From Candidatus Methanoperedens sp. (GTDB lineage: Archaea; Halobacteriota; Methanosarcinia; Methanosarcinales; Methanoperedenaceae): a DNA stretch of 44,361 bases. The notes beneath the pieces are model-generated. The model searched no databases. It saw only the letters and a program-made list of their open reading frames with translations, and was not told the origin of the DNA. How positions within the stretch are numbered: position 1 is the first letter of the stretch; each line of letters begins with the position of its first letter. The translations under genes and the position numbers were made by a program. The stretch spans positions 1 to 44,361 of the forward strand of contig JAPZAV010000045.1 in assembly GCA_027460465.1 (NCBI GenBank), given 5' to 3'. Below are positions 1-44,361 of this stretch, one piece after another.

Positions 1-154
1 TGCATGCCCGTATTCAGCCGAACCGCATAGAGGCGGGGTATTTCTAACTTCTATGAGTTGTATTTCGCCGCAATCAACTTCAAATATCAGAAAGCTGGAG
101 GCTTTTCCGAAATGCTGGTTGATAACCGTCAGTTGAAACGACTGCGACTCTCAC
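1..154 (-). pseudogene. NifX/NifB-like Fe-Mo cofactor domain protein, partial and frameshifted
   Basis: Reading the minus strand from a GTG at 154 gives an N-terminus RVAVVSTDG. The homologous continuation INQHFGKASSFLIFEVD is one frame away and stays open to the window edge. The two parts match the start of the dinitrogenase iron-molybdenum cofactor biosynthesis domain (PF02579), where a VS.DG...(N)..FG.A..F.I.EVD pattern is expected. Removing one T near 122-126 restores a continuous frame. A GGAG Shine-Dalgarno sequence lies 9 nt before the GTG. The gene sits 16 nt downstream of the osmC-like gene and belongs to the same minus-strand cluster. It is either a pseudogene or carries a one-base sequencing error; its 3' end is outside the window. 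Confidence 0.6.
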
Positions 155-170
155 CTATTTCATCTCCTTT

Positions 171-698
171 TCATTGCTTAATTATTTTGATTTCAGGGAA
201 AATCTCATGTGTTACGCAGTAGTAGCCGGGACATCTCTCCTTGGCGATTTCATTCAGCCTGTTTAACTTTTCCATGTTTGCATCTGAATCCACTATCATT
301 TCCCATTTGAGATGCTCTAATATAGGGTTTTGAGTGACACCGAAAGCCCCCGTCAGATCCATGTTCGACGTAGCTTTTATCTTAAAGCTTTTAAGTACGA
401 TCCCCTCAATCGCAGCCCATTTTGCGAAGGTGGCTGCGTAACAGGCAATAAGTCCGTATATACAATACTGCACAGGGTTAGGGGCTGTGCCGCCGCCACC
501 CAGAATCAGTGTCTCATCAGATTGAAGGGTTATCTCTCCTCCCTTTTCTGTTTTTATCTTTGATTCAAACTGGGGGCCGGTTTTGCCTATCCTCCATTCA
601 CCCTCTATCTCCATGGTTTTCTTACCCGTGGAAGGGTCTTTTCTCGCTTTTTCAACAGTTTCCTTGAATTTTTCCACATCTACTCTGTTTACTATCAT
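171..698 (-). CDS. OsmC family protein
   Basis: This 175-residue protein fits the OsmC/Ohr fold: an N-terminal beta region, then a helix with PNPVQYCIYGLIACYAATF carrying the first conserved cysteines (C79, C86), and a second cysteine pair near C156/C161 in KERCPGYYC. OsmC proteins are cytoplasmic thiol-dependent peroxidases, or sulfur-handling proteins when found with DsrE/TusA genes. It lies 12 nt downstream of the DsrE gene and is probably cotranscribed with it and with ArsR. The context points to persulfide or oxidant handling, which is an inference. The start is an ATG preceded by a GAGGTG sequence. Confidence 0.85.
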   Translation of the reverse strand: MIVNRVDVEKFKETVEKARKDPSTGKKTMEIEGEWRIGKTGPQFESKIKTEKGGEITLQSDETLILGGGGTAPNPVQYCIYGLIACYAATFAKWAAIEGIVLKSFKIKATSNMDLTGAFGVTQNPILEHLKWEMIVDSDANMEKLNRLNEIAKERCPGYYCVTHEIFPEIKIIKQ

Positions 699-710
699 TC
701 TTTCACCTCT

Positions 711-1034
711 TTAACCAAATACTAAAACCTTGTCAGATTCCTCAACTATATGAAACATATCATGCATTGTGGAAACTGGGCAAACCTCGCTCCCCTTCAT
801 CTGCCTTATTTTCAGGCAGCTTCCGCATGCAAAAATCTGACCTTTGTGCTCTGCAAACAGTCCTATCTGTTCCTGAACATTGAATTTTTCATCCTGAATA
901 TTTTCACTCTCAACACCTTTACCCAGGAGAAACACTTTTACCTCGTGCTCCATAAGTAAAGAAGTAGTGCCGAATCTAAAGGCATTCCACACTGTTTCCG
1001 GCTCGTTTGCGTTTATGATTATTCCGATTTTCAT
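711..1034 (-). CDS. DsrE family sulfur-carrier-like protein
   Basis: This 107-residue protein has the DsrE/DsrF-like fold: a KIGIIINANEPE start, a central EHEVKVFLLGKGVE strand-helix, and a CGSC motif followed by a further cysteine in GSEVCP. DsrE proteins are small soluble proteins that relay sulfane sulfur through such cysteines. The start overlaps the stop of the ArsR gene (ATGA), showing tight coupling, and the OsmC-like gene follows 12 nt later. The exact substrate cannot be read from the sequence. Confidence 0.85.
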   Translation of the reverse strand: MKIGIIINANEPETVWNAFRFGTTSLLMEHEVKVFLLGKGVESENIQDEKFNVQEQIGLFAEHKGQIFACGSCLKIRQMKGSEVCPVSTMHDMFHIVEESDKVLVFG

Positions 1035-1351
1035 AACATCCTCTTTGCTAACTTTTCATTCTCCTTTATCTGTTCCAGAAGCACTTCCCTCATCAAATCG
1101 CATGCCTGCAAGATTTTCGGGTTTGCGATTTTGTAGTAAATATTTGCTCCTTCCCTTCTTGTGGTAACAACGTTATTCTGCCTCAAGACCGTGAGATGCT
1201 GCGAGACGTTCGCCTGCGGCACTCCGGCCAGTTCGGTCAGTTCGTTCACCGTTTTTTCTCCATCTCTGAGAAGGTTTATTATTTCCAGTCTTTTGGGGTT
1301 TGTAAAGACCTTACAGATCTCCGCATGCATTTCATAAATTCTTTTATCCAT
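1031..1351 (-). CDS. ArsR family winged-helix repressor
   Basis: This 106-residue protein is a typical ArsR/SmtB regulator. The winged helix runs from about residue 15 to 75 with the recognition helix VPQANVSQHLTVLRQNN and the wing TTRREGANIYYKI. It has two cysteines, C13 and C84, one near each end. That is compatible with thiol or persulfide sensing of the SqrR/BigR kind, but their positions are not the same, so this is only a possibility. It is directly followed by DsrE and OsmC genes. Overlapping palindromes at 2338-2359, upstream of the first gene of the run, are a candidate binding site. Confidence 0.9.
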   Translation of the reverse strand: MDKRIYEMHAEICKVFTNPKRLEIINLLRDGEKTVNELTELAGVPQANVSQHLTVLRQNNVVTTRREGANIYYKIANPKILQACDLMREVLLEQIKENEKLAKRML

Positions 1352-1366
1352 AGATGTACTCCGATT

Positions 1367-1987
1367 TCATATTTTAACACTAAAAATTTTAAGAAGCATT
1401 GGAACCTCTTCTTTATATTCCAGATACTCTTCTCCAAACTTTTCTTCCATCTCTTTTTCTTCTTTCTTTGCAAGGCGAAGATACATAGTGACCAGAAAGG
1501 GCCACATAATTAAAGTAAGAATAGTGGGCCACTGGATAAGGAACGCAGAAGTGATAAGTAAAATACCAAGATACTGCGGGTGGCGGGAGTATCTGTAGAT
1601 GCCATTCTTCACAAGCCCTGCAGCCTTATGGATTTTCTTCCAGCCTAGAATAATTAGAACAAGCCCTGTCAGAATCATGATCGAGCTTACCGCCATCACC
1701 AGAAACACGCCTTTATTGAGTTGCAGTATTCCCAGACGGTCAAGTGCAACTGCTATAAGATGACCTGTTTCGCCCGTGGGTTCTATAGTGATACCAAGGA
1801 TGGAGGATAAAAGGAAAATCGTAAGGGGAAAGCCGAACATCTCTGTGAACAGGGCGACCAAAAAAGCCTCGTATATTCCAAGCGTTTTCCAGTCGCGCCT
1901 TTTCGGAGCGTAAGCAAATCCTGCGGCAAAAAGAGTGAAGAATAAAATGCTTGCAATAACAGCCGCCCAGTTCCCGTACCAGACCAT
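1367..1987 (-). CDS. Isoprenylcysteine methyltransferase-like membrane protein
   Basis: This 206-residue protein has about five membrane segments and the C-terminal signature of the ICMT/phospholipid methyltransferase family: GIYRYSRHPQYLGILL followed by a charged FGEEYLEYKEEVP. The RHP-Y block binds S-adenosylmethionine in characterised members. The substrate in archaea is unknown; a membrane lipid or quinone-type target is possible. It lies between the SHOCT protein (2 nt gap) and the ArsR gene (15 nt gap), all on the minus strand, so all are likely one transcript. Confidence 0.8.
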   Translation of the reverse strand: MVWYGNWAAVIASILFFTLFAAGFAYAPKRRDWKTLGIYEAFLVALFTEMFGFPLTIFLLSSILGITIEPTGETGHLIAVALDRLGILQLNKGVFLVMAVSSIMILTGLVLIILGWKKIHKAAGLVKNGIYRYSRHPQYLGILLITSAFLIQWPTILTLIMWPFLVTMYLRLAKKEEKEMEEKFGEEYLEYKEEVPMLLKIFSVKI

Positions 1988-1989
1988 GT

Positions 1990-2289
1990 TTACCCCGTCA
2001 GTTCTTTCTCCATCTCAAGGTACTGCTCTCTTGTTATTTCGCCCCTGGCGTATCTCTTTTTCAGGATAGCAAGCGCGGACTCAGGCGTTTCCTCTGATTT
2101 TTGTGTTCCGGCGTTGATAAGTGAAATCACAAGCCAGATTATTGCTCCCCAGAACAATACCATTATGATGACTCCAAAGCCCATTCCAAAGCCCATGCCG
2201 AACCCCATCATTCCTCCTCCGGAAAACAACAGGACTACTGCCACAAGTAGCGCGATGAGTATCCACAATATCGAATCTTTATTGCTCAT
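1990..2289 (-). CDS. SHOCT domain membrane protein
   Basis: This 99-residue protein has two membrane segments (about 8-24 and 38-60) separated by a Gly-Met-Phe-rich turn with repeated GFGM units. A C-terminal SHOCT motif follows, with ALAILKKRYARGEITREQY. SHOCT is a short domain found at the ends of many unrelated membrane proteins, with presumed oligomerisation roles. It is the first gene of the minus-strand cluster that continues into the methyltransferase-like, ArsR, DsrE and OsmC genes. Confidence 0.8.
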   Translation of the reverse strand: MSNKDSILWILIALLVAVVLLFSGGGMMGFGMGFGMGFGVIIMVLFWGAIIWLVISLINAGTQKSEETPESALAILKKRYARGEITREQYLEMEKELTG

Positions 2290-2337
2290 TTTTTATACAT
2301 CTCTTCAATTTTGGATTCTAATAACATATTCTAAATT

Positions 2338-2359
2338 ATGAATATTCATATATATGAAT
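2338..2359. promoter_or_regulatory. Overlapping AT-rich palindromes, candidate ArsR operator
   Basis: A perfect 12-bp palindrome (2338-2349, ATGAATATTCAT) overlaps a perfect 16-bp palindrome (2344-2359, ATTCATATATATGAAT). They lie 49-70 nt upstream of the first gene of the ArsR-containing cluster, where the TATA box is expected. Binding by the clustered ArsR protein is inferred. Confidence 0.45.
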
Positions 2360-2413
2360 CTTTCCTTCACTTTATAGTATTCCTTCACACCTGCGATTAC
2401 AACGAATCCACCT

Positions 2414-2788
2414 TTATGCATAAAACCTGCAATCGGCTTTGGCACAGTTTTTATTCCTGAAGCTATGCTCACATTTGAGTTTCGAAACTGGAATATGCTC
2501 AAGTCCCACGCCAAGCACTTCTTTGAAATATTGATTTGCCGACTCTATTGCAGTAAAGGTGCTCCGTTTACAGCATCTGTCTCCCCTGTTACTTGCTATT
2601 GCTGCAAGTGCCCTTGAGGTCATCATATTCGCAGTTCGCCTTTCATGATCCGTCAAAGGTGTGGCTTTCAGTATGGTACTCATGGCAATACCTGTGGCAA
2701 TAGCAGCCGCATCAGTGCCATACAAACCGCAGTAGCCGCCCGGCACTGTAGCGCCGCGTCGTATAGCCTCTTTGATATCGCGCAGCAA
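2414..2788 (-). pseudogene. DUF5714-type protein, N-terminally truncated
   Basis: The 124 residues match the C-terminal part of DUF5714 proteins as I remember them: GGYCGLYG, then the ATPLTDHERRTANMMTSRAL stretch, then GDRCCKRSTFTAIE and a cysteine-rich tail. The usual N-terminal part, including a zinc-ribbon-like region, is missing: reading back in frame meets a stop just 7 codons above the only available TTG. No strong Shine-Dalgarno sequence is visible. The segment after YCGLYG reads TDAAAIATGI, where family members usually have a Cys-Gly-Ala-Ala-Ile-Gly pattern. A 5' truncation or frameshift is most likely. Confidence 0.55.
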
Positions 2789-2918
2789 ATGAGATTTTTC
2801 AGGATATCAAAAGCGAAAGGCCGTGAATCCTTCCATAAGTCTTAATAACCCTTGGTGATGTATTGAAATAACCGATCAAATGTTGATATATGATTGAAAC
2901 CAGCGTGAGCCTCTAACA

Positions 2919-3821
2919 TCAAGTTATCGAAAGCAATCTCCCATATGGGCTTTCATCAAAATATCGGGTATACTGAGATGTATCAAGCTTTTCCCCGCCA
3001 AAGAGCAGACGTGAAAGCGAGGGCTTGTTTGCATAGGTAACTTCCGGTCTGCCTTCTATTCCCCCGAGTCTGGCTGCAATTTCGATGGCATCGTCGAGGC
3101 TTCCGAAATCATCAATAAGCCCGAGTTCCTTGGCTTTCGCGCCTGTGTACACACGCCCATCAGCCAGGTCCTTGACCTTGCTCAGAGAAAGATTCCTGTT
3201 CTCTGCCACCTCTTTTACGAAACGGAGATATGCTTCCTCTATGATTTGATCCGCGAATTTTTTTTCTTCGTCCGTCAATCCTCTCCAGTCGCCACCCATA
3301 TCTTTCAAAGCTCCGGATTTCGCGATATAGAACGAAGTACCTTCCATATTATAGAATTTTGACCTGTTCTGGAACTCCCATATCACTCCTATGCTTCCAG
3401 TAATGGTATCAGGGTTGGCTATGATCTTATCTGCAGGAACGCTGATATAATAGCCTCCGCTGGCTGCCACATCTCCCATAGAAATCACAATGGGCTTATC
3501 GATTTTTTTCATTGCACCCACGATCTCCTGAGCAGCGGCAGCAGAGCCCCCAGGACTGTTAATCCTCATCACAATGGCTTTAACCCCACGATCTTCTGAA
3601 GCATCTTTCAGGCTCTTTGTTATCTCCTCGGATGTTGCGATTCCAAAGCCTGAAGGGATGCTTCCTGTCAGCATAATCCCCTGCACATATATCACTTCTA
3701 CCCTGTTCCCCGAGATCGCAAAATCCCTGCCTGCGAAGATCAAATAAAAGCTGCCGCCAACGATGATCAGCAAAAAGAACAGCACAGAAAAGTACAGTAA
3801 TATTTTCCTGGATTCGGACAT
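2919..3821 (-). CDS. sppA: Signal peptide peptidase SppA
   Basis: This is a 300-residue S49 family membrane peptidase. A single N-terminal membrane anchor (about 8-28) is followed by the protease domain. The nucleophile serine lies in GDVAASGGYYISVPADKI, and the general-base lysine is probably in SGALKDMGG, as in the Bacillus SppA Ser-Lys dyad. The length fits the short archaeal/Gram-positive form. It cleaves leftover signal peptides in the membrane. The gene is divergent from nothing close and lies 36 nt downstream of atwA on the same strand, so readthrough is possible. Confidence 0.93.
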   Translation of the reverse strand: MSESRKILLYFSVLFFLLIIVGGSFYLIFAGRDFAISGNRVEVIYVQGIMLTGSIPSGFGIATSEEITKSLKDASEDRGVKAIVMRINSPGGSAAAAQEIVGAMKKIDKPIVISMGDVAASGGYYISVPADKIIANPDTITGSIGVIWEFQNRSKFYNMEGTSFYIAKSGALKDMGGDWRGLTDEEKKFADQIIEEAYLRFVKEVAENRNLSLSKVKDLADGRVYTGAKAKELGLIDDFGSLDDAIEIAARLGGIEGRPEVTYANKPSLSRLLFGGEKLDTSQYTRYFDESPYGRLLSIT

Positions 3822-3857
3822 GATGTGAACAATGCAATTATTTTATTAAATACTTAC

Positions 3858-5576
3858 CTACCTGGTATAATCCTCAAGACAAACATCGAGGTACCGCGCA
3901 TTGCTTGCATTGATGAACTCATCGCAGATCTTCTTTGGATCTCCATCGCCGATAATATGCCCTTTATCTATCAGTATAGCCCTCTGTGCAACTTCTTTTA
4001 TGAAATCTACATGATGACTGACGAATATGATGGTGGTATTGAACGTCCTATTGATATTCTTCAGGGAGTTTGCCACATCCCTGAGCGTGATGGGATCAAG
4101 ATCACCAAAAGGTTCATCCAGCAGCAGGATGGAAGGTCTTGAAGCAAGTGCGAGTGCAAGTGCTGCCCTCACGTTTTCCCCGCCGCTCATCTGATATGGT
4201 TTGACATCAAGGAGACCAAGCGGTAGATCTACTGCTTCAAAGATCGGCTTTGCGTAATTCATTATTTCTGTCAGAGGATAGCTCGGGAAAAGTACACCCA
4301 GGATCGCTGGAGTATAGCCCATCTTTGCAAGATGCTCCTTTGCATTGTCCTCAGGCATATCAGTCATCCTGTAAAGTTCATCCAGATCCTTATCAGGTAT
4401 CCCGAATTCCTTGGCGCGCTTTTTTGATTCCTCCACAACTTTCTGACCTTTTACCCCGAGTCTATATGCAAGCTGCTGTTTTATCGTGGAATGCGGCGAA
4501 AGCGCAAACTCCTGGTACATGATGCTTGTAATTCTGCGCACCTCCATCCTCTTTGGAGAATACGTTGATATTTCAATCCAGTCGTTATCCACCAGGAACT
4601 CTATCTCACCGTCATCAGGAAAAACAAGACCGTCCATGGCATGGAGAAGAGTGGTCTTTCCTGCCCCGCTCGGTCCTATGAGCGCAACGATCTCACCTTC
4701 TTTGAATTCGATATTGATGCTATCAAGGTCAAGCACTTCACCCTGCCTGAAAAGCCAGTATCGCTTGGAGAGATCGGTCACTTTGATTAGAGTCTTGTCA
4801 GACCTGCGCTCGGGCATCGGTACTATGGGCTTCATATTCTTCAGGAACTTCTTCAATACATATTCAGGCTCGCCTTCCTCGACTATTCTGCCTCCCTCAA
4901 GCCAGAGAACACGGTGGGCAAGATATGAGTGAACCTCGGGCAGATGAGATACCACCAGGGTCTTGATCTTGAGTTTTTCATTCACGTTCTTTATTGCATC
5001 CAGTACCTCCTGTTTTGTTGCAGGACATGTCATGGTTGCAGGTTCATCCAGGAGAAGAAGAAGGGGGGATGCAGCAAGCTGCCGTGCCATCAGCAATCTC
5101 TGCTTTTCACCTCCGCTCAGAACAGCTGAAAAATGCTCTGCTTTCTTGTCAAGATTGACAAGTTTCAGGTACTCCATGCTCTTTTCATACAGTTCGTCAT
5201 AGTAAGGTGCATCCTTTTCAGGTAATATCTCAAATCCACATTTCTGTGCATTAAGGCGGCGCAGTACGTTTTCATAAGTAGCGCCCGGCCAGAGGCCGAA
5301 ATTTCGCTGAAGATGGATCGCAGTCATTTTCTGAAGTTTCTTGATGTCCTCATGCGGGGCACCCGGTCTTACGGTGAACCCATCAAGCTCAAAACTGCCT
5401 TCAGAGAATGGTTCAATACCGCGTAATATCTTCAATATCGTGGATTTCCCGCCTCCACTTTTTCCAATGATCCCGAGGATCTCACCCTCGTTAATTTCAA
5501 AACTTATTCTGTTCAGAACTCTGACCGTATCAGAATCGATTACATAGTCTTTAACCAGATTGCTTACTTTCAGCAT
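3858..5576 (-). CDS. atwA: Methyl-CoM reductase activation component A2 (dual ABC ATPase)
   Basis: This is a 572-residue soluble protein with two ABC ATPase domains and no membrane segments. Domain 1 has the Walker A GKSGGGKST and signature LSGGEKQRLLMARQLA; domain 2 has GPSGAGKTT, signature MSGGENVRAALALALA and Walker B SILLLDEPFGD. The tandem layout and sequence match component A2 of the methyl-coenzyme M reductase system, which drives ATP-dependent reductive activation of Ni-F430 in Mcr. I place the start at the ATG at 5576 because GGAG lies 9 nt upstream. A TTG further up (5615) has no such signal. A divergent TATA box lies near 5643-5654. Confidence 0.88.
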   Translation of the reverse strand: MLKVSNLVKDYVIDSDTVRVLNRISFEINEGEILGIIGKSGGGKSTILKILRGIEPFSEGSFELDGFTVRPGAPHEDIKKLQKMTAIHLQRNFGLWPGATYENVLRRLNAQKCGFEILPEKDAPYYDELYEKSMEYLKLVNLDKKAEHFSAVLSGGEKQRLLMARQLAASPLLLLLDEPATMTCPATKQEVLDAIKNVNEKLKIKTLVVSHLPEVHSYLAHRVLWLEGGRIVEEGEPEYVLKKFLKNMKPIVPMPERRSDKTLIKVTDLSKRYWLFRQGEVLDLDSINIEFKEGEIVALIGPSGAGKTTLLHAMDGLVFPDDGEIEFLVDNDWIEISTYSPKRMEVRRITSIMYQEFALSPHSTIKQQLAYRLGVKGQKVVEESKKRAKEFGIPDKDLDELYRMTDMPEDNAKEHLAKMGYTPAILGVLFPSYPLTEIMNYAKPIFEAVDLPLGLLDVKPYQMSGGENVRAALALALASRPSILLLDEPFGDLDPITLRDVANSLKNINRTFNTTIIFVSHHVDFIKEVAQRAILIDKGHIIGDGDPKKICDEFINASNARYLDVCLEDYTR

Positions 5577-5639
5577 CGATGATTCTCCAAAACATGCAGC
5601 TACTGATGATTTCAAATAATGAGATTTCCTAATGTTTGA

Positions 5640-5730
5640 ACGTCTATATATTATTATTGTTCAAATCCTGGAAATTATTGTTCCATATCTCATTTTCGCA
5701 TTGCAGATGGAGAAAGATTTATACTTTAAC
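5640..5730. promoter_or_regulatory. Divergent TATA boxes for atwA and the TPR gene
   Basis: For the minus strand, an ATATATAG-type box at about 5643-5654 lies roughly 70 nt above the atwA ATG. For the plus strand, GATTTATACTTT at 5716-5727 lies about 60 nt above the TPR gene ATG. Both fit the archaeal TATA consensus; transcription starts are not mapped. Confidence 0.5.
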
Positions 5731-5788
5731 AAATAGTATTGAAACGGATAGTCTTCGGACAGATTATCATGAGATTGAGGTAATACAA

Positions 5789-6814
5789 ATGAAATTTGGC
5801 GATTTTTTCAAGAAATCTGAAAAGAAGGATCCGATGCAAGAGGCAGAGGATTACAAGCGATCCGGTAAATACGATAATGCACTGGAAGCCTATGGACGAA
5901 TTCTGAGTACAGACCCCACTAACCTGAAGGCATGGTATGGTAAAGCCTCCATCCATCTTTCACTCGAGCAATATCTTCCCGCGCTTGAGGCTTATGAGAA
6001 AATCCTGGAACTTGATCCAGAGAATATCAAAGCCTGGCATGAAAAGGGCTTCATACTTGTCAATCTTGGCAGATTGAGCGATGCTCTTGAGGCGTATGAT
6101 AAGGTACTTGCATCCGAACCTGACAATGTCAAACTTCTGAATGAGAAGGGAATGATATTGAAGGAATTGAAGCGGAATGCAGATGTATTGAAGATATATG
6201 ACAGGCTTCTCTCGTTTGAACCGGATAATGTGAAGATATTGTTTGACAAGGGATTGATCCTCTCAGATCTTGGAAAAGAAGCAGATGCTCTGCCGGTATA
6301 TGAGAAAGTACTTGAAGTGGATCCTGATCATTCAGGAGCGCTTGCACGCAAAGGGATGATCATAGGGTTAAAAAGAAACTATGCCCAGGGCTTCCTGTTT
6401 GTAGATAAGGCTCTGGAAAAGGATCATTCCAACTGGAATGCTCTGTTTGCAAGGGGCGCTATATGGAAGCTGAAAGGCGCAGACCTGGCAGCACTTGACA
6501 GGCGTTATGATGCTGTGAAAGCATATGATAATGCGCTCCAGGCGTTTGAGAAAGCCATCCAGCTCAATCCCCAGAATGCAGCGCTATGGTATGAAAAAGG
6601 TCTTCTCCTGCGAGAAGTGGACCGCAAGAATGAAGCAATAAAGGCTTTTGATAAAGCAATTGATCTCGATGTGGACAGCACAAAAGCATGGTATGATAAA
6701 GGTGTGACGCTTAAATCACTTGGAAGGGAAGATGAAGCCTCCAACTGCTTTGAGAGGGTCCTGAAATTGAATCCCTCGCATACCCTGGCGCGCCATAAAT
6801 TGAAACAGATATAA
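5789..6814 (+). CDS. Tetratricopeptide repeat protein
   Basis: This 341-residue soluble protein has about eight to nine TPR units, seen as repeated A(L/V)xxYDK(A/V)LxxxPxNxxxWxxKGxxL patterns spaced 34 residues apart from about residue 18 to the end. TPRs form a superhelical scaffold for protein-protein contacts; the partner is unknown. Such TPR proteins are numerous in Methanosarcinales. The start is chosen at MKFGDFF because GAGGT lies upstream and the preceding in-frame residues are not TPR-like. A stem-loop terminator follows at 6824-6853. Confidence 0.88.
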   Translation: MKFGDFFKKSEKKDPMQEAEDYKRSGKYDNALEAYGRILSTDPTNLKAWYGKASIHLSLEQYLPALEAYEKILELDPENIKAWHEKGFILVNLGRLSDALEAYDKVLASEPDNVKLLNEKGMILKELKRNADVLKIYDRLLSFEPDNVKILFDKGLILSDLGKEADALPVYEKVLEVDPDHSGALARKGMIIGLKRNYAQGFLFVDKALEKDHSNWNALFARGAIWKLKGADLAALDRRYDAVKAYDNALQAFEKAIQLNPQNAALWYEKGLLLREVDRKNEAIKAFDKAIDLDVDSTKAWYDKGVTLKSLGREDEASNCFERVLKLNPSHTLARHKLKQI

Positions 6815-6823
6815 TAAAGCAGG

Positions 6824-6853
6824 AGAGGTTGTTTTTTTTATAATACAACCTCT
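6824..6853 (+). terminator. Stem-loop after TPR gene
   Basis: AGAGGTTGT (6824-6832) and ACAACCTCT (6845-6853) form a perfect 9-bp stem. The 12-nt loop is T-rich. It starts 10 nt after the TPR stop codon. Confidence 0.5.
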
Positions 6854-6875
6854 TCAGCGGTCATCTCAAAGAATA

Positions 6876-7721
6876 ATGCATTTTTATTTCGTCGCATTTG
6901 AGCTTTTCACGTTCATCCTGCTTATTATTTGTTTTCTTCATGCCCGTACTCAAGGAAAGCCCAGGCTGGTCGAGCTTATCACCCTTGTGGTCAATGGTCT
7001 GTTGCTTGAGAAATTGACTATTCTATTCTTCAGGGAATATACCTACGGTGATGGTTTTCTAATTATGGTCCAGGATGTACCTCTGAGCATTGCCTTCGGG
7101 TGGGCAGCGATAATCTACAGCGCAATGGAGACCACAAATATGCTCGGTATTCCTCTGGCAGCGAGACCCCTGTATGATACTCTCCTTGCACTGAACATAG
7201 ATCTTTCAATGGATGCCATTGCCATTCGCGCAGGGTTCTGGAAGTGGTTGAATGGCGGTGAATGGTTCGGAGTTCCTTATGGTAATTTTCTGGGGTGGAT
7301 CTGTGTGGTGTTTTTCTTCTCGTTTTCTGTAAGATTGTTGAGAAAACATCCTCCTGGAAACGAAGCCATCAGGGTTATCACGATCCTGGTGAGTTCATTA
7401 TTGCCTCTGATATTAATGCTGAAGATCTGGGCACTATGGGTGCCGGATATTCTAAAAGGTGCGATCATAGCCGGCATACTTCTTATTTTTCTGACAGTAG
7501 TTCTATTGAAATCAAAGGGATTTGCAAACAGTCACAATTATCGTATCATGGCAGTTCCTTTTGTTTTCCATATCTTTTTCCTCTTTTTGCTCATCCATGA
7601 AAGATTCTATGCAGAGGTACCTCTGCTGCTCCCCCTTTCCGCAGGGATGTTAATACTTGGATTCGCCGGGCATTTTCCGCAATCTGTAAGAAGATCGTTA
7701 TCCAAAGGTTTCAAATCATAA
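6876..7721 (+). CDS. CruF-like (carotenoid biosynthesis family) membrane protein
   Basis: This 281-residue polytopic protein has about eight membrane segments. The block DAIAIRAGFWKWLNGGEWFGVPYGNFLGW resembles the conserved region of the CruF/DUF422 family (D..A.R.G.W.W..GG.Y.GVP..NF.GW), which includes carotenoid 1,2-hydratases and bisanhydrobacterioruberin hydratase. No other carotenoid genes lie in the window, so the substrate is uncertain; another isoprenoid is possible. It ends 11 bp inside the 3' end of the convergent SpoIIM-like gene. Confidence 0.6.
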   Translation: MHFYFVAFELFTFILLIICFLHARTQGKPRLVELITLVVNGLLLEKLTILFFREYTYGDGFLIMVQDVPLSIAFGWAAIIYSAMETTNMLGIPLAARPLYDTLLALNIDLSMDAIAIRAGFWKWLNGGEWFGVPYGNFLGWICVVFFFSFSVRLLRKHPPGNEAIRVITILVSSLLPLILMLKIWALWVPDILKGAIIAGILLIFLTVVLLKSKGFANSHNYRIMAVPFVFHIFFLFLLIHERFYAEVPLLLPLSAGMLILGFAGHFPQSVRRSLSKGFKS

Positions 7722-9111
7722 TCCAGACTATGACAGGAGTAATAAAAGCTTCAAGGAATGCAGCTATTCCTATCAGCAGCAGCGACGCGAGCACTATCAT
7801 AAGTGTTTCATCAAGGAGTTCATTCTCATTTTCTGTGCCTTTCATGAATTTTACCCCGAGTCTTATGCCGGCAGCAGTGGTGATCAAAAATGCCGTGATT
7901 TCAAAAACACCATGCAGAGCTATAAAAGCTGAAGCAGCTTCCACAGGCATTACTCCATAGAATAATCCCATTATGATCCCGTTCACGATCACGCCAAAGA
8001 GAGAAGGTATTACGAAAAATATGCCGCTCAGCGCCTGATTCAATGCAACGATGCCGTTATTTGAGAAATAATTCAAAAGGTCAAGGAACGGTAATGAATG
8101 GTAGGGACCAAGAAGAGTATTCTCAAGAGACCTTCCTATCAGGAGCATGAGTTCATCTTTTAAGAAAGAAAAAGAGTTCCCTACATAATATCCAAGACCA
8201 AATCCTCCCAAATAGAAGCAGAATGCAGTCAGGACGTACAGGAGATTTTTCTTAACAAAATCCACAAGGATTACTGGAGATCTGATTATCAAGCCCTTCG
8301 TTGCTTCAATATAAGCAATCTCCTTTTCCATTGCCATGACAGGTCTTCCTGTCCTGTCGAGGAAAAAATTGAGCTTGGCGAGGCTGATCCATGGACCGAG
8401 TACAATCAGGGAAAAGAGCTCGAAAAAGCTCGAAATGTTTGAATTGAATATGCCTGTTATAAATTCAAAAGTAAATGATATCACTCCAAATATCAAAATT
8501 ATGCTAATAAATATAACTATAAAAAGCAGGACAGAAGCAATATCCCCTAAAACCAGTCCTTTGCTTTGCCTGACTGCCTCGATTATGCTTTTGTTCTCCA
8601 CGACGATGCATTCTTCGGAAAAGAACAATAACAGCATCATTATTACCCATAATATCAAGAAAAGCAGGAGCAGTAGGATGAACACGATGATACCGGCTGG
8701 CATGGGGAGAATGACCAGAGCAGAAAAAGGCATCAGAAATAAGATGATTGAGATCAGGATGATCAAAATCCACAGACCTGCTATCCGAAATATGTTGTTT
8801 CTTGCATGGTATCGAAAGTTCTTGAAATCAAGGGATCCGGTGATCCCCTGCCATGTGTATCCTATCGTCCCTCCTCTGGTCCAGGCAAATAACAGAAATC
8901 CAATGAGCATTATTAAAAAGAATCCAATTAGAAAGGCTATTAAAATGGGCAGTATATCAGGAAAAAGATCTGAAAACTCTTTTTGCAGCTCCTGCACCTG
9001 CAGATCTGTATTAATCCCGATACTTTGTTTTGTAACGATCTGTGATATGAGATCCTGATTTTTCTCGATTACGGGTACAATCTTTCCCAGAACAGGCAAT
9101 GAAAAGAACAC
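7711..9111 (-). CDS. Polytopic membrane protein with C-terminal SpoIIM-like domain
   Basis: This is a 466-residue protein with about ten membrane segments. The N-terminal half resembles archaeal DUF7847-type domains (residues about 50-270, with NKSIIEAVRQSKGLVLGD between helices). The C-terminal half ends with ALHGVFEITAFLITTAAGIRLG, the hallmark of stage II sporulation protein M (DUF95) domains. Archaeal members have no sporulation role; a part in membrane or envelope organisation is only a guess. The start is uncertain: the frame is open 17 codons above the GTG at 9111 and encodes hydrophobic residues there, but no ATG or Shine-Dalgarno sequence is visible. Confidence 0.7.
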   Translation of the reverse strand: MFFSLPVLGKIVPVIEKNQDLISQIVTKQSIGINTDLQVQELQKEFSDLFPDILPILIAFLIGFFLIMLIGFLLFAWTRGGTIGYTWQGITGSLDFKNFRYHARNNIFRIAGLWILIILISIILFLMPFSALVILPMPAGIIVFILLLLLFLILWVIMMLLLFFSEECIVVENKSIIEAVRQSKGLVLGDIASVLLFIVIFISIILIFGVISFTFEFITGIFNSNISSFFELFSLIVLGPWISLAKLNFFLDRTGRPVMAMEKEIAYIEATKGLIIRSPVILVDFVKKNLLYVLTAFCFYLGGFGLGYYVGNSFSFLKDELMLLIGRSLENTLLGPYHSLPFLDLLNYFSNNGIVALNQALSGIFFVIPSLFGVIVNGIIMGLFYGVMPVEAASAFIALHGVFEITAFLITTAAGIRLGVKFMKGTENENELLDETLMIVLASLLLIGIAAFLEAFITPVIVWIMI

Positions 9112-9184
9112 AAAGGAAAGAATGATCGTCCATATTAATGCATATGCCAGTGCATTGGAGTGTCAGGCAGGATGAAATGAATAT

Positions 9185-9193
9185 GTTTATATG
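9185..9193 (+). promoter_or_regulatory. TATA box for the CDF operon
   Basis: GTTTATATG at 9185-9193 is a good archaeal TATA box about 60 nt before the CDF start codon. No second promoter is obvious before the three genes that follow. Confidence 0.5.
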
Positions 9194-9250
9194 AAAAACA
9201 GGGTTACATTATGATAGCAAATAGAGAATAGATAATGGTTCTGTAAGGGT

Positions 9251-10126
9251 ATGGAAATAAAAAATACAGAAATCGCTGAAGTGCGCACACTGAAACTTGC
9301 GGTGGGAATCTATCTTCTCGTTTTTGTCCTGAAGATAGTGGTCTACTTTTTCACGGGCGTCATGGCGCTGCTGGCAGAGGCGCTTCACACCCTGAGCGAT
9401 ATCTTCATCTCAGGCTTCCTGCTTGTGGCAACGATCTGGTCACGCAAAGAAGCAGATGAGGTGCACATGTTCGGTCACGGAAGAGCCCAGAACGTTGCAG
9501 CTCTTGTAGCTGCGACACTGTTTATCTCATTCACAAGTTACAAGCTCTACGAAGAAGCCATCCCGAAGCTCTTTGTTGCTGAGGAAGCATATTATCAGAA
9601 CCTCCCGCTTGCGATCGGGGTGATCGTTATTTCGATGGTTATTGCTGCTATCCCCTTGATTAATCTTCTTAGACAAAAGTCGAAAGGGGCTGCAGGTAAA
9701 GCTCAGCTCACCGAACTCCTGAACGATGAGCTGGGGCTGATCGCCGCGCTCGCTGGCACGCTGTTCATCATGCAGGGCTATAATATCGCTGACCCGATCG
9801 CTTCCATTGCCGTGGCAACCATTATAGCCTACAACGCCATAGGACTGTTCAGGGATAACATGAGCTTTCTCCTGGGGCGCTCTCCTGGAATAGAGTTCCA
9901 GAAAAAAGTCGAGGATATCGCACTCTCTGTTGAAGGTGTCCTGGGAGTGCATGAGATGCGTGCTGAATACATCGGAACTGAGACCGTTCATGTGGGCATG
10001 CATATCGAAGTTCAGAAGGGAACCCCAATCGAGGAAGCAGACAGAATGGCTGAAGAGGTTAGCGAGAGAGTGCACAGGTTTGTCAAAGGAGGTTATTGCA
10101 TAATCCACGTGGATGCAGGATCATGA
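9251..10126 (+). CDS. Cation diffusion facilitator family transporter
   Basis: This 291-residue protein has six predicted membrane segments and a cytoplasmic C-terminal domain. The metal-site pattern of TM2 is seen in EALHTLSDIFISG (HxxxD), followed by HMFGHGRAQN, and a second Asp-containing TM5 segment is IADPIASI. The C-terminal ferredoxin-like domain (about 205-290) holds VLGVHEMRAEYIG and HVGMHIEV. CDF proteins export Zn, Fe, Mn or similar divalent ions in exchange for protons; the metal cannot be assigned. It heads a four-gene run with redox-type small proteins, suggesting iron or copper rather than zinc, which is speculative. Confidence 0.92.
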   Translation: MEIKNTEIAEVRTLKLAVGIYLLVFVLKIVVYFFTGVMALLAEALHTLSDIFISGFLLVATIWSRKEADEVHMFGHGRAQNVAALVAATLFISFTSYKLYEEAIPKLFVAEEAYYQNLPLAIGVIVISMVIAAIPLINLLRQKSKGAAGKAQLTELLNDELGLIAALAGTLFIMQGYNIADPIASIAVATIIAYNAIGLFRDNMSFLLGRSPGIEFQKKVEDIALSVEGVLGVHEMRAEYIGTETVHVGMHIEVQKGTPIEEADRMAEEVSERVHRFVKGGYCIIHVDAGS

Positions 10127-10155
10127 TAAGAATAAAAAGATTGGAGGAATGAATT

Positions 10156-10512
10156 ATGGAAAAGAAAGAAGTTAAAGAACAGCTTGAAACGGCAAGAAAG
10201 AGCATGGGTTTCGTTCCAGAGATCCAGAGGCTCATGGGAGAGGAAGCGCCGGAGTGGTTCAAGCTTTATCAAGACAGCGACGAAGCGCTCTGGAAAGACA
10301 CAGCTCTTCCGGCGAAGATAAAAGTATTGATGGCGCTTGCGGTGGTTGCAGGAAGGCTATGCCCTGAGTGCGCTGAAATGCAGATGAAGAGCGCGCTGCA
10401 CCATGGTGCTACCAGAAATGAGATACTGGATACGCTCGGCGTGGTATACGTTACAGCAGGCGCTCCGGGTGTCAGTGTGTGCAGGGAAGCGATAAAAAAG
10501 CTTTTGAAGTAA
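10156..10512 (+). CDS. Carboxymuconolactone decarboxylase (AhpD-like) family protein
   Basis: This 118-residue all-helical protein of the CMD family has the CxxC motif in LCPECAEMQMKSALHHGA, with the downstream histidines of the AhpD-type site. AhpD-like proteins act as thiol peroxidase partners through that CxxC. A clear GGAGG Shine-Dalgarno sequence stands 9 nt before the ATG. It is the second gene of the CDF operon, with DUF1858 and CcoN-like genes following. The reaction is not established. Confidence 0.88.
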   Translation: MEKKEVKEQLETARKSMGFVPEIQRLMGEEAPEWFKLYQDSDEALWKDTALPAKIKVLMALAVVAGRLCPECAEMQMKSALHHGATRNEILDTLGVVYVTAGAPGVSVCREAIKKLLK

Positions 10513-10536
10513 CACGCAGAATATGCTGGGATCAAG

Positions 10537-10740
10537 ATGCCAGAGAAAATAACGCAGAAAGATAAACTGAACGAGATCATAACAAAATATCCTGCAACAA
10601 GGGAAGTATTTATCAAACATGGTATGCCAAAATATACTGGAAGGCTGCCGTCCGAGAACCTGGAGTTCTTCTGCAGGATGCACAGGGTGGATATCAAGCA
10701 GCTGCTTGATGAACTGAACAGAGCAGCAGAGCTGGCATAG
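10537..10740 (+). CDS. DUF1858 domain protein
   Basis: This 67-residue protein consists only of a DUF1858-like domain: KLNEIITKYPATREVFIKHGMP then the helix VDIKQLLDELNRAAE. The single cysteine lies in EFFCRMH, whereas many DUF1858 proteins have a CxxC. The domain occurs in proteins linked to iron-cluster or nitric-oxide stress, including the N-terminus of ScdA-type proteins. It ends 2 nt before the next gene, so the two are translationally coupled. Confidence 0.75.
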   Translation: MPEKITQKDKLNEIITKYPATREVFIKHGMPKYTGRLPSENLEFFCRMHRVDIKQLLDELNRAAELA

Positions 10741-10742
10741 GT

Positions 10743-11150
10743 ATGGAAATACCTCTGAAATTCGCCTGGGCAAGCCTGATCTATCTGCTCATTGGAAGCA
10801 CCATGGGAGCTGTCATGGCGTTCAATTCACTCCCGCTTGCACCCTCGCATGCCCACGTACTCCTGATCGGCTGGGTTTCCATGATGATCTTTGGCGTGGG
10901 GTACCATCTTCTCCCTGTATTTGCAGGCACGGATCTCTACAGCCTCAGACTTGCAGAGATTCATTTCTGGCTTCAGAACACAGGTCTTATCGGGCTTGCC
11001 TTTACCATGCCGTACAGGTATGCAGGAGAGAGCTACAGAACCGGTACTATCGTGTTCGGATTGATCTCGCTGCTTGCGATATATATGTTCGTGTATAATG
11101 TGGCAAGATCACTCATACCTCAGGAAAAGGTAGAAGAGATCAGCGAATAA
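10743..11150 (+). CDS. Small CcoN/NnrS-like heme-copper-oxidase-fold membrane protein
   Basis: This 135-residue protein has four membrane segments. Helix 2 carries SHAHVLLIGWVSMMIFGVGYHLLP, with histidines H36, H38 and H55, a pattern found in cbb3 oxidase subunit I and in NnrS-like proteins. A further histidine, H74, precedes helix 3. A complete oxidase subunit I has twelve helices, so this is not a terminal oxidase. A heme- or metal-binding membrane protein coupled to the DUF1858 and AhpD-like partners is plausible. It may take part in NO or metal stress, but that is inference. Confidence 0.65.
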   Translation: MEIPLKFAWASLIYLLIGSTMGAVMAFNSLPLAPSHAHVLLIGWVSMMIFGVGYHLLPVFAGTDLYSLRLAEIHFWLQNTGLIGLAFTMPYRYAGESYRTGTIVFGLISLLAIYMFVYNVARSLIPQEKVEEISE

Positions 11151-11235
11151 TTTCTGAGAATCACGTAATTGAACAGTGCTTTGGATTTTGTTGTGAGCCT
11201 ATATTTCAGAAAAAATGTACCTAACCTGGCAATTG

Positions 11236-11250
11236 AAAAATATATAAACA
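11236..11250 (+). promoter_or_regulatory. TATA box ahead of the hairpin array
   Basis: AAAAATATATAAACA at 11236-11250 is a near-consensus archaeal TATA box. A start 25 nt downstream would fall near 11268-11272, which is the beginning of the hairpin array and has no coding gene after it for over 500 nt. Confidence 0.55.
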
Positions 11251-11263
11251 GCAGATAAAAGCG

Positions 11264-11526
11264 CCCAGAGTCACATGCCTCCCGAGTTGCGCCTCCGGAG
11301 GGCGCACACACGTATGGCTCGCGCCATACGTGGATACCAAGTCGAGAAGCGTAGCTTTCGGAGTAGGCGCGTCCACGTATGCCCCGCAAGGGCATACGTG
11401 TTGTTTGGGAGTCGAGGGAACCCAGAGTCACGCCTCTGGAGGGCGTGTACACGTATTGCTTCGCAATACGTGGGCGCGGAGTCGAGAACCCGCAGGGTTT
11501 CGGTCTGAGAACCCGCAGGGTTTCGG
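11264..11526 (+). ncRNA. Candidate structured RNA: array of related hairpins
   Basis: Three hairpins share the stem end CACGTAT and differ in the inner pairs with compensatory changes. They lie at 11309-11332 (inner GGC/GCC, loop TCGC), 11374-11400 (GCCC/GGGC, loop CGCAA) and 11450-11472 (TGC/GCA, loop TTC). Each of the outer two is preceded by a smaller GC-rich stem (11288-11306 and 11429-11447). The unit begins with CCCAGAGTCAC (11264-11274 and 11421-11431) and ends with AGTCGAG (near 11340, 11410 and 11480). A tandem 20-bp repeat, each copy itself a small hairpin, closes the region (11484-11503 and 11507-11526). A TATA box lies just upstream. The strand is inferred from that TATA box. The array could instead be a DNA-level repeat element. 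Confidence 0.5.
11484..11526 (+). repeat. Tandem 20-bp repeat
   Basis: Two identical copies of GAGAACCCGCAGGGTTTCGG occupy 11484-11503 and 11507-11526, separated by 3 nt. Each can fold through AACCC and GGGTT. They form the 3' end of the hairpin array. Confidence 0.8.
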
Positions 11527-11796
11527 CATTTGATGAATGCAGATTATGGCGGTGCATCTGTGTTTATCCGCGTTCATCTGCGGTTAATTGTTTTGCGAAG
11601 CTATGCGGGATATTATAATTCCATTCGGATTCACATAATATATGTTAATCCGTGTTCTTATCTCAAAAATTATCTCTTTACCGCCAACGAATGAAACACT
11701 TTCACCCCGCTTACCATAGTTTTGTATATATGAAAGTTCTTAAATTTGTATATAAAATCAATAATTAATAAGATATATTTATGAGGATTTAAACGA
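11527..11796. other. Intergenic region with GCAGAT/ATCTGC inverted motif
   Basis: GCAGAT (11539-11544) and ATCTGC (11576-11581) flank CATCTGTGTTTATCCGCGTT, a phrase that resembles short dispersed intergenic repeats known from many genomes; its role is unknown. From 11600 to 11780 the DNA is AT-rich with no gene. The ATAAGATATATTTATG stretch at about 11768-11783 supplies a promoter-like sequence for the radical SAM gene. Confidence 0.4.
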
Positions 11797-12747
11797 ATGC
11801 AACAAATGATGCAGATAAAGAAAAATGTTTACAAGATGCTGGATGGTTCCAAAAAGAATCTTGTTCAGAAAGTGGGAGATGGTTCGATAATTTGCAGATT
11901 TGAGAAATCCCCTCTACCTGAGGAAAAGACAGATATTATCTGTCCTCATTTCTTAGAGCTGAAATGGGCAAATGGATGTTCATATGACTGTGCATGGTGT
12001 TTTTTACAGGGGACCTTCAGATTTACAGGAAAACAACCAAGACAAAAGGATCGAATTAAAGTTAAGGAGCATATTAGCACTTTTTTAAATAATGGCTCTT
12101 TACCTGAAGTATTGAACTCCGGTGAGTTATGTGATTCTCTGCTATCTGAAAATTCTGATGATCCTTTCTCAAAATTCATCATTCCGCTGTTTGAATCACA
12201 AAAAAAGCACAAAGTTCTTTTTTTGACAAAATCAACCAATGTTGAAAATTTATTGAGAATTGATCAGCATGAAAATGTCATAATGAGTTTCAGTTTGAAT
12301 GCACCTGCGGTTTCAAATAAGTGGGAAAAAGCGCCAGAAGTCGAAGACCGGATTGAAGCTGCAAGAAAAGTAAGTGATGCAGGATATGAGACAAGAATCC
12401 GAATAGATCCGATGGTTCCAGTATTCGAATGGGAAGAACATTATACCGGACTTATAGAGATATTCGAACAATTTCTTCCTGAGAGAATTACCCTTGGTTC
12501 TTTGAGAGGACTTCAGAGTACGATAAATTATTCTAAAGATAAAACCTGGGTAAAATACCTGTCAGAAAAATCAAATTGGGGTAAAAAGATTGATTCTGAA
12601 ATCAGGTTTGAAATGTACTCCACTCTGATTGATTATTTGAAGAATAATTATGGCTATACAAACGTTGCATTATGCAAGGAGACAGTTGAAATATGGGAAA
12701 AGATGGAGTTGGATTATATGAAAATTAAGTGTAATTGTTTAATGTAA
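11797..12747 (+). CDS. Spore-photoproduct-lyase-like radical SAM protein
   Basis: This 316-residue protein has the radical SAM cluster motif CSYDCAWC (CX3CX2C) at about residues 66-73 in ELKWANGCSYDCAWCF. It has a TIM-barrel-like continuation with IRIDPMVPV, which resembles the SPL family. The C-terminus ends CNC. Spore photoproduct lyase repairs thymine dimers, but archaeal SPL-like proteins are uncharacterised. GAGGA lies 9 nt before the ATG. The broken tcmP-like gene follows 22 nt downstream; TcmP proteins are usually encoded next to a radical SAM protein of the three-Cys-motif type, so this protein may be its former partner. Confidence 0.75.
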   Translation: MQQMMQIKKNVYKMLDGSKKNLVQKVGDGSIICRFEKSPLPEEKTDIICPHFLELKWANGCSYDCAWCFLQGTFRFTGKQPRQKDRIKVKEHISTFLNNGSLPEVLNSGELCDSLLSENSDDPFSKFIIPLFESQKKHKVLFLTKSTNVENLLRIDQHENVIMSFSLNAPAVSNKWEKAPEVEDRIEAARKVSDAGYETRIRIDPMVPVFEWEEHYTGLIEIFEQFLPERITLGSLRGLQSTINYSKDKTWVKYLSEKSNWGKKIDSEIRFEMYSTLIDYLKNNYGYTNVALCKETVEIWEKMELDYMKIKCNCLM

Positions 12748-12769
12748 TTTAAGGGAGAAGAAGCATCCT

Positions 12770-13458
12770 TTGAAATGTAAATATCATACACGTATTAAAC
12801 ATAAATTTCTCGGCGATTATCTGAGTATATGGCTAAAAGGTGTAAGTGGTAAAGTTAGTTTGGATTATGTAGATTTATTTGCGAGCGATGGAGTATGCGA
12901 ACTGGATGCTGAATTAGAAACTCCTTTGATATGGGATGGGTCAGCATTATTAGCCGTAAAAATGAGCAAGGAATATAAAAATAGTTGGACATGTTATTTA
13001 AATGAACTCGATCCGACAACTTGCAACGAATTGCAAAATAATTTGAAAAAATAGCAAACCATGTCGGAGGCAAACTAAAAGATTCAAAAAATTTTAGACG
13101 GCCAGAAATGATAATTAATTTAATGACAACAGGCATGCAAAGAAATTTGGATAAATCGCCTGGGAGTATAAGCTTGGCATTAGGCATGGAAGAAGATAAG
13201 TGGAGGCAAATTATCAATTAATATCACGACAATGGAAAAACATATCATGATTTGAGTGTTGAAACTAAAAAAGAAAGCACTGTATTTTATTTGATAGCGA
13301 TTTCCAGTCATGGTCTTGGTAAAAAAATATTAAGCAGTCTGAAGAGTTGTGTTGAAGGATATAAAGAGAAATGGTCAAAAGAATTAAGTGATATCGAAAT
13401 TCAGATTGATATAGCAAAAATGAAAAAAGAGGGGCAAAGATCTATCTTTGATTTTTAG
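12770..13458 (+). pseudogene. Three-Cys-motif partner protein (TcmP-like), disrupted
   Basis: The first 94 residues (12770-13054) give the TcmP N-terminus: a KHKFLGDYLSIWLKG helix, DYVDLFASDGVCE, and a later NELDPTTCNELQNNLKK. The frame then stops. The continuation IANHVGGKLKDSKNF...PEMIINLMTTGMQRNL is one frame over, entered at an A-run at 13046-13051. That frame reaches an in-frame TAA at 13219 and then resumes as TVFYLIAISSHGLGKKILSS to 13458. The central part expected to carry a DP(Y/F)G motif is missing near 13098. One frameshift, one stop and one probable deletion make it a pseudogene. Confidence 0.75.
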
Positions 13459-13613
13459 CTCTTTCCAGATTTGAAACTATTATTGTATGGCTCTATAAAT
13501 TTGACATAAAATCATCGATTTCATTTCCTAAATCTGGAGATAATTTTTGGAATTGCTTCATATTCTCTAAAATCTATTTTTCATATCAACTAATAGAAAA
13601 ATCCCAACCACAT
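13459..13613. other. AT-rich intergenic stretch
   Basis: No gene is supported. It contains a 9-bp inverted repeat, TCCAGATTT (13464-13472) and AAATCTGGA (13530-13538), and on the minus strand a 22-codon open frame (13493-13561) ending NEIDDFMSNL, which looks like a gene remnant. Confidence 0.3.
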
Positions 13614-14360
13614 TCACACCCTCACCCTCTCCCCGCACTCGTTCCTCCTGAATACCCCGAACTCGGTCTTCTTCAGAACATCACCTGAGAACACGGGTCC
13701 ATCCCTGCACACCCTGAGCCCGTCCACGCAGCATGCTCCGCATATCCCTATACCGCATTTGATATATCTATGGAGGCTTAACTGGGTTCTGGACGGCTCC
13801 ACTATATCAAGAACCTTTTTCATCATGATCTCAGGACCGCAGCAGTATATCTGATCATGATTTTCCTGAGCTTCAAGCAGCTCTGTTACATACCCATGTT
13901 CTCCCTCCGAGCCGTCGTCTGTTGCGACCTTCAATTCCCCGACAGACTCAAAGCGTTCTCTGAACAGCAGCTCGTCCCTTGTCCTTGCGCCGAGCAGGGT
14001 TGTGATCTTGGCTCCATTTGAAGATATCTTTTCAGCCAGCGGCGCAAGCGGAGCTGCGCCCACACCGCCTGCGATCAGCATAATACTCCCGTTCTTTATT
14101 TCAAATCCTGTGCCGTAGGGCCCTCTTATCCCGAAGGAATCGCATTCTTCAAGCTCGAACAATGCCGATGTTGCAGGTCCTACCTTCTGCACAGTAATCG
14201 CATTTTCATAAGATAGCGCCATCGGGATCTCATCCACACCTCGAATCCAGACCATCACGAACCGCCCCGGGATCAATTCAAAGGAAGTATCGAAAAAGAA
14301 CGTCCTTATCGTGGGCGTTTCATCCACCACTTTTGTGATAATAACATTGACAGGTTTCAT
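13614..14360 (-). CDS. pyrK: Dihydroorotate dehydrogenase electron-transfer subunit
   Basis: This 248-residue flavoprotein subunit has a ferredoxin-NADP reductase-like FAD domain (RFVMVWIRGVDEIPMALSY, residues about 33-51), an NAD-binding domain starting IAGGVGAAPLAPLAE, and a C-terminal [2Fe-2S] site in CGIGICGACCVDGLRVC. With PyrD it forms the class 1B dihydroorotate dehydrogenase, oxidising dihydroorotate to orotate in pyrimidine synthesis with NAD as acceptor. Its start codon overlaps the pyrD stop by 4 nt. Confidence 0.95.
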   Translation of the reverse strand: MKPVNVIITKVVDETPTIRTFFFDTSFELIPGRFVMVWIRGVDEIPMALSYENAITVQKVGPATSALFELEECDSFGIRGPYGTGFEIKNGSIMLIAGGVGAAPLAPLAEKISSNGAKITTLLGARTRDELLFRERFESVGELKVATDDGSEGEHGYVTELLEAQENHDQIYCCGPEIMMKKVLDIVEPSRTQLSLHRYIKCGIGICGACCVDGLRVCRDGPVFSGDVLKKTEFGVFRRNECGERVRV

Positions 14361-15247
14361 ACTTCGTGCGCCATCCCGTAAATATCATCCAGAGTCCATT
14401 GTTTTTCAGCCATGAACGCTTCCATGCATGGGGAAATATCCTGAAAGATATTGATGTTCTCTCCAACCGCAGAGCCGATCTGCACAGCCCTGGCACCTGC
14501 CATTATGAATTCCACTGCATCCCTCCAGTCTGAAATGCCTCCCACGCCAATAACAGGGATATCAAGGACTTCATAGAGGTCAAAGACGCATTTTATCGCC
14601 ACTGGTTTGATGGCGCGGCCGGACAGACCCCCGAATCTATTCCCGAGTATGGGGCAGCCGGTCTCGATGTCGATCGCCATCCCGCGCACGGTGTTTATGG
14701 CCACAACCGCATCCGCACCCCCGCGCTGGGCTGCAAGCCCTGTGCTCTTTATATCTGTGACATTGGGTGTGAGTTTCACCCAGACAGGCGCGCTGATGGC
14801 TTTCTTCACTGCATGCGTGATATCCTCCACAAGTTCAGGATCCGTGCCTATGTCAGTTCCATATCCGTGGGCATGAGGGCAGCTCACATTGAGCTCGAAG
14901 GCATCAGCATCCAGAGCTTTCGCTATTTCCGAAAACTCGTCTGCGAATCCCCCAAAGATGCTTGCGATCACAGGCACACTACCTTTCCTTGCTGTATCTA
15001 TCTCATCCTGGAAATTCTTATAGGAAGGATTCGGGAGACCCATGGCATTGAGAAAGCCGCAATCCACCTCAACCATGCTCGGATTGCTGTGCCCGCTTTT
15101 CGGTTCCAGTCCAATGGATTTGGTAACAACCGCTCCGGCTCCGCATTCTGCGATCCTCTTCAGAGAACCGCCTGTGGTACCCATGATTCCAGCAGCAAGC
15201 ATCAGTGGATTTTCAAGCTTCAGCCCTGTCAATGTGAGTGAAAGCAT
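14357..15247 (-). CDS. pyrD: Dihydroorotate dehydrogenase, catalytic subunit
   Basis: This 296-residue FMN-dependent TIM-barrel enzyme belongs to the class 1B type. It has AAGIMGTTGGSLKRI, the ELNVSCPHAHGYGTD loop carrying the catalytic cysteine, VKLTPNVTDI, and the phosphate-binding IGVGGISDWRDAVEFIMAGA. I place the start at the ATG at 15247; a GTG at 15259 adds four residues and neither has a clear Shine-Dalgarno sequence. pyrK follows with a 4-nt overlap, so the two subunits are made together. Confidence 0.94.
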   Translation of the reverse strand: MLSLTLTGLKLENPLMLAAGIMGTTGGSLKRIAECGAGAVVTKSIGLEPKSGHSNPSMVEVDCGFLNAMGLPNPSYKNFQDEIDTARKGSVPVIASIFGGFADEFSEIAKALDADAFELNVSCPHAHGYGTDIGTDPELVEDITHAVKKAISAPVWVKLTPNVTDIKSTGLAAQRGGADAVVAINTVRGMAIDIETGCPILGNRFGGLSGRAIKPVAIKCVFDLYEVLDIPVIGVGGISDWRDAVEFIMAGARAVQIGSAVGENINIFQDISPCMEAFMAEKQWTLDDIYGMAHEV

Positions 15248-15298
15248 CGGGGCTAACACTGTCTGGAGTCTACTTAGCTTTTTTTATTTAACCCATCT

Positions 15299-15755
15299 TC
15301 AGCGTTTAACAGAAGCAGACCCGAACATCCCCATACCGTAGAATTTAACCTTTCTCACCTCAAATCCTGCTTTTTGAAGCGCCTCTTTCACCTCATCCCA
15401 TGAAAACAGACTTTCAGGTTTTCCGAACAGGATCTCAAACCGCGGAAATATGCTTGATCTGAAGTCAAAATCCACGATAAGAAATACACCTCCTTTCCTC
15501 AAGATCTTTCCTTTCCACATTTTCAATCGCGGCTTTCACCATGTCATGTTCATTGTCTATCGCGATAAACCTTGAACCCTTCAATTTCTCAGCAAGAAAA
15601 ATAGCTCCAAGCCCCTGACCCGTGCCTAACTCAAGTACGAAAGGTGAAGGAGGAGTATACTCAATGAAGTCTGGAAAGATCCTGTTCGCCCGGGATCTCC
15701 AGAGATATGAATGCAGCCTTGATTTGCAGTAGAACTTCTCTATACCAGATATCAT
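15299..15755 (-). pseudogene. SAM-dependent methyltransferase, internally deleted
   Basis: The 5' part (from ATG 15755) encodes a class I methyltransferase start with motif I VLELGTGQGLGAIFLA and the acidic residue in IAIDNEHDMVKAA. After AAIENVERK the frame runs out. The 3' part, one frame away and overlapping, encodes ILRKGGVFLIVDFDF and a C-terminal strand, as in motifs after the methyltransferase core. The segment between motif I and this region, normally about 60-70 residues, is absent. An internal deletion that also changed frame explains both facts. The flanking SemiSWEET gene is intact. Confidence 0.65.
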
Positions 15756-15765
15756 TGATTATCAA

Positions 15766-16017
15766 TCACCTGTAATGAAAATACAGGGATATTGCTATGG
15801 TCAGGGTTATAAATGCCACGATATTGGCTGCGATAATGATTGAATCCCCGATATGCATTCCATACAGTGCCCACAGCACAACCCCGGCACTGAACTGGAA
15901 CAGCGTGATAAGGCTCACATCCTTTACTGATCTTGTCTTTCTCATCTTCAATATCTGAGGCACGAACCCGAAGGTCGTGAGAAGCGCTGCAGCGATCCCT
16001 ATGATAATCCATTCCAT
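15766..16017 (-). CDS. SemiSWEET-type (PQ-loop) transporter
   Basis: This 83-residue protein has three membrane segments and the PQ motif in GFVPQILKMRKTRSVKDVS, typical of SemiSWEET. Those proteins dimerise and move sugars passively across the membrane. The substrate is unknown here. The start codon lies only 18 nt after the 3' end of the CAT tRNA, with AGGTC as a weak Shine-Dalgarno sequence, so it may be transcribed from the tRNA promoter. Confidence 0.88.
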   Translation of the reverse strand: MEWIIIGIAAALLTTFGFVPQILKMRKTRSVKDVSLITLFQFSAGVVLWALYGMHIGDSIIIAANIVAFITLTIAISLYFHYR

Positions 16018-16035
16018 ATCTTGACCTGAAATGCA

Positions 16036-16110
16036 TGGGCCCGACCGGATTTGAACCGGTGACCGCCCGGTTATGAGCCGGGCGCTCTAACCTGACTAAG
16101 CTACGGGCCC
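16036..16110 (-). tRNA. tRNA with CAT anticodon (Met or Ile2)
   Basis: A full cloverleaf can be folded on the minus strand: acceptor GGGCCCG paired with CGGGCCC, a D-arm GCTTAGTCAGGTTAGAGC, an anticodon arm CCCGGCTCATAACCGGG with CAT in the loop, a T-arm with GGTTCAAATCC, and discriminator A. The GGGCCC acceptor resembles archaeal isoleucine tRNAs, so a lysidine/agmatidine-modified tRNA-Ile2 is possible as well as elongator tRNA-Met. CCA is not encoded. Confidence 0.93.
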
Positions 16111-16120
16111 ATTCGAAAAA

Positions 16121-16193
16121 CGCCGCCAACAGGGCTCGAACCTGTGACATCCTGGTTAACAGCCAGGCACTCTACCAGCTGAGTTATGGCGGC
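16121..16193 (-). tRNA. tRNA-Asn (GTT)
   Basis: The minus strand folds into a tRNA with acceptor GCCGCCA paired with TGGCGGC, D-arm ACTCAGCTGGTAGAGT, anticodon arm CCTGGCTGTTAACCAGG with GTT in the loop, T-arm with GGTTCGAGCC, and discriminator G. It lies 10 nt upstream of the CAT tRNA and is probably cotranscribed with it. CCA is not encoded. Confidence 0.95.
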
Positions 16194-16220
16194 ATGATTT
16201 CGATTCCTTAAAGGCATACT

Positions 16221-16230
16221 TTGATTTAAG
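16221..16230 (-). promoter_or_regulatory. Box A (TATA) for the tRNA pair
   Basis: On the minus strand CTTAAATCAA lies about 33 nt upstream of the mature tRNA-Asn 5' end, the expected box A position. Confidence 0.5.
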
Positions 16231-16322
16231 CCTTTTTGTCTTTGCGCACTAACGGTTTGACAGAAAGAATAAGAATTATATAATTGAGGCGACATCTAAT
16301 TATTGTATTCAAAGGTGAGAAC

Positions 16323-16817
16323 ATGGTCGACCCGAAAGTTCAGAAAATCATATCACAACATGCGGAAAGGCTGGGGAAAAAAATCAATGTAAGGGCAGTA
16401 GTGCTCATAGATCCCTCAAACATCAATCCATATGAAGGTCCGTTTGCGGTGTATGCACCAGGGATGCTGCATATCACAACCGATAAACTTGCAACACTGA
16501 TGTCAGAATTTGAATTTGATACAGAGAAATTCCTGAAAAACATAATACTGAAGGATGAAGATAAAATTCCGAGGACGATTTACATTTCAACAAATACGAG
16601 AAGAATATTTATCAGGTTTCTTAAAATCCCAAATAAGAATCTGGATCTGATTAAACCTGCTGACAGGAATATGGTTAAAAAGGAGTTCGTCTACTATCTT
16701 GGGATATCCATAATGAAGAATCCAGAGAGTGTGGGAATGGAAGAGCCCTTTGAAAAGCCCCAGGAAGTTTTCGATTCTATTGATCTTTTGATCAAAGACC
16801 TTGAAAAAGTCCTGTGA
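16323..16817 (+). CDS. Hypothetical protein
   Basis: I do not recognise this 164-residue protein. It is soluble and without cysteines, with an N-terminal helix VQKIISQHAERLGKK, a beta-rich middle containing PFAVYAPGMLHI and IPRTIYISTNTRRIFIRFLKI, and a C-terminal helical region FDSIDLLIKDLEKVL. The ATG at 16323 is chosen because GGTGAG lies just upstream. It lies alone between the tRNA pair (divergent) and ilvD (same strand, 64 nt gap with its own TATA box), so no operon partner suggests a role. Confidence 0.75.
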   Translation: MVDPKVQKIISQHAERLGKKINVRAVVLIDPSNINPYEGPFAVYAPGMLHITTDKLATLMSEFEFDTEKFLKNIILKDEDKIPRTIYISTNTRRIFIRFLKIPNKNLDLIKPADRNMVKKEFVYYLGISIMKNPESVGMEEPFEKPQEVFDSIDLLIKDLEKVL

Positions 16818-16827
16818 TACAAAACAA

Positions 16828-16885
16828 TTTTAAATCATATCGCATATTCAGCAGGGCAAGAAGAATGGAAATCCTGAGAACATGA
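16828..16885 (+). promoter_or_regulatory. ilvD promoter with six-residue upstream mini-ORF
   Basis: TTTTAAATC at 16828-16836 is a TATA box about 46 nt above ilvD. A mini-ORF at 16865-16885 encodes M-E-I-L-R-T, and its TGA overlaps the ilvD ATG as ATGA. AGGG lies upstream of the mini-ORF, while ilvD has only a weak signal. Coupling is inferred. Confidence 0.35.
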
Positions 16886-18546
16886 GAAGCGATAACATAA
16901 AGAAAGGGCTTGAGCGTGCTCCGCACAGGTCTCTATTAAAGGCAGTGGGGTTGATCGATGAAGAGATGGATCTCCCCTTTATCGGAGTGGTGAATTCATG
17001 GAATGAAATAGTCCCGGGTCATATCCACCTCAATAAGCTTGCGGAAGCAGTGAAGGCAGGGATACGAACAGCAGGAGGCGTACCTTTTGAGTTCAATACA
17101 ATCGGGATATGCGATGGCATAGCAATGGGGCATACCGGGATGAAGAACTCGCTCCCGAGCAGGGAATTGATAGCAGACAGCATTGAACTGATGGTCGAAG
17201 CTCACCAGTTCGACGGGATGGTGATGATCCCGACGTGCGATAAGATCGTTCCCGGTCATCTGATGGCTGCAGGAAGGCTCGACATACCCGCGATCGTGGT
17301 AACAGGAGGACCGATGCTGCCCGGCATTGTGGGGGACGAGCCCTGTGACTTGATCTCTTTATTCGAGGCTGTCGGAGCGAGCCAGAGCAAAAAGATCACA
17401 GAGCAGGATCTGAAGAACCTTGAGGATCTCTCATGCTGCGGAGCAGGTTCGTGCGCCGGATTGTTCACCGCCAATACAATGGCATGTGTGACAGAGGCAC
17501 TCGGCATGAGCCTTCCAGGATGCGGGACAGCTCATGCAGTGGATGCAAAAAAGACCAGGATTGCCAAGCATTCAGGCATGAAGATCATGGAACTTGTAGA
17601 AAAGGGAATGACCCCGAGCGAGATAGTTACACAGGAATCGCTTGATAATGCGATTCGCGTTGATATGGCGATCGGAGGCAGCTCGAACACAGCGCTTCAT
17701 CTCCCTGCCATAGCTTCCGAAATCGGGCTCAGGATCTCTCTTTCAAGATTCGATGAGATCAGCAGGGAGACGCCTCATCTCATAAACTTGAGGCCCGGAG
17801 GCAGCAGGTATCTGATCGATTTTGAACGTGCAGGAGGTGTTCCAGCAATACAGCAGAGATTGCGGGAGAAACTCGATCTGGACGTGAAGACCGTGACCGG
17901 AAAGAGCCTGAGGGAAAACCTTGAGGAATATACGATCATCAACCCTCACGCCAACAGGGAGATAATCGCCACATTAGAATCACCAGTGCATGCAGAAGGA
18001 GGAATAGCAGTGCTGACAGGAAGCCTGGCACCTCTCGGATCAGTGATAAAACAGACCGCGGTGAGCCAGAAGATGATGAGATTCTCTGGACCTGCCCGCG
18101 TATTTGACAGCGAGGAGATCGCGATGAAGGCGATCATGGCAAATAAGATAAAATCCGGCGATTGCATAATAATACGATACGAAGGTCCAAAAGGCGGACC
18201 AGGAATGCGCGAGATGCTCTCTCCCACCGCTGCCATAGCAGGGATGGGGCTGATCGATTCAGTGGCGCTCATCACTGACGGCAGGTTCTCAGGGGGCACG
18301 CGCGGACCGTGCATCGGTCATGTATCTCCAGAAGCAGCAGAGGGAGGACCGATAGCCCTTGTCAAAGAAGGAGATCTGATCGAGATAGATATTCCAGGGC
18401 GGCTGCTGAACCTGAAGGTTTCTGATAAAGAGCTGGATAAACGCAGGAAAACATGGAGCCCCAAGGTGCAGGAAGTCACAAAAGGTTATCTTGTTCGATA
18501 CCGGAAGCAGGTGAGTTCTGCTGATAAGGGTGCAATTTTCTCGTAA
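16882..18546 (+). CDS. ilvD: Dihydroxy-acid dehydratase
   Basis: This 554-residue enzyme of the IlvD/Edd family converts dihydroxy-isovalerate and dihydroxy-methylvalerate to the 2-keto acids of valine, leucine and isoleucine synthesis. Cluster cysteines lie in [10 protein letters not shown] and [19 protein letters not shown]. The C-terminal substrate/Mg block is [20 protein letters not shown]. The length is normal for archaeal IlvD. No other branched-chain genes adjoin it, so it is a stand-alone gene here. The upstream mini-ORF overlaps its start. Confidence 0.97.
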
Positions 18547-18617
18547 TCCTGAACAGGATCAAGATTCTTTCGCAATAACGATGCTCTTATCTATGATCCA
18601 CATATATCTACGATCAG

Positions 18618-19712
18618 ATGGAAGAGCTCTCAGCGATAATTGAAAAAATACGCGCATCAGAAGATCTGGATTTCGAAGACGGGATGCACCTTCTGGAATC
18701 CAGGAACCTTTCCCTCATAGGAGCGCTTGCAGACCATGTCCGCAAAAAGACAGTTGGAGATAGGGTGATGTTTGTGACCAACTGCCACATAAATTATTCC
18801 AATATCTGCACCTCGAAATGCAGCTTCTGCGCCTATTTCAGGGAAGAGGGACAAAACGGCGCTTTCACCCTTACAATAGACGAGATCCTTGGTAAAGCGG
18901 AAAAAGCCTCGAAAATGGGCGCGACAGAGCTGCACATCGTGGGCTCGCTCAATCCGAAGCTCACTTTTGAATATTACGAAGAGATGCTCAGAAGACTTCA
19001 TGAAGAGTATCCTGAGATGTCCTTGAAAGCATTTACAGCGGTTGAAATAGCACATCTTGCAGAATCAACAGGAATGAGCGTGCAAGACGTTCTTCTCAAT
19101 TTTAAAAAAGCAGGGCTTGCAAGTCTTCCAGGAGGTGGAGGGGAGATTCTTAACCAGGAAACAAGGGCAAGAGTCTGTCCACACAAGATAAGCGGCATGA
19201 GATGGCTTGAGGTCATGGAGACAGCGCATGAGCTTGGCATAAAAAGCAACGCTACCATGCTCTACGGTCACATAGAGACGATATCTGATATCGTGGATCA
19301 TATTCTGAGGATCAGAGAGCTGCAGAAAAGGACAGGAGGGTTCCAGGCATTTATCCCCCTGAGGTTCCATCCTGATAATACCGAGCTTCAAAAGAGCGGT
19401 CTTGTCAGGTTCGGTGCAACAGGGTTTGATGACCTGAAGATCATCGCTGTCTCACGTCTTTTACTGAATGGTTATATCAGTAATATCAAGACCTACTGGG
19501 TCATGATGAGCGAGAAGCTCGCACAGGTCGCGCTCCACTACGGAGCAAACGATATAGACGGGACTGTGATGGAAGAGCGGATCACGCATGCAGCAGGCGG
19601 ATCAACACCCGAGTACATGCCGAAAGAAAGGCTGATCCATCTGATCAAAAATGCAGGCAGGATACCTGCGGAAAGGAAGACGAACTATGAAGTGATGCGG
19701 GTATATAATTGA
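18618..19712 (+). CDS. mqnE: Aminofutalosine synthase
   Basis: This 364-residue radical SAM protein of the CofH/MqnC/MqnE group has the cluster motif CTSKCSFC after VMFVTNCHINYSNI. The features that point to MqnE rather than CofH are HIVGSLNPKLTFEYYEEML, GLASLPGGGGEILN, NATMLYGHIET and GGFQAFIPLRFHPDNTEL. MqnE joins 3-(1-carboxyvinyloxy)benzoate to SAM-derived adenosyl to give aminofutalosine in menaquinone synthesis. No other mqn genes are in the window. The call fits the Rieske/cytochrome b operon further on, which needs a quinol. CofH or MqnC is the alternative. Confidence 0.82.
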   Translation: MEELSAIIEKIRASEDLDFEDGMHLLESRNLSLIGALADHVRKKTVGDRVMFVTNCHINYSNICTSKCSFCAYFREEGQNGAFTLTIDEILGKAEKASKMGATELHIVGSLNPKLTFEYYEEMLRRLHEEYPEMSLKAFTAVEIAHLAESTGMSVQDVLLNFKKAGLASLPGGGGEILNQETRARVCPHKISGMRWLEVMETAHELGIKSNATMLYGHIETISDIVDHILRIRELQKRTGGFQAFIPLRFHPDNTELQKSGLVRFGATGFDDLKIIAVSRLLLNGYISNIKTYWVMMSEKLAQVALHYGANDIDGTVMEERITHAAGGSTPEYMPKERLIHLIKNAGRIPAERKTNYEVMRVYN

Positions 19713-19739
19713 AACGCATCTTATGCCCTGTGATTCAGT

Positions 19740-20594
19740 CTATATCGTACCGTGTATATTCTTGGGTCGAAATACACCTTCTATAACTTCTGGACTGTAG
19801 GCAGAAGGGATTTTTCCAGTATTCGCATAATTATATAAAGCCGCAACGAAAATTCCGTTCAGGCTTGCACTGACTATTCCCAGAATTACCCAGTAAACCA
19901 CAGTAATTGCGAACGCCAGAATGATTATGGCGAAAGATCCAGTCAGGAATGATATAACGATCGGTATTATGCCAAGTATACCCAGGATCGCAAAGATAAA
20001 ACCCATAGAGAATTGAGCGATCACATTCTCTCCCCATGTTTTCTTGAATAAGTGCCCGGATTTCTTGATAGATTCAAAAACCCCGATATTTTCGAAGATC
20101 ATCACAGGAATTACAAAGAACGTCAACAGGCTCCATGCCATTCCAATAAGAGCAGCCGCAATCTTGCCCAGCATCCCGGATCTTTCTGAGATCAGATTCA
20201 AAACGAGTCCGATCGTGGCAGATACCAGTGCCCATACAAAGATTTTCCCGACATGCTTCTTTGCATTATTGAAGCCGTCTCTGAATGTTGGATCCCCTCC
20301 ATTCAATCTTATATTTGCGCACGTTATCAGACCTGTGTTGAAGAATATAACTATGAAATAACTCAAAACATAGAAAACAAATAACAGTATATAATAATAA
20401 TTGCCTGTCATCTCCATGCTTATGCCAGAAGATGTATCTTTGAAGTTGAGTAAGAAAACCGGAACCAGAAATGAGATGAGCAGCAGGACGGTCACAATCG
20501 CTGAGATCACTGGAAAAAGCATGATCTCTTTGTCTTTTTTCAGAACTTCAAAACTTTCTTTTACTAATTGAAAACTCCTTGTGAATTTTCCCAT
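19740..20594 (-). CDS. DUF6159 family membrane protein
   Basis: This protein of about 284 residues has six membrane segments and the DUF6159 opening GKFTRSFQLVKESFEVLKKDKEIMLFPVIS. Its function is unknown. Two ATG codons stand side by side (20597 and 20594); GAGG is better spaced for the second. The architecture is loosely like two other large membrane proteins in the window (7711-9111 and 24001-24918). It lies between convergent mqnE and pdxS on the same strand as the latter. Confidence 0.8.
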   Translation of the reverse strand: MGKFTRSFQLVKESFEVLKKDKEIMLFPVISAIVTVLLLISFLVPVFLLNFKDTSSGISMEMTGNYYYILLFVFYVLSYFIVIFFNTGLITCANIRLNGGDPTFRDGFNNAKKHVGKIFVWALVSATIGLVLNLISERSGMLGKIAAALIGMAWSLLTFFVIPVMIFENIGVFESIKKSGHLFKKTWGENVIAQFSMGFIFAILGILGIIPIVISFLTGSFAIIILAFAITVVYWVILGIVSASLNGIFVAALYNYANTGKIPSAYSPEVIEGVFRPKNIHGTI

Positions 20595-20672
20595 CATAAT
20601 ACCTCACGCTACGATAGCTTCACTTCATATAAAAAGCGTTGTTATGATCAGGCTCATTAACAGAAGAAGGGT

Positions 20673-21569
20673 CTACCATCCTCTTGCCTGCAGCACTTCC
20701 TTCTCTGTCAGACTTCTGATATCGATCCCTTTCATAGCACTGCCAAGTCCTTTTGAAATCTCTGCAAGTGCAGCCGGGTTATCAAAATTGTTCACTGCTT
20801 CAACGATGGCACATGCCATTTTTTCAGGGTTCTCTGCCTTGAATATCCCTGAGCCAACAAAAACGCCATCTGCCCCCAGGCGCATCATCAGCGCCGCATC
20901 AGCAGGCGTGGCAATGCCGCCAGCGGCGAAGTTCACCACAGGAAGTCTCTGGAGCTCTGAGGCTTCTATCACGATCTCGACAGGAGCCTCTATCTTCCGT
21001 GCCACATTCGCAAGCTCTTCCGAGGTTTTGCCTTTCAGTTCCCTTATCAAACCCATGATAGCCCTCATGTGCCGCACAGCCTCTTTAACATCCCCTGTTC
21101 CTGCTTCCCCCTTTGTCCTTATCATGGCTGCACCTTCATGGATCCTGCGAAGCGCCTCTCCCAGATCCCGTGCACCGCATACGAAAGGTATCGTGAACTT
21201 CGACTTATCAATATGGAACATCTCGTCAGCAGGCGTGAGCACTTCTGACTCATCCACCATATCCACGCCAATCGCTTCGAGGATCTCTGCCTCCACAAAA
21301 TGCCCTATTCTGGCTTTTGCCATCACAGGTATCGTGACAGCCTCGATGATCGCTGCAATGACCTGCGGGTCTGCCATTCTCGCAACCCCGCCTGCCTTCC
21401 TTATATCTGCAGGAACCTGATGGAGCGCCATAACGGCTACTGCACCTGCTCTCTCTGCTATTTGAGCCTCCTCTGGCGTTGTGACGTCCATTATCACCCC
21501 GCCTTTTTGCATGCTTGCAAAGCCGCGTTTTAGAAGCTCTGTGCCGTGTCTGAGTTTCTCAAGCTGCAT
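20673..21569 (-). CDS. pdxS: Pyridoxal 5'-phosphate synthase, lyase subunit
   Basis: This 298-residue (beta/alpha)8-barrel enzyme makes PLP from ribose 5-phosphate, glyceraldehyde 3-phosphate and ammonia with the PdxT glutaminase. Seen are [20 protein letters not shown], the [17 protein letters not shown] loop, and the active-site lysine in [18 protein letters not shown]. The phosphate-binding region is [22 protein letters not shown]. The length is normal. pdxT is not in the window. Confidence 0.97.
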
Positions 21570-21632
21570 GGAATGCCTTCTTCCTTATTATATGAGATAT
21601 TATACTTTGTGTACCCATAATCTTTTCCCAGA

Positions 21633-22274
21633 TTAATTCTGTCTCTTTATTCCCACGCGCCCCCTGTGTTCAGCTAAACTGAACCCCGCGCTTTTCAGGA
21701 ACCCTGCTGCATGACCTTTTCCATGAAGCAGTACCTCGGTAAGGTCAGCCACCTCATCTATGTCAGTGCTCAGGTTAAAAGAATCAAAGATCTCGATCTC
21801 AAGACCTATTCTGGATGCGATCTCGAAATGCTTTATAAAGCTTGCACCATAATAATCCACATGGAAATTCCCTGGATCGCGGATGAACAATGCGTTGGTT
21901 CCGCCCATCCTGCCTGGCGCGATAACAATATCAGCCTGAGATGAAGTTATGTCCCTGATATTCCTGACCGTGGCGAGCGGAATGTCTGCCATCAGAATCA
22001 GGACAGGCTCGTGTATTGAATGAGAACTCATTTTCTCAAGATATTCGTTCAGAGCCTCGTTCAGACCTTTCTCGGTCAATACAACATTGACGCCGTCGTA
22101 TTCAATTATTGAAGTGGACAATATATCTACAACTTCAAAACAGCCCGAGCTTATCAAAGTCTCTGCCACATCGCCCAGCATTGCCATCGCGAAATCCTCG
22201 CGTTCTTCTGGAGAGAGAAGAGACTCTAATCTGGATTTGGCATTATTTTTCTTGAATGGTATGACAGCTCTCAT
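21633..22274 (-). CDS. cofC: 2-phospho-L-lactate guanylyltransferase
   Basis: This 213-residue nucleotidyltransferase matches CofC: N-terminal AVIPFKKNNAKSRLESLLSPEER, the LILMADIPLATVRNI metal site, and the IAPGRMGGTNALFIRDPG block. It activates phospholactate (or phosphoenolpyruvate in some lineages) with GTP for coenzyme F420 synthesis. It is divergent from the Lrp regulator. It supports a methanogen-type, F420-using archaeon. Confidence 0.95.
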   Translation of the reverse strand: MRAVIPFKKNNAKSRLESLLSPEEREDFAMAMLGDVAETLISSGCFEVVDILSTSIIEYDGVNVVLTEKGLNEALNEYLEKMSSHSIHEPVLILMADIPLATVRNIRDITSSQADIVIAPGRMGGTNALFIRDPGNFHVDYYGASFIKHFEIASRIGLEIEIFDSFNLSTDIDEVADLTEVLLHGKGHAAGFLKSAGFSLAEHRGRVGIKRQN

Positions 22275-22309
22275 GTTCCCTAAAAGACAGAATATGCCAA
22301 TAAAAAGCT

Positions 22310-22327
22310 TTGGAAATTTTTAAACAC
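22310..22327 (+). promoter_or_regulatory. TATA box for the lrp-like gene
   Basis: AAATTTTTAAACACAAAA at about 22313-22330 is TATA-like and stands about 50 nt above the regulator ATG; GAGG lies 8-11 nt above that ATG. Confidence 0.4.
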
Positions 22328-22372
22328 AAAACCTATTAACCCTTAAAACATAGAAAGCGCCGAGGCAAGACC

Positions 22373-22852
22373 ATGAAAGAAATACTCGAGATAATTGAGA
22401 ACAATCCGAGAATAGACCCCAGGGAGATCGCTACCATGACAGGAATCACGGAAGCAGCAGCAGCCTCAAAAATAAAAGAGATGGAGAAAAAAGGGATCAT
22501 TAGGAAATACAAGACCGTGATTGACTGGGAAAAGGCAGGCGAAGAGTTCGTGTATGCCATAATCGAAATAAAGGTCGTGCTGCGTTCAAGGACAGGGTAT
22601 GATGCCATCGCCGAGCGGATCGCAAAGTTTCCCGAGGTCAGGTCGGTCCGCCTCATCTCAGGTGATCATGATCTCTCTCTCACAGTCAGAGGAAAGTCCA
22701 TGAAAGACGTGGCTTTTTTCGTAGCAGAGAAAATAGCCACACTTGAGCAGGTACAGGGCACAGTGACACATTTTGTTCTTCGCACATACAAGGAGGATGG
22801 TGATGTCCTATTCGAGAAAGAACGTTCGGAACGTCTTGCTGTATCACCGTGA
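22373..22852 (+). CDS. Lrp/AsnC family transcriptional regulator
   Basis: This 159-residue protein has an N-terminal helix-turn-helix (IDPREIATMTGITEAAAASKIKEMEKKGIIRKY, residues about 14-46) and a C-terminal RAM ligand-binding domain (about 60-140). The aminotransferase gene begins 4 nt after its stop, so it probably controls that gene in response to an amino acid. This pairing of an AsnC-type regulator with a class I aminotransferase is common in archaea. Confidence 0.93.
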   Translation: MKEILEIIENNPRIDPREIATMTGITEAAAASKIKEMEKKGIIRKYKTVIDWEKAGEEFVYAIIEIKVVLRSRTGYDAIAERIAKFPEVRSVRLISGDHDLSLTVRGKSMKDVAFFVAEKIATLEQVQGTVTHFVLRTYKEDGDVLFEKERSERLAVSP

Positions 22853-22856
22853 TGGC

Positions 22857-24017
22857 ATGTCAGATAAGTTCGTATCCACCAGGGTAAAAGAAATCCCGCC
22901 ATCTGGCATAAGGAAATTCTTCGATCTTGTGCTTGAAATGGATGGGGTGATATCGCTCGGGGTGGGGGAACCGGATTTCGTTACACCGTGGCATATCAGA
23001 GAAGCATGCATCTACTCGCTTGAGAAAGGGATGACCTCATATACCTCTAATCTCGGTCTTCTTGAACTGAGGGAACTTATCTCGAAATGCTATAGAAACG
23101 ACTATGATATTGATTATGATCCGGGGAGCGAGATCCTGGTGACAACAGGTGTGAGCGAGGCAGCAGACCTTGCCTTCAGGGCAATAATAAATCCAGGAGA
23201 TGAGATCATAGTTCCTGAGCCCTGTTATGTCTCATACAAGCCAAGCGTCTTCCTGGCTGGTGGAGTGCCTGTTCCCGTACCTACGTACTGTGAGAACGAG
23301 TTCAGGGCAGGTGCAGATCAGATAAAAGAAAGCATCACTGAGAGAACAAAAGCTCTGGTTCTGAGTTATCCCAACAATCCAACTGGTGCTGTGATGAGAA
23401 AAAGCGATCTTGAAGAGATAGCGGATGTTGTGGTTGAAAATGACCTGGCGGTGATCTCTGACGAGGTTTATGGCAAATTGACTTATGATGGCAGCCATAC
23501 CTGTTTTTCCTCGCTCTCAGGAATGAAGGAAAGGAGCATAATCCTGAACGGGTTCTCAAAATCACATGCAATGACAGGACTGCGCCTGGGCTATGCAGCA
23601 GGGAGCGAACCTCTCATAGCAGCGATGACAAAGGTGCATCAATACTCCATGCTCTGCGCACCTGTCACTGCCCAGATGGGAGGGATAGAGGCGCTGAAGA
23701 ACGGCGACGGTGAGATGAAAAAGATGGTCAGGGAATACGACAGAAGGCGGAGGCTCATTGTGAGGGGACTCAATAAGCTCGGGCTTGAGTGCTTTGAGCC
23801 AAAAGGGGCATTCTATGCTTTCCCTTCCATAAAAAGCACAGGCATGACCTCGGAGCAATTCGCCAGCCGGCTCTTGAAAGAGCAGAAAGTGGCTGTGGTG
23901 CCAGGCGATGTATTCGGGGGATGCGGCGAAGGATATCTCAGGTGCTCATATGCCACATCGCGCGAGGAACTGATCGAGGCGCTCGGACGCATGGAAGCAT
24001 TCATTGATTCGCTTTAG
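22857..24017 (+). CDS. Class I/II pyridoxal-phosphate aminotransferase
   Basis: This 386-residue fold-type I aminotransferase has SLGVGEPDFVTPWHI, the PNNPTGAV substrate region, the aspartate of VISDEVYGKLTYD, and the PLP lysine in NGFSKSHAMTGLRLGYAAG. It resembles the archaeal aspartate/aromatic aminotransferase group; the exact substrate cannot be decided. I use the ATG at 22857, just after the regulator stop, because longer starts would overlap the regulator by 80 nt. Its 3' end overlaps the convergent membrane-protein gene by 17 bp. Confidence 0.93.
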   Translation: MSDKFVSTRVKEIPPSGIRKFFDLVLEMDGVISLGVGEPDFVTPWHIREACIYSLEKGMTSYTSNLGLLELRELISKCYRNDYDIDYDPGSEILVTTGVSEAADLAFRAIINPGDEIIVPEPCYVSYKPSVFLAGGVPVPVPTYCENEFRAGADQIKESITERTKALVLSYPNNPTGAVMRKSDLEEIADVVVENDLAVISDEVYGKLTYDGSHTCFSSLSGMKERSIILNGFSKSHAMTGLRLGYAAGSEPLIAAMTKVHQYSMLCAPVTAQMGGIEALKNGDGEMKKMVREYDRRRRLIVRGLNKLGLECFEPKGAFYAFPSIKSTGMTSEQFASRLLKEQKVAVVPGDVFGGCGEGYLRCSYATSREELIEALGRMEAFIDSL

Positions 24018-24918
24018 CGGCCTCAAGGTCACTGGGATGGGCAAGAAGCTCGTTGAAATATAACGTCTTATCGGTCCTTGTCATGTAGAAGCGCACCCAC
24101 CAAACTGTTGTCAGAGCGGGGAAAATAACAAAATTGATGCCTATGCTTATGAAAAACCATAGGAAGTTTATGATCGGAATAAACCCCATGATCTGATCAA
24201 CGACCATAAGAGCTACACTGATAGCGATCATGATCACCCAGAGCAGGATTACAGGGATCTTGTTCTTACGAAAGAATCTGAAACCCGCGGTTATGCCTTC
24301 AATTGGACCCAGGTTCTCTATCACCAGAACATACGTGAATACAGCCAGAACGATGCTTAAAATAATTAAATATATTATCCATAATAAAAATCCGCCAGCC
24401 ATAAGTAAAATCGCACCCTGGTTCTCCTGGGATGCAAGCTGCGCGATATTTAATTTCATCGCCCCTGGAACGATGAATATTATACCTGCAAGGAATATTA
24501 AAGCAACAAGGACTTCAGCAAGAAATAGATTTATAAAGTTCTTTTTTCCGGCTTCCATCATGGTTGATAGCTCTGTTTTTCCTGTCTCATTTGCCTGTTT
24601 TGCCATCCCGATGGCGCCTGCTGTGAAGAAGGCATAGAACAGCATACTGATCAAAAAAATAATCAGCATCAGGAAGGCGATTTCTAAGATATGGCGCATT
24701 ATGAACGGGATAATGGCAGTGATCAAGAACTCAGGATTCGAAATATCTCCAAGCGATGCCAGGGATGAACCCAGGATCAGGACAAATCCCACCAAAAAAA
24801 TCACAAGCGCCACAGAGCCGATGATAACCAGACTTAGAATAAAAGGGATGCTAAGGTTGAGATTTTTTGTGTATGTTTCAAAACCGTTTGTTATGATTTT
24901 CTCGATATCTTCCACCAT
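24001..24918 (-). CDS. DUF7847-like polytopic membrane protein
   Basis: This 305-residue protein has six membrane segments separated by amphipathic loops such as NETGKTELSTMMEAGKKNFI and ENLGPIEGITAGFRFFRKNK. It resembles archaeal DUF7847/glycerophosphodiesterase-membrane-type domains, also seen in the N-terminal half of the SpoIIM-like protein at 7711-9111. Function unknown. It is convergent with the aminotransferase and overlaps it by 17 bp. Confidence 0.75.
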   Translation of the reverse strand: MVEDIEKIITNGFETYTKNLNLSIPFILSLVIIGSVALVIFLVGFVLILGSSLASLGDISNPEFLITAIIPFIMRHILEIAFLMLIIFLISMLFYAFFTAGAIGMAKQANETGKTELSTMMEAGKKNFINLFLAEVLVALIFLAGIIFIVPGAMKLNIAQLASQENQGAILLMAGGFLLWIIYLIILSIVLAVFTYVLVIENLGPIEGITAGFRFFRKNKIPVILLWVIMIAISVALMVVDQIMGFIPIINFLWFFISIGINFVIFPALTTVWWVRFYMTRTDKTLYFNELLAHPSDLEAAKANQ

Positions 24919-24993
24919 TGATGCTACCTTCTTTGAAATCTTAACGACCTGATTATTTATTAATGTAATCTATCAAAATTATTTAACATACGT

Positions 24994-25395
24994 TCACTTC
25001 AGAAGGATTATCGCAAGGAGCAGGATCACGATCGCCAGGACCATGGCCAATAATGCAGATCGCTTATCGCTCCCGAAAATTATGGGAACAGGACCTATCA
25101 GCACGACCCCTCCTGCTCTGACTTTCGTTTCTTCGGACTCTCTTTTGCTGTTCTCCTCAAAATCCGTTCTCTTTTCAGATCTCCTCCCGAGAATAAAAAA
25201 CATGAGCATCAGGACAAGACCGAGAAACATTGCCGCCAGCGTTATCTCTGGCGATGTCCCGAATGCAACAGGTACAGGACCTATCATGATCAGTCCTGCA
25301 AAATCAGCTTTCTGGGCTGATAATATCATGCCTGCAAACAGGAGAACAGCACCGATAAAAATTAAAGCGATACCGGCTTTGATCATATCTTTCAC
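24994..25395 (-). CDS. DUF131 (TIGR00304-like) membrane protein with two repeats
   Basis: This 133-residue membrane protein contains the family core twice: GLIMIGPVPVAFGTS at about residues 34-48 and GVVLIGPVPIIFGSDK at about 97-112. Each is followed by a hydrophobic helix, with a charged linker (EKRTDFEENSKRESEE) between. Members usually have one such core, so this is an internal duplication. The function is unknown. Its start overlaps the DUF366 stop by 4 nt. Confidence 0.8.
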   Translation of the reverse strand: MKDMIKAGIALIFIGAVLLFAGMILSAQKADFAGLIMIGPVPVAFGTSPEITLAAMFLGLVLMLMFFILGRRSEKRTDFEENSKRESEETKVRAGGVVLIGPVPIIFGSDKRSALLAMVLAIVILLLAIILLK

Positions 25396-25952
25396 AGGCT
25401 TTTTGTCTTAATAATATCGCTTTCTATATCCTCTATTTCACGCAAGAAAGTTTCGGATATTTCCCTCGCAATGGGTTTCCAGTCCTTCAAATCTGACTCT
25501 TCCAGTGAAGCTGTCCTGACATCCTCAGGTGTTCCCTGTGTGGTGATGTTTATCCCGCAGTGTATCTTTTCGCTTGAGATCCCGGCTGTGGCTATGCTCA
25601 CGGTGAGCTTTCGATCTTCTATGAAAAGGTCATCCCCTTTTCTGGCTGTCTGCACTCCATGGTTCATGAGCACATCCCTTATACAGACAACGAGCAGGCG
25701 CTGCATATAATATGCCAGGCGCATACTTGCAGGTGAATCGAACTTCTCAATGATGATATGAAGAAGATCGTCGCCCTTTATTGCTTTTTCTTCTTTTCTG
25801 TCTTCAAAATCCTTCATATGTTCTAAGGCCACGTCCATTGGTCCATGGAATAAAACCATGGAATCGCCCTTTATTCCAATACTGTACGCCCAGAGCGGCA
25901 TGATCTGAGAGCCGTCGTATTTCATTTTATCCGGAAGGATCCTGGAGATCAT
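25392..25952 (-). CDS. DUF366 family protein
   Basis: This 186-residue soluble protein matches DUF366 of archaea: GIKGDSMVLFHGPMDVALEHMKDFEDR, then the RLLVVCIRDVL helix, RKGDDLFIEDRKLTVSIATA, and HCGINITTQGTPEDV. The fold resembles BPL/LPL ligase-type domains in related families, but the reaction is unknown. It overlaps the DUF131 gene by 4 nt. It starts only 11 nt after the stop of the type III res gene, which marks the edge of the accessory island. Confidence 0.85.
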   Translation of the reverse strand: MISRILPDKMKYDGSQIMPLWAYSIGIKGDSMVLFHGPMDVALEHMKDFEDRKEEKAIKGDDLLHIIIEKFDSPASMRLAYYMQRLLVVCIRDVLMNHGVQTARKGDDLFIEDRKLTVSIATAGISSEKIHCGINITTQGTPEDVRTASLEESDLKDWKPIAREISETFLREIEDIESDIIKTKSL

Positions 25953-25963
25953 AGTTTATTTCA

Positions 25964-28783
25964 TCATTCCTTTCTCATTTTTAATAAAGCCAGATTATCC
26001 TCGCATCTTTCTATCAAACTTCGCAATCCACTTCCTTCCATTTCTTCAAATATATTCTGCGGCAGCAAGATGTAATTCCATGTTCGAGGCTGGATTGTAG
26101 GGGGAATGTTCTTTATTCTTGAAATTTGAATGCATCGCTCTGATGCGGCAATAGCTTTTCGTTTTGTATCAGTATCAGTATTAGCATCCTTTGTGGATTT
26201 TGTCTCGATAATGTACATAGCATCTTTGGTTTTCACTATAAAATCAGGATAATAGGGCACTAAATGTCCCATTGTATTAATATAAGGTATAGAGAATTGA
26301 TGCACATATTGGTTTAATTTTACATAAGATTCGACCGAAGAATCGTTTTCAAGAATGTTTTCAGAAAACTTTCGCTCAAAACCGCCTCTGGGAGGAAAAT
26401 CTACATATGGGTAAAGGCATTTTTTGGTGGCGATAGCACGTTCCATGCGGACTTTTAGATTTTTATAGTTTGAAAGCTTCGTCCACTCAGCTTCAATAAT
26501 TTCGTTTGATTTTGCGTTCTGTATAAATTTCACTAACTTTTTTCTGACCTCAGTTACAACAAAATTGAATATCTGCTGATTTCTCAACCTCTTCACGTTA
26601 TCATCCAGACTGAAATCGATTTTTTTTCCAAACAGATCGTCTGATACATACTGGTCAACAATACCTGTAATATCAGGAGCAAATCGAGTGAGCCATGCCA
26701 TTCCCCGGCTTGATCCGATGATACCTTTAACTGTGTTGCGCAGGAATACACTGTAAGAGAAATTTGATTCTTCCAGTTCCCATTCGGTTCTGTATTTAGT
26801 ATCTGGATGGAAATCAGTAATCAGTATTCGAGTCGGCATTATTTCTTCAAAAGGTTTCTCAAAAAATGGTAGTTCAGCGATGCTGAAGTATGAAAAATCA
26901 ATTGCCTCTTCAGTTTTATAAGCGAATGACAAAGGCCAGCTGATATCAAAAGCCTTTATCCTGTTATCATCTATATTTATAAGAACGCTTTTAGTATCGA
27001 GAGATATATCAATGGAATTGCCACTTGCAATTGCTGCGCCCGCCTCGGTCAACTGCGTATAGATTTCGTTATATTTGGGATGTTCTACGACAAAAAGAAG
27101 ATCGTATGAATTTATAAGAGGCTCTTTGTTCTTGATTTTCTGGTAATTCTCAACTTTTTCAACCCTGTATTCTGGTTCAGGGAACATCTGTCTTATGCCC
27201 CTCCCAATTACCTGCTCTGTTAGAAGGTCTGAATCCGACCGCCGAAGCACAACAAGAACGCACACATTTTTAACATCAAAACCTTCCCTCAGCATGAGCA
27301 CACTGACTATTACGCGCACAGGATTTGAAGCGTCATCGCTTGAAAATACTTTATTACGCAATGTCTCATAAGCTTCGTCTGAGAGCGAATCCTTTTTTCC
27401 AATATGCAGTGTAACTATTTGTTCACCTTTAGAATCATCGCTGTATGATCGTCCGCCTGAATCCGTCTTTTGCCTGATATAATTTGCAATCATGTCAGCC
27501 TCTTCATTCATATCAGCCATAACGAACATGACTGGCTTTTTGTTAATCCTGAATTTATTGAAATCATTTTGTAGATTTTCGAGCTTCGCCAGTCCGATAT
27601 CTATCATATGTTTCTGGACTTCTGAGAGTTCAATCGGTCTGTTGCTTTCATCCCTGTGGGCTGTGACCATCAATTTCTCAGATTCGGGCAGGGATTCGAT
27701 CTTATTTGAGAGAAGGCTGCTCTTCTCTATGAATAGCTGTTTTACCAGCATAGCATGCATAGCCTCGACCAATCCATAGTCATAGACCACATGTGGGAAA
27801 AATTCTTTTTTCTTACCTTTGATAGTAAAAGGAGTTGCGGTGAAATCAAGCTGCGTGAACAGAGCGTCTTTGTTCTGCTTGATCTTCTCCCTCAATTCTT
27901 CAATGGATTCCTGCCAGCGCTTCTGCTCAGCATCCGAGGCGTTGTGGACATGGTGTGCTTCGTCATTGATAACCATTAGGTCACCATTGTATGTTAGAAA
28001 GTCCATGAAACGCTCGACGCGCTGAGAAATCGCATTATCTCTGCTTTCAATGCCTATATCCTCAGCAAGAGTGATTTCTTTCTCCCTTGAGGTATCCATC
28101 AGTTGATGCCAGTTGGTTATCAGGATAAATGGCGAATCTGTAAAAGGAGTATTTTCCTGAAGGTCTTCCTTGGTGAAAATCCGCAGATTGAAATCCTGCC
28201 TCATGTTGTCGGGCATGAACAGGGATTTCTTCAAATCCGCAGTCATTGGAAGCCTTTTTCCGTTCCTTTTTTTGCCGAGGAAGGAATCAAGCAGCCTCTC
28301 ATATACGATATTTCCAGGGGCTACGAGCAGAAAGTGGGAGGCGAACCTGCTATCATCGAGCTTTATTCTGTTCCAGTATTGCCATATTATCAGGGCTGTG
28401 ATGACCCAGGTTTTCCCCGTCCCGGTCGCCATCTTGACTGCAAACCTCGGATGTTTTATAGACTCGATTCCGTGGCGCAGATTCTCTTTTTCAAGGAGGT
28501 TGCATGAGAACTGTTCAAACAGCGCTTCGACGTGGGGGATGCCGAGCATCTCATGGCAGTAGATGACAGTTTCGATGGCTCGCCTCTGGCAGGAGTGGAA
28601 GGATTCCCCTTCATGTGCCATATCAGAGAACCAGTAATTCATGAGTTCCCTTGTTATGTGGGTGATCTGTTTGCCTTCGATTGGAGGATAATTCTCTTGA
28701 GACCATTTTTCAATGACCGGCTCTATGGCTTTAGCGAGAGGATGCTTGCCGAAGAGTTCTGTTTTGGATTTTGTGCGCGCCAT
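25964..28783 (-). CDS. res: Type III restriction enzyme Res subunit
   Basis: This 939-residue protein has SF2 helicase motifs: Walker A MATGTGKTW (residues about 118-126), the DEAH box NDEAHHVHN, motif III TATPF, and motif VI QVIGRGIRQMF. Near the C-terminus a PD-(D/E)XK nuclease core is visible: YYPDFIVKTKDAMYIIETKS. With Mod it forms a translocating type III restriction enzyme that cuts DNA bearing unmethylated sites. It lies 6 nt after the MNT antitoxin gene, and the mod, HEPN and MNT genes precede it on the same strand. Confidence 0.93.
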   Translation of the reverse strand: MARTKSKTELFGKHPLAKAIEPVIEKWSQENYPPIEGKQITHITRELMNYWFSDMAHEGESFHSCQRRAIETVIYCHEMLGIPHVEALFEQFSCNLLEKENLRHGIESIKHPRFAVKMATGTGKTWVITALIIWQYWNRIKLDDSRFASHFLLVAPGNIVYERLLDSFLGKKRNGKRLPMTADLKKSLFMPDNMRQDFNLRIFTKEDLQENTPFTDSPFILITNWHQLMDTSREKEITLAEDIGIESRDNAISQRVERFMDFLTYNGDLMVINDEAHHVHNASDAEQKRWQESIEELREKIKQNKDALFTQLDFTATPFTIKGKKKEFFPHVVYDYGLVEAMHAMLVKQLFIEKSSLLSNKIESLPESEKLMVTAHRDESNRPIELSEVQKHMIDIGLAKLENLQNDFNKFRINKKPVMFVMADMNEEADMIANYIRQKTDSGGRSYSDDSKGEQIVTLHIGKKDSLSDEAYETLRNKVFSSDDASNPVRVIVSVLMLREGFDVKNVCVLVVLRRSDSDLLTEQVIGRGIRQMFPEPEYRVEKVENYQKIKNKEPLINSYDLLFVVEHPKYNEIYTQLTEAGAAIASGNSIDISLDTKSVLINIDDNRIKAFDISWPLSFAYKTEEAIDFSYFSIAELPFFEKPFEEIMPTRILITDFHPDTKYRTEWELEESNFSYSVFLRNTVKGIIGSSRGMAWLTRFAPDITGIVDQYVSDDLFGKKIDFSLDDNVKRLRNQQIFNFVVTEVRKKLVKFIQNAKSNEIIEAEWTKLSNYKNLKVRMERAIATKKCLYPYVDFPPRGGFERKFSENILENDSSVESYVKLNQYVHQFSIPYINTMGHLVPYYPDFIVKTKDAMYIIETKSTKDANTDTDTKRKAIAASERCIQISRIKNIPPTIQPRTWNYILLPQNIFEEMEGSGLRSLIERCEDNLALLKMRKE

Positions 28784-28789
28784 TGAAAC

Positions 28790-29131
28790 CTACTCGGAAC
28801 TGAATAGAACTTTTCCCTTCAGGATTTCCTTAATGAAGGGATTATCGTCTCTTTTCATTTTCTCAAATTCGTCTTCAGTATAGCACAACGGTTCTAGCGG
28901 CAGATCGGTCATCTCAAGAATTCTACCGATTCTATCTAGGAATCGCTCCTTGAAATCTCCTATTATGGCTATATCAATATCACTGCCTTCATTAAAATCG
29001 TTGCGTGCAACTGAACCAAACAGATATACCTTTTTGACTTTGATGCGAGAAACGAGCGTCTCAACAAACTTGTTTATTTTGTCAAATAGTTCCTTACTTC
29101 TGCTAATATCGATTCTGCATATTTTATGCAT
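28790..29131 (-). CDS. MNT-type minimal nucleotidyltransferase (antitoxin)
   Basis: This 113-residue nucleotidyltransferase has the GSX10DXD active site at residues 39-53 (LFGSVARNDFNEGSDIDIAI). MNT antitoxins neutralise HEPN toxins by adding AMP to them. The gene overlaps the HEPN gene by about 58 nt in another frame, which fits a coupled pair. It lies between mod and res. The same motif is found in other nucleotidyltransferases, but the HEPN neighbour makes this call likely. Confidence 0.88.
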   Translation of the reverse strand: MHKICRIDISRSKELFDKINKFVETLVSRIKVKKVYLFGSVARNDFNEGSDIDIAIIGDFKERFLDRIGRILEMTDLPLEPLCYTEDEFEKMKRDDNPFIKEILKGKVLFSSE

Positions 29132-29475
29132 TTGTCTGCGTCCTCTCTTGTATAGTATTCATAAGGCGAACCTGATGGGAAAGCGTCCGGATACCGCGGT
29201 GGAATATAATGTTTATCAAGTTCCATCGAAGCTCTTCCAAGGTCTTTGAATTCTGGAATTATTTTTTTGACTTCTCTATATAATTCTCGAGTGGAATGAG
29301 TTACAACAGTGCGAAAACCCTTCAAAAAAAGCAGGCTCTTTAGTGCTTTCTCAGAGGCTTGTTGGGCATGGAAGCATGCACTCTCAAAGAATTCTTTGTC
29401 CATCAAAACCATAGCTGCGCCCAGGTCTCGTTCCCCTTGATTTAACCACCGTCTACCTTCTTCTAAGTTGCTCAT
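29074..29475 (-). CDS. HEPN domain toxin
   Basis: This 133-residue helical HEPN protein has the RX4H ribonuclease motif at R55-H60 (FRTVVTHS), after ACFHAQQASEKALKSLLF, and the C-terminal RYPDAFPSGSPYEYYTREDA block. HEPN proteins of this group are RNases held in check by MNT partners. The tyrosine two residues after the histidine that is AMPylated in some systems (RX4HXY) is absent here; S is found. The gene begins 7 nt after mod and is followed by the overlapping MNT gene. Confidence 0.88.
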   Translation of the reverse strand: MSNLEEGRRWLNQGERDLGAAMVLMDKEFFESACFHAQQASEKALKSLLFLKGFRTVVTHSTRELYREVKKIIPEFKDLGRASMELDKHYIPPRYPDAFPSGSPYEYYTREDADKCIKYAESILAEVRNYLTK

Positions 29476-29482
29476 ATCCTTA

Positions 29483-31495
29483 TTACCTCAAATCCAGTTC
29501 TTTTGTAACAGAAGCATCATTCCCGAACACATCAACCACACGGATAGCTATGGTATATTTCTTCCCTCTTTTCAGGTTCACATCAGCCACAGTTGGCACA
29601 GGCTCGGCTTTCTTCCTGTCCCTCATCGCCTGCCATGTGCTCCTGAACACCTCGCCGTCATAGTCCCAGTCAACAGTCCAGTAATCAATTAGCGAGGCAA
29701 AGTTCCTGGAAAGCATCTTCTCTATTTCCGGGCGCTTTGACTCATCCTTCAGTGGAATATCAAGGACAACATACTGTTCCATCCTTATCTGAACCTCCAC
29801 ACTATCACCATCCCTCTGCCGCAATGTCGGTTCTCCCATCCGCAGATACGGCTTTTGATAGAAGGTGATCCTGTCCGAGAGGCTTCCGCCGTTTACTCCT
29901 GTTTTTCTGAGGTACTTCAGGACATCTGAGGGTATGACCTTGAATTCACAGTCTGAGATCTCTTTTCTATTGGCTTTTAACCTTCCGAAGTCGTTATCGA
30001 AATCAAGCTCGTAATCCCATGCGAGTATCACAATCTTCCTGTACCCTTTCCCATCCGCAAGATAAGCCTGCTTTGCAAGGTCAATGGCCTTGCGCCCCGT
30101 CATCGGTCTATCAGGTTCGCATACAAAGACAAGGGTGCTCCTGTCATCCTGTTTTATCCCGAACCCCTGCATGTCCTCGCGCGGCGCCGCGCCGTAAAGC
30201 TTGAGAATGATACTGTACATCTCCCTGAGCTTCACGTCGCGCATATAGATAAGCTGGCGCTGGTAGTTGCCCAGATTTTGAATGACAAAAGGCGCTGCAT
30301 TCTGGTTCACCAGGCGCGCGCGGGTTACCTGGATTGCGGTTTTTGACAGGTCTGTGGTGATCCAGCGCCGTCCGAGCTTTTCAGCCACAGCGGCTGTGGT
30401 GCCTGAGCCGCAGAAGAAATCGGCGACAATATCCTTTTGACTTGAGGATGCTTCGATAATCAATTGCAGCATGTCTTCTTTTTTCTCTGTTGGATAATTA
30501 TAATTGAAAGAATAAGCTGTAATATCATCCCAAAAATTGTCTCTGAGTACGTGTGTACTTTCAGCAATGAAGTATTCTGGTTTTCCTGTATTTGGATTGG
30601 GTCTTAAAGTGCCTTCATCTATTGCTTTTAAAGCACGATCTTTAGACCAGCGCCAGTGATCTCCTTGCTTAGGTTTATGTCCAAATAATTCATAATCCAT
30701 TCCAGTTCGTATTCCAGCAGCATCAAATGAATGCCATCTTTCAGGTCTCGGGTCTTCTTTTAAAGGGGGTTCGATCAAATGTTCATTTGATTTTGAATAA
30801 AAAAGAATAGAATCAAATCCAACATTCAATCTGGGAACACGGGTTCTTTCACGAACATTCTTTCTAATTCTGCGCACTACGATTTCATTTCTAAAATTAT
30901 CCATTCCAAAAACTTCATCCATCACTATTTTGATGTAATGAGATGCATTCGCATCGCAATGGAGGTAAATGCAGCCCTTTGAAGATAACAACCTCCTCAT
31001 CAACTGCAGCCTCGGATACAGCATATCCAGAAAGCTGTCAATTCCCCTGTCCCATGTATCAGTATAAGCCAGCCTCTCGCTCATCGGCATCTCTTTCTCG
31101 AACGTCTTATCCCCTATGGTAACCTCGTTCGGGAAATTGAAATTCTCACCCGTATTGAACGGCGGATCGATATAAATAAGGTCGATCTGCCCCTCATATC
31201 CCTGCGCAAGCAGCGCCTGCATCACCAGGAGATTATCGCCCCAGATGAGGCGGTTGGGCTGAGCGTCGATTTCTTTCTTTTCGGTCTCGAAGAAACTGCG
31301 AAGGTCGCCTGTGGCTTTATTTGGTACCACTATCTCAGCGGTCTGGAAATCAAGGTCTTTTGGCGAAGGCTCTTTCCTGGGCTTTGATGCCCATATAAGG
31401 CGCGCTGTGTCGCGCTGCTTTTTCTTTTCAGCACCGTACTTGAGGCGCTCTTCCTGGATTTGCCATTCTGGGGTCTGGGGGAGTTCTGATGACAT
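29483..31495 (-). CDS. mod: Type III DNA methyltransferase, Mod subunit
   Basis: This 670-residue beta-class N6-adenine/N4-cytosine methyltransferase has motif IV IYIDPPFNTGENF at about residues 108-120 and motif I DFFCGSGTTAAVAEKLGRRW at about 355-375. The target-recognition region lies between them. The C-terminal part (residues about 480-670) carries DYELDFDNDFGRL and interacts with Res in known systems. It starts the type III operon. A decayed copy of its first 30-plus codons is found at 35872-36033. A 28-bp imperfect inverted repeat lies in its upstream region. Confidence 0.93.
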   Translation of the reverse strand: MSSELPQTPEWQIQEERLKYGAEKKKQRDTARLIWASKPRKEPSPKDLDFQTAEIVVPNKATGDLRSFFETEKKEIDAQPNRLIWGDNLLVMQALLAQGYEGQIDLIYIDPPFNTGENFNFPNEVTIGDKTFEKEMPMSERLAYTDTWDRGIDSFLDMLYPRLQLMRRLLSSKGCIYLHCDANASHYIKIVMDEVFGMDNFRNEIVVRRIRKNVRERTRVPRLNVGFDSILFYSKSNEHLIEPPLKEDPRPERWHSFDAAGIRTGMDYELFGHKPKQGDHWRWSKDRALKAIDEGTLRPNPNTGKPEYFIAESTHVLRDNFWDDITAYSFNYNYPTEKKEDMLQLIIEASSSQKDIVADFFCGSGTTAAVAEKLGRRWITTDLSKTAIQVTRARLVNQNAAPFVIQNLGNYQRQLIYMRDVKLREMYSIILKLYGAAPREDMQGFGIKQDDRSTLVFVCEPDRPMTGRKAIDLAKQAYLADGKGYRKIVILAWDYELDFDNDFGRLKANRKEISDCEFKVIPSDVLKYLRKTGVNGGSLSDRITFYQKPYLRMGEPTLRQRDGDSVEVQIRMEQYVVLDIPLKDESKRPEIEKMLSRNFASLIDYWTVDWDYDGEVFRSTWQAMRDRKKAEPVPTVADVNLKRGKKYTIAIRVVDVFGNDASVTKELDLR

Positions 31496-31515
31496 TTTTA
31501 TGATCTCTTTGAAGA

Positions 31516-31583
31516 CTTTGCGCTCTTTGCGAACTTTGCGGTGTTATCAATTATTCACCGCAGAGAGCGCAAAGGACGCAAAG
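31516..31583. repeat. Imperfect 28-bp inverted repeat between mod and helicase
   Basis: Arms at 31516-31543 and 31556-31583 match at about 23 of 28 positions, with a 12-nt AT loop. The arms consist of repeated CTTTGCG / CGCAAAG units. It lies downstream of the helicase and upstream of mod, so it may end the helicase transcript or sit in the mod leader. Confidence 0.7.
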
Positions 31584-31622
31584 AACATTAATTATAAATA
31601 AAATATATATCAATTTTTAAAA

Positions 31623-34139
31623 TCATTTTCCTATCTTTGAAAGGTATTTTTCTTTAATACTCCTTGGATCCAAATCATATTTATGTACCAAAGTCATCAC
31701 ATCGGATATATCCCATGAATCGGGACTTTTTGAGGCTAAAGTGATAGTAAACTCACGAATTTTCGAAACTAGCATTTTTAATCCATGTGGCTTTAGAGCC
31801 ATTGCACCATCAACACAAAAAGCATCATCCGCCAGTTTATTAGAAGGGTGAATTATAATCGGAATCCCTTCGTCAGCTTTATATTGAGCTTTAAACCAAT
31901 TCCAAATCCCACTCAATTGATCAGCATATTTTTTACTTATTTCAAAATTAGTTGAATATGCTTCATTTTTAGCAGAAATAATTAAGTATGTTCCATCAGA
32001 CAATAACCATAAGACATCAGGGCCTTTTCCAAACTCTTGTTCTGGTCGTTGAGATTCGAATCCGATAATTTCTGCAAGATTAGCGAATTCTTCTTCAAAT
32101 GTGGCATAGGGTATACCAAAGTCCAATTTATCCAATATAGTATTTGCAGATACAACCAAAGCATTACCTTCGGTGTGTTTCTTAATCCATCTAATAATAT
32201 TATCAGGTTGCTTTCCAAGTTCAATTTGAATTTTTCGATAATCAACTCCTTCAGGTGGACGAGATAGCAATGTATTCAATCGATGTGCTTTAAGTTGCAT
32301 CTCTGCGGCTTTAACGTGATCAGATTTATAAAGATAGAAAGCAGCAAGTTGAAGATACCATCCTCTATCAGCGGAATCTAATTTTTTACTTGCCTCATCT
32401 AGAATAGTTTGGATAGCTTTTGAAGCTTCTCGATATTGCTTTGTTTGAAAAAGTTTGAAAGCATCCTTTTCTGTAGTGGCAAGTGTGATTGGCAACATTT
32501 CTATAGGGATATCCTCTGCTTTTTGAACCTTAGAACGATGGTACTTTATCCATGAAGAGTCTCGATTAAGACATTGCTTCATCAAACCTAAAATTGCTTT
32601 TTCCGCATTACCCTCCTTTTTTAATTTTTTTCCAAATTCTAAGCCCATCTCAATTTGAACTCTTGTTTGAGGAGACAAAAGTTGTTGATTTTCAGTTAAA
32701 GAAAGAAAATGAACAAGATCATCACCTATCAGGAAAACAACGCAATAATCTGTCCCAGATCTAACACCTCTACCAAGTCCCTGTTCAATTTTTTGGGCAA
32801 GTGCTGATCTAATTAGCCTTGATGCAGGTCTTGTATTATTTGTAAATCGCTCGAACAATGATTCTCCAAATGGTTTACCATCTAGTACTAAAATTCGACA
32901 AGATGTATCAGGTAAATCGATTCCATCATACCTATTAACTAAAACAACAAGGTTACCTGTACTTGATGTTAATTTTCTCAAAGTTGGAATTATAGAATCT
33001 TTTTTAGCGATATCAGCACCATATGGCTTCCATTTATCTGCCTTTTTATAAGAATGTGTCAATACAACAACATTATTCCCCTTATTTTTCAGTATTGTAA
33101 TCAATTGAGCTGTTTTGCCTATATTGAGAGAGCTTTCCACGAGGCTAGGAACTATTATCATACGTTCACCTATATCGCCGGAAATCTTAGGTCTTAGTGG
33201 TCTTGTAACTGCTTCATAGGAAACGCCTAATTCCTTGATTAAGTGGGAATCATCCAGTAACGTTGCGGAGAGGAAAAATCTGCGCTTAGCATTCTGAAAA
33301 CTTGGTATATATTCTATTGGAACACATTGTGGAGTTATTTCAATCGTTTGACCTGAAATGTAACAATAGCAACTTTCGAGATTATCTCTAAGTAAGTTCC
33401 ATTGGAATTTAAGTTCATCATCACGATATTCACTTAATATGTTAATTATCTCATCTTTAGATTCAAGCCAATTCCAATATGGAACCATCATTAGAGTTGA
33501 ATGAACTCTATCTTCCAAGTCTTTTAGCTTTCCAGGAGCTTGTGCACGTAAGGAGCTTTTGAATAAATCAAACAATCTATCACATATAACAGAATGCTCA
33601 TCTCGATCTAAGGAAATTGTAAAGGCTTGCCTCGCTTTTTTTAGACCGGTATGCGCATCATCTACCAATAGACTTCCTATAGGTACTTCTTCTCTGTCTG
33701 TATCCTTTACTCCAAATTTTGATAATCCATTAACAAGCTTATCGAATGTTGTTATTAGAATTGCTTCAGAATTTAAAAAATCCACTGGTATGCTTCCATC
33801 TGCAGATGTGACATTTGAAATACTAAAATCATTAGCAGATGCTACTACTTGGTCAACGAGTTGATTGTCAACACAAAGATATATAGCAGGACCCAAATTT
33901 TCATTTAAGCTTGATTGAAGCATTAAAAGGCCGACAAGTGTTTTTCCAGACCCTGTGTCCATCTTCACTATTGTATCTTTTTGAGTTCTTTGGTTAAACC
34001 ACGTCTCTAAAACATGTTCTTGCCCACCTCTCAGATATTCATATTTTTTATTACGGTGTTCTTGAAAAATTTCAATAGGATTAATGGATTTTTCCTGAAA
34101 TTCCTTTTCCAGCATTTCTTCAAAGTCGATCATAGGCAT
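31623..34139 (-). CDS. SF2 helicase with C-terminal PD-(D/E)XK-like domain
   Basis: This 838-residue protein opens with Walker A MDTGSGKTL (60-68) and has a DDAH box at 160-163 (LLVDDAHTGL), SATLLDDS as motif III, and QGLGRGVRSGTDY as motif VI. A helical, TPR-like region spans about 560-650. Near the C-terminus KGPDVLWLLSDGTYLIISAKNEA has the PD...XXK spacing of a nuclease core, but with Ser in place of the second acidic residue. It is the last gene of a cassette with an unknown protein and a C39-like peptidase. It is not a type I HsdR: the motifs and order differ. Confidence 0.8.
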   Translation of the reverse strand: MPMIDFEEMLEKEFQEKSINPIEIFQEHRNKKYEYLRGGQEHVLETWFNQRTQKDTIVKMDTGSGKTLVGLLMLQSSLNENLGPAIYLCVDNQLVDQVVASANDFSISNVTSADGSIPVDFLNSEAILITTFDKLVNGLSKFGVKDTDREEVPIGSLLVDDAHTGLKKARQAFTISLDRDEHSVICDRLFDLFKSSLRAQAPGKLKDLEDRVHSTLMMVPYWNWLESKDEIINILSEYRDDELKFQWNLLRDNLESCYCYISGQTIEITPQCVPIEYIPSFQNAKRRFFLSATLLDDSHLIKELGVSYEAVTRPLRPKISGDIGERMIIVPSLVESSLNIGKTAQLITILKNKGNNVVVLTHSYKKADKWKPYGADIAKKDSIIPTLRKLTSSTGNLVVLVNRYDGIDLPDTSCRILVLDGKPFGESLFERFTNNTRPASRLIRSALAQKIEQGLGRGVRSGTDYCVVFLIGDDLVHFLSLTENQQLLSPQTRVQIEMGLEFGKKLKKEGNAEKAILGLMKQCLNRDSSWIKYHRSKVQKAEDIPIEMLPITLATTEKDAFKLFQTKQYREASKAIQTILDEASKKLDSADRGWYLQLAAFYLYKSDHVKAAEMQLKAHRLNTLLSRPPEGVDYRKIQIELGKQPDNIIRWIKKHTEGNALVVSANTILDKLDFGIPYATFEEEFANLAEIIGFESQRPEQEFGKGPDVLWLLSDGTYLIISAKNEAYSTNFEISKKYADQLSGIWNWFKAQYKADEGIPIIIHPSNKLADDAFCVDGAMALKPHGLKMLVSKIREFTITLASKSPDSWDISDVMTLVHKYDLDPRSIKEKYLSKIGK

Positions 34140-34213
34140 TCTTCCTGGATTATCCAGTCATGGTTCAAGTTTGTATCCTCAGCATTTAAGTTATGTTTGC
34201 AATCAGTTTTATT

Positions 34214-35185
34214 TTATCCCTCAATCAAGCCCGCAATCGGTTCTAAAATATCCGTTTCCGAACACATTTTATTGAATAAGTTTTCATTTGCAGACCATGA
34301 AATCTTGCCGCCAATTGTTTTACTTTCAAGTATATTAACTGCTTCAAGCTGCACCAAATATCTTGGAAGTTTTATCCTTTTTATTTCAGTTCTATAGGTC
34401 TCCATGAATACAGATTCTATCTCAGAATATTCCTGCGGGAAAACACTACCGTATTCGAAAGACCTTTCATAGCAGATGCTTGATAGAGTAAGATAATGGC
34501 CAACTACCTGATATATGCTATCTATTTCTTCATACCCTCTCTCGAAAAAGAATGAAAGAGCTTTTGACAATCTTTCATGATAATTTTTCCCTCTGGATTC
34601 TATTTCAATCAAATAATTCCCAGGAGTTATGATATTTCCTTCTATTTCAACCAATCCATACTTCGTTAAAAGGTCTATGTTTTGTTGATATTTTTTGCGC
34701 TCCTCTTCATTTATTTGCTCAAAATCTACTGATACATCTATCCTGTCATTGACGAGAAGCCATGATAAGACATCCAGTAACGGTGTATGCATATGCGAGG
34801 GAAAAGGAAGCTCTGCAAAATAATTTGCTCCAACCTTAACAAGAGCTTTCTGGACAGTTTTCTGAACAAGGGTAAGATTCTCACTTATTTTATGCTGGAC
34901 ATGATAAAAGGTTGGTTTATCTACAATCAAACCTTTAATAGCATTTATTTTGACTTCACCGATATTCTTGAAGCTCATGAACCTGAGCTTTTGCGGTCTT
35001 TCCGTTGTTAAATCCTTGAATATTCTTGGATAGTTGACATGAACAGGCACAATCCATATATCTCCTTCTTTAACAGGAGTCCCAACATGCGGTATATTGC
35101 CAATTGTGCTTCTAATCCAGTTGTAAGCGATTTTTTCGGCGCTTCTCTCATCTACAGGCAAATCAACCAATTGATTTTGGATCAT
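34214..35185 (-). CDS. Unrecognised protein of the helicase/peptidase cassette
   Basis: I do not recognise this 323-residue protein. It is soluble, with an N-terminal alpha/beta part (residues 1-95), a long helix ISENLTLVQKTVQKALVKVGANYF, and a winged-helix-like unit around 150-195 (INEEERKKYQQNIDLLTKYGLVEIEGNIITPGNYL). A C-terminal helical part follows with no visible catalytic motif. Its start overlaps the stop of the peptidase-like gene (ATGA), and the helicase follows 74 nt downstream, so the three are probably one operon. It may link the other two or recognise a target. Confidence 0.75.
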   Translation of the reverse strand: MIQNQLVDLPVDERSAEKIAYNWIRSTIGNIPHVGTPVKEGDIWIVPVHVNYPRIFKDLTTERPQKLRFMSFKNIGEVKINAIKGLIVDKPTFYHVQHKISENLTLVQKTVQKALVKVGANYFAELPFPSHMHTPLLDVLSWLLVNDRIDVSVDFEQINEEERKKYQQNIDLLTKYGLVEIEGNIITPGNYLIEIESRGKNYHERLSKALSFFFERGYEEIDSIYQVVGHYLTLSSICYERSFEYGSVFPQEYSEIESVFMETYRTEIKRIKLPRYLVQLEAVNILESKTIGGKISWSANENLFNKMCSETDILEPIAGLIEG

Positions 35186-35754
35186 TTCTCCTCCCTCCCT
35201 AATTTTGATTGAGGATTTGGATCAAGGAGTATCGCCTGATTATATTCTAACTCCCATGCCGGTGCAAAAACTTCATGGGAAATGAAATACTCTGAACCCA
35301 GCCATGGGTTATTGATAATAATATCATTTTCAGTAATCCCTATTATAACCCCTGCATGCCCAGCGCCGCGAATTCCATATTTTAAAAATTGACAATTGTA
35401 TAAAACAATGCTTGGAATTCCCTTCTCAATTTTCGCACTGAGTTTATTCATATTTACTTCTTCTTCCAACGAGAATATAATCCCTTCGATTTTTGAGTTG
35501 AGGTTTTTGATGAGGTGAGAATCAACGACTGTCCCTGTAAACCTTCTTGTATTAGTGATTTTCATGATCTCATCTATACTCATGTTAGGCACAATATTTC
35601 TTATGATCCGGTTATCATATGTATTTTTCATATATTCCAAACACATTTTTATTGAGTTTACCAAACACGTCCATTCAATATCTTGCTGCGGATACCATGG
35701 AACCTTGAGCACTTCAATCTGATTATTCATGGGATCCAATATTTTTCGTTTCAT
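35182..35754 (-). CDS. C39-like papain-fold cysteine peptidase
   Basis: This protein of about 190 residues has the peptidase C39-like pattern: YPQQDIEWTCLVNSIKMCL with an oxyanion Gln and catalytic Cys, GAGHAGVIIGI with the catalytic His, and INNPWLG where the third residue (Asn or Asp) is expected. There is no transporter or signal peptide, so it is not a bacteriocin exporter. I use the ATG at 35754, which has GAGGAG upstream; a longer frame opens at 35817 near the TATA-like ATTATATATC (about 35848-35857). It overlaps the next gene by 4 nt. Confidence 0.75.
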   Translation of the reverse strand: MKRKILDPMNNQIEVLKVPWYPQQDIEWTCLVNSIKMCLEYMKNTYDNRIIRNIVPNMSIDEIMKITNTRRFTGTVVDSHLIKNLNSKIEGIIFSLEEEVNMNKLSAKIEKGIPSIVLYNCQFLKYGIRGAGHAGVIIGITENDIIINNPWLGSEYFISHEVFAPAWELEYNQAILLDPNPQSKLGREEK

Positions 35755-35871
35755 AGATTCTCCTCTATATATTGAAATCCCAATTTTCGCAAATTGCAGG
35801 TCACCATACATCATCACAATTAAATAATTCTATTATGTCAAACAGGAGATATATAATGTTCTAAAATAATT

Positions 35872-36033
35872 GATTTGCCCCTCATATCCCTGCGCAAGCA
35901 GCACCTGCATCACCAGGAGATTATCGCCCCAGATGAGACGCGCTGTGTCGCGCTGCTTCTTCTTTTCGGCGCCGTACTTGAGGCGTTCTTCCTGGATCTG
36001 CCATTCTGGGGTTTGGGGGAGTTCTGATGACGT
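35872..36033 (-). pseudogene. Decayed copy of the mod 5' end
   Basis: This segment matches the first codons of the intact mod gene at 31189-31495 with roughly 94% identity by eye. It shows SSELPQTPEWQIQEERLKYG on the minus strand. The start codon has become ACG at 36033-36031. Codons 36-85 are missing: the join lies exactly between two places that encode RLIW in the intact gene (residues 32-35 and 82-85). After GYEGQI it runs into unrelated sequence. It lies immediately upstream of the peptidase/helicase cassette. Confidence 0.85.
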
Positions 36034-36078
36034 TTTTATGATGCTTTATTAGTTTTCACATATAAATAAGGATTTGAA

Positions 36079-36186
36079 ATGAAATTATTTCCAAATATTT
36101 CCGAAGTTGACATCATGAATCAGATTGAAGAAGGCAAGAGAGATAATATCAAAGTCAGGGATTTTGAAGATCTGGCGAAAGAGTAA
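36079..36186 (+). CDS. Tiny ORF, possible toxin-antitoxin remnant
   Basis: This 35-codon frame ends EGKRDNIKVRDFEDLAKE, which recalls the C-terminus of short antitoxins. Downstream on the same strand (about 36205-36270) another frame without start reads RLEVPKKYQIKDLREIVI. The two together look like remains of a small two-gene locus. I cannot name the family. Confidence 0.3.
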   Translation: MKLFPNISEVDIMNQIEEGKRDNIKVRDFEDLAKE

Positions 36187-36267
36187 ACTAAATGGATATG
36201 ACGAAGAAAAATAAGGCTGGAAGTCCCAAAAAAATATCAAATTAAAGATTTAAGAGAGATCGTTATT

Positions 36268-36519
36268 ATGAGTTCAGCCACATTAACTCTATTTAAAAAA
36301 AAACACTGTCACTTATGCGAGGTGGCAAAGCAAAAACTTCTGAAGCTGCAGCAGGAGTTCCCTTTTACACTGACCGAGATAGATATTGACGAGGATAAGG
36401 CAGCTTTTGAAAGATACAAATATCTCATACCTGTGATCGAAATGGAAGGTGAAATGGTCTTCAAATACAGGATAGACGAAAATGAACTTAAAAACCTTCT
36501 CAGGTCTTCACTTCAATAA
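36268..36519 (+). CDS. Glutaredoxin-like (DUF836) protein
   Basis: This 83-residue thioredoxin-fold protein has the redox motif CHLC in LFKKKHCHLCEVAK, EIDIDEDKAAFERYKYLIPVIEM (the cis-Pro strand), and a C-terminal helix. It belongs to the glutaredoxin-like DUF836 group; it acts as a small thiol-disulfide protein in the cytoplasm. It is convergent with the petD-like gene, with a terminator between. Confidence 0.85.
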   Translation: MSSATLTLFKKKHCHLCEVAKQKLLKLQQEFPFTLTEIDIDEDKAAFERYKYLIPVIEMEGEMVFKYRIDENELKNLLRSSLQ

Positions 36520-36559
36520 ACACAGGTACAACGCTTATCAATCCGCCCAGACCAAAAAG

Positions 36560-36587
36560 AGCAAGGGCAATCAAATAATTGCCCTTA
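36560..36587 (-). terminator. Intrinsic-type terminator after the cytochrome b operon
   Basis: On the minus strand AAGGGCAAT and ATTGCCCTT form a perfect 9-bp stem with a 6-nt loop (36563-36586). It starts on the petD stop codon and is followed by CTCTTTTTGG. Confidence 0.6.
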
Positions 36588-37025
36588 GTATGTGAAATAA
36601 AGCACACCCAGAAGCGCTATTATTCCGAGCGTTACTGCCACCTTCCTTGTCCTGATATCTGTCGATGGGTTCCTGTCAATAAAGGGCACCAGAATCAATA
36701 GACCATACCACAGCACCATGGGCAAGGTCACTCCGATGATCTTTGCCGGGATGGGTCCGACATCATATATCCAGAATTTCAGGAAACCGAAGACATACAG
36801 GAAATACCACTCAGGGTATATGGGCGAGGGCGTATCGAAAGGATCTGCAGGTTTAAGCAGACTTGCGGGATATACAGAGGCAAGTATCAAGAGGAACCCA
36901 GCAACGATGCACATCACAACGACCTCGCGAAGCACGAAATGCGGGAAGAACGGAAGTCCGCGCACTCTCACTGGCTCTGTCTTTTTCTCCTCTTCTCCAT
37001 ATTTTTTATTTTCTGCTATTGCCAT
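36585..37025 (-). CDS. petD: Cytochrome b, C-terminal part (subunit IV type)
   Basis: This 146-residue membrane protein of the PetD type has three membrane segments and the quinol-site motif PEWY in SPIYPEWYFLYVFGFLKFW. With cytochrome b6 it forms the quinol-oxidising core of a bc/b6f-like complex. It follows cytochrome b6 with a 1-nt gap, so both are split as in b6f rather than fused. It is the last gene of the electron-transfer operon. Confidence 0.92.
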   Translation of the reverse strand: MAIAENKKYGEEEKKTEPVRVRGLPFFPHFVLREVVVMCIVAGFLLILASVYPASLLKPADPFDTPSPIYPEWYFLYVFGFLKFWIYDVGPIPAKIIGVTLPMVLWYGLLILVPFIDRNPSTDIRTRKVAVTLGIIALLGVLYFTY

Positions 37026-37026
37026 A

Positions 37027-37689
37027 TTAAAGCCTCCCTGAAATTCCCTGTATGCGAACCATCAGGAAATGCAGTCCAAGAAGAACCGCAATGGCTATGG
37101 GCAGAATCATAACATGGATTGCAAAGAACCGCGTGAGCGTCTCTGCTCCTATATCGTTCCCGCCGAGCAGTATCAAAGATATGTATCCGCCGACGACCGG
37201 TATGGAACCTGCTATGCCTGTCCCTATCTTGGTCGCCCAGAACGCAAGCTGATCCCATGGAAGGAGATATCCTGAGAAACCAAAGGTGGTTGTGGTGAGC
37301 AGTAAAAAGATGCCCACCACCCAGTTCAGCTCCCTGGGCTTCTTGTAAGCGCCCATGAAATAAATGCGGATCATGTGCAGCATCACGGCAGCGATCATGG
37401 TATTCGCAGCCCAGTGATGCAGGCTTCTGATCAGGCTTCCCATCGGGACTTCAGTCATTATATGCTCCACGCTTTTATACGCCTCTAAAGGCGTGGGTTT
37501 ATAGTACATTGCCAGGAATATTCCTGTGATGACAAGGATAAGAAAGCACAGAAATGCAGTCCCGCCGAGGCAATAGAGCGGATTTGAGATAACATTCTCT
37601 GGCGCAGGATGTTTGATTATAGGCTGGAGCAGTTCTCTTAATTTGAACCTCTCATCAATCCATTTGTAAATTGTATCGCCTAAGGTCAT
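37027..37689 (-). CDS. petB: Cytochrome b6 (N-terminal part of cytochrome b)
   Basis: This 220-residue protein has four membrane segments. Two pairs of heme-b histidines are visible: LIRSLHHWAANTMIAAVMLHMIRIYF and LTRFFAIHVMILPIAIAVLLGLHFLMV. GYLLPWDQLAFWATKIG is the conserved quinone-site region. An N-terminal cysteine (LYCLGGTAF) is present, but whether it binds a c'-type heme as in b6f is unproven. The Rieske gene is 9 nt upstream. Confidence 0.95.
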   Translation of the reverse strand: MTLGDTIYKWIDERFKLRELLQPIIKHPAPENVISNPLYCLGGTAFLCFLILVITGIFLAMYYKPTPLEAYKSVEHIMTEVPMGSLIRSLHHWAANTMIAAVMLHMIRIYFMGAYKKPRELNWVVGIFLLLTTTTFGFSGYLLPWDQLAFWATKIGTGIAGSIPVVGGYISLILLGGNDIGAETLTRFFAIHVMILPIAIAVLLGLHFLMVRIQGISGRL

Positions 37690-37698
37690 GGTCTCACT

Positions 37699-38193
37699 TC
37701 ACACAGCTCCGGCGTAGAACGAGATGGACTGCACATAATTCGGATCTTTCCACTTGAGCGCAAATACTGCACCCTCTTTCACTACGATATCTATTGCTGG
37801 AAGCGGCGACGGCGGCGGTCCTGAGACAACTGCTCCCGTGTTCGGATCGAACTTTCCCAGATGGCAGGGACAGAAAATAATATTCTCATCAGGTTTCCAG
37901 GAAGCAACACACCCGAGATGCGTGCATATCGCACCAAAAGCTCGAAAGCCTGCCGGCATATGCAAAAGCACGGCTGCTTTCCCATTGAACAAAAATTTTT
38001 TCGAACTGCCTGTTTGCACCTCATCTACTGAGGCGATTTTCACTTCATTCTGTGCTCCAGAGGCACTTACCTGCGGCCAGAGATATTTCATTATTGCGGC
38101 TGTAGCGCCTCCTGCAAATAATAATGTTACCAGGCCGATCAAAATTTCCGTTAACTTCCTTCTTGTGATTATCAAAGTAATCTTATCTTCCAT
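37699..38193 (-). CDS. Rieske [2Fe-2S] protein
   Basis: This 164-residue protein has a twin-arginine-like N-terminus (ITRRKLTEILIGLVTLLFAGG) and membrane anchor, then the Rieske domain with CTHLGC and CPCHLGKFD. It takes electrons from quinol at the cytochrome b subunit and passes them to cytochrome c on the outside. Export is probably by Tat; tatC lies about 4.7 kb away in the same window. It is followed by cytochrome b6. Confidence 0.95.
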   Translation of the reverse strand: MEDKITLIITRRKLTEILIGLVTLLFAGGATAAIMKYLWPQVSASGAQNEVKIASVDEVQTGSSKKFLFNGKAAVLLHMPAGFRAFGAICTHLGCVASWKPDENIIFCPCHLGKFDPNTGAVVSGPPPSPLPAIDIVVKEGAVFALKWKDPNYVQSISFYAGAV

Positions 38194-38197
38194 GCTC

Positions 38198-38473
38198 TCA
38201 CTCCAGTGTTGTGACGTATTCGTCCCTCAGCAAACCCTTAACATACAGGTAAATGATGCCACCCAGGACAAACAGGAGGGATGCAAGCAACACTCCAATA
38301 TTTTCGATGAATGACCTTTCAGACGCTGCTGACGGCTCAGTTGATACTATTTCCCAGATAATGACGCCTGTTATCCCAACAGCGACCAGGGTCAGCAGAA
38401 TAATCAGGATGAATGCTGCCTGGGACCAGGAACCTTCTTTTTCTGGTCCATATTCGATTTTTTCTATATGCAT
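38198..38473 (-). CDS. Small two-TM protein of the cytochrome b operon
   Basis: This 91-residue protein has membrane segments at about 18-40 and 58-78 and ends RDEYVTTLE. I do not recognise a family. It is spaced 4 nt from the Rieske gene, so it is probably an accessory subunit of the complex. Confidence 0.7.
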   Translation of the reverse strand: MHIEKIEYGPEKEGSWSQAAFILIILLTLVAVGITGVIIWEIVSTEPSAASERSFIENIGVLLASLLFVLGGIIYLYVKGLLRDEYVTTLE

Positions 38474-38482
38474 CAGTTCACC

Positions 38483-38821
38483 TCATAATCGTATTGCATA
38501 CACGATGACCAGCATTGCCAGAATGGTCGCAAGCGCACTGAGACCCACATCCCATGTGTTCATGTGAACACCGATCTCGATCTCTTTCGTGGGCTCTGGC
38601 GTTGGAGTCGTCTTTGGCGATGGGACATACCCCTCAAGAGAATGGTTATGGGTTCCGTAATACACGCCAACTTCATTCAGCTGAGGAGGACCATCCCGTG
38701 TATGGCAGAACGGACAATTGCGGCTTTCTTTTGCTGCATACTCAGGTCTTGCTGAGATCATTGAGGTGTTGAGCAAAAGCAGCAGTCCCAGCAATAGAAT
38801 GATCTTATATACCGGTCTCAT
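38483..38821 (-). CDS. Monoheme c-type membrane-anchored protein
   Basis: This 112-residue protein has a signal peptide (MRPVYKIILLLGLLLLLN), one heme motif CPFCH in ESRNCPFCHTRDGPP, a Pro/Thr-rich linker and a C-terminal membrane segment. A histidine-rich segment (THNHSLEGY) may supply the second ligand. The ATG at 38821 is used because GAGGTG lies 6 nt upstream, within the end of the preceding cytochrome gene. It may carry electrons from the Rieske protein. Confidence 0.8.
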   Translation of the reverse strand: MRPVYKIILLLGLLLLLNTSMISARPEYAAKESRNCPFCHTRDGPPQLNEVGVYYGTHNHSLEGYVPSPKTTPTPEPTKEIEIGVHMNTWDVGLSALATILAMLVIVYAIRL

Positions 38822-38825
38822 GCCT

Positions 38826-39758
38826 TCACCTCTTTCTGCGCAGCAGGTAGATCGAAGCAAGTCCTGTCAAAAACAGCATCACATCAAATCCGGGGGTTCT
38901 GGGCTTTTCTATCGGTACACCTGTGTCAAGCGTTGCCTGCTGGGCTGACTTGATACCGCTGTTGGTTATGTTTTCGAAGTTCGGCAAATTAAAGCTGTGC
39001 CAGAGTACAGGAAGATTGGCCTGAATTGAGAGAGCTGCATCAAGGGAGCTCTGTGCTTTTGATACATCTTTTCCTTCCTGCTTTGCCTGTCTGATGGCAT
39101 TATCTGCGTTCTTGATCTCTTCTTTCAGCTTATCCGTATTCATAAGTGCTGCAATAGCTTTGTCAGGTGCATCTGATGGAGCGATTCTCATTTCGATGTT
39201 GTGACAGTTATTGCATAATCCATGGAATTCGCTCACGTTCAGAACCTTGAATTCATGGGGCTGATGACAGGTATCGCATGTGGGCGCCTGCTTCAATGCT
39301 TTCAATTTTTGATAATGTGAAGAGCTCTGGAACTGCTTCAGTTCTTCCGTATGGCATTTCCCGCATGTCTCAGGAACGTTGGTGTAATAAACAGTGCTGC
39401 TGGGGTCAGAGGATCGTAAGACTTCTTTATGCGCTGTCTCTTTTATCTCTGTACCCGGATCTCCACCATGGCAGTTATTGCATGTTACATTGAACATAGC
39501 ATGTTTGGAGTTTATCCACTGTTCATAATTGCTTTTTGCGAATTTTTCAAGTATATTGACATGGCAATCAAGAGAGCATGCAACATCCCTTGCAAGATGT
39601 TTGACCCTGATCTCATTGAACAGCCGTTCTGTTTCATTGAACGCTGAGAGCTTTGAGTGACAATTCAGGCACGAGTTTTCTGCTGATAATGCAGCAGGTA
39701 CGATAAAACTTGCAATCAACACAATGAAAATTGATACAATCAAATTTCTATAATGCAT
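38826..39758 (-). CDS. Six-heme c-type cytochrome with PGF-CTERM-like tail
   Basis: This 310-residue exported protein has six heme motifs: CLNCH, CSLDCH, CNNCH, CGKCH, CDTCH and CNNCH. The second is CX3CH, with three residues between cysteines. A signal peptide opens the protein and PGFDVMLFLTGLASIYLLRRKR closes it, a PGF-CTERM-like signal that archaeosortase would process for surface anchoring. It is a paralogue of the neighbouring 320-residue cytochrome. Between the hemes and the tail is a coiled region (about 200-250). Confidence 0.9.
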   Translation of the reverse strand: MHYRNLIVSIFIVLIASFIVPAALSAENSCLNCHSKLSAFNETERLFNEIRVKHLARDVACSLDCHVNILEKFAKSNYEQWINSKHAMFNVTCNNCHGGDPGTEIKETAHKEVLRSSDPSSTVYYTNVPETCGKCHTEELKQFQSSSHYQKLKALKQAPTCDTCHQPHEFKVLNVSEFHGLCNNCHNIEMRIAPSDAPDKAIAALMNTDKLKEEIKNADNAIRQAKQEGKDVSKAQSSLDAALSIQANLPVLWHSFNLPNFENITNSGIKSAQQATLDTGVPIEKPRTPGFDVMLFLTGLASIYLLRRKR

Positions 39759-39820
39759 TCGTTCACTTCTCCTGGTAAATATTAATCCTGCATATAATTA
39801 AGCATCACCATGAAATCTCT

Positions 39821-40783
39821 CTAATGCCTCTTTAAGAAGTATGCTGCAAACAAACCTGATATCAACAGAATGACTTCAAATCCCGGTGACTTTAGAGGCT
39901 GGGTCGCTGTTGGCATCCCGGCGGCTGCACTTTCTGCCTTCTTTGCATCAGCAATGCCTCTCTGGACCTCTGTCTCAAAGAAAGACAGATTGAATCTGTG
40001 CCATACAGATGGAATATGGTCAAGAATTTCCTTTCCAGCTTCCAGATCTGCCTCTGAGGCTGAAACATCCCTCGCAGATGCCTTTGCAGCAAGAATAGCG
40101 CTCCGTGCTTTTGAAAGTTCTACTCTCAGTTCATTCACGGAGGACAGGGCATGTTCTGCTTTTTTGGGTACGGATGGATCTATACCTGTTATATGGTTAT
40201 GGCAGTTGCTGCAGAAATCCTCTATTTCAGAAGCTGTGAGCACCCGGACGCTGTGTGCCTGGTGGCATGTTATGCATGCAGGAGCAGGTAGTTCTTCACC
40301 TGATTCCAGCATCTTGAAATGCTTTGAACTCTTGAACTCATCGAGTTCTGATTGATGGCATTTTCCGCATAACTCTGGAGTACCGGCACGCACCGCGTTC
40401 AGGTTTGAAACGCCCTGATGTGCCACGTCCTTTGAAACAGCTGATGGATTGCCGCCATGGCATTTGTCGCATGATACATCAAAAAGAGCGTGAGTTGATA
40501 TGGACCACATGGCATAAGTGCTGGCAGTGGTTTTGTTGAGTTTATCCTCATGGCATACAATGGAACAGGAAATCCCGCTTTCAAGATGCCTTATACGAAT
40601 CTCAACAAATTCTCTCTGCTTTTCCGAAGTAAAAATCAATTTGCGATGACAATCAGCGCATGAGTTGTTGGGCAACTGAGGAGGAGCCGCCATCGCAGGT
40701 TGAAAAAGCATCAGCAGCACAGACATTACCAGCAGTACGAAAACCATTTGTAAAATGATACCTGAACCGTTTTTCGATCGCAT
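39821..40783 (-). CDS. Six-heme c-type cytochrome with PGF-CTERM-like tail, paralogue
   Basis: This 320-residue exported protein has the heme motifs CADCH, CSIVCH, CDKCH, CGKCH, CITCH and CSNCH in the same order and spacing as its neighbour, including the second CX3CH site. The tail PGFEVILLISGLFAAYFLKRH is again PGF-CTERM-like. The ATG at 40783 is favoured by GGAG 5 nt upstream. It heads the operon that runs to the petD-like gene, behind a TATA box at about 40827-40839. Confidence 0.9.
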   Translation of the reverse strand: MRSKNGSGIILQMVFVLLVMSVLLMLFQPAMAAPPQLPNNSCADCHRKLIFTSEKQREFVEIRIRHLESGISCSIVCHEDKLNKTTASTYAMWSISTHALFDVSCDKCHGGNPSAVSKDVAHQGVSNLNAVRAGTPELCGKCHQSELDEFKSSKHFKMLESGEELPAPACITCHQAHSVRVLTASEIEDFCSNCHNHITGIDPSVPKKAEHALSSVNELRVELSKARSAILAAKASARDVSASEADLEAGKEILDHIPSVWHRFNLSFFETEVQRGIADAKKAESAAAGMPTATQPLKSPGFEVILLISGLFAAYFLKRH

Positions 40784-40826
40784 ATGTACTCCTATCATTA
40801 ATACTGATATTCACCCATATCAGCAA

Positions 40827-40839
40827 AATATTTAAATTT
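40827..40839 (-). promoter_or_regulatory. TATA box for the cytochrome operon
   Basis: TAAATTTAAATAT on the minus strand (about 40827-40839) lies about 45 nt above the first cytochrome start, giving a leader of roughly 25 nt. Confidence 0.5.
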
Positions 40840-40847
40840 ATCCTTCT

Positions 40848-40870
40848 AAAAAAAGAATTTTTAAATTCTT
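40848..40870 (-). terminator. Terminator after ftr
   Basis: On the minus strand AAGAATTT and AAATTCTT form an 8-bp stem with a 2-nt loop (40853-40870), followed by a run of seven T (40854-40848). It overlaps the end of ftr and separates it from the cytochrome promoter. Confidence 0.6.
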
Positions 40871-41762
40871 AAAATAGCTCCTGGAGATTGAACTTGTACG
40901 GACCAAGCGTGCCTCCATAGTTCCCCGCACTTATCTTTTTGATACCAGGGACCCTGACGGCTGCTTTTATACCTGCTCTCATGGAATCAGATATGACTTC
41001 CTTATTAAGTCCGTTAATCACGATCTCATAGATCCCATTCACATCAGGAGGTACGAGGCTTCCCTCCACCTTATTTTTCAGTGTTGGACAGAATTTCTCA
41101 TTCGTTGTGGCTTTCAAGAACTTGTATTTGTTTGCTCCTGTCTTTGAACCGCTTCCAACTATCCCTCCCGGGAAGGGTGTTATTGTGCCTTCGATCTCGG
41201 AGATGGCATCTACAGCGCTTTCAGCTGCAGCGAGGGCTGCCATCTGGTTCTCGGCAAGGATGATAAAATTGCCTCCTGCGATGCCATCCTGCGCTCCGAT
41301 ATTATGCTCTGCAATGAAATCGCCCTGCATTAATGGTATCTTATATGCCTTTCTCCCTTCAATAGCGATTTCTGATTCAAATCCATCTCCAAAGAACTTG
41401 AGCTTAAACCCCATATCGAATTGTTTTTCAGCACCGGGAAGGCCATTCCACATTGCAGCCGTGGGTGCAGTCATGACGCACTGACCGAGACGCTTCAATA
41501 GCTGCTCCTCAAGTGCTTTGTACCCAAAAGTGCATATCTGAATATATGCTCCAGGTCTGCCATCTGGTGTCTCATTGCCATTGACCACTTTTTCAATTCC
41601 CGCTTCCGCAGGGCACATTATGACAGATGTCCCGAATCCTGTCGTTTCCTGCGCCGCAACCAGCGCCCATTTCCTGGTCGCTCCTGTTATCAAGATTCTT
41701 GCTATCTTTATCGGAAATGCTTCTGCAAATGTATCTTCTATTTCTACTCCATTGAGTTCCAT
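40869..41762 (-). CDS. ftr: Formylmethanofuran-tetrahydromethanopterin formyltransferase
   Basis: This 297-residue enzyme is the normal length for Ftr. It starts MELNGVEIEDTFAEAFPIK and has GRPGAYIQICTFGYK, IALLEG-free but typical GGNFIILAENQMAAL, and PFPGGIVGSGSKTGANKY. It transfers the formyl group between methanofuran and tetrahydromethanopterin in methanogenesis or, reversed, in methane oxidation. AGGGATG precedes the start, and a TATA-like GCTTATATT lies near 41804-41812. Confidence 0.96.
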   Translation of the reverse strand: MELNGVEIEDTFAEAFPIKIARILITGATRKWALVAAQETTGFGTSVIMCPAEAGIEKVVNGNETPDGRPGAYIQICTFGYKALEEQLLKRLGQCVMTAPTAAMWNGLPGAEKQFDMGFKLKFFGDGFESEIAIEGRKAYKIPLMQGDFIAEHNIGAQDGIAGGNFIILAENQMAALAAAESAVDAISEIEGTITPFPGGIVGSGSKTGANKYKFLKATTNEKFCPTLKNKVEGSLVPPDVNGIYEIVINGLNKEVISDSMRAGIKAAVRVPGIKKISAGNYGGTLGPYKFNLQELF

Positions 41763-41856
41763 TTATACATCCCTCTTAAATAGACATTTCTCAATGTAGT
41801 ACCTAATATAAGCTTCGAAATGTTTCTGGCAGAAAACAAGAAAAAAGAAAACGTTT

Positions 41857-42132
41857 TTATTTTGCCATTTCATCCGCTGCGCGGCATGCAAGTTCCTGCA
41901 TTCGCACCGACGTTCTACCGGCTCCTGAGAATTCGTCATGCGACATTATTGTCGCGATCTCCTTGCCGAGTATGAAAATGGCATGTTTATGTTCAGCTTT
42001 GCTGCGATGCACATGGACTGGACTTATTTGCAGTGAGTGATACTGGGAGAATTCTCCTTTTCCTTTGTCCTCAAAAAACATCTTCATCTGCACCATCAGG
42101 GTGTGTAGCTGAATTAATTCTTCCTTGTGTAT
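41857..42132 (-). CDS. UPF0058 family protein, probable ATA start
   Basis: The canonical ATG at 42096 gives 79 residues, but the frame is open upstream and encodes HKEELIQLHTL, the usual UPF0058 N-terminus. The expected initiator position is ATA at 42132-42130, and GGAGG lies 7 nt before it; the ATG at 42096 has no Shine-Dalgarno sequence. The rest shows FSQYHSLQISPVHVHRSKAEHKHAIFILGKEIA. The family is archaeal and of unknown function. The length from ATA is 91 residues. A mutated ATG or a base error are alternatives. Confidence 0.75.
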   Translation of the reverse strand: MHKEELIQLHTLMVQMKMFFEDKGKGEFSQYHSLQISPVHVHRSKAEHKHAIFILGKEIATIMSHDEFSGAGRTSVRMQELACRAADEMAK

Positions 42133-42155
42133 ATGACCGCCTCCTATCAGGGTGT

Positions 42156-42182
42156 ATTACTGTTTCTGCGGGGTACAGTAAT
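42156..42182. promoter_or_regulatory. Perfect hairpin upstream of the UPF0058 gene
   Basis: ATTACTGT (42156-42163) and ACAGTAAT (42175-42182) form an 8-bp stem with an 11-nt loop in the leader. It lies 12 nt upstream of the GGAGG. Confidence 0.4.
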
Positions 42183-42310
42183 GTACGTTATTGACTTCTA
42201 TTCGATACTAAAACAGTTTTGCACGGAAACATCATTCCTATCTTCTACGTTTAAACTTTTCGATTTAATCTTAATGATTCTTCGTGATTATTTCTCAACA
42301 GTGCTCTTTT

Positions 42311-42787
42311 TCAGGGGTTCACTGTGATCTTTTGATGTGGAAGACGCGGATATTCCCTGATATAGAAACCATATGTTCCAGGTTGAGTGAACGTAAAGTT
42401 AAATTCACTGGTCTGATACAGTAATCTTGCTCTTGTATTGTTCATATCCCAGAGACCCTCTTCGCTCACAATTGTGAGTCTCTCGCTGGCATCGTTGACC
42501 CATATGACCTCGTCCCCTGTATTTATCGTCAGGGTGTTATTTACATATTGTGCCTCCTGTGTAAGGTCCACAATTCTGATCCTGAAGAATCCATATGCAT
42601 CGTCCATAAATGATTTGTAAACGACAGGAGTTCTGGCAGGTGAGGGTGTTGGACCTGAGGTCATGACGACCCGGGTATTTTCAGGCGTGGGAGTCGGCGT
42701 GGGGGCGACTGCTGGGGGCTGGATGCATCCGAGGAAAATTGAAGACAAAATCAGAAGGATCGCTGAAATCAATGCAAGGTTTCTCAT
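42311..42787 (-). CDS. Cupredoxin-like lipoprotein without copper ligands
   Basis: This 158-residue protein has a lipoprotein-type signal ending LGC, a Pro/Thr-rich linker (VAPTPTPTPE), and a cupredoxin-type domain with NTGDEVIWVNDASERLTIVS and FTFTQPGTYGFYI. In copper-binding members a His follows the VNDS-type turn and a Cys ends the (T/S)YxYxC strand; here they are Arg and Ile. It is therefore probably a cupredoxin fold without type I copper. Anchored outside, it may be structural or bind something else. Confidence 0.7.
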   Translation of the reverse strand: MRNLALISAILLILSSIFLGCIQPPAVAPTPTPTPENTRVVMTSGPTPSPARTPVVYKSFMDDAYGFFRIRIVDLTQEAQYVNNTLTINTGDEVIWVNDASERLTIVSEEGLWDMNNTRARLLYQTSEFNFTFTQPGTYGFYIREYPRLPHQKITVNP

Positions 42788-42878
42788 ACCATCACAGTTT
42801 TATAATATCACTTAATATAAATAACCTTATCGATTAATCTCTTACTTTATAAATAGTAAAAAGAATCATTAACACGAA

Positions 42879-43589
42879 ATGAACTCTGTCCCGGGCGATG
42901 AAGAACTGCCTCTTGTAGAGCATCTGAAGGAACTGCGGTCAAGGATGATCATCGCCGCAGTTACAATCAGCATTATTACAGGTGTTGCTTTCATATTTTC
43001 AGGGGGATTACTGCAGGTGATATGGAACCACCTGCTGCCGTCTTTACCCATGACCATATATTCCCCCATGGAGCTGATCATGACAAGGCTGACACTTTCG
43101 CTGGTGTGTGCTCTTATCGTGGGGATACCGATCATAATGTACGAGGCGTTCATGTTCGTGGGGAAAGGATTATATGAGAATGAAAAATCCTTCTTTATCA
43201 AAATAGTTCCTTTTTCATTTATCCTGTTCTCAATAGGAGGCGCACTTGCCTATTTCGTGGCTGTCCCTCTTGTGTTCAAGTACACAGTACTGTATTCAAC
43301 GGACATAGCCACACCCCAGGTATCTGTCATAAAGACCATCTCAACCGTAGTAACCATGGTCGCTGGCTTTGGCATAGTTTTTCAGTTCCCCCTTCTTTTG
43401 ATCTTTGCTTTAAAGATGGGGCTTTTAAACCGTGAGTTTTTAAAAAGGCAGCGCATCGTGATATACGGCGCTCTGTTTGCCTTTGCATTATTCATATCCC
43501 CGGATCCCACTGCGCTTTCAGAGCTGATCGTGGTTGCGGTGCTGGTGATCTTATTCGAGGTCAGCCTCGTAATAGCCAGGTTTTTCTGA
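42879..43589 (+). CDS. tatC: Twin-arginine translocase subunit TatC
   Basis: This 236-residue protein has six membrane segments, the TatC opening PLVEHLKELRSRMIIAAVT with the conserved LxELRxR pattern, and the cytosolic segment IVGIPIIMYEAFMFVGKGLYENEK. TatC binds twin-arginine signals and helps export folded cofactor proteins such as the Rieske protein of this window. No TatA gene is nearby. Confidence 0.95.
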   Translation: MNSVPGDEELPLVEHLKELRSRMIIAAVTISIITGVAFIFSGGLLQVIWNHLLPSLPMTIYSPMELIMTRLTLSLVCALIVGIPIIMYEAFMFVGKGLYENEKSFFIKIVPFSFILFSIGGALAYFVAVPLVFKYTVLYSTDIATPQVSVIKTISTVVTMVAGFGIVFQFPLLLIFALKMGLLNREFLKRQRIVIYGALFAFALFISPDPTALSELIVVAVLVILFEVSLVIARFF

Positions 43590-43590
43590 G

Positions 43591-44361
43591 TCATTTTAAC
43601 CATCTGAACACAGGATCCGTGATCTTCTCGAAAATGATCGCTTCCCTCTCAAGTCCATATTTCCTGAGCCTGTGCTGCACCATACCTTTATAGATAGCAA
43701 ACCTCAGCTTTGGCTGGGAGAAATCCCCGTGGAACATGAGAAGATTATGGCCCGCCATCTTCCATTCCTTCCTTGTGAGCCTGTGTTCAAGCCTTCGGTA
43801 AAGTCCTGTGCCAGGAAGAGGATACGGCAGTGTGTAGGAGAGATAATCAGAAGGAAGGCGAGATGAGAATCGAAGCGTCCTGAGTATTGTTTCCTCTGTC
43901 TCTCCAGGATAGCCAACCATGAAAAACGTCCCTGCCTGGATCCCCGCGCTCTTTGCCATACCTACTGCTGATTTTGCCTCTTCAGATGTAAAGGTCTTTC
44001 CCATCAGCTTGAGTATCCCGTTATCACCTGATTCTATTCCAAAGAACACCCTTTCACAGCCTGCTTCATGCATCCTGTCAAAAAGCCCCTGATCCACATT
44101 GTCGACCCTGCATAGACAATCCCATCCGAACTTCAGTCCCCTTTTCTTTATCTCATCGCATAGCCCCAGGATCCTTTTTCTGTTGAGCGTGAAAACATCA
44201 TCAGAGAACCATACCCTGTTGTAGCCAAGTCCCAGCACCTCCTCGATCTCGTCTGCCACGTCCTGGATCCCCCTTTCACGGTAGCGGTTCCCGAACACTG
44301 GACGCGCGCAGTAATCGCAGCTGTAAGGGCACCCTCTTGTCGTTATCACAGGAGCGCAGGT
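43591..44361 (-). CDS. B12-binding-type radical SAM protein, partial
   Basis: The 3' 257 codons of a radical SAM gene run off the window end. The cluster motif CPYSCDYC (CX3CX2C) follows TTRG, then FSDDVFTLNRKRILGLCDEI, GWDCLCRVDNVDQ, and VFFGIESGDNGILKLMGK. This is the pattern of B12-binding radical SAM proteins of the YgiQ/BchE-like group, whose N-terminal cobalamin domain would lie outside the window. The substrate is unknown. The stop lies 1 nt from the convergent tatC stop. Confidence 0.85.
   Translation of the reverse strand, partial: TCAPVITTRGCPYSCDYCARPVFGNRYRERGIQDVADEIEEVLGLGYNRVWFSDDVFTLNRKRILGLCDEIKKRGLKFGWDCLCRVDNVDQGLFDRMHEAGCERVFFGIESGDNGILKLMGKTFTSEEAKSAVGMAKSAGIQAGTFFMVGYPGETEETILRTLRFSSRLPSDYLSYTLPYPLPGTGLYRRLEHRLTRKEWKMAGHNLLMFHGDFSQPKLRFAIYKGMVQHRLRKYGLEREAIIFEKITDPVFRWLK

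Follow-up and report, generated by a model that had tools for sequence, protein, structure and literature searches.

A fold-conserved palindromic repeat, probably a non-autonomous mobile element, forms a compound array in Candidatus Methanoperedens

Rickettsia palindromic elements (RPEs) are about 150 bp long with a conserved encoded peptide and are inserted in frame into metabolic genes (PMC10969869); they end in CGTC and have no dedicated transposase (PMC3733652). REPs and BIMEs are small foldable repeats with alternative complementary residues in their stems, intergenic and sometimes intragenic in location, and clustered in mosaics (PMC3733652). An element that we find in Candidatus Methanoperedens behaves most like the RPEs, with which it shares short dispersed palindromes lying both between genes and in frame within unrelated metabolic genes, and the lack of a known transposase (PMC10969869, PMC3733652). 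In-frame insertions that are absent from orthologues are seen in the genes for thymidylate synthase, chorismate synthase, a U32 peptidase, a DNA methylase and MvhD/FlpD. The Methanoperedens element differs in being archaeal, in its length of ~80 bp and in its two arm pseudoknots; just 40 of 162 arm-hairpin sequences contain CGTC, which is constant at no arm or hairpin edge, and in place of a peptide conserved in a single frame, different frames are used. With REPs and BIMEs it has in common small foldable units with varying stems, intergenic and intragenic locations and clustering in mosaics, but it has three hairpins with loop-to-junction pairing where a REP has one, GTAG is present in none of the 162 distinct arm-hairpin sequences, and no Y1 transposase is linked to it. 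As it departs from RPEs in the tag and the peptide, and from REPs in GTAG and the linked RAYT, we regard the element as working by analogy like these repeats but as a member of neither class. It also resembles MITEs, including archaeal ones, in being a short, non-coding, non-autonomous multicopy sequence with an inverted-repeat architecture and both filled and empty sites. However, its arms mirror each other in fold but differ in sequence, so that it would lack ordinary terminal inverted repeats, and there is no constant target-site duplication (3 bp, none, or ~36–220 bp, by site).

The window examined is a stretch of 44,361 nucleotides (contig JAPZAV010000045.1), in which the region at 11236–11526 is a compound array of three joined units of this element. 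Comparisons among genomes make it likely, in our view, that the array arose by compound insertion of a palindromic mobile element that is non-autonomous and depends on its structure. In each unit the loop of a 6-bp hairpin pairs with the bases immediately 5' of a CACGTAT hairpin to give an H-type pseudoknot, and a complete element of ~80 bp has a central hairpin (usually CACGTATNNN/NNNATACGTG) between two arms. Read towards the hairpin, an arm is S1 (6 nt), 2 nt, S2 (3 nt), 1 nt, S1' (6 nt), 4 nt, S2' (3 nt) and 3 nt, with S2 lying inside the S1 loop and pairing with S2', which adjoins the central hairpin.

All features of the array are given on the forward strand. The units begin with CCCAGAGTCAC at 11264 and 11421 and have AGTCGAG at 11340, 11410 and 11480. 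The left arm of unit 1 (11281–11308) is a pseudoknot recognised by its geometry and by an R1 match at 11281–11336 (71.3 bits), in which S1 CCCGAG/CTCCGG pairs 11281–11286 with 11293–11298 with one mismatch, and S2 GCG/CGC pairs 11289–11291 with 11303–11305. It is followed by the central hairpin CACGTATGGC TCGC GCCATACGTG (11309–11332) and a right, mirror arm, GATACCAAGTCGAGAAGCGTAGCTTTCGG (11333–11361), which on inspection of the sequence is degenerate, with a hairpin loop GTA that can pair with TAC beside the central hairpin. Unit 2 has a central hairpin CACGTATGCCC CGCAA GGGCATACGTG at 11374–11400 and a left arm truncated into unit 1. In unit 3 the left arm (11422–11449; R1 match 11422–11476, 72.6 bits) has S1 CCAGAG/CTCTGG pairing 11422–11427 with 11434–11439 and S2 ACG/CGT pairing 11430–11432 with 11444–11446; the central hairpin CACGTATTGC TTC GCAATACGTG (11450–11472) and the right arm GGCGCGGAGTCGAGAACCCGCAGGGTTTCGG (11473–11503) complete an 83-bp core at 11421–11503. 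The array closes with a tandem 20-bp repeat of GAGAACCCGCAGGGTTTCGG (11484–11526, with copies at 11484–11503 and 11507–11526), which is a duplicated right-arm hairpin. The three CACGTAT...ATACGTG hairpins, with inner pairs GGC/GCC, GCCC/GGGC and TGC/GCA, the repeat units and the closing tandem repeat had all been described correctly in a first-pass annotation made from the sequence. The folding energy of 11262–11530 is -129.6 kcal/mol, compared with -101.2 ± 4.9 in shuffles (z = -5.8).

The same annotation had reported two smaller stems, TGCGCC/GGCGCA and CACGCC/GGCGTG, and both are present, but it overlooked that they overlap a third stem, CCAGAG/CTCTGG, with which they interlock as a pseudoknot in an alignment of 25 units. 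Variants of this third stem include CCCGAG/CTCGGG, AAACTG/CAGTTT, CGACTG/CAGTCG, CAAGGG/CCCTTG and others. The compensatory variation that it had proposed is borne out by these 25 units, in which 97.1% of pair cells hold standard pairs versus 84.2% in shuffles, 58 pair cells are changed on both sides versus 19, and all five covariation measures lie above all or nearly all shuffles. All three bases of S2 (types GCG/CGC, ACG/CGT, ACC/GGT, ACT/AGT and ACA/TGT) pair in 71 of 82 arms, compared with 34.8 ± 3.6 after S2' is redistributed among the arms; with related arms collapsed, the count is 18 of 29 versus 8.4 ± 2.0. Wobble or mismatched pairs occur as C-A on S1 in seven contexts and G-U on S2 in four, a pattern that favours neither RNA nor DNA as the folded form, and neither strand. 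A possible fourth S2 pair (arm positions 7 and 25) was dropped because the counts, on inspection, suggested that its letters vary independently.

A scan for the geometry alone, blind to sequence, gave 196 matches in 1.8 Mb of Methanoperedens-centred DNA, which was picked by homology so that match counts are not genome-wide frequencies; there were none in shuffled DNA, nor any in 400 kb of archaeal DNA from four genomes of other families. Other spacer lengths gave 0–14 matches versus 157, with the exception of a one-base register shift into the central stem at the same sites. The matches include quite different central hairpins (GGGGTATGC, CAGGTATG and CACATATG), and 400 kb of M. nitroreducens unselected for elements yielded two, one of them convincing. 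To the right of the central hairpin the arm recurs as a mirror image in fold; among 176 central hairpins, an arm of this geometry is present on one side or both in 146 and on both sides in 25, the left and right sequences being different. Because lengths and pairing are invariant while the sequences vary, it appears that the mobilising machinery would recognise the fold rather than the sequence. H-type pseudoknot RNAs of Rfam have the same topology, but no meaningful Rfam match was obtained with the array region (E up to 5), in keeping with the earlier view that no known RNA family has this layout, and eight divergent loci gave only a tRNA and a sub-threshold snoRNA match (E up to 0.5).

The multicopy nature of the region could not be seen from its sequence alone. 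In the genome from which the window comes (2.87 Mb, 176 contigs) a 361-base query finds ~20 further places at E below 1e-8, so the region belongs to a repeat family and is not a lone gene. A covariance-model search, which the first-pass annotation had proposed, does recover a structured family across the genus, but one with 51 matches in this genome and no single gene; an arm-plus-hairpin model gave 3–68 matches per genome in the 21 genus genomes searched sensitively. The family is present in all 31 Methanoperedens genomes and in two of three other Methanoperedenaceae genomes, and there are scattered weak or single covariance-model matches in two other families. When named genomes were scanned with a pattern, nearly all of the records returned were from Methanoperedenaceae, M. 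nitroreducens contigs (NZ_JMIY) among them, and in nearly all cases seen the element is specific to this family. The genomes are mostly metagenome bins, with open reading frames called by simple rules. No match was found among PLSDB plasmids with blastn or among IMG/VR viral contigs with an exact pattern, and text searches of the literature found no Methanoperedens repeat family and no CGCAGAT repeat. Two records labelled Bacteroidales and Planctomycetota (L138 and L148) carry a typical element, and may reflect mis-binning, their nzgw sample names being common to Methanoperedens bins, or transfer.

The first-pass annotation took the region for a structured RNA gene behind its own promoter. A TATA-like ATATATAA does lie at 11240–11247, but it belongs to the insertion site, outside the repeat. 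Of seven copies in the same genome that share their left boundary, six lack such a box and the one in the window has it; the ATATATAA box is common only to the window and the L009 copy, which also matches ~30 bp further upstream. It is also correct that no protein gene follows for more than 270 nt, the next plausible one beginning at 11797, 271 nt past the array. The array lies in the 646 nt that separate a COX1-like gene from a spore-photoproduct-lyase-like (SPL-like) radical-SAM gene (11797–12747, with a spore photoproduct lyase domain), whose upstream neighbour varies among genomes. Were the units a functional RNA family, transcribed as non-coding RNAs or acting in cis as mRNA terminators, stabilisers or translational controls, the strong conservation of structure including the pseudoknot would be accounted for, as would the retention in several species of copies ahead of the SPL-like gene, and a G001 hairpin, CATAAAGCGA...TCGCTTTATG, that runs into a start codon. 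We think this quite unlikely, since not only is the TATA box not common to the copies, but these occur in both orientations and in every gene arrangement (++ 22, -- 16, -+ 8, +- 7), many sit within genes that encode proteins, fixed sites (thymidylate synthase, and the site ahead of the SPL-like gene in G001) show decay of the pairing, and one site can hold different cores in different species. With members that are scattered, nested and lodged inside protein genes whose counterparts in sister species are empty, the family does not bear out an RNA gene with its own promoter. The annotation's fallback, a repeat element acting in DNA, comes nearer; overall, its interpretation is partly supported. 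Strong covariation and a nearby TATA box in raw sequence need not signal a new RNA gene.

Filled and empty sites within genes were located by searches with fused proteins, and only conserved genes were used, as the count of 70 copies inside open reading frames is inflated by spurious frames in GC-rich palindromes. Thymidylate synthase has 66 nt (+22 aa) inserted in frame at GKD|VDQL in G001, G002, G010, G016 and G023, where GTT appears to be a duplicated target; the insert is missing in L025/L268 and in most other species. The two sides of its hairpin are mismatched (CACACAT or CAGGCAT facing ATGCGTG) and the frame is intact, which argues that pairing is not needed once a copy is in place; inserted copies that have lost their pairing were what the first-pass annotation had said would count against its RNA reading. 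The chorismate synthase insert is confined to M. nitroreducens (G015), where the flank MNDPI[IT]LQESTY is duplicated, and G025 keeps a scar-like ESTYG. The U32 peptidase gene carries in-frame insertions in four species at one position, with the same CGCAGAT-type flanks and four different cores, and copies are also present in the C-termini of MvhD/FlpD. In-gene copies are read in different frames, as NPRIAEQCVYTT... in thymidylate synthase and STYASRHTCVRPPE... in chorismate synthase. A DNA methylase insert in G029 splits LDQ|MVGSGTT, and the corresponding LDQ|MxGSG is empty in five other sequences read. As this interrupts a cofactor-binding motif with the frame open, one could propose that in-gene copies are parasites at the RNA level, removed from the mRNA like introns or bypassed by the ribosome. 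This seems to us very improbable, as the thymidylate synthase copies lose their pairing and keep their frame, as expected if they are translated; the methylase copy in G026 is out of frame, and that gene may be a pseudogene.

Evidence for turnover comes from sites shared among species. One CGCAGAT site that precedes the SPL-like gene holds different cores in G006/G016 and G026, a decayed core in G001 and none in G010. The 83-bp core of unit 3 is 100% identical in G023 and G026, at unrelated places, whereas orthologous genes are 75–80% identical. CGCAGAT-type repeats flank 55 of 160 elements on both sides, compared with 0.9% of random places, and from this enrichment they look like landing sites; uninterrupted CGCAGAT arrays exist as well. 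In the window the left flank CAGCAGATAAAAGC (11249–11262) and the right flank TTTGATGAATGCAGAT (11530–11545) are of this type, which adjoins many copies. Direct CGCAGAT/CGCAGATGAA repeats at 11249–11262 and 11530–11613 could mark such a site, and a second repeat type, GGATTCACATAATATATGTTAATCCGTGTTC (11627–11659), resembles the CACGGATT repeats of several other loci. Target duplications are 3 bp in thymidylate synthase, absent in the methylase, ~36–38 bp in chorismate synthase and at L043, and ~220 bp at L012, leaving room for replication-linked template switching. At L012 (1360–1800), the ~220-bp tandem duplication contains the 3' part of a tRNA and an element.

These long duplications, which flank the copies at L012, at L043 and in chorismate synthase, together with tandem expansion of the arms in M. 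nitroreducens, are also what might be seen if the palindromes bound a protein that organises the chromosome and were amplified by recombination or template switching with no dedicated mobiliser. Covariation with free variation of sequence is unexpected for recognition of a sequence in double-stranded DNA, however, and neither the empty and filled gene sites with 0–3 bp duplications nor the near-identical cores at unrelated sites of different species fit well, so we regard this explanation as unlikely. In the M. nitroreducens arrays at L150 ~6950–7250 (G015:C3 ~105000) left and right arms are separately duplicated in tandem around one central hairpin, forming a very long branched palindrome. 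Repeated self-insertion at the center was considered for these nests and set aside, as the copy numbers of left and right arms differ and tandem duplication fits better.

The reading that we favor, a mobile element, thus draws on geometry and covariation, dispersal, filled and empty sites, in-frame insertions, turnover and decay of cores, and near-identical cores. The element would spread by means of a trans-acting enzyme or host process whose substrate is a folded single strand, which could be single-stranded DNA of an extruded cruciform or the lagging strand, or an RNA copy. Since the family as a whole retains its pairing and old sites lose it, the fold would be selected in the copies that spread, during mobilisation. 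Once landed, a copy would play a largely passive part, either tolerated in an intergenic position or adding a translated loop to a protein, and the window copy would sit passively between the COX1-like and SPL-like genes. Copies persist in several species upstream of SPL-like and argininosuccinate-lyase-like genes, with which some cis function would also fit. No recurrent transposase is found among the neighbours within 2.5 kb of the 160 elements, and no autonomous relative is seen in the element-bearing loci examined; with no mobilising gene and inconsistent target duplications, the term mobile rests on comparative rather than mechanistic evidence.

An enzyme that suggests itself is a Y1 (HUH, RAYT-like) transposase cutting folded single-stranded DNA, which would make these REP-type elements. 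We think this unlikely. The small palindromes, variation at the level of structure and head-to-tail arrays do resemble REPs and BIMEs, and most of the genomes have Y1 transposases, but these are equally common in families that lack the element, no Y1 gene recurs near the elements, and none is detected in G016 despite its 44 copies. The GTAG tag is missing, and described REPs have no arm pseudoknot (PMC3733652). Uncorrelated with copy number and not adjacent to elements, Y1 transposases were therefore rejected as the mobiliser. A bolder version of the mobile-element reading, which we put forward tentatively as a possibility, is a mobile class defined by fold, in which a putative enzyme recognises a strand (single-stranded DNA or RNA) with three hairpins and two pseudoknots, cores are exchanged at CGCAGAT sites, and in-frame loops are added to essential archaeal enzymes.

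If the mobile-element reading is right, an environmentally important methane oxidiser has an archaeal counterpart of the in-frame palindromic repeats of Rickettsia, with a fold-level signature strict enough for detection by geometry alone. The filled and empty thymidylate synthase, chorismate synthase and U32 peptidase sites offer natural experiments on selfish repeats that make protein loops, and the defined pseudoknot-hairpin is a concrete substrate for finding the mobilising enzyme.

Two further placements of the element were observed. In G001, near-identical copies at L163, L165 and L166 lie exactly at start codons inside operons, with the last hairpin ending in the ATG of the next gene, where it could hide the start codon. 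Two different tnpB genes (L153 6542–7741 and L221 3815–5167) carry the same type of element at the same place near their 3' ends (GE|LTPVE); guide RNAs of tnpB-type elements usually overlap the 3' part of the gene, where those copies sit.
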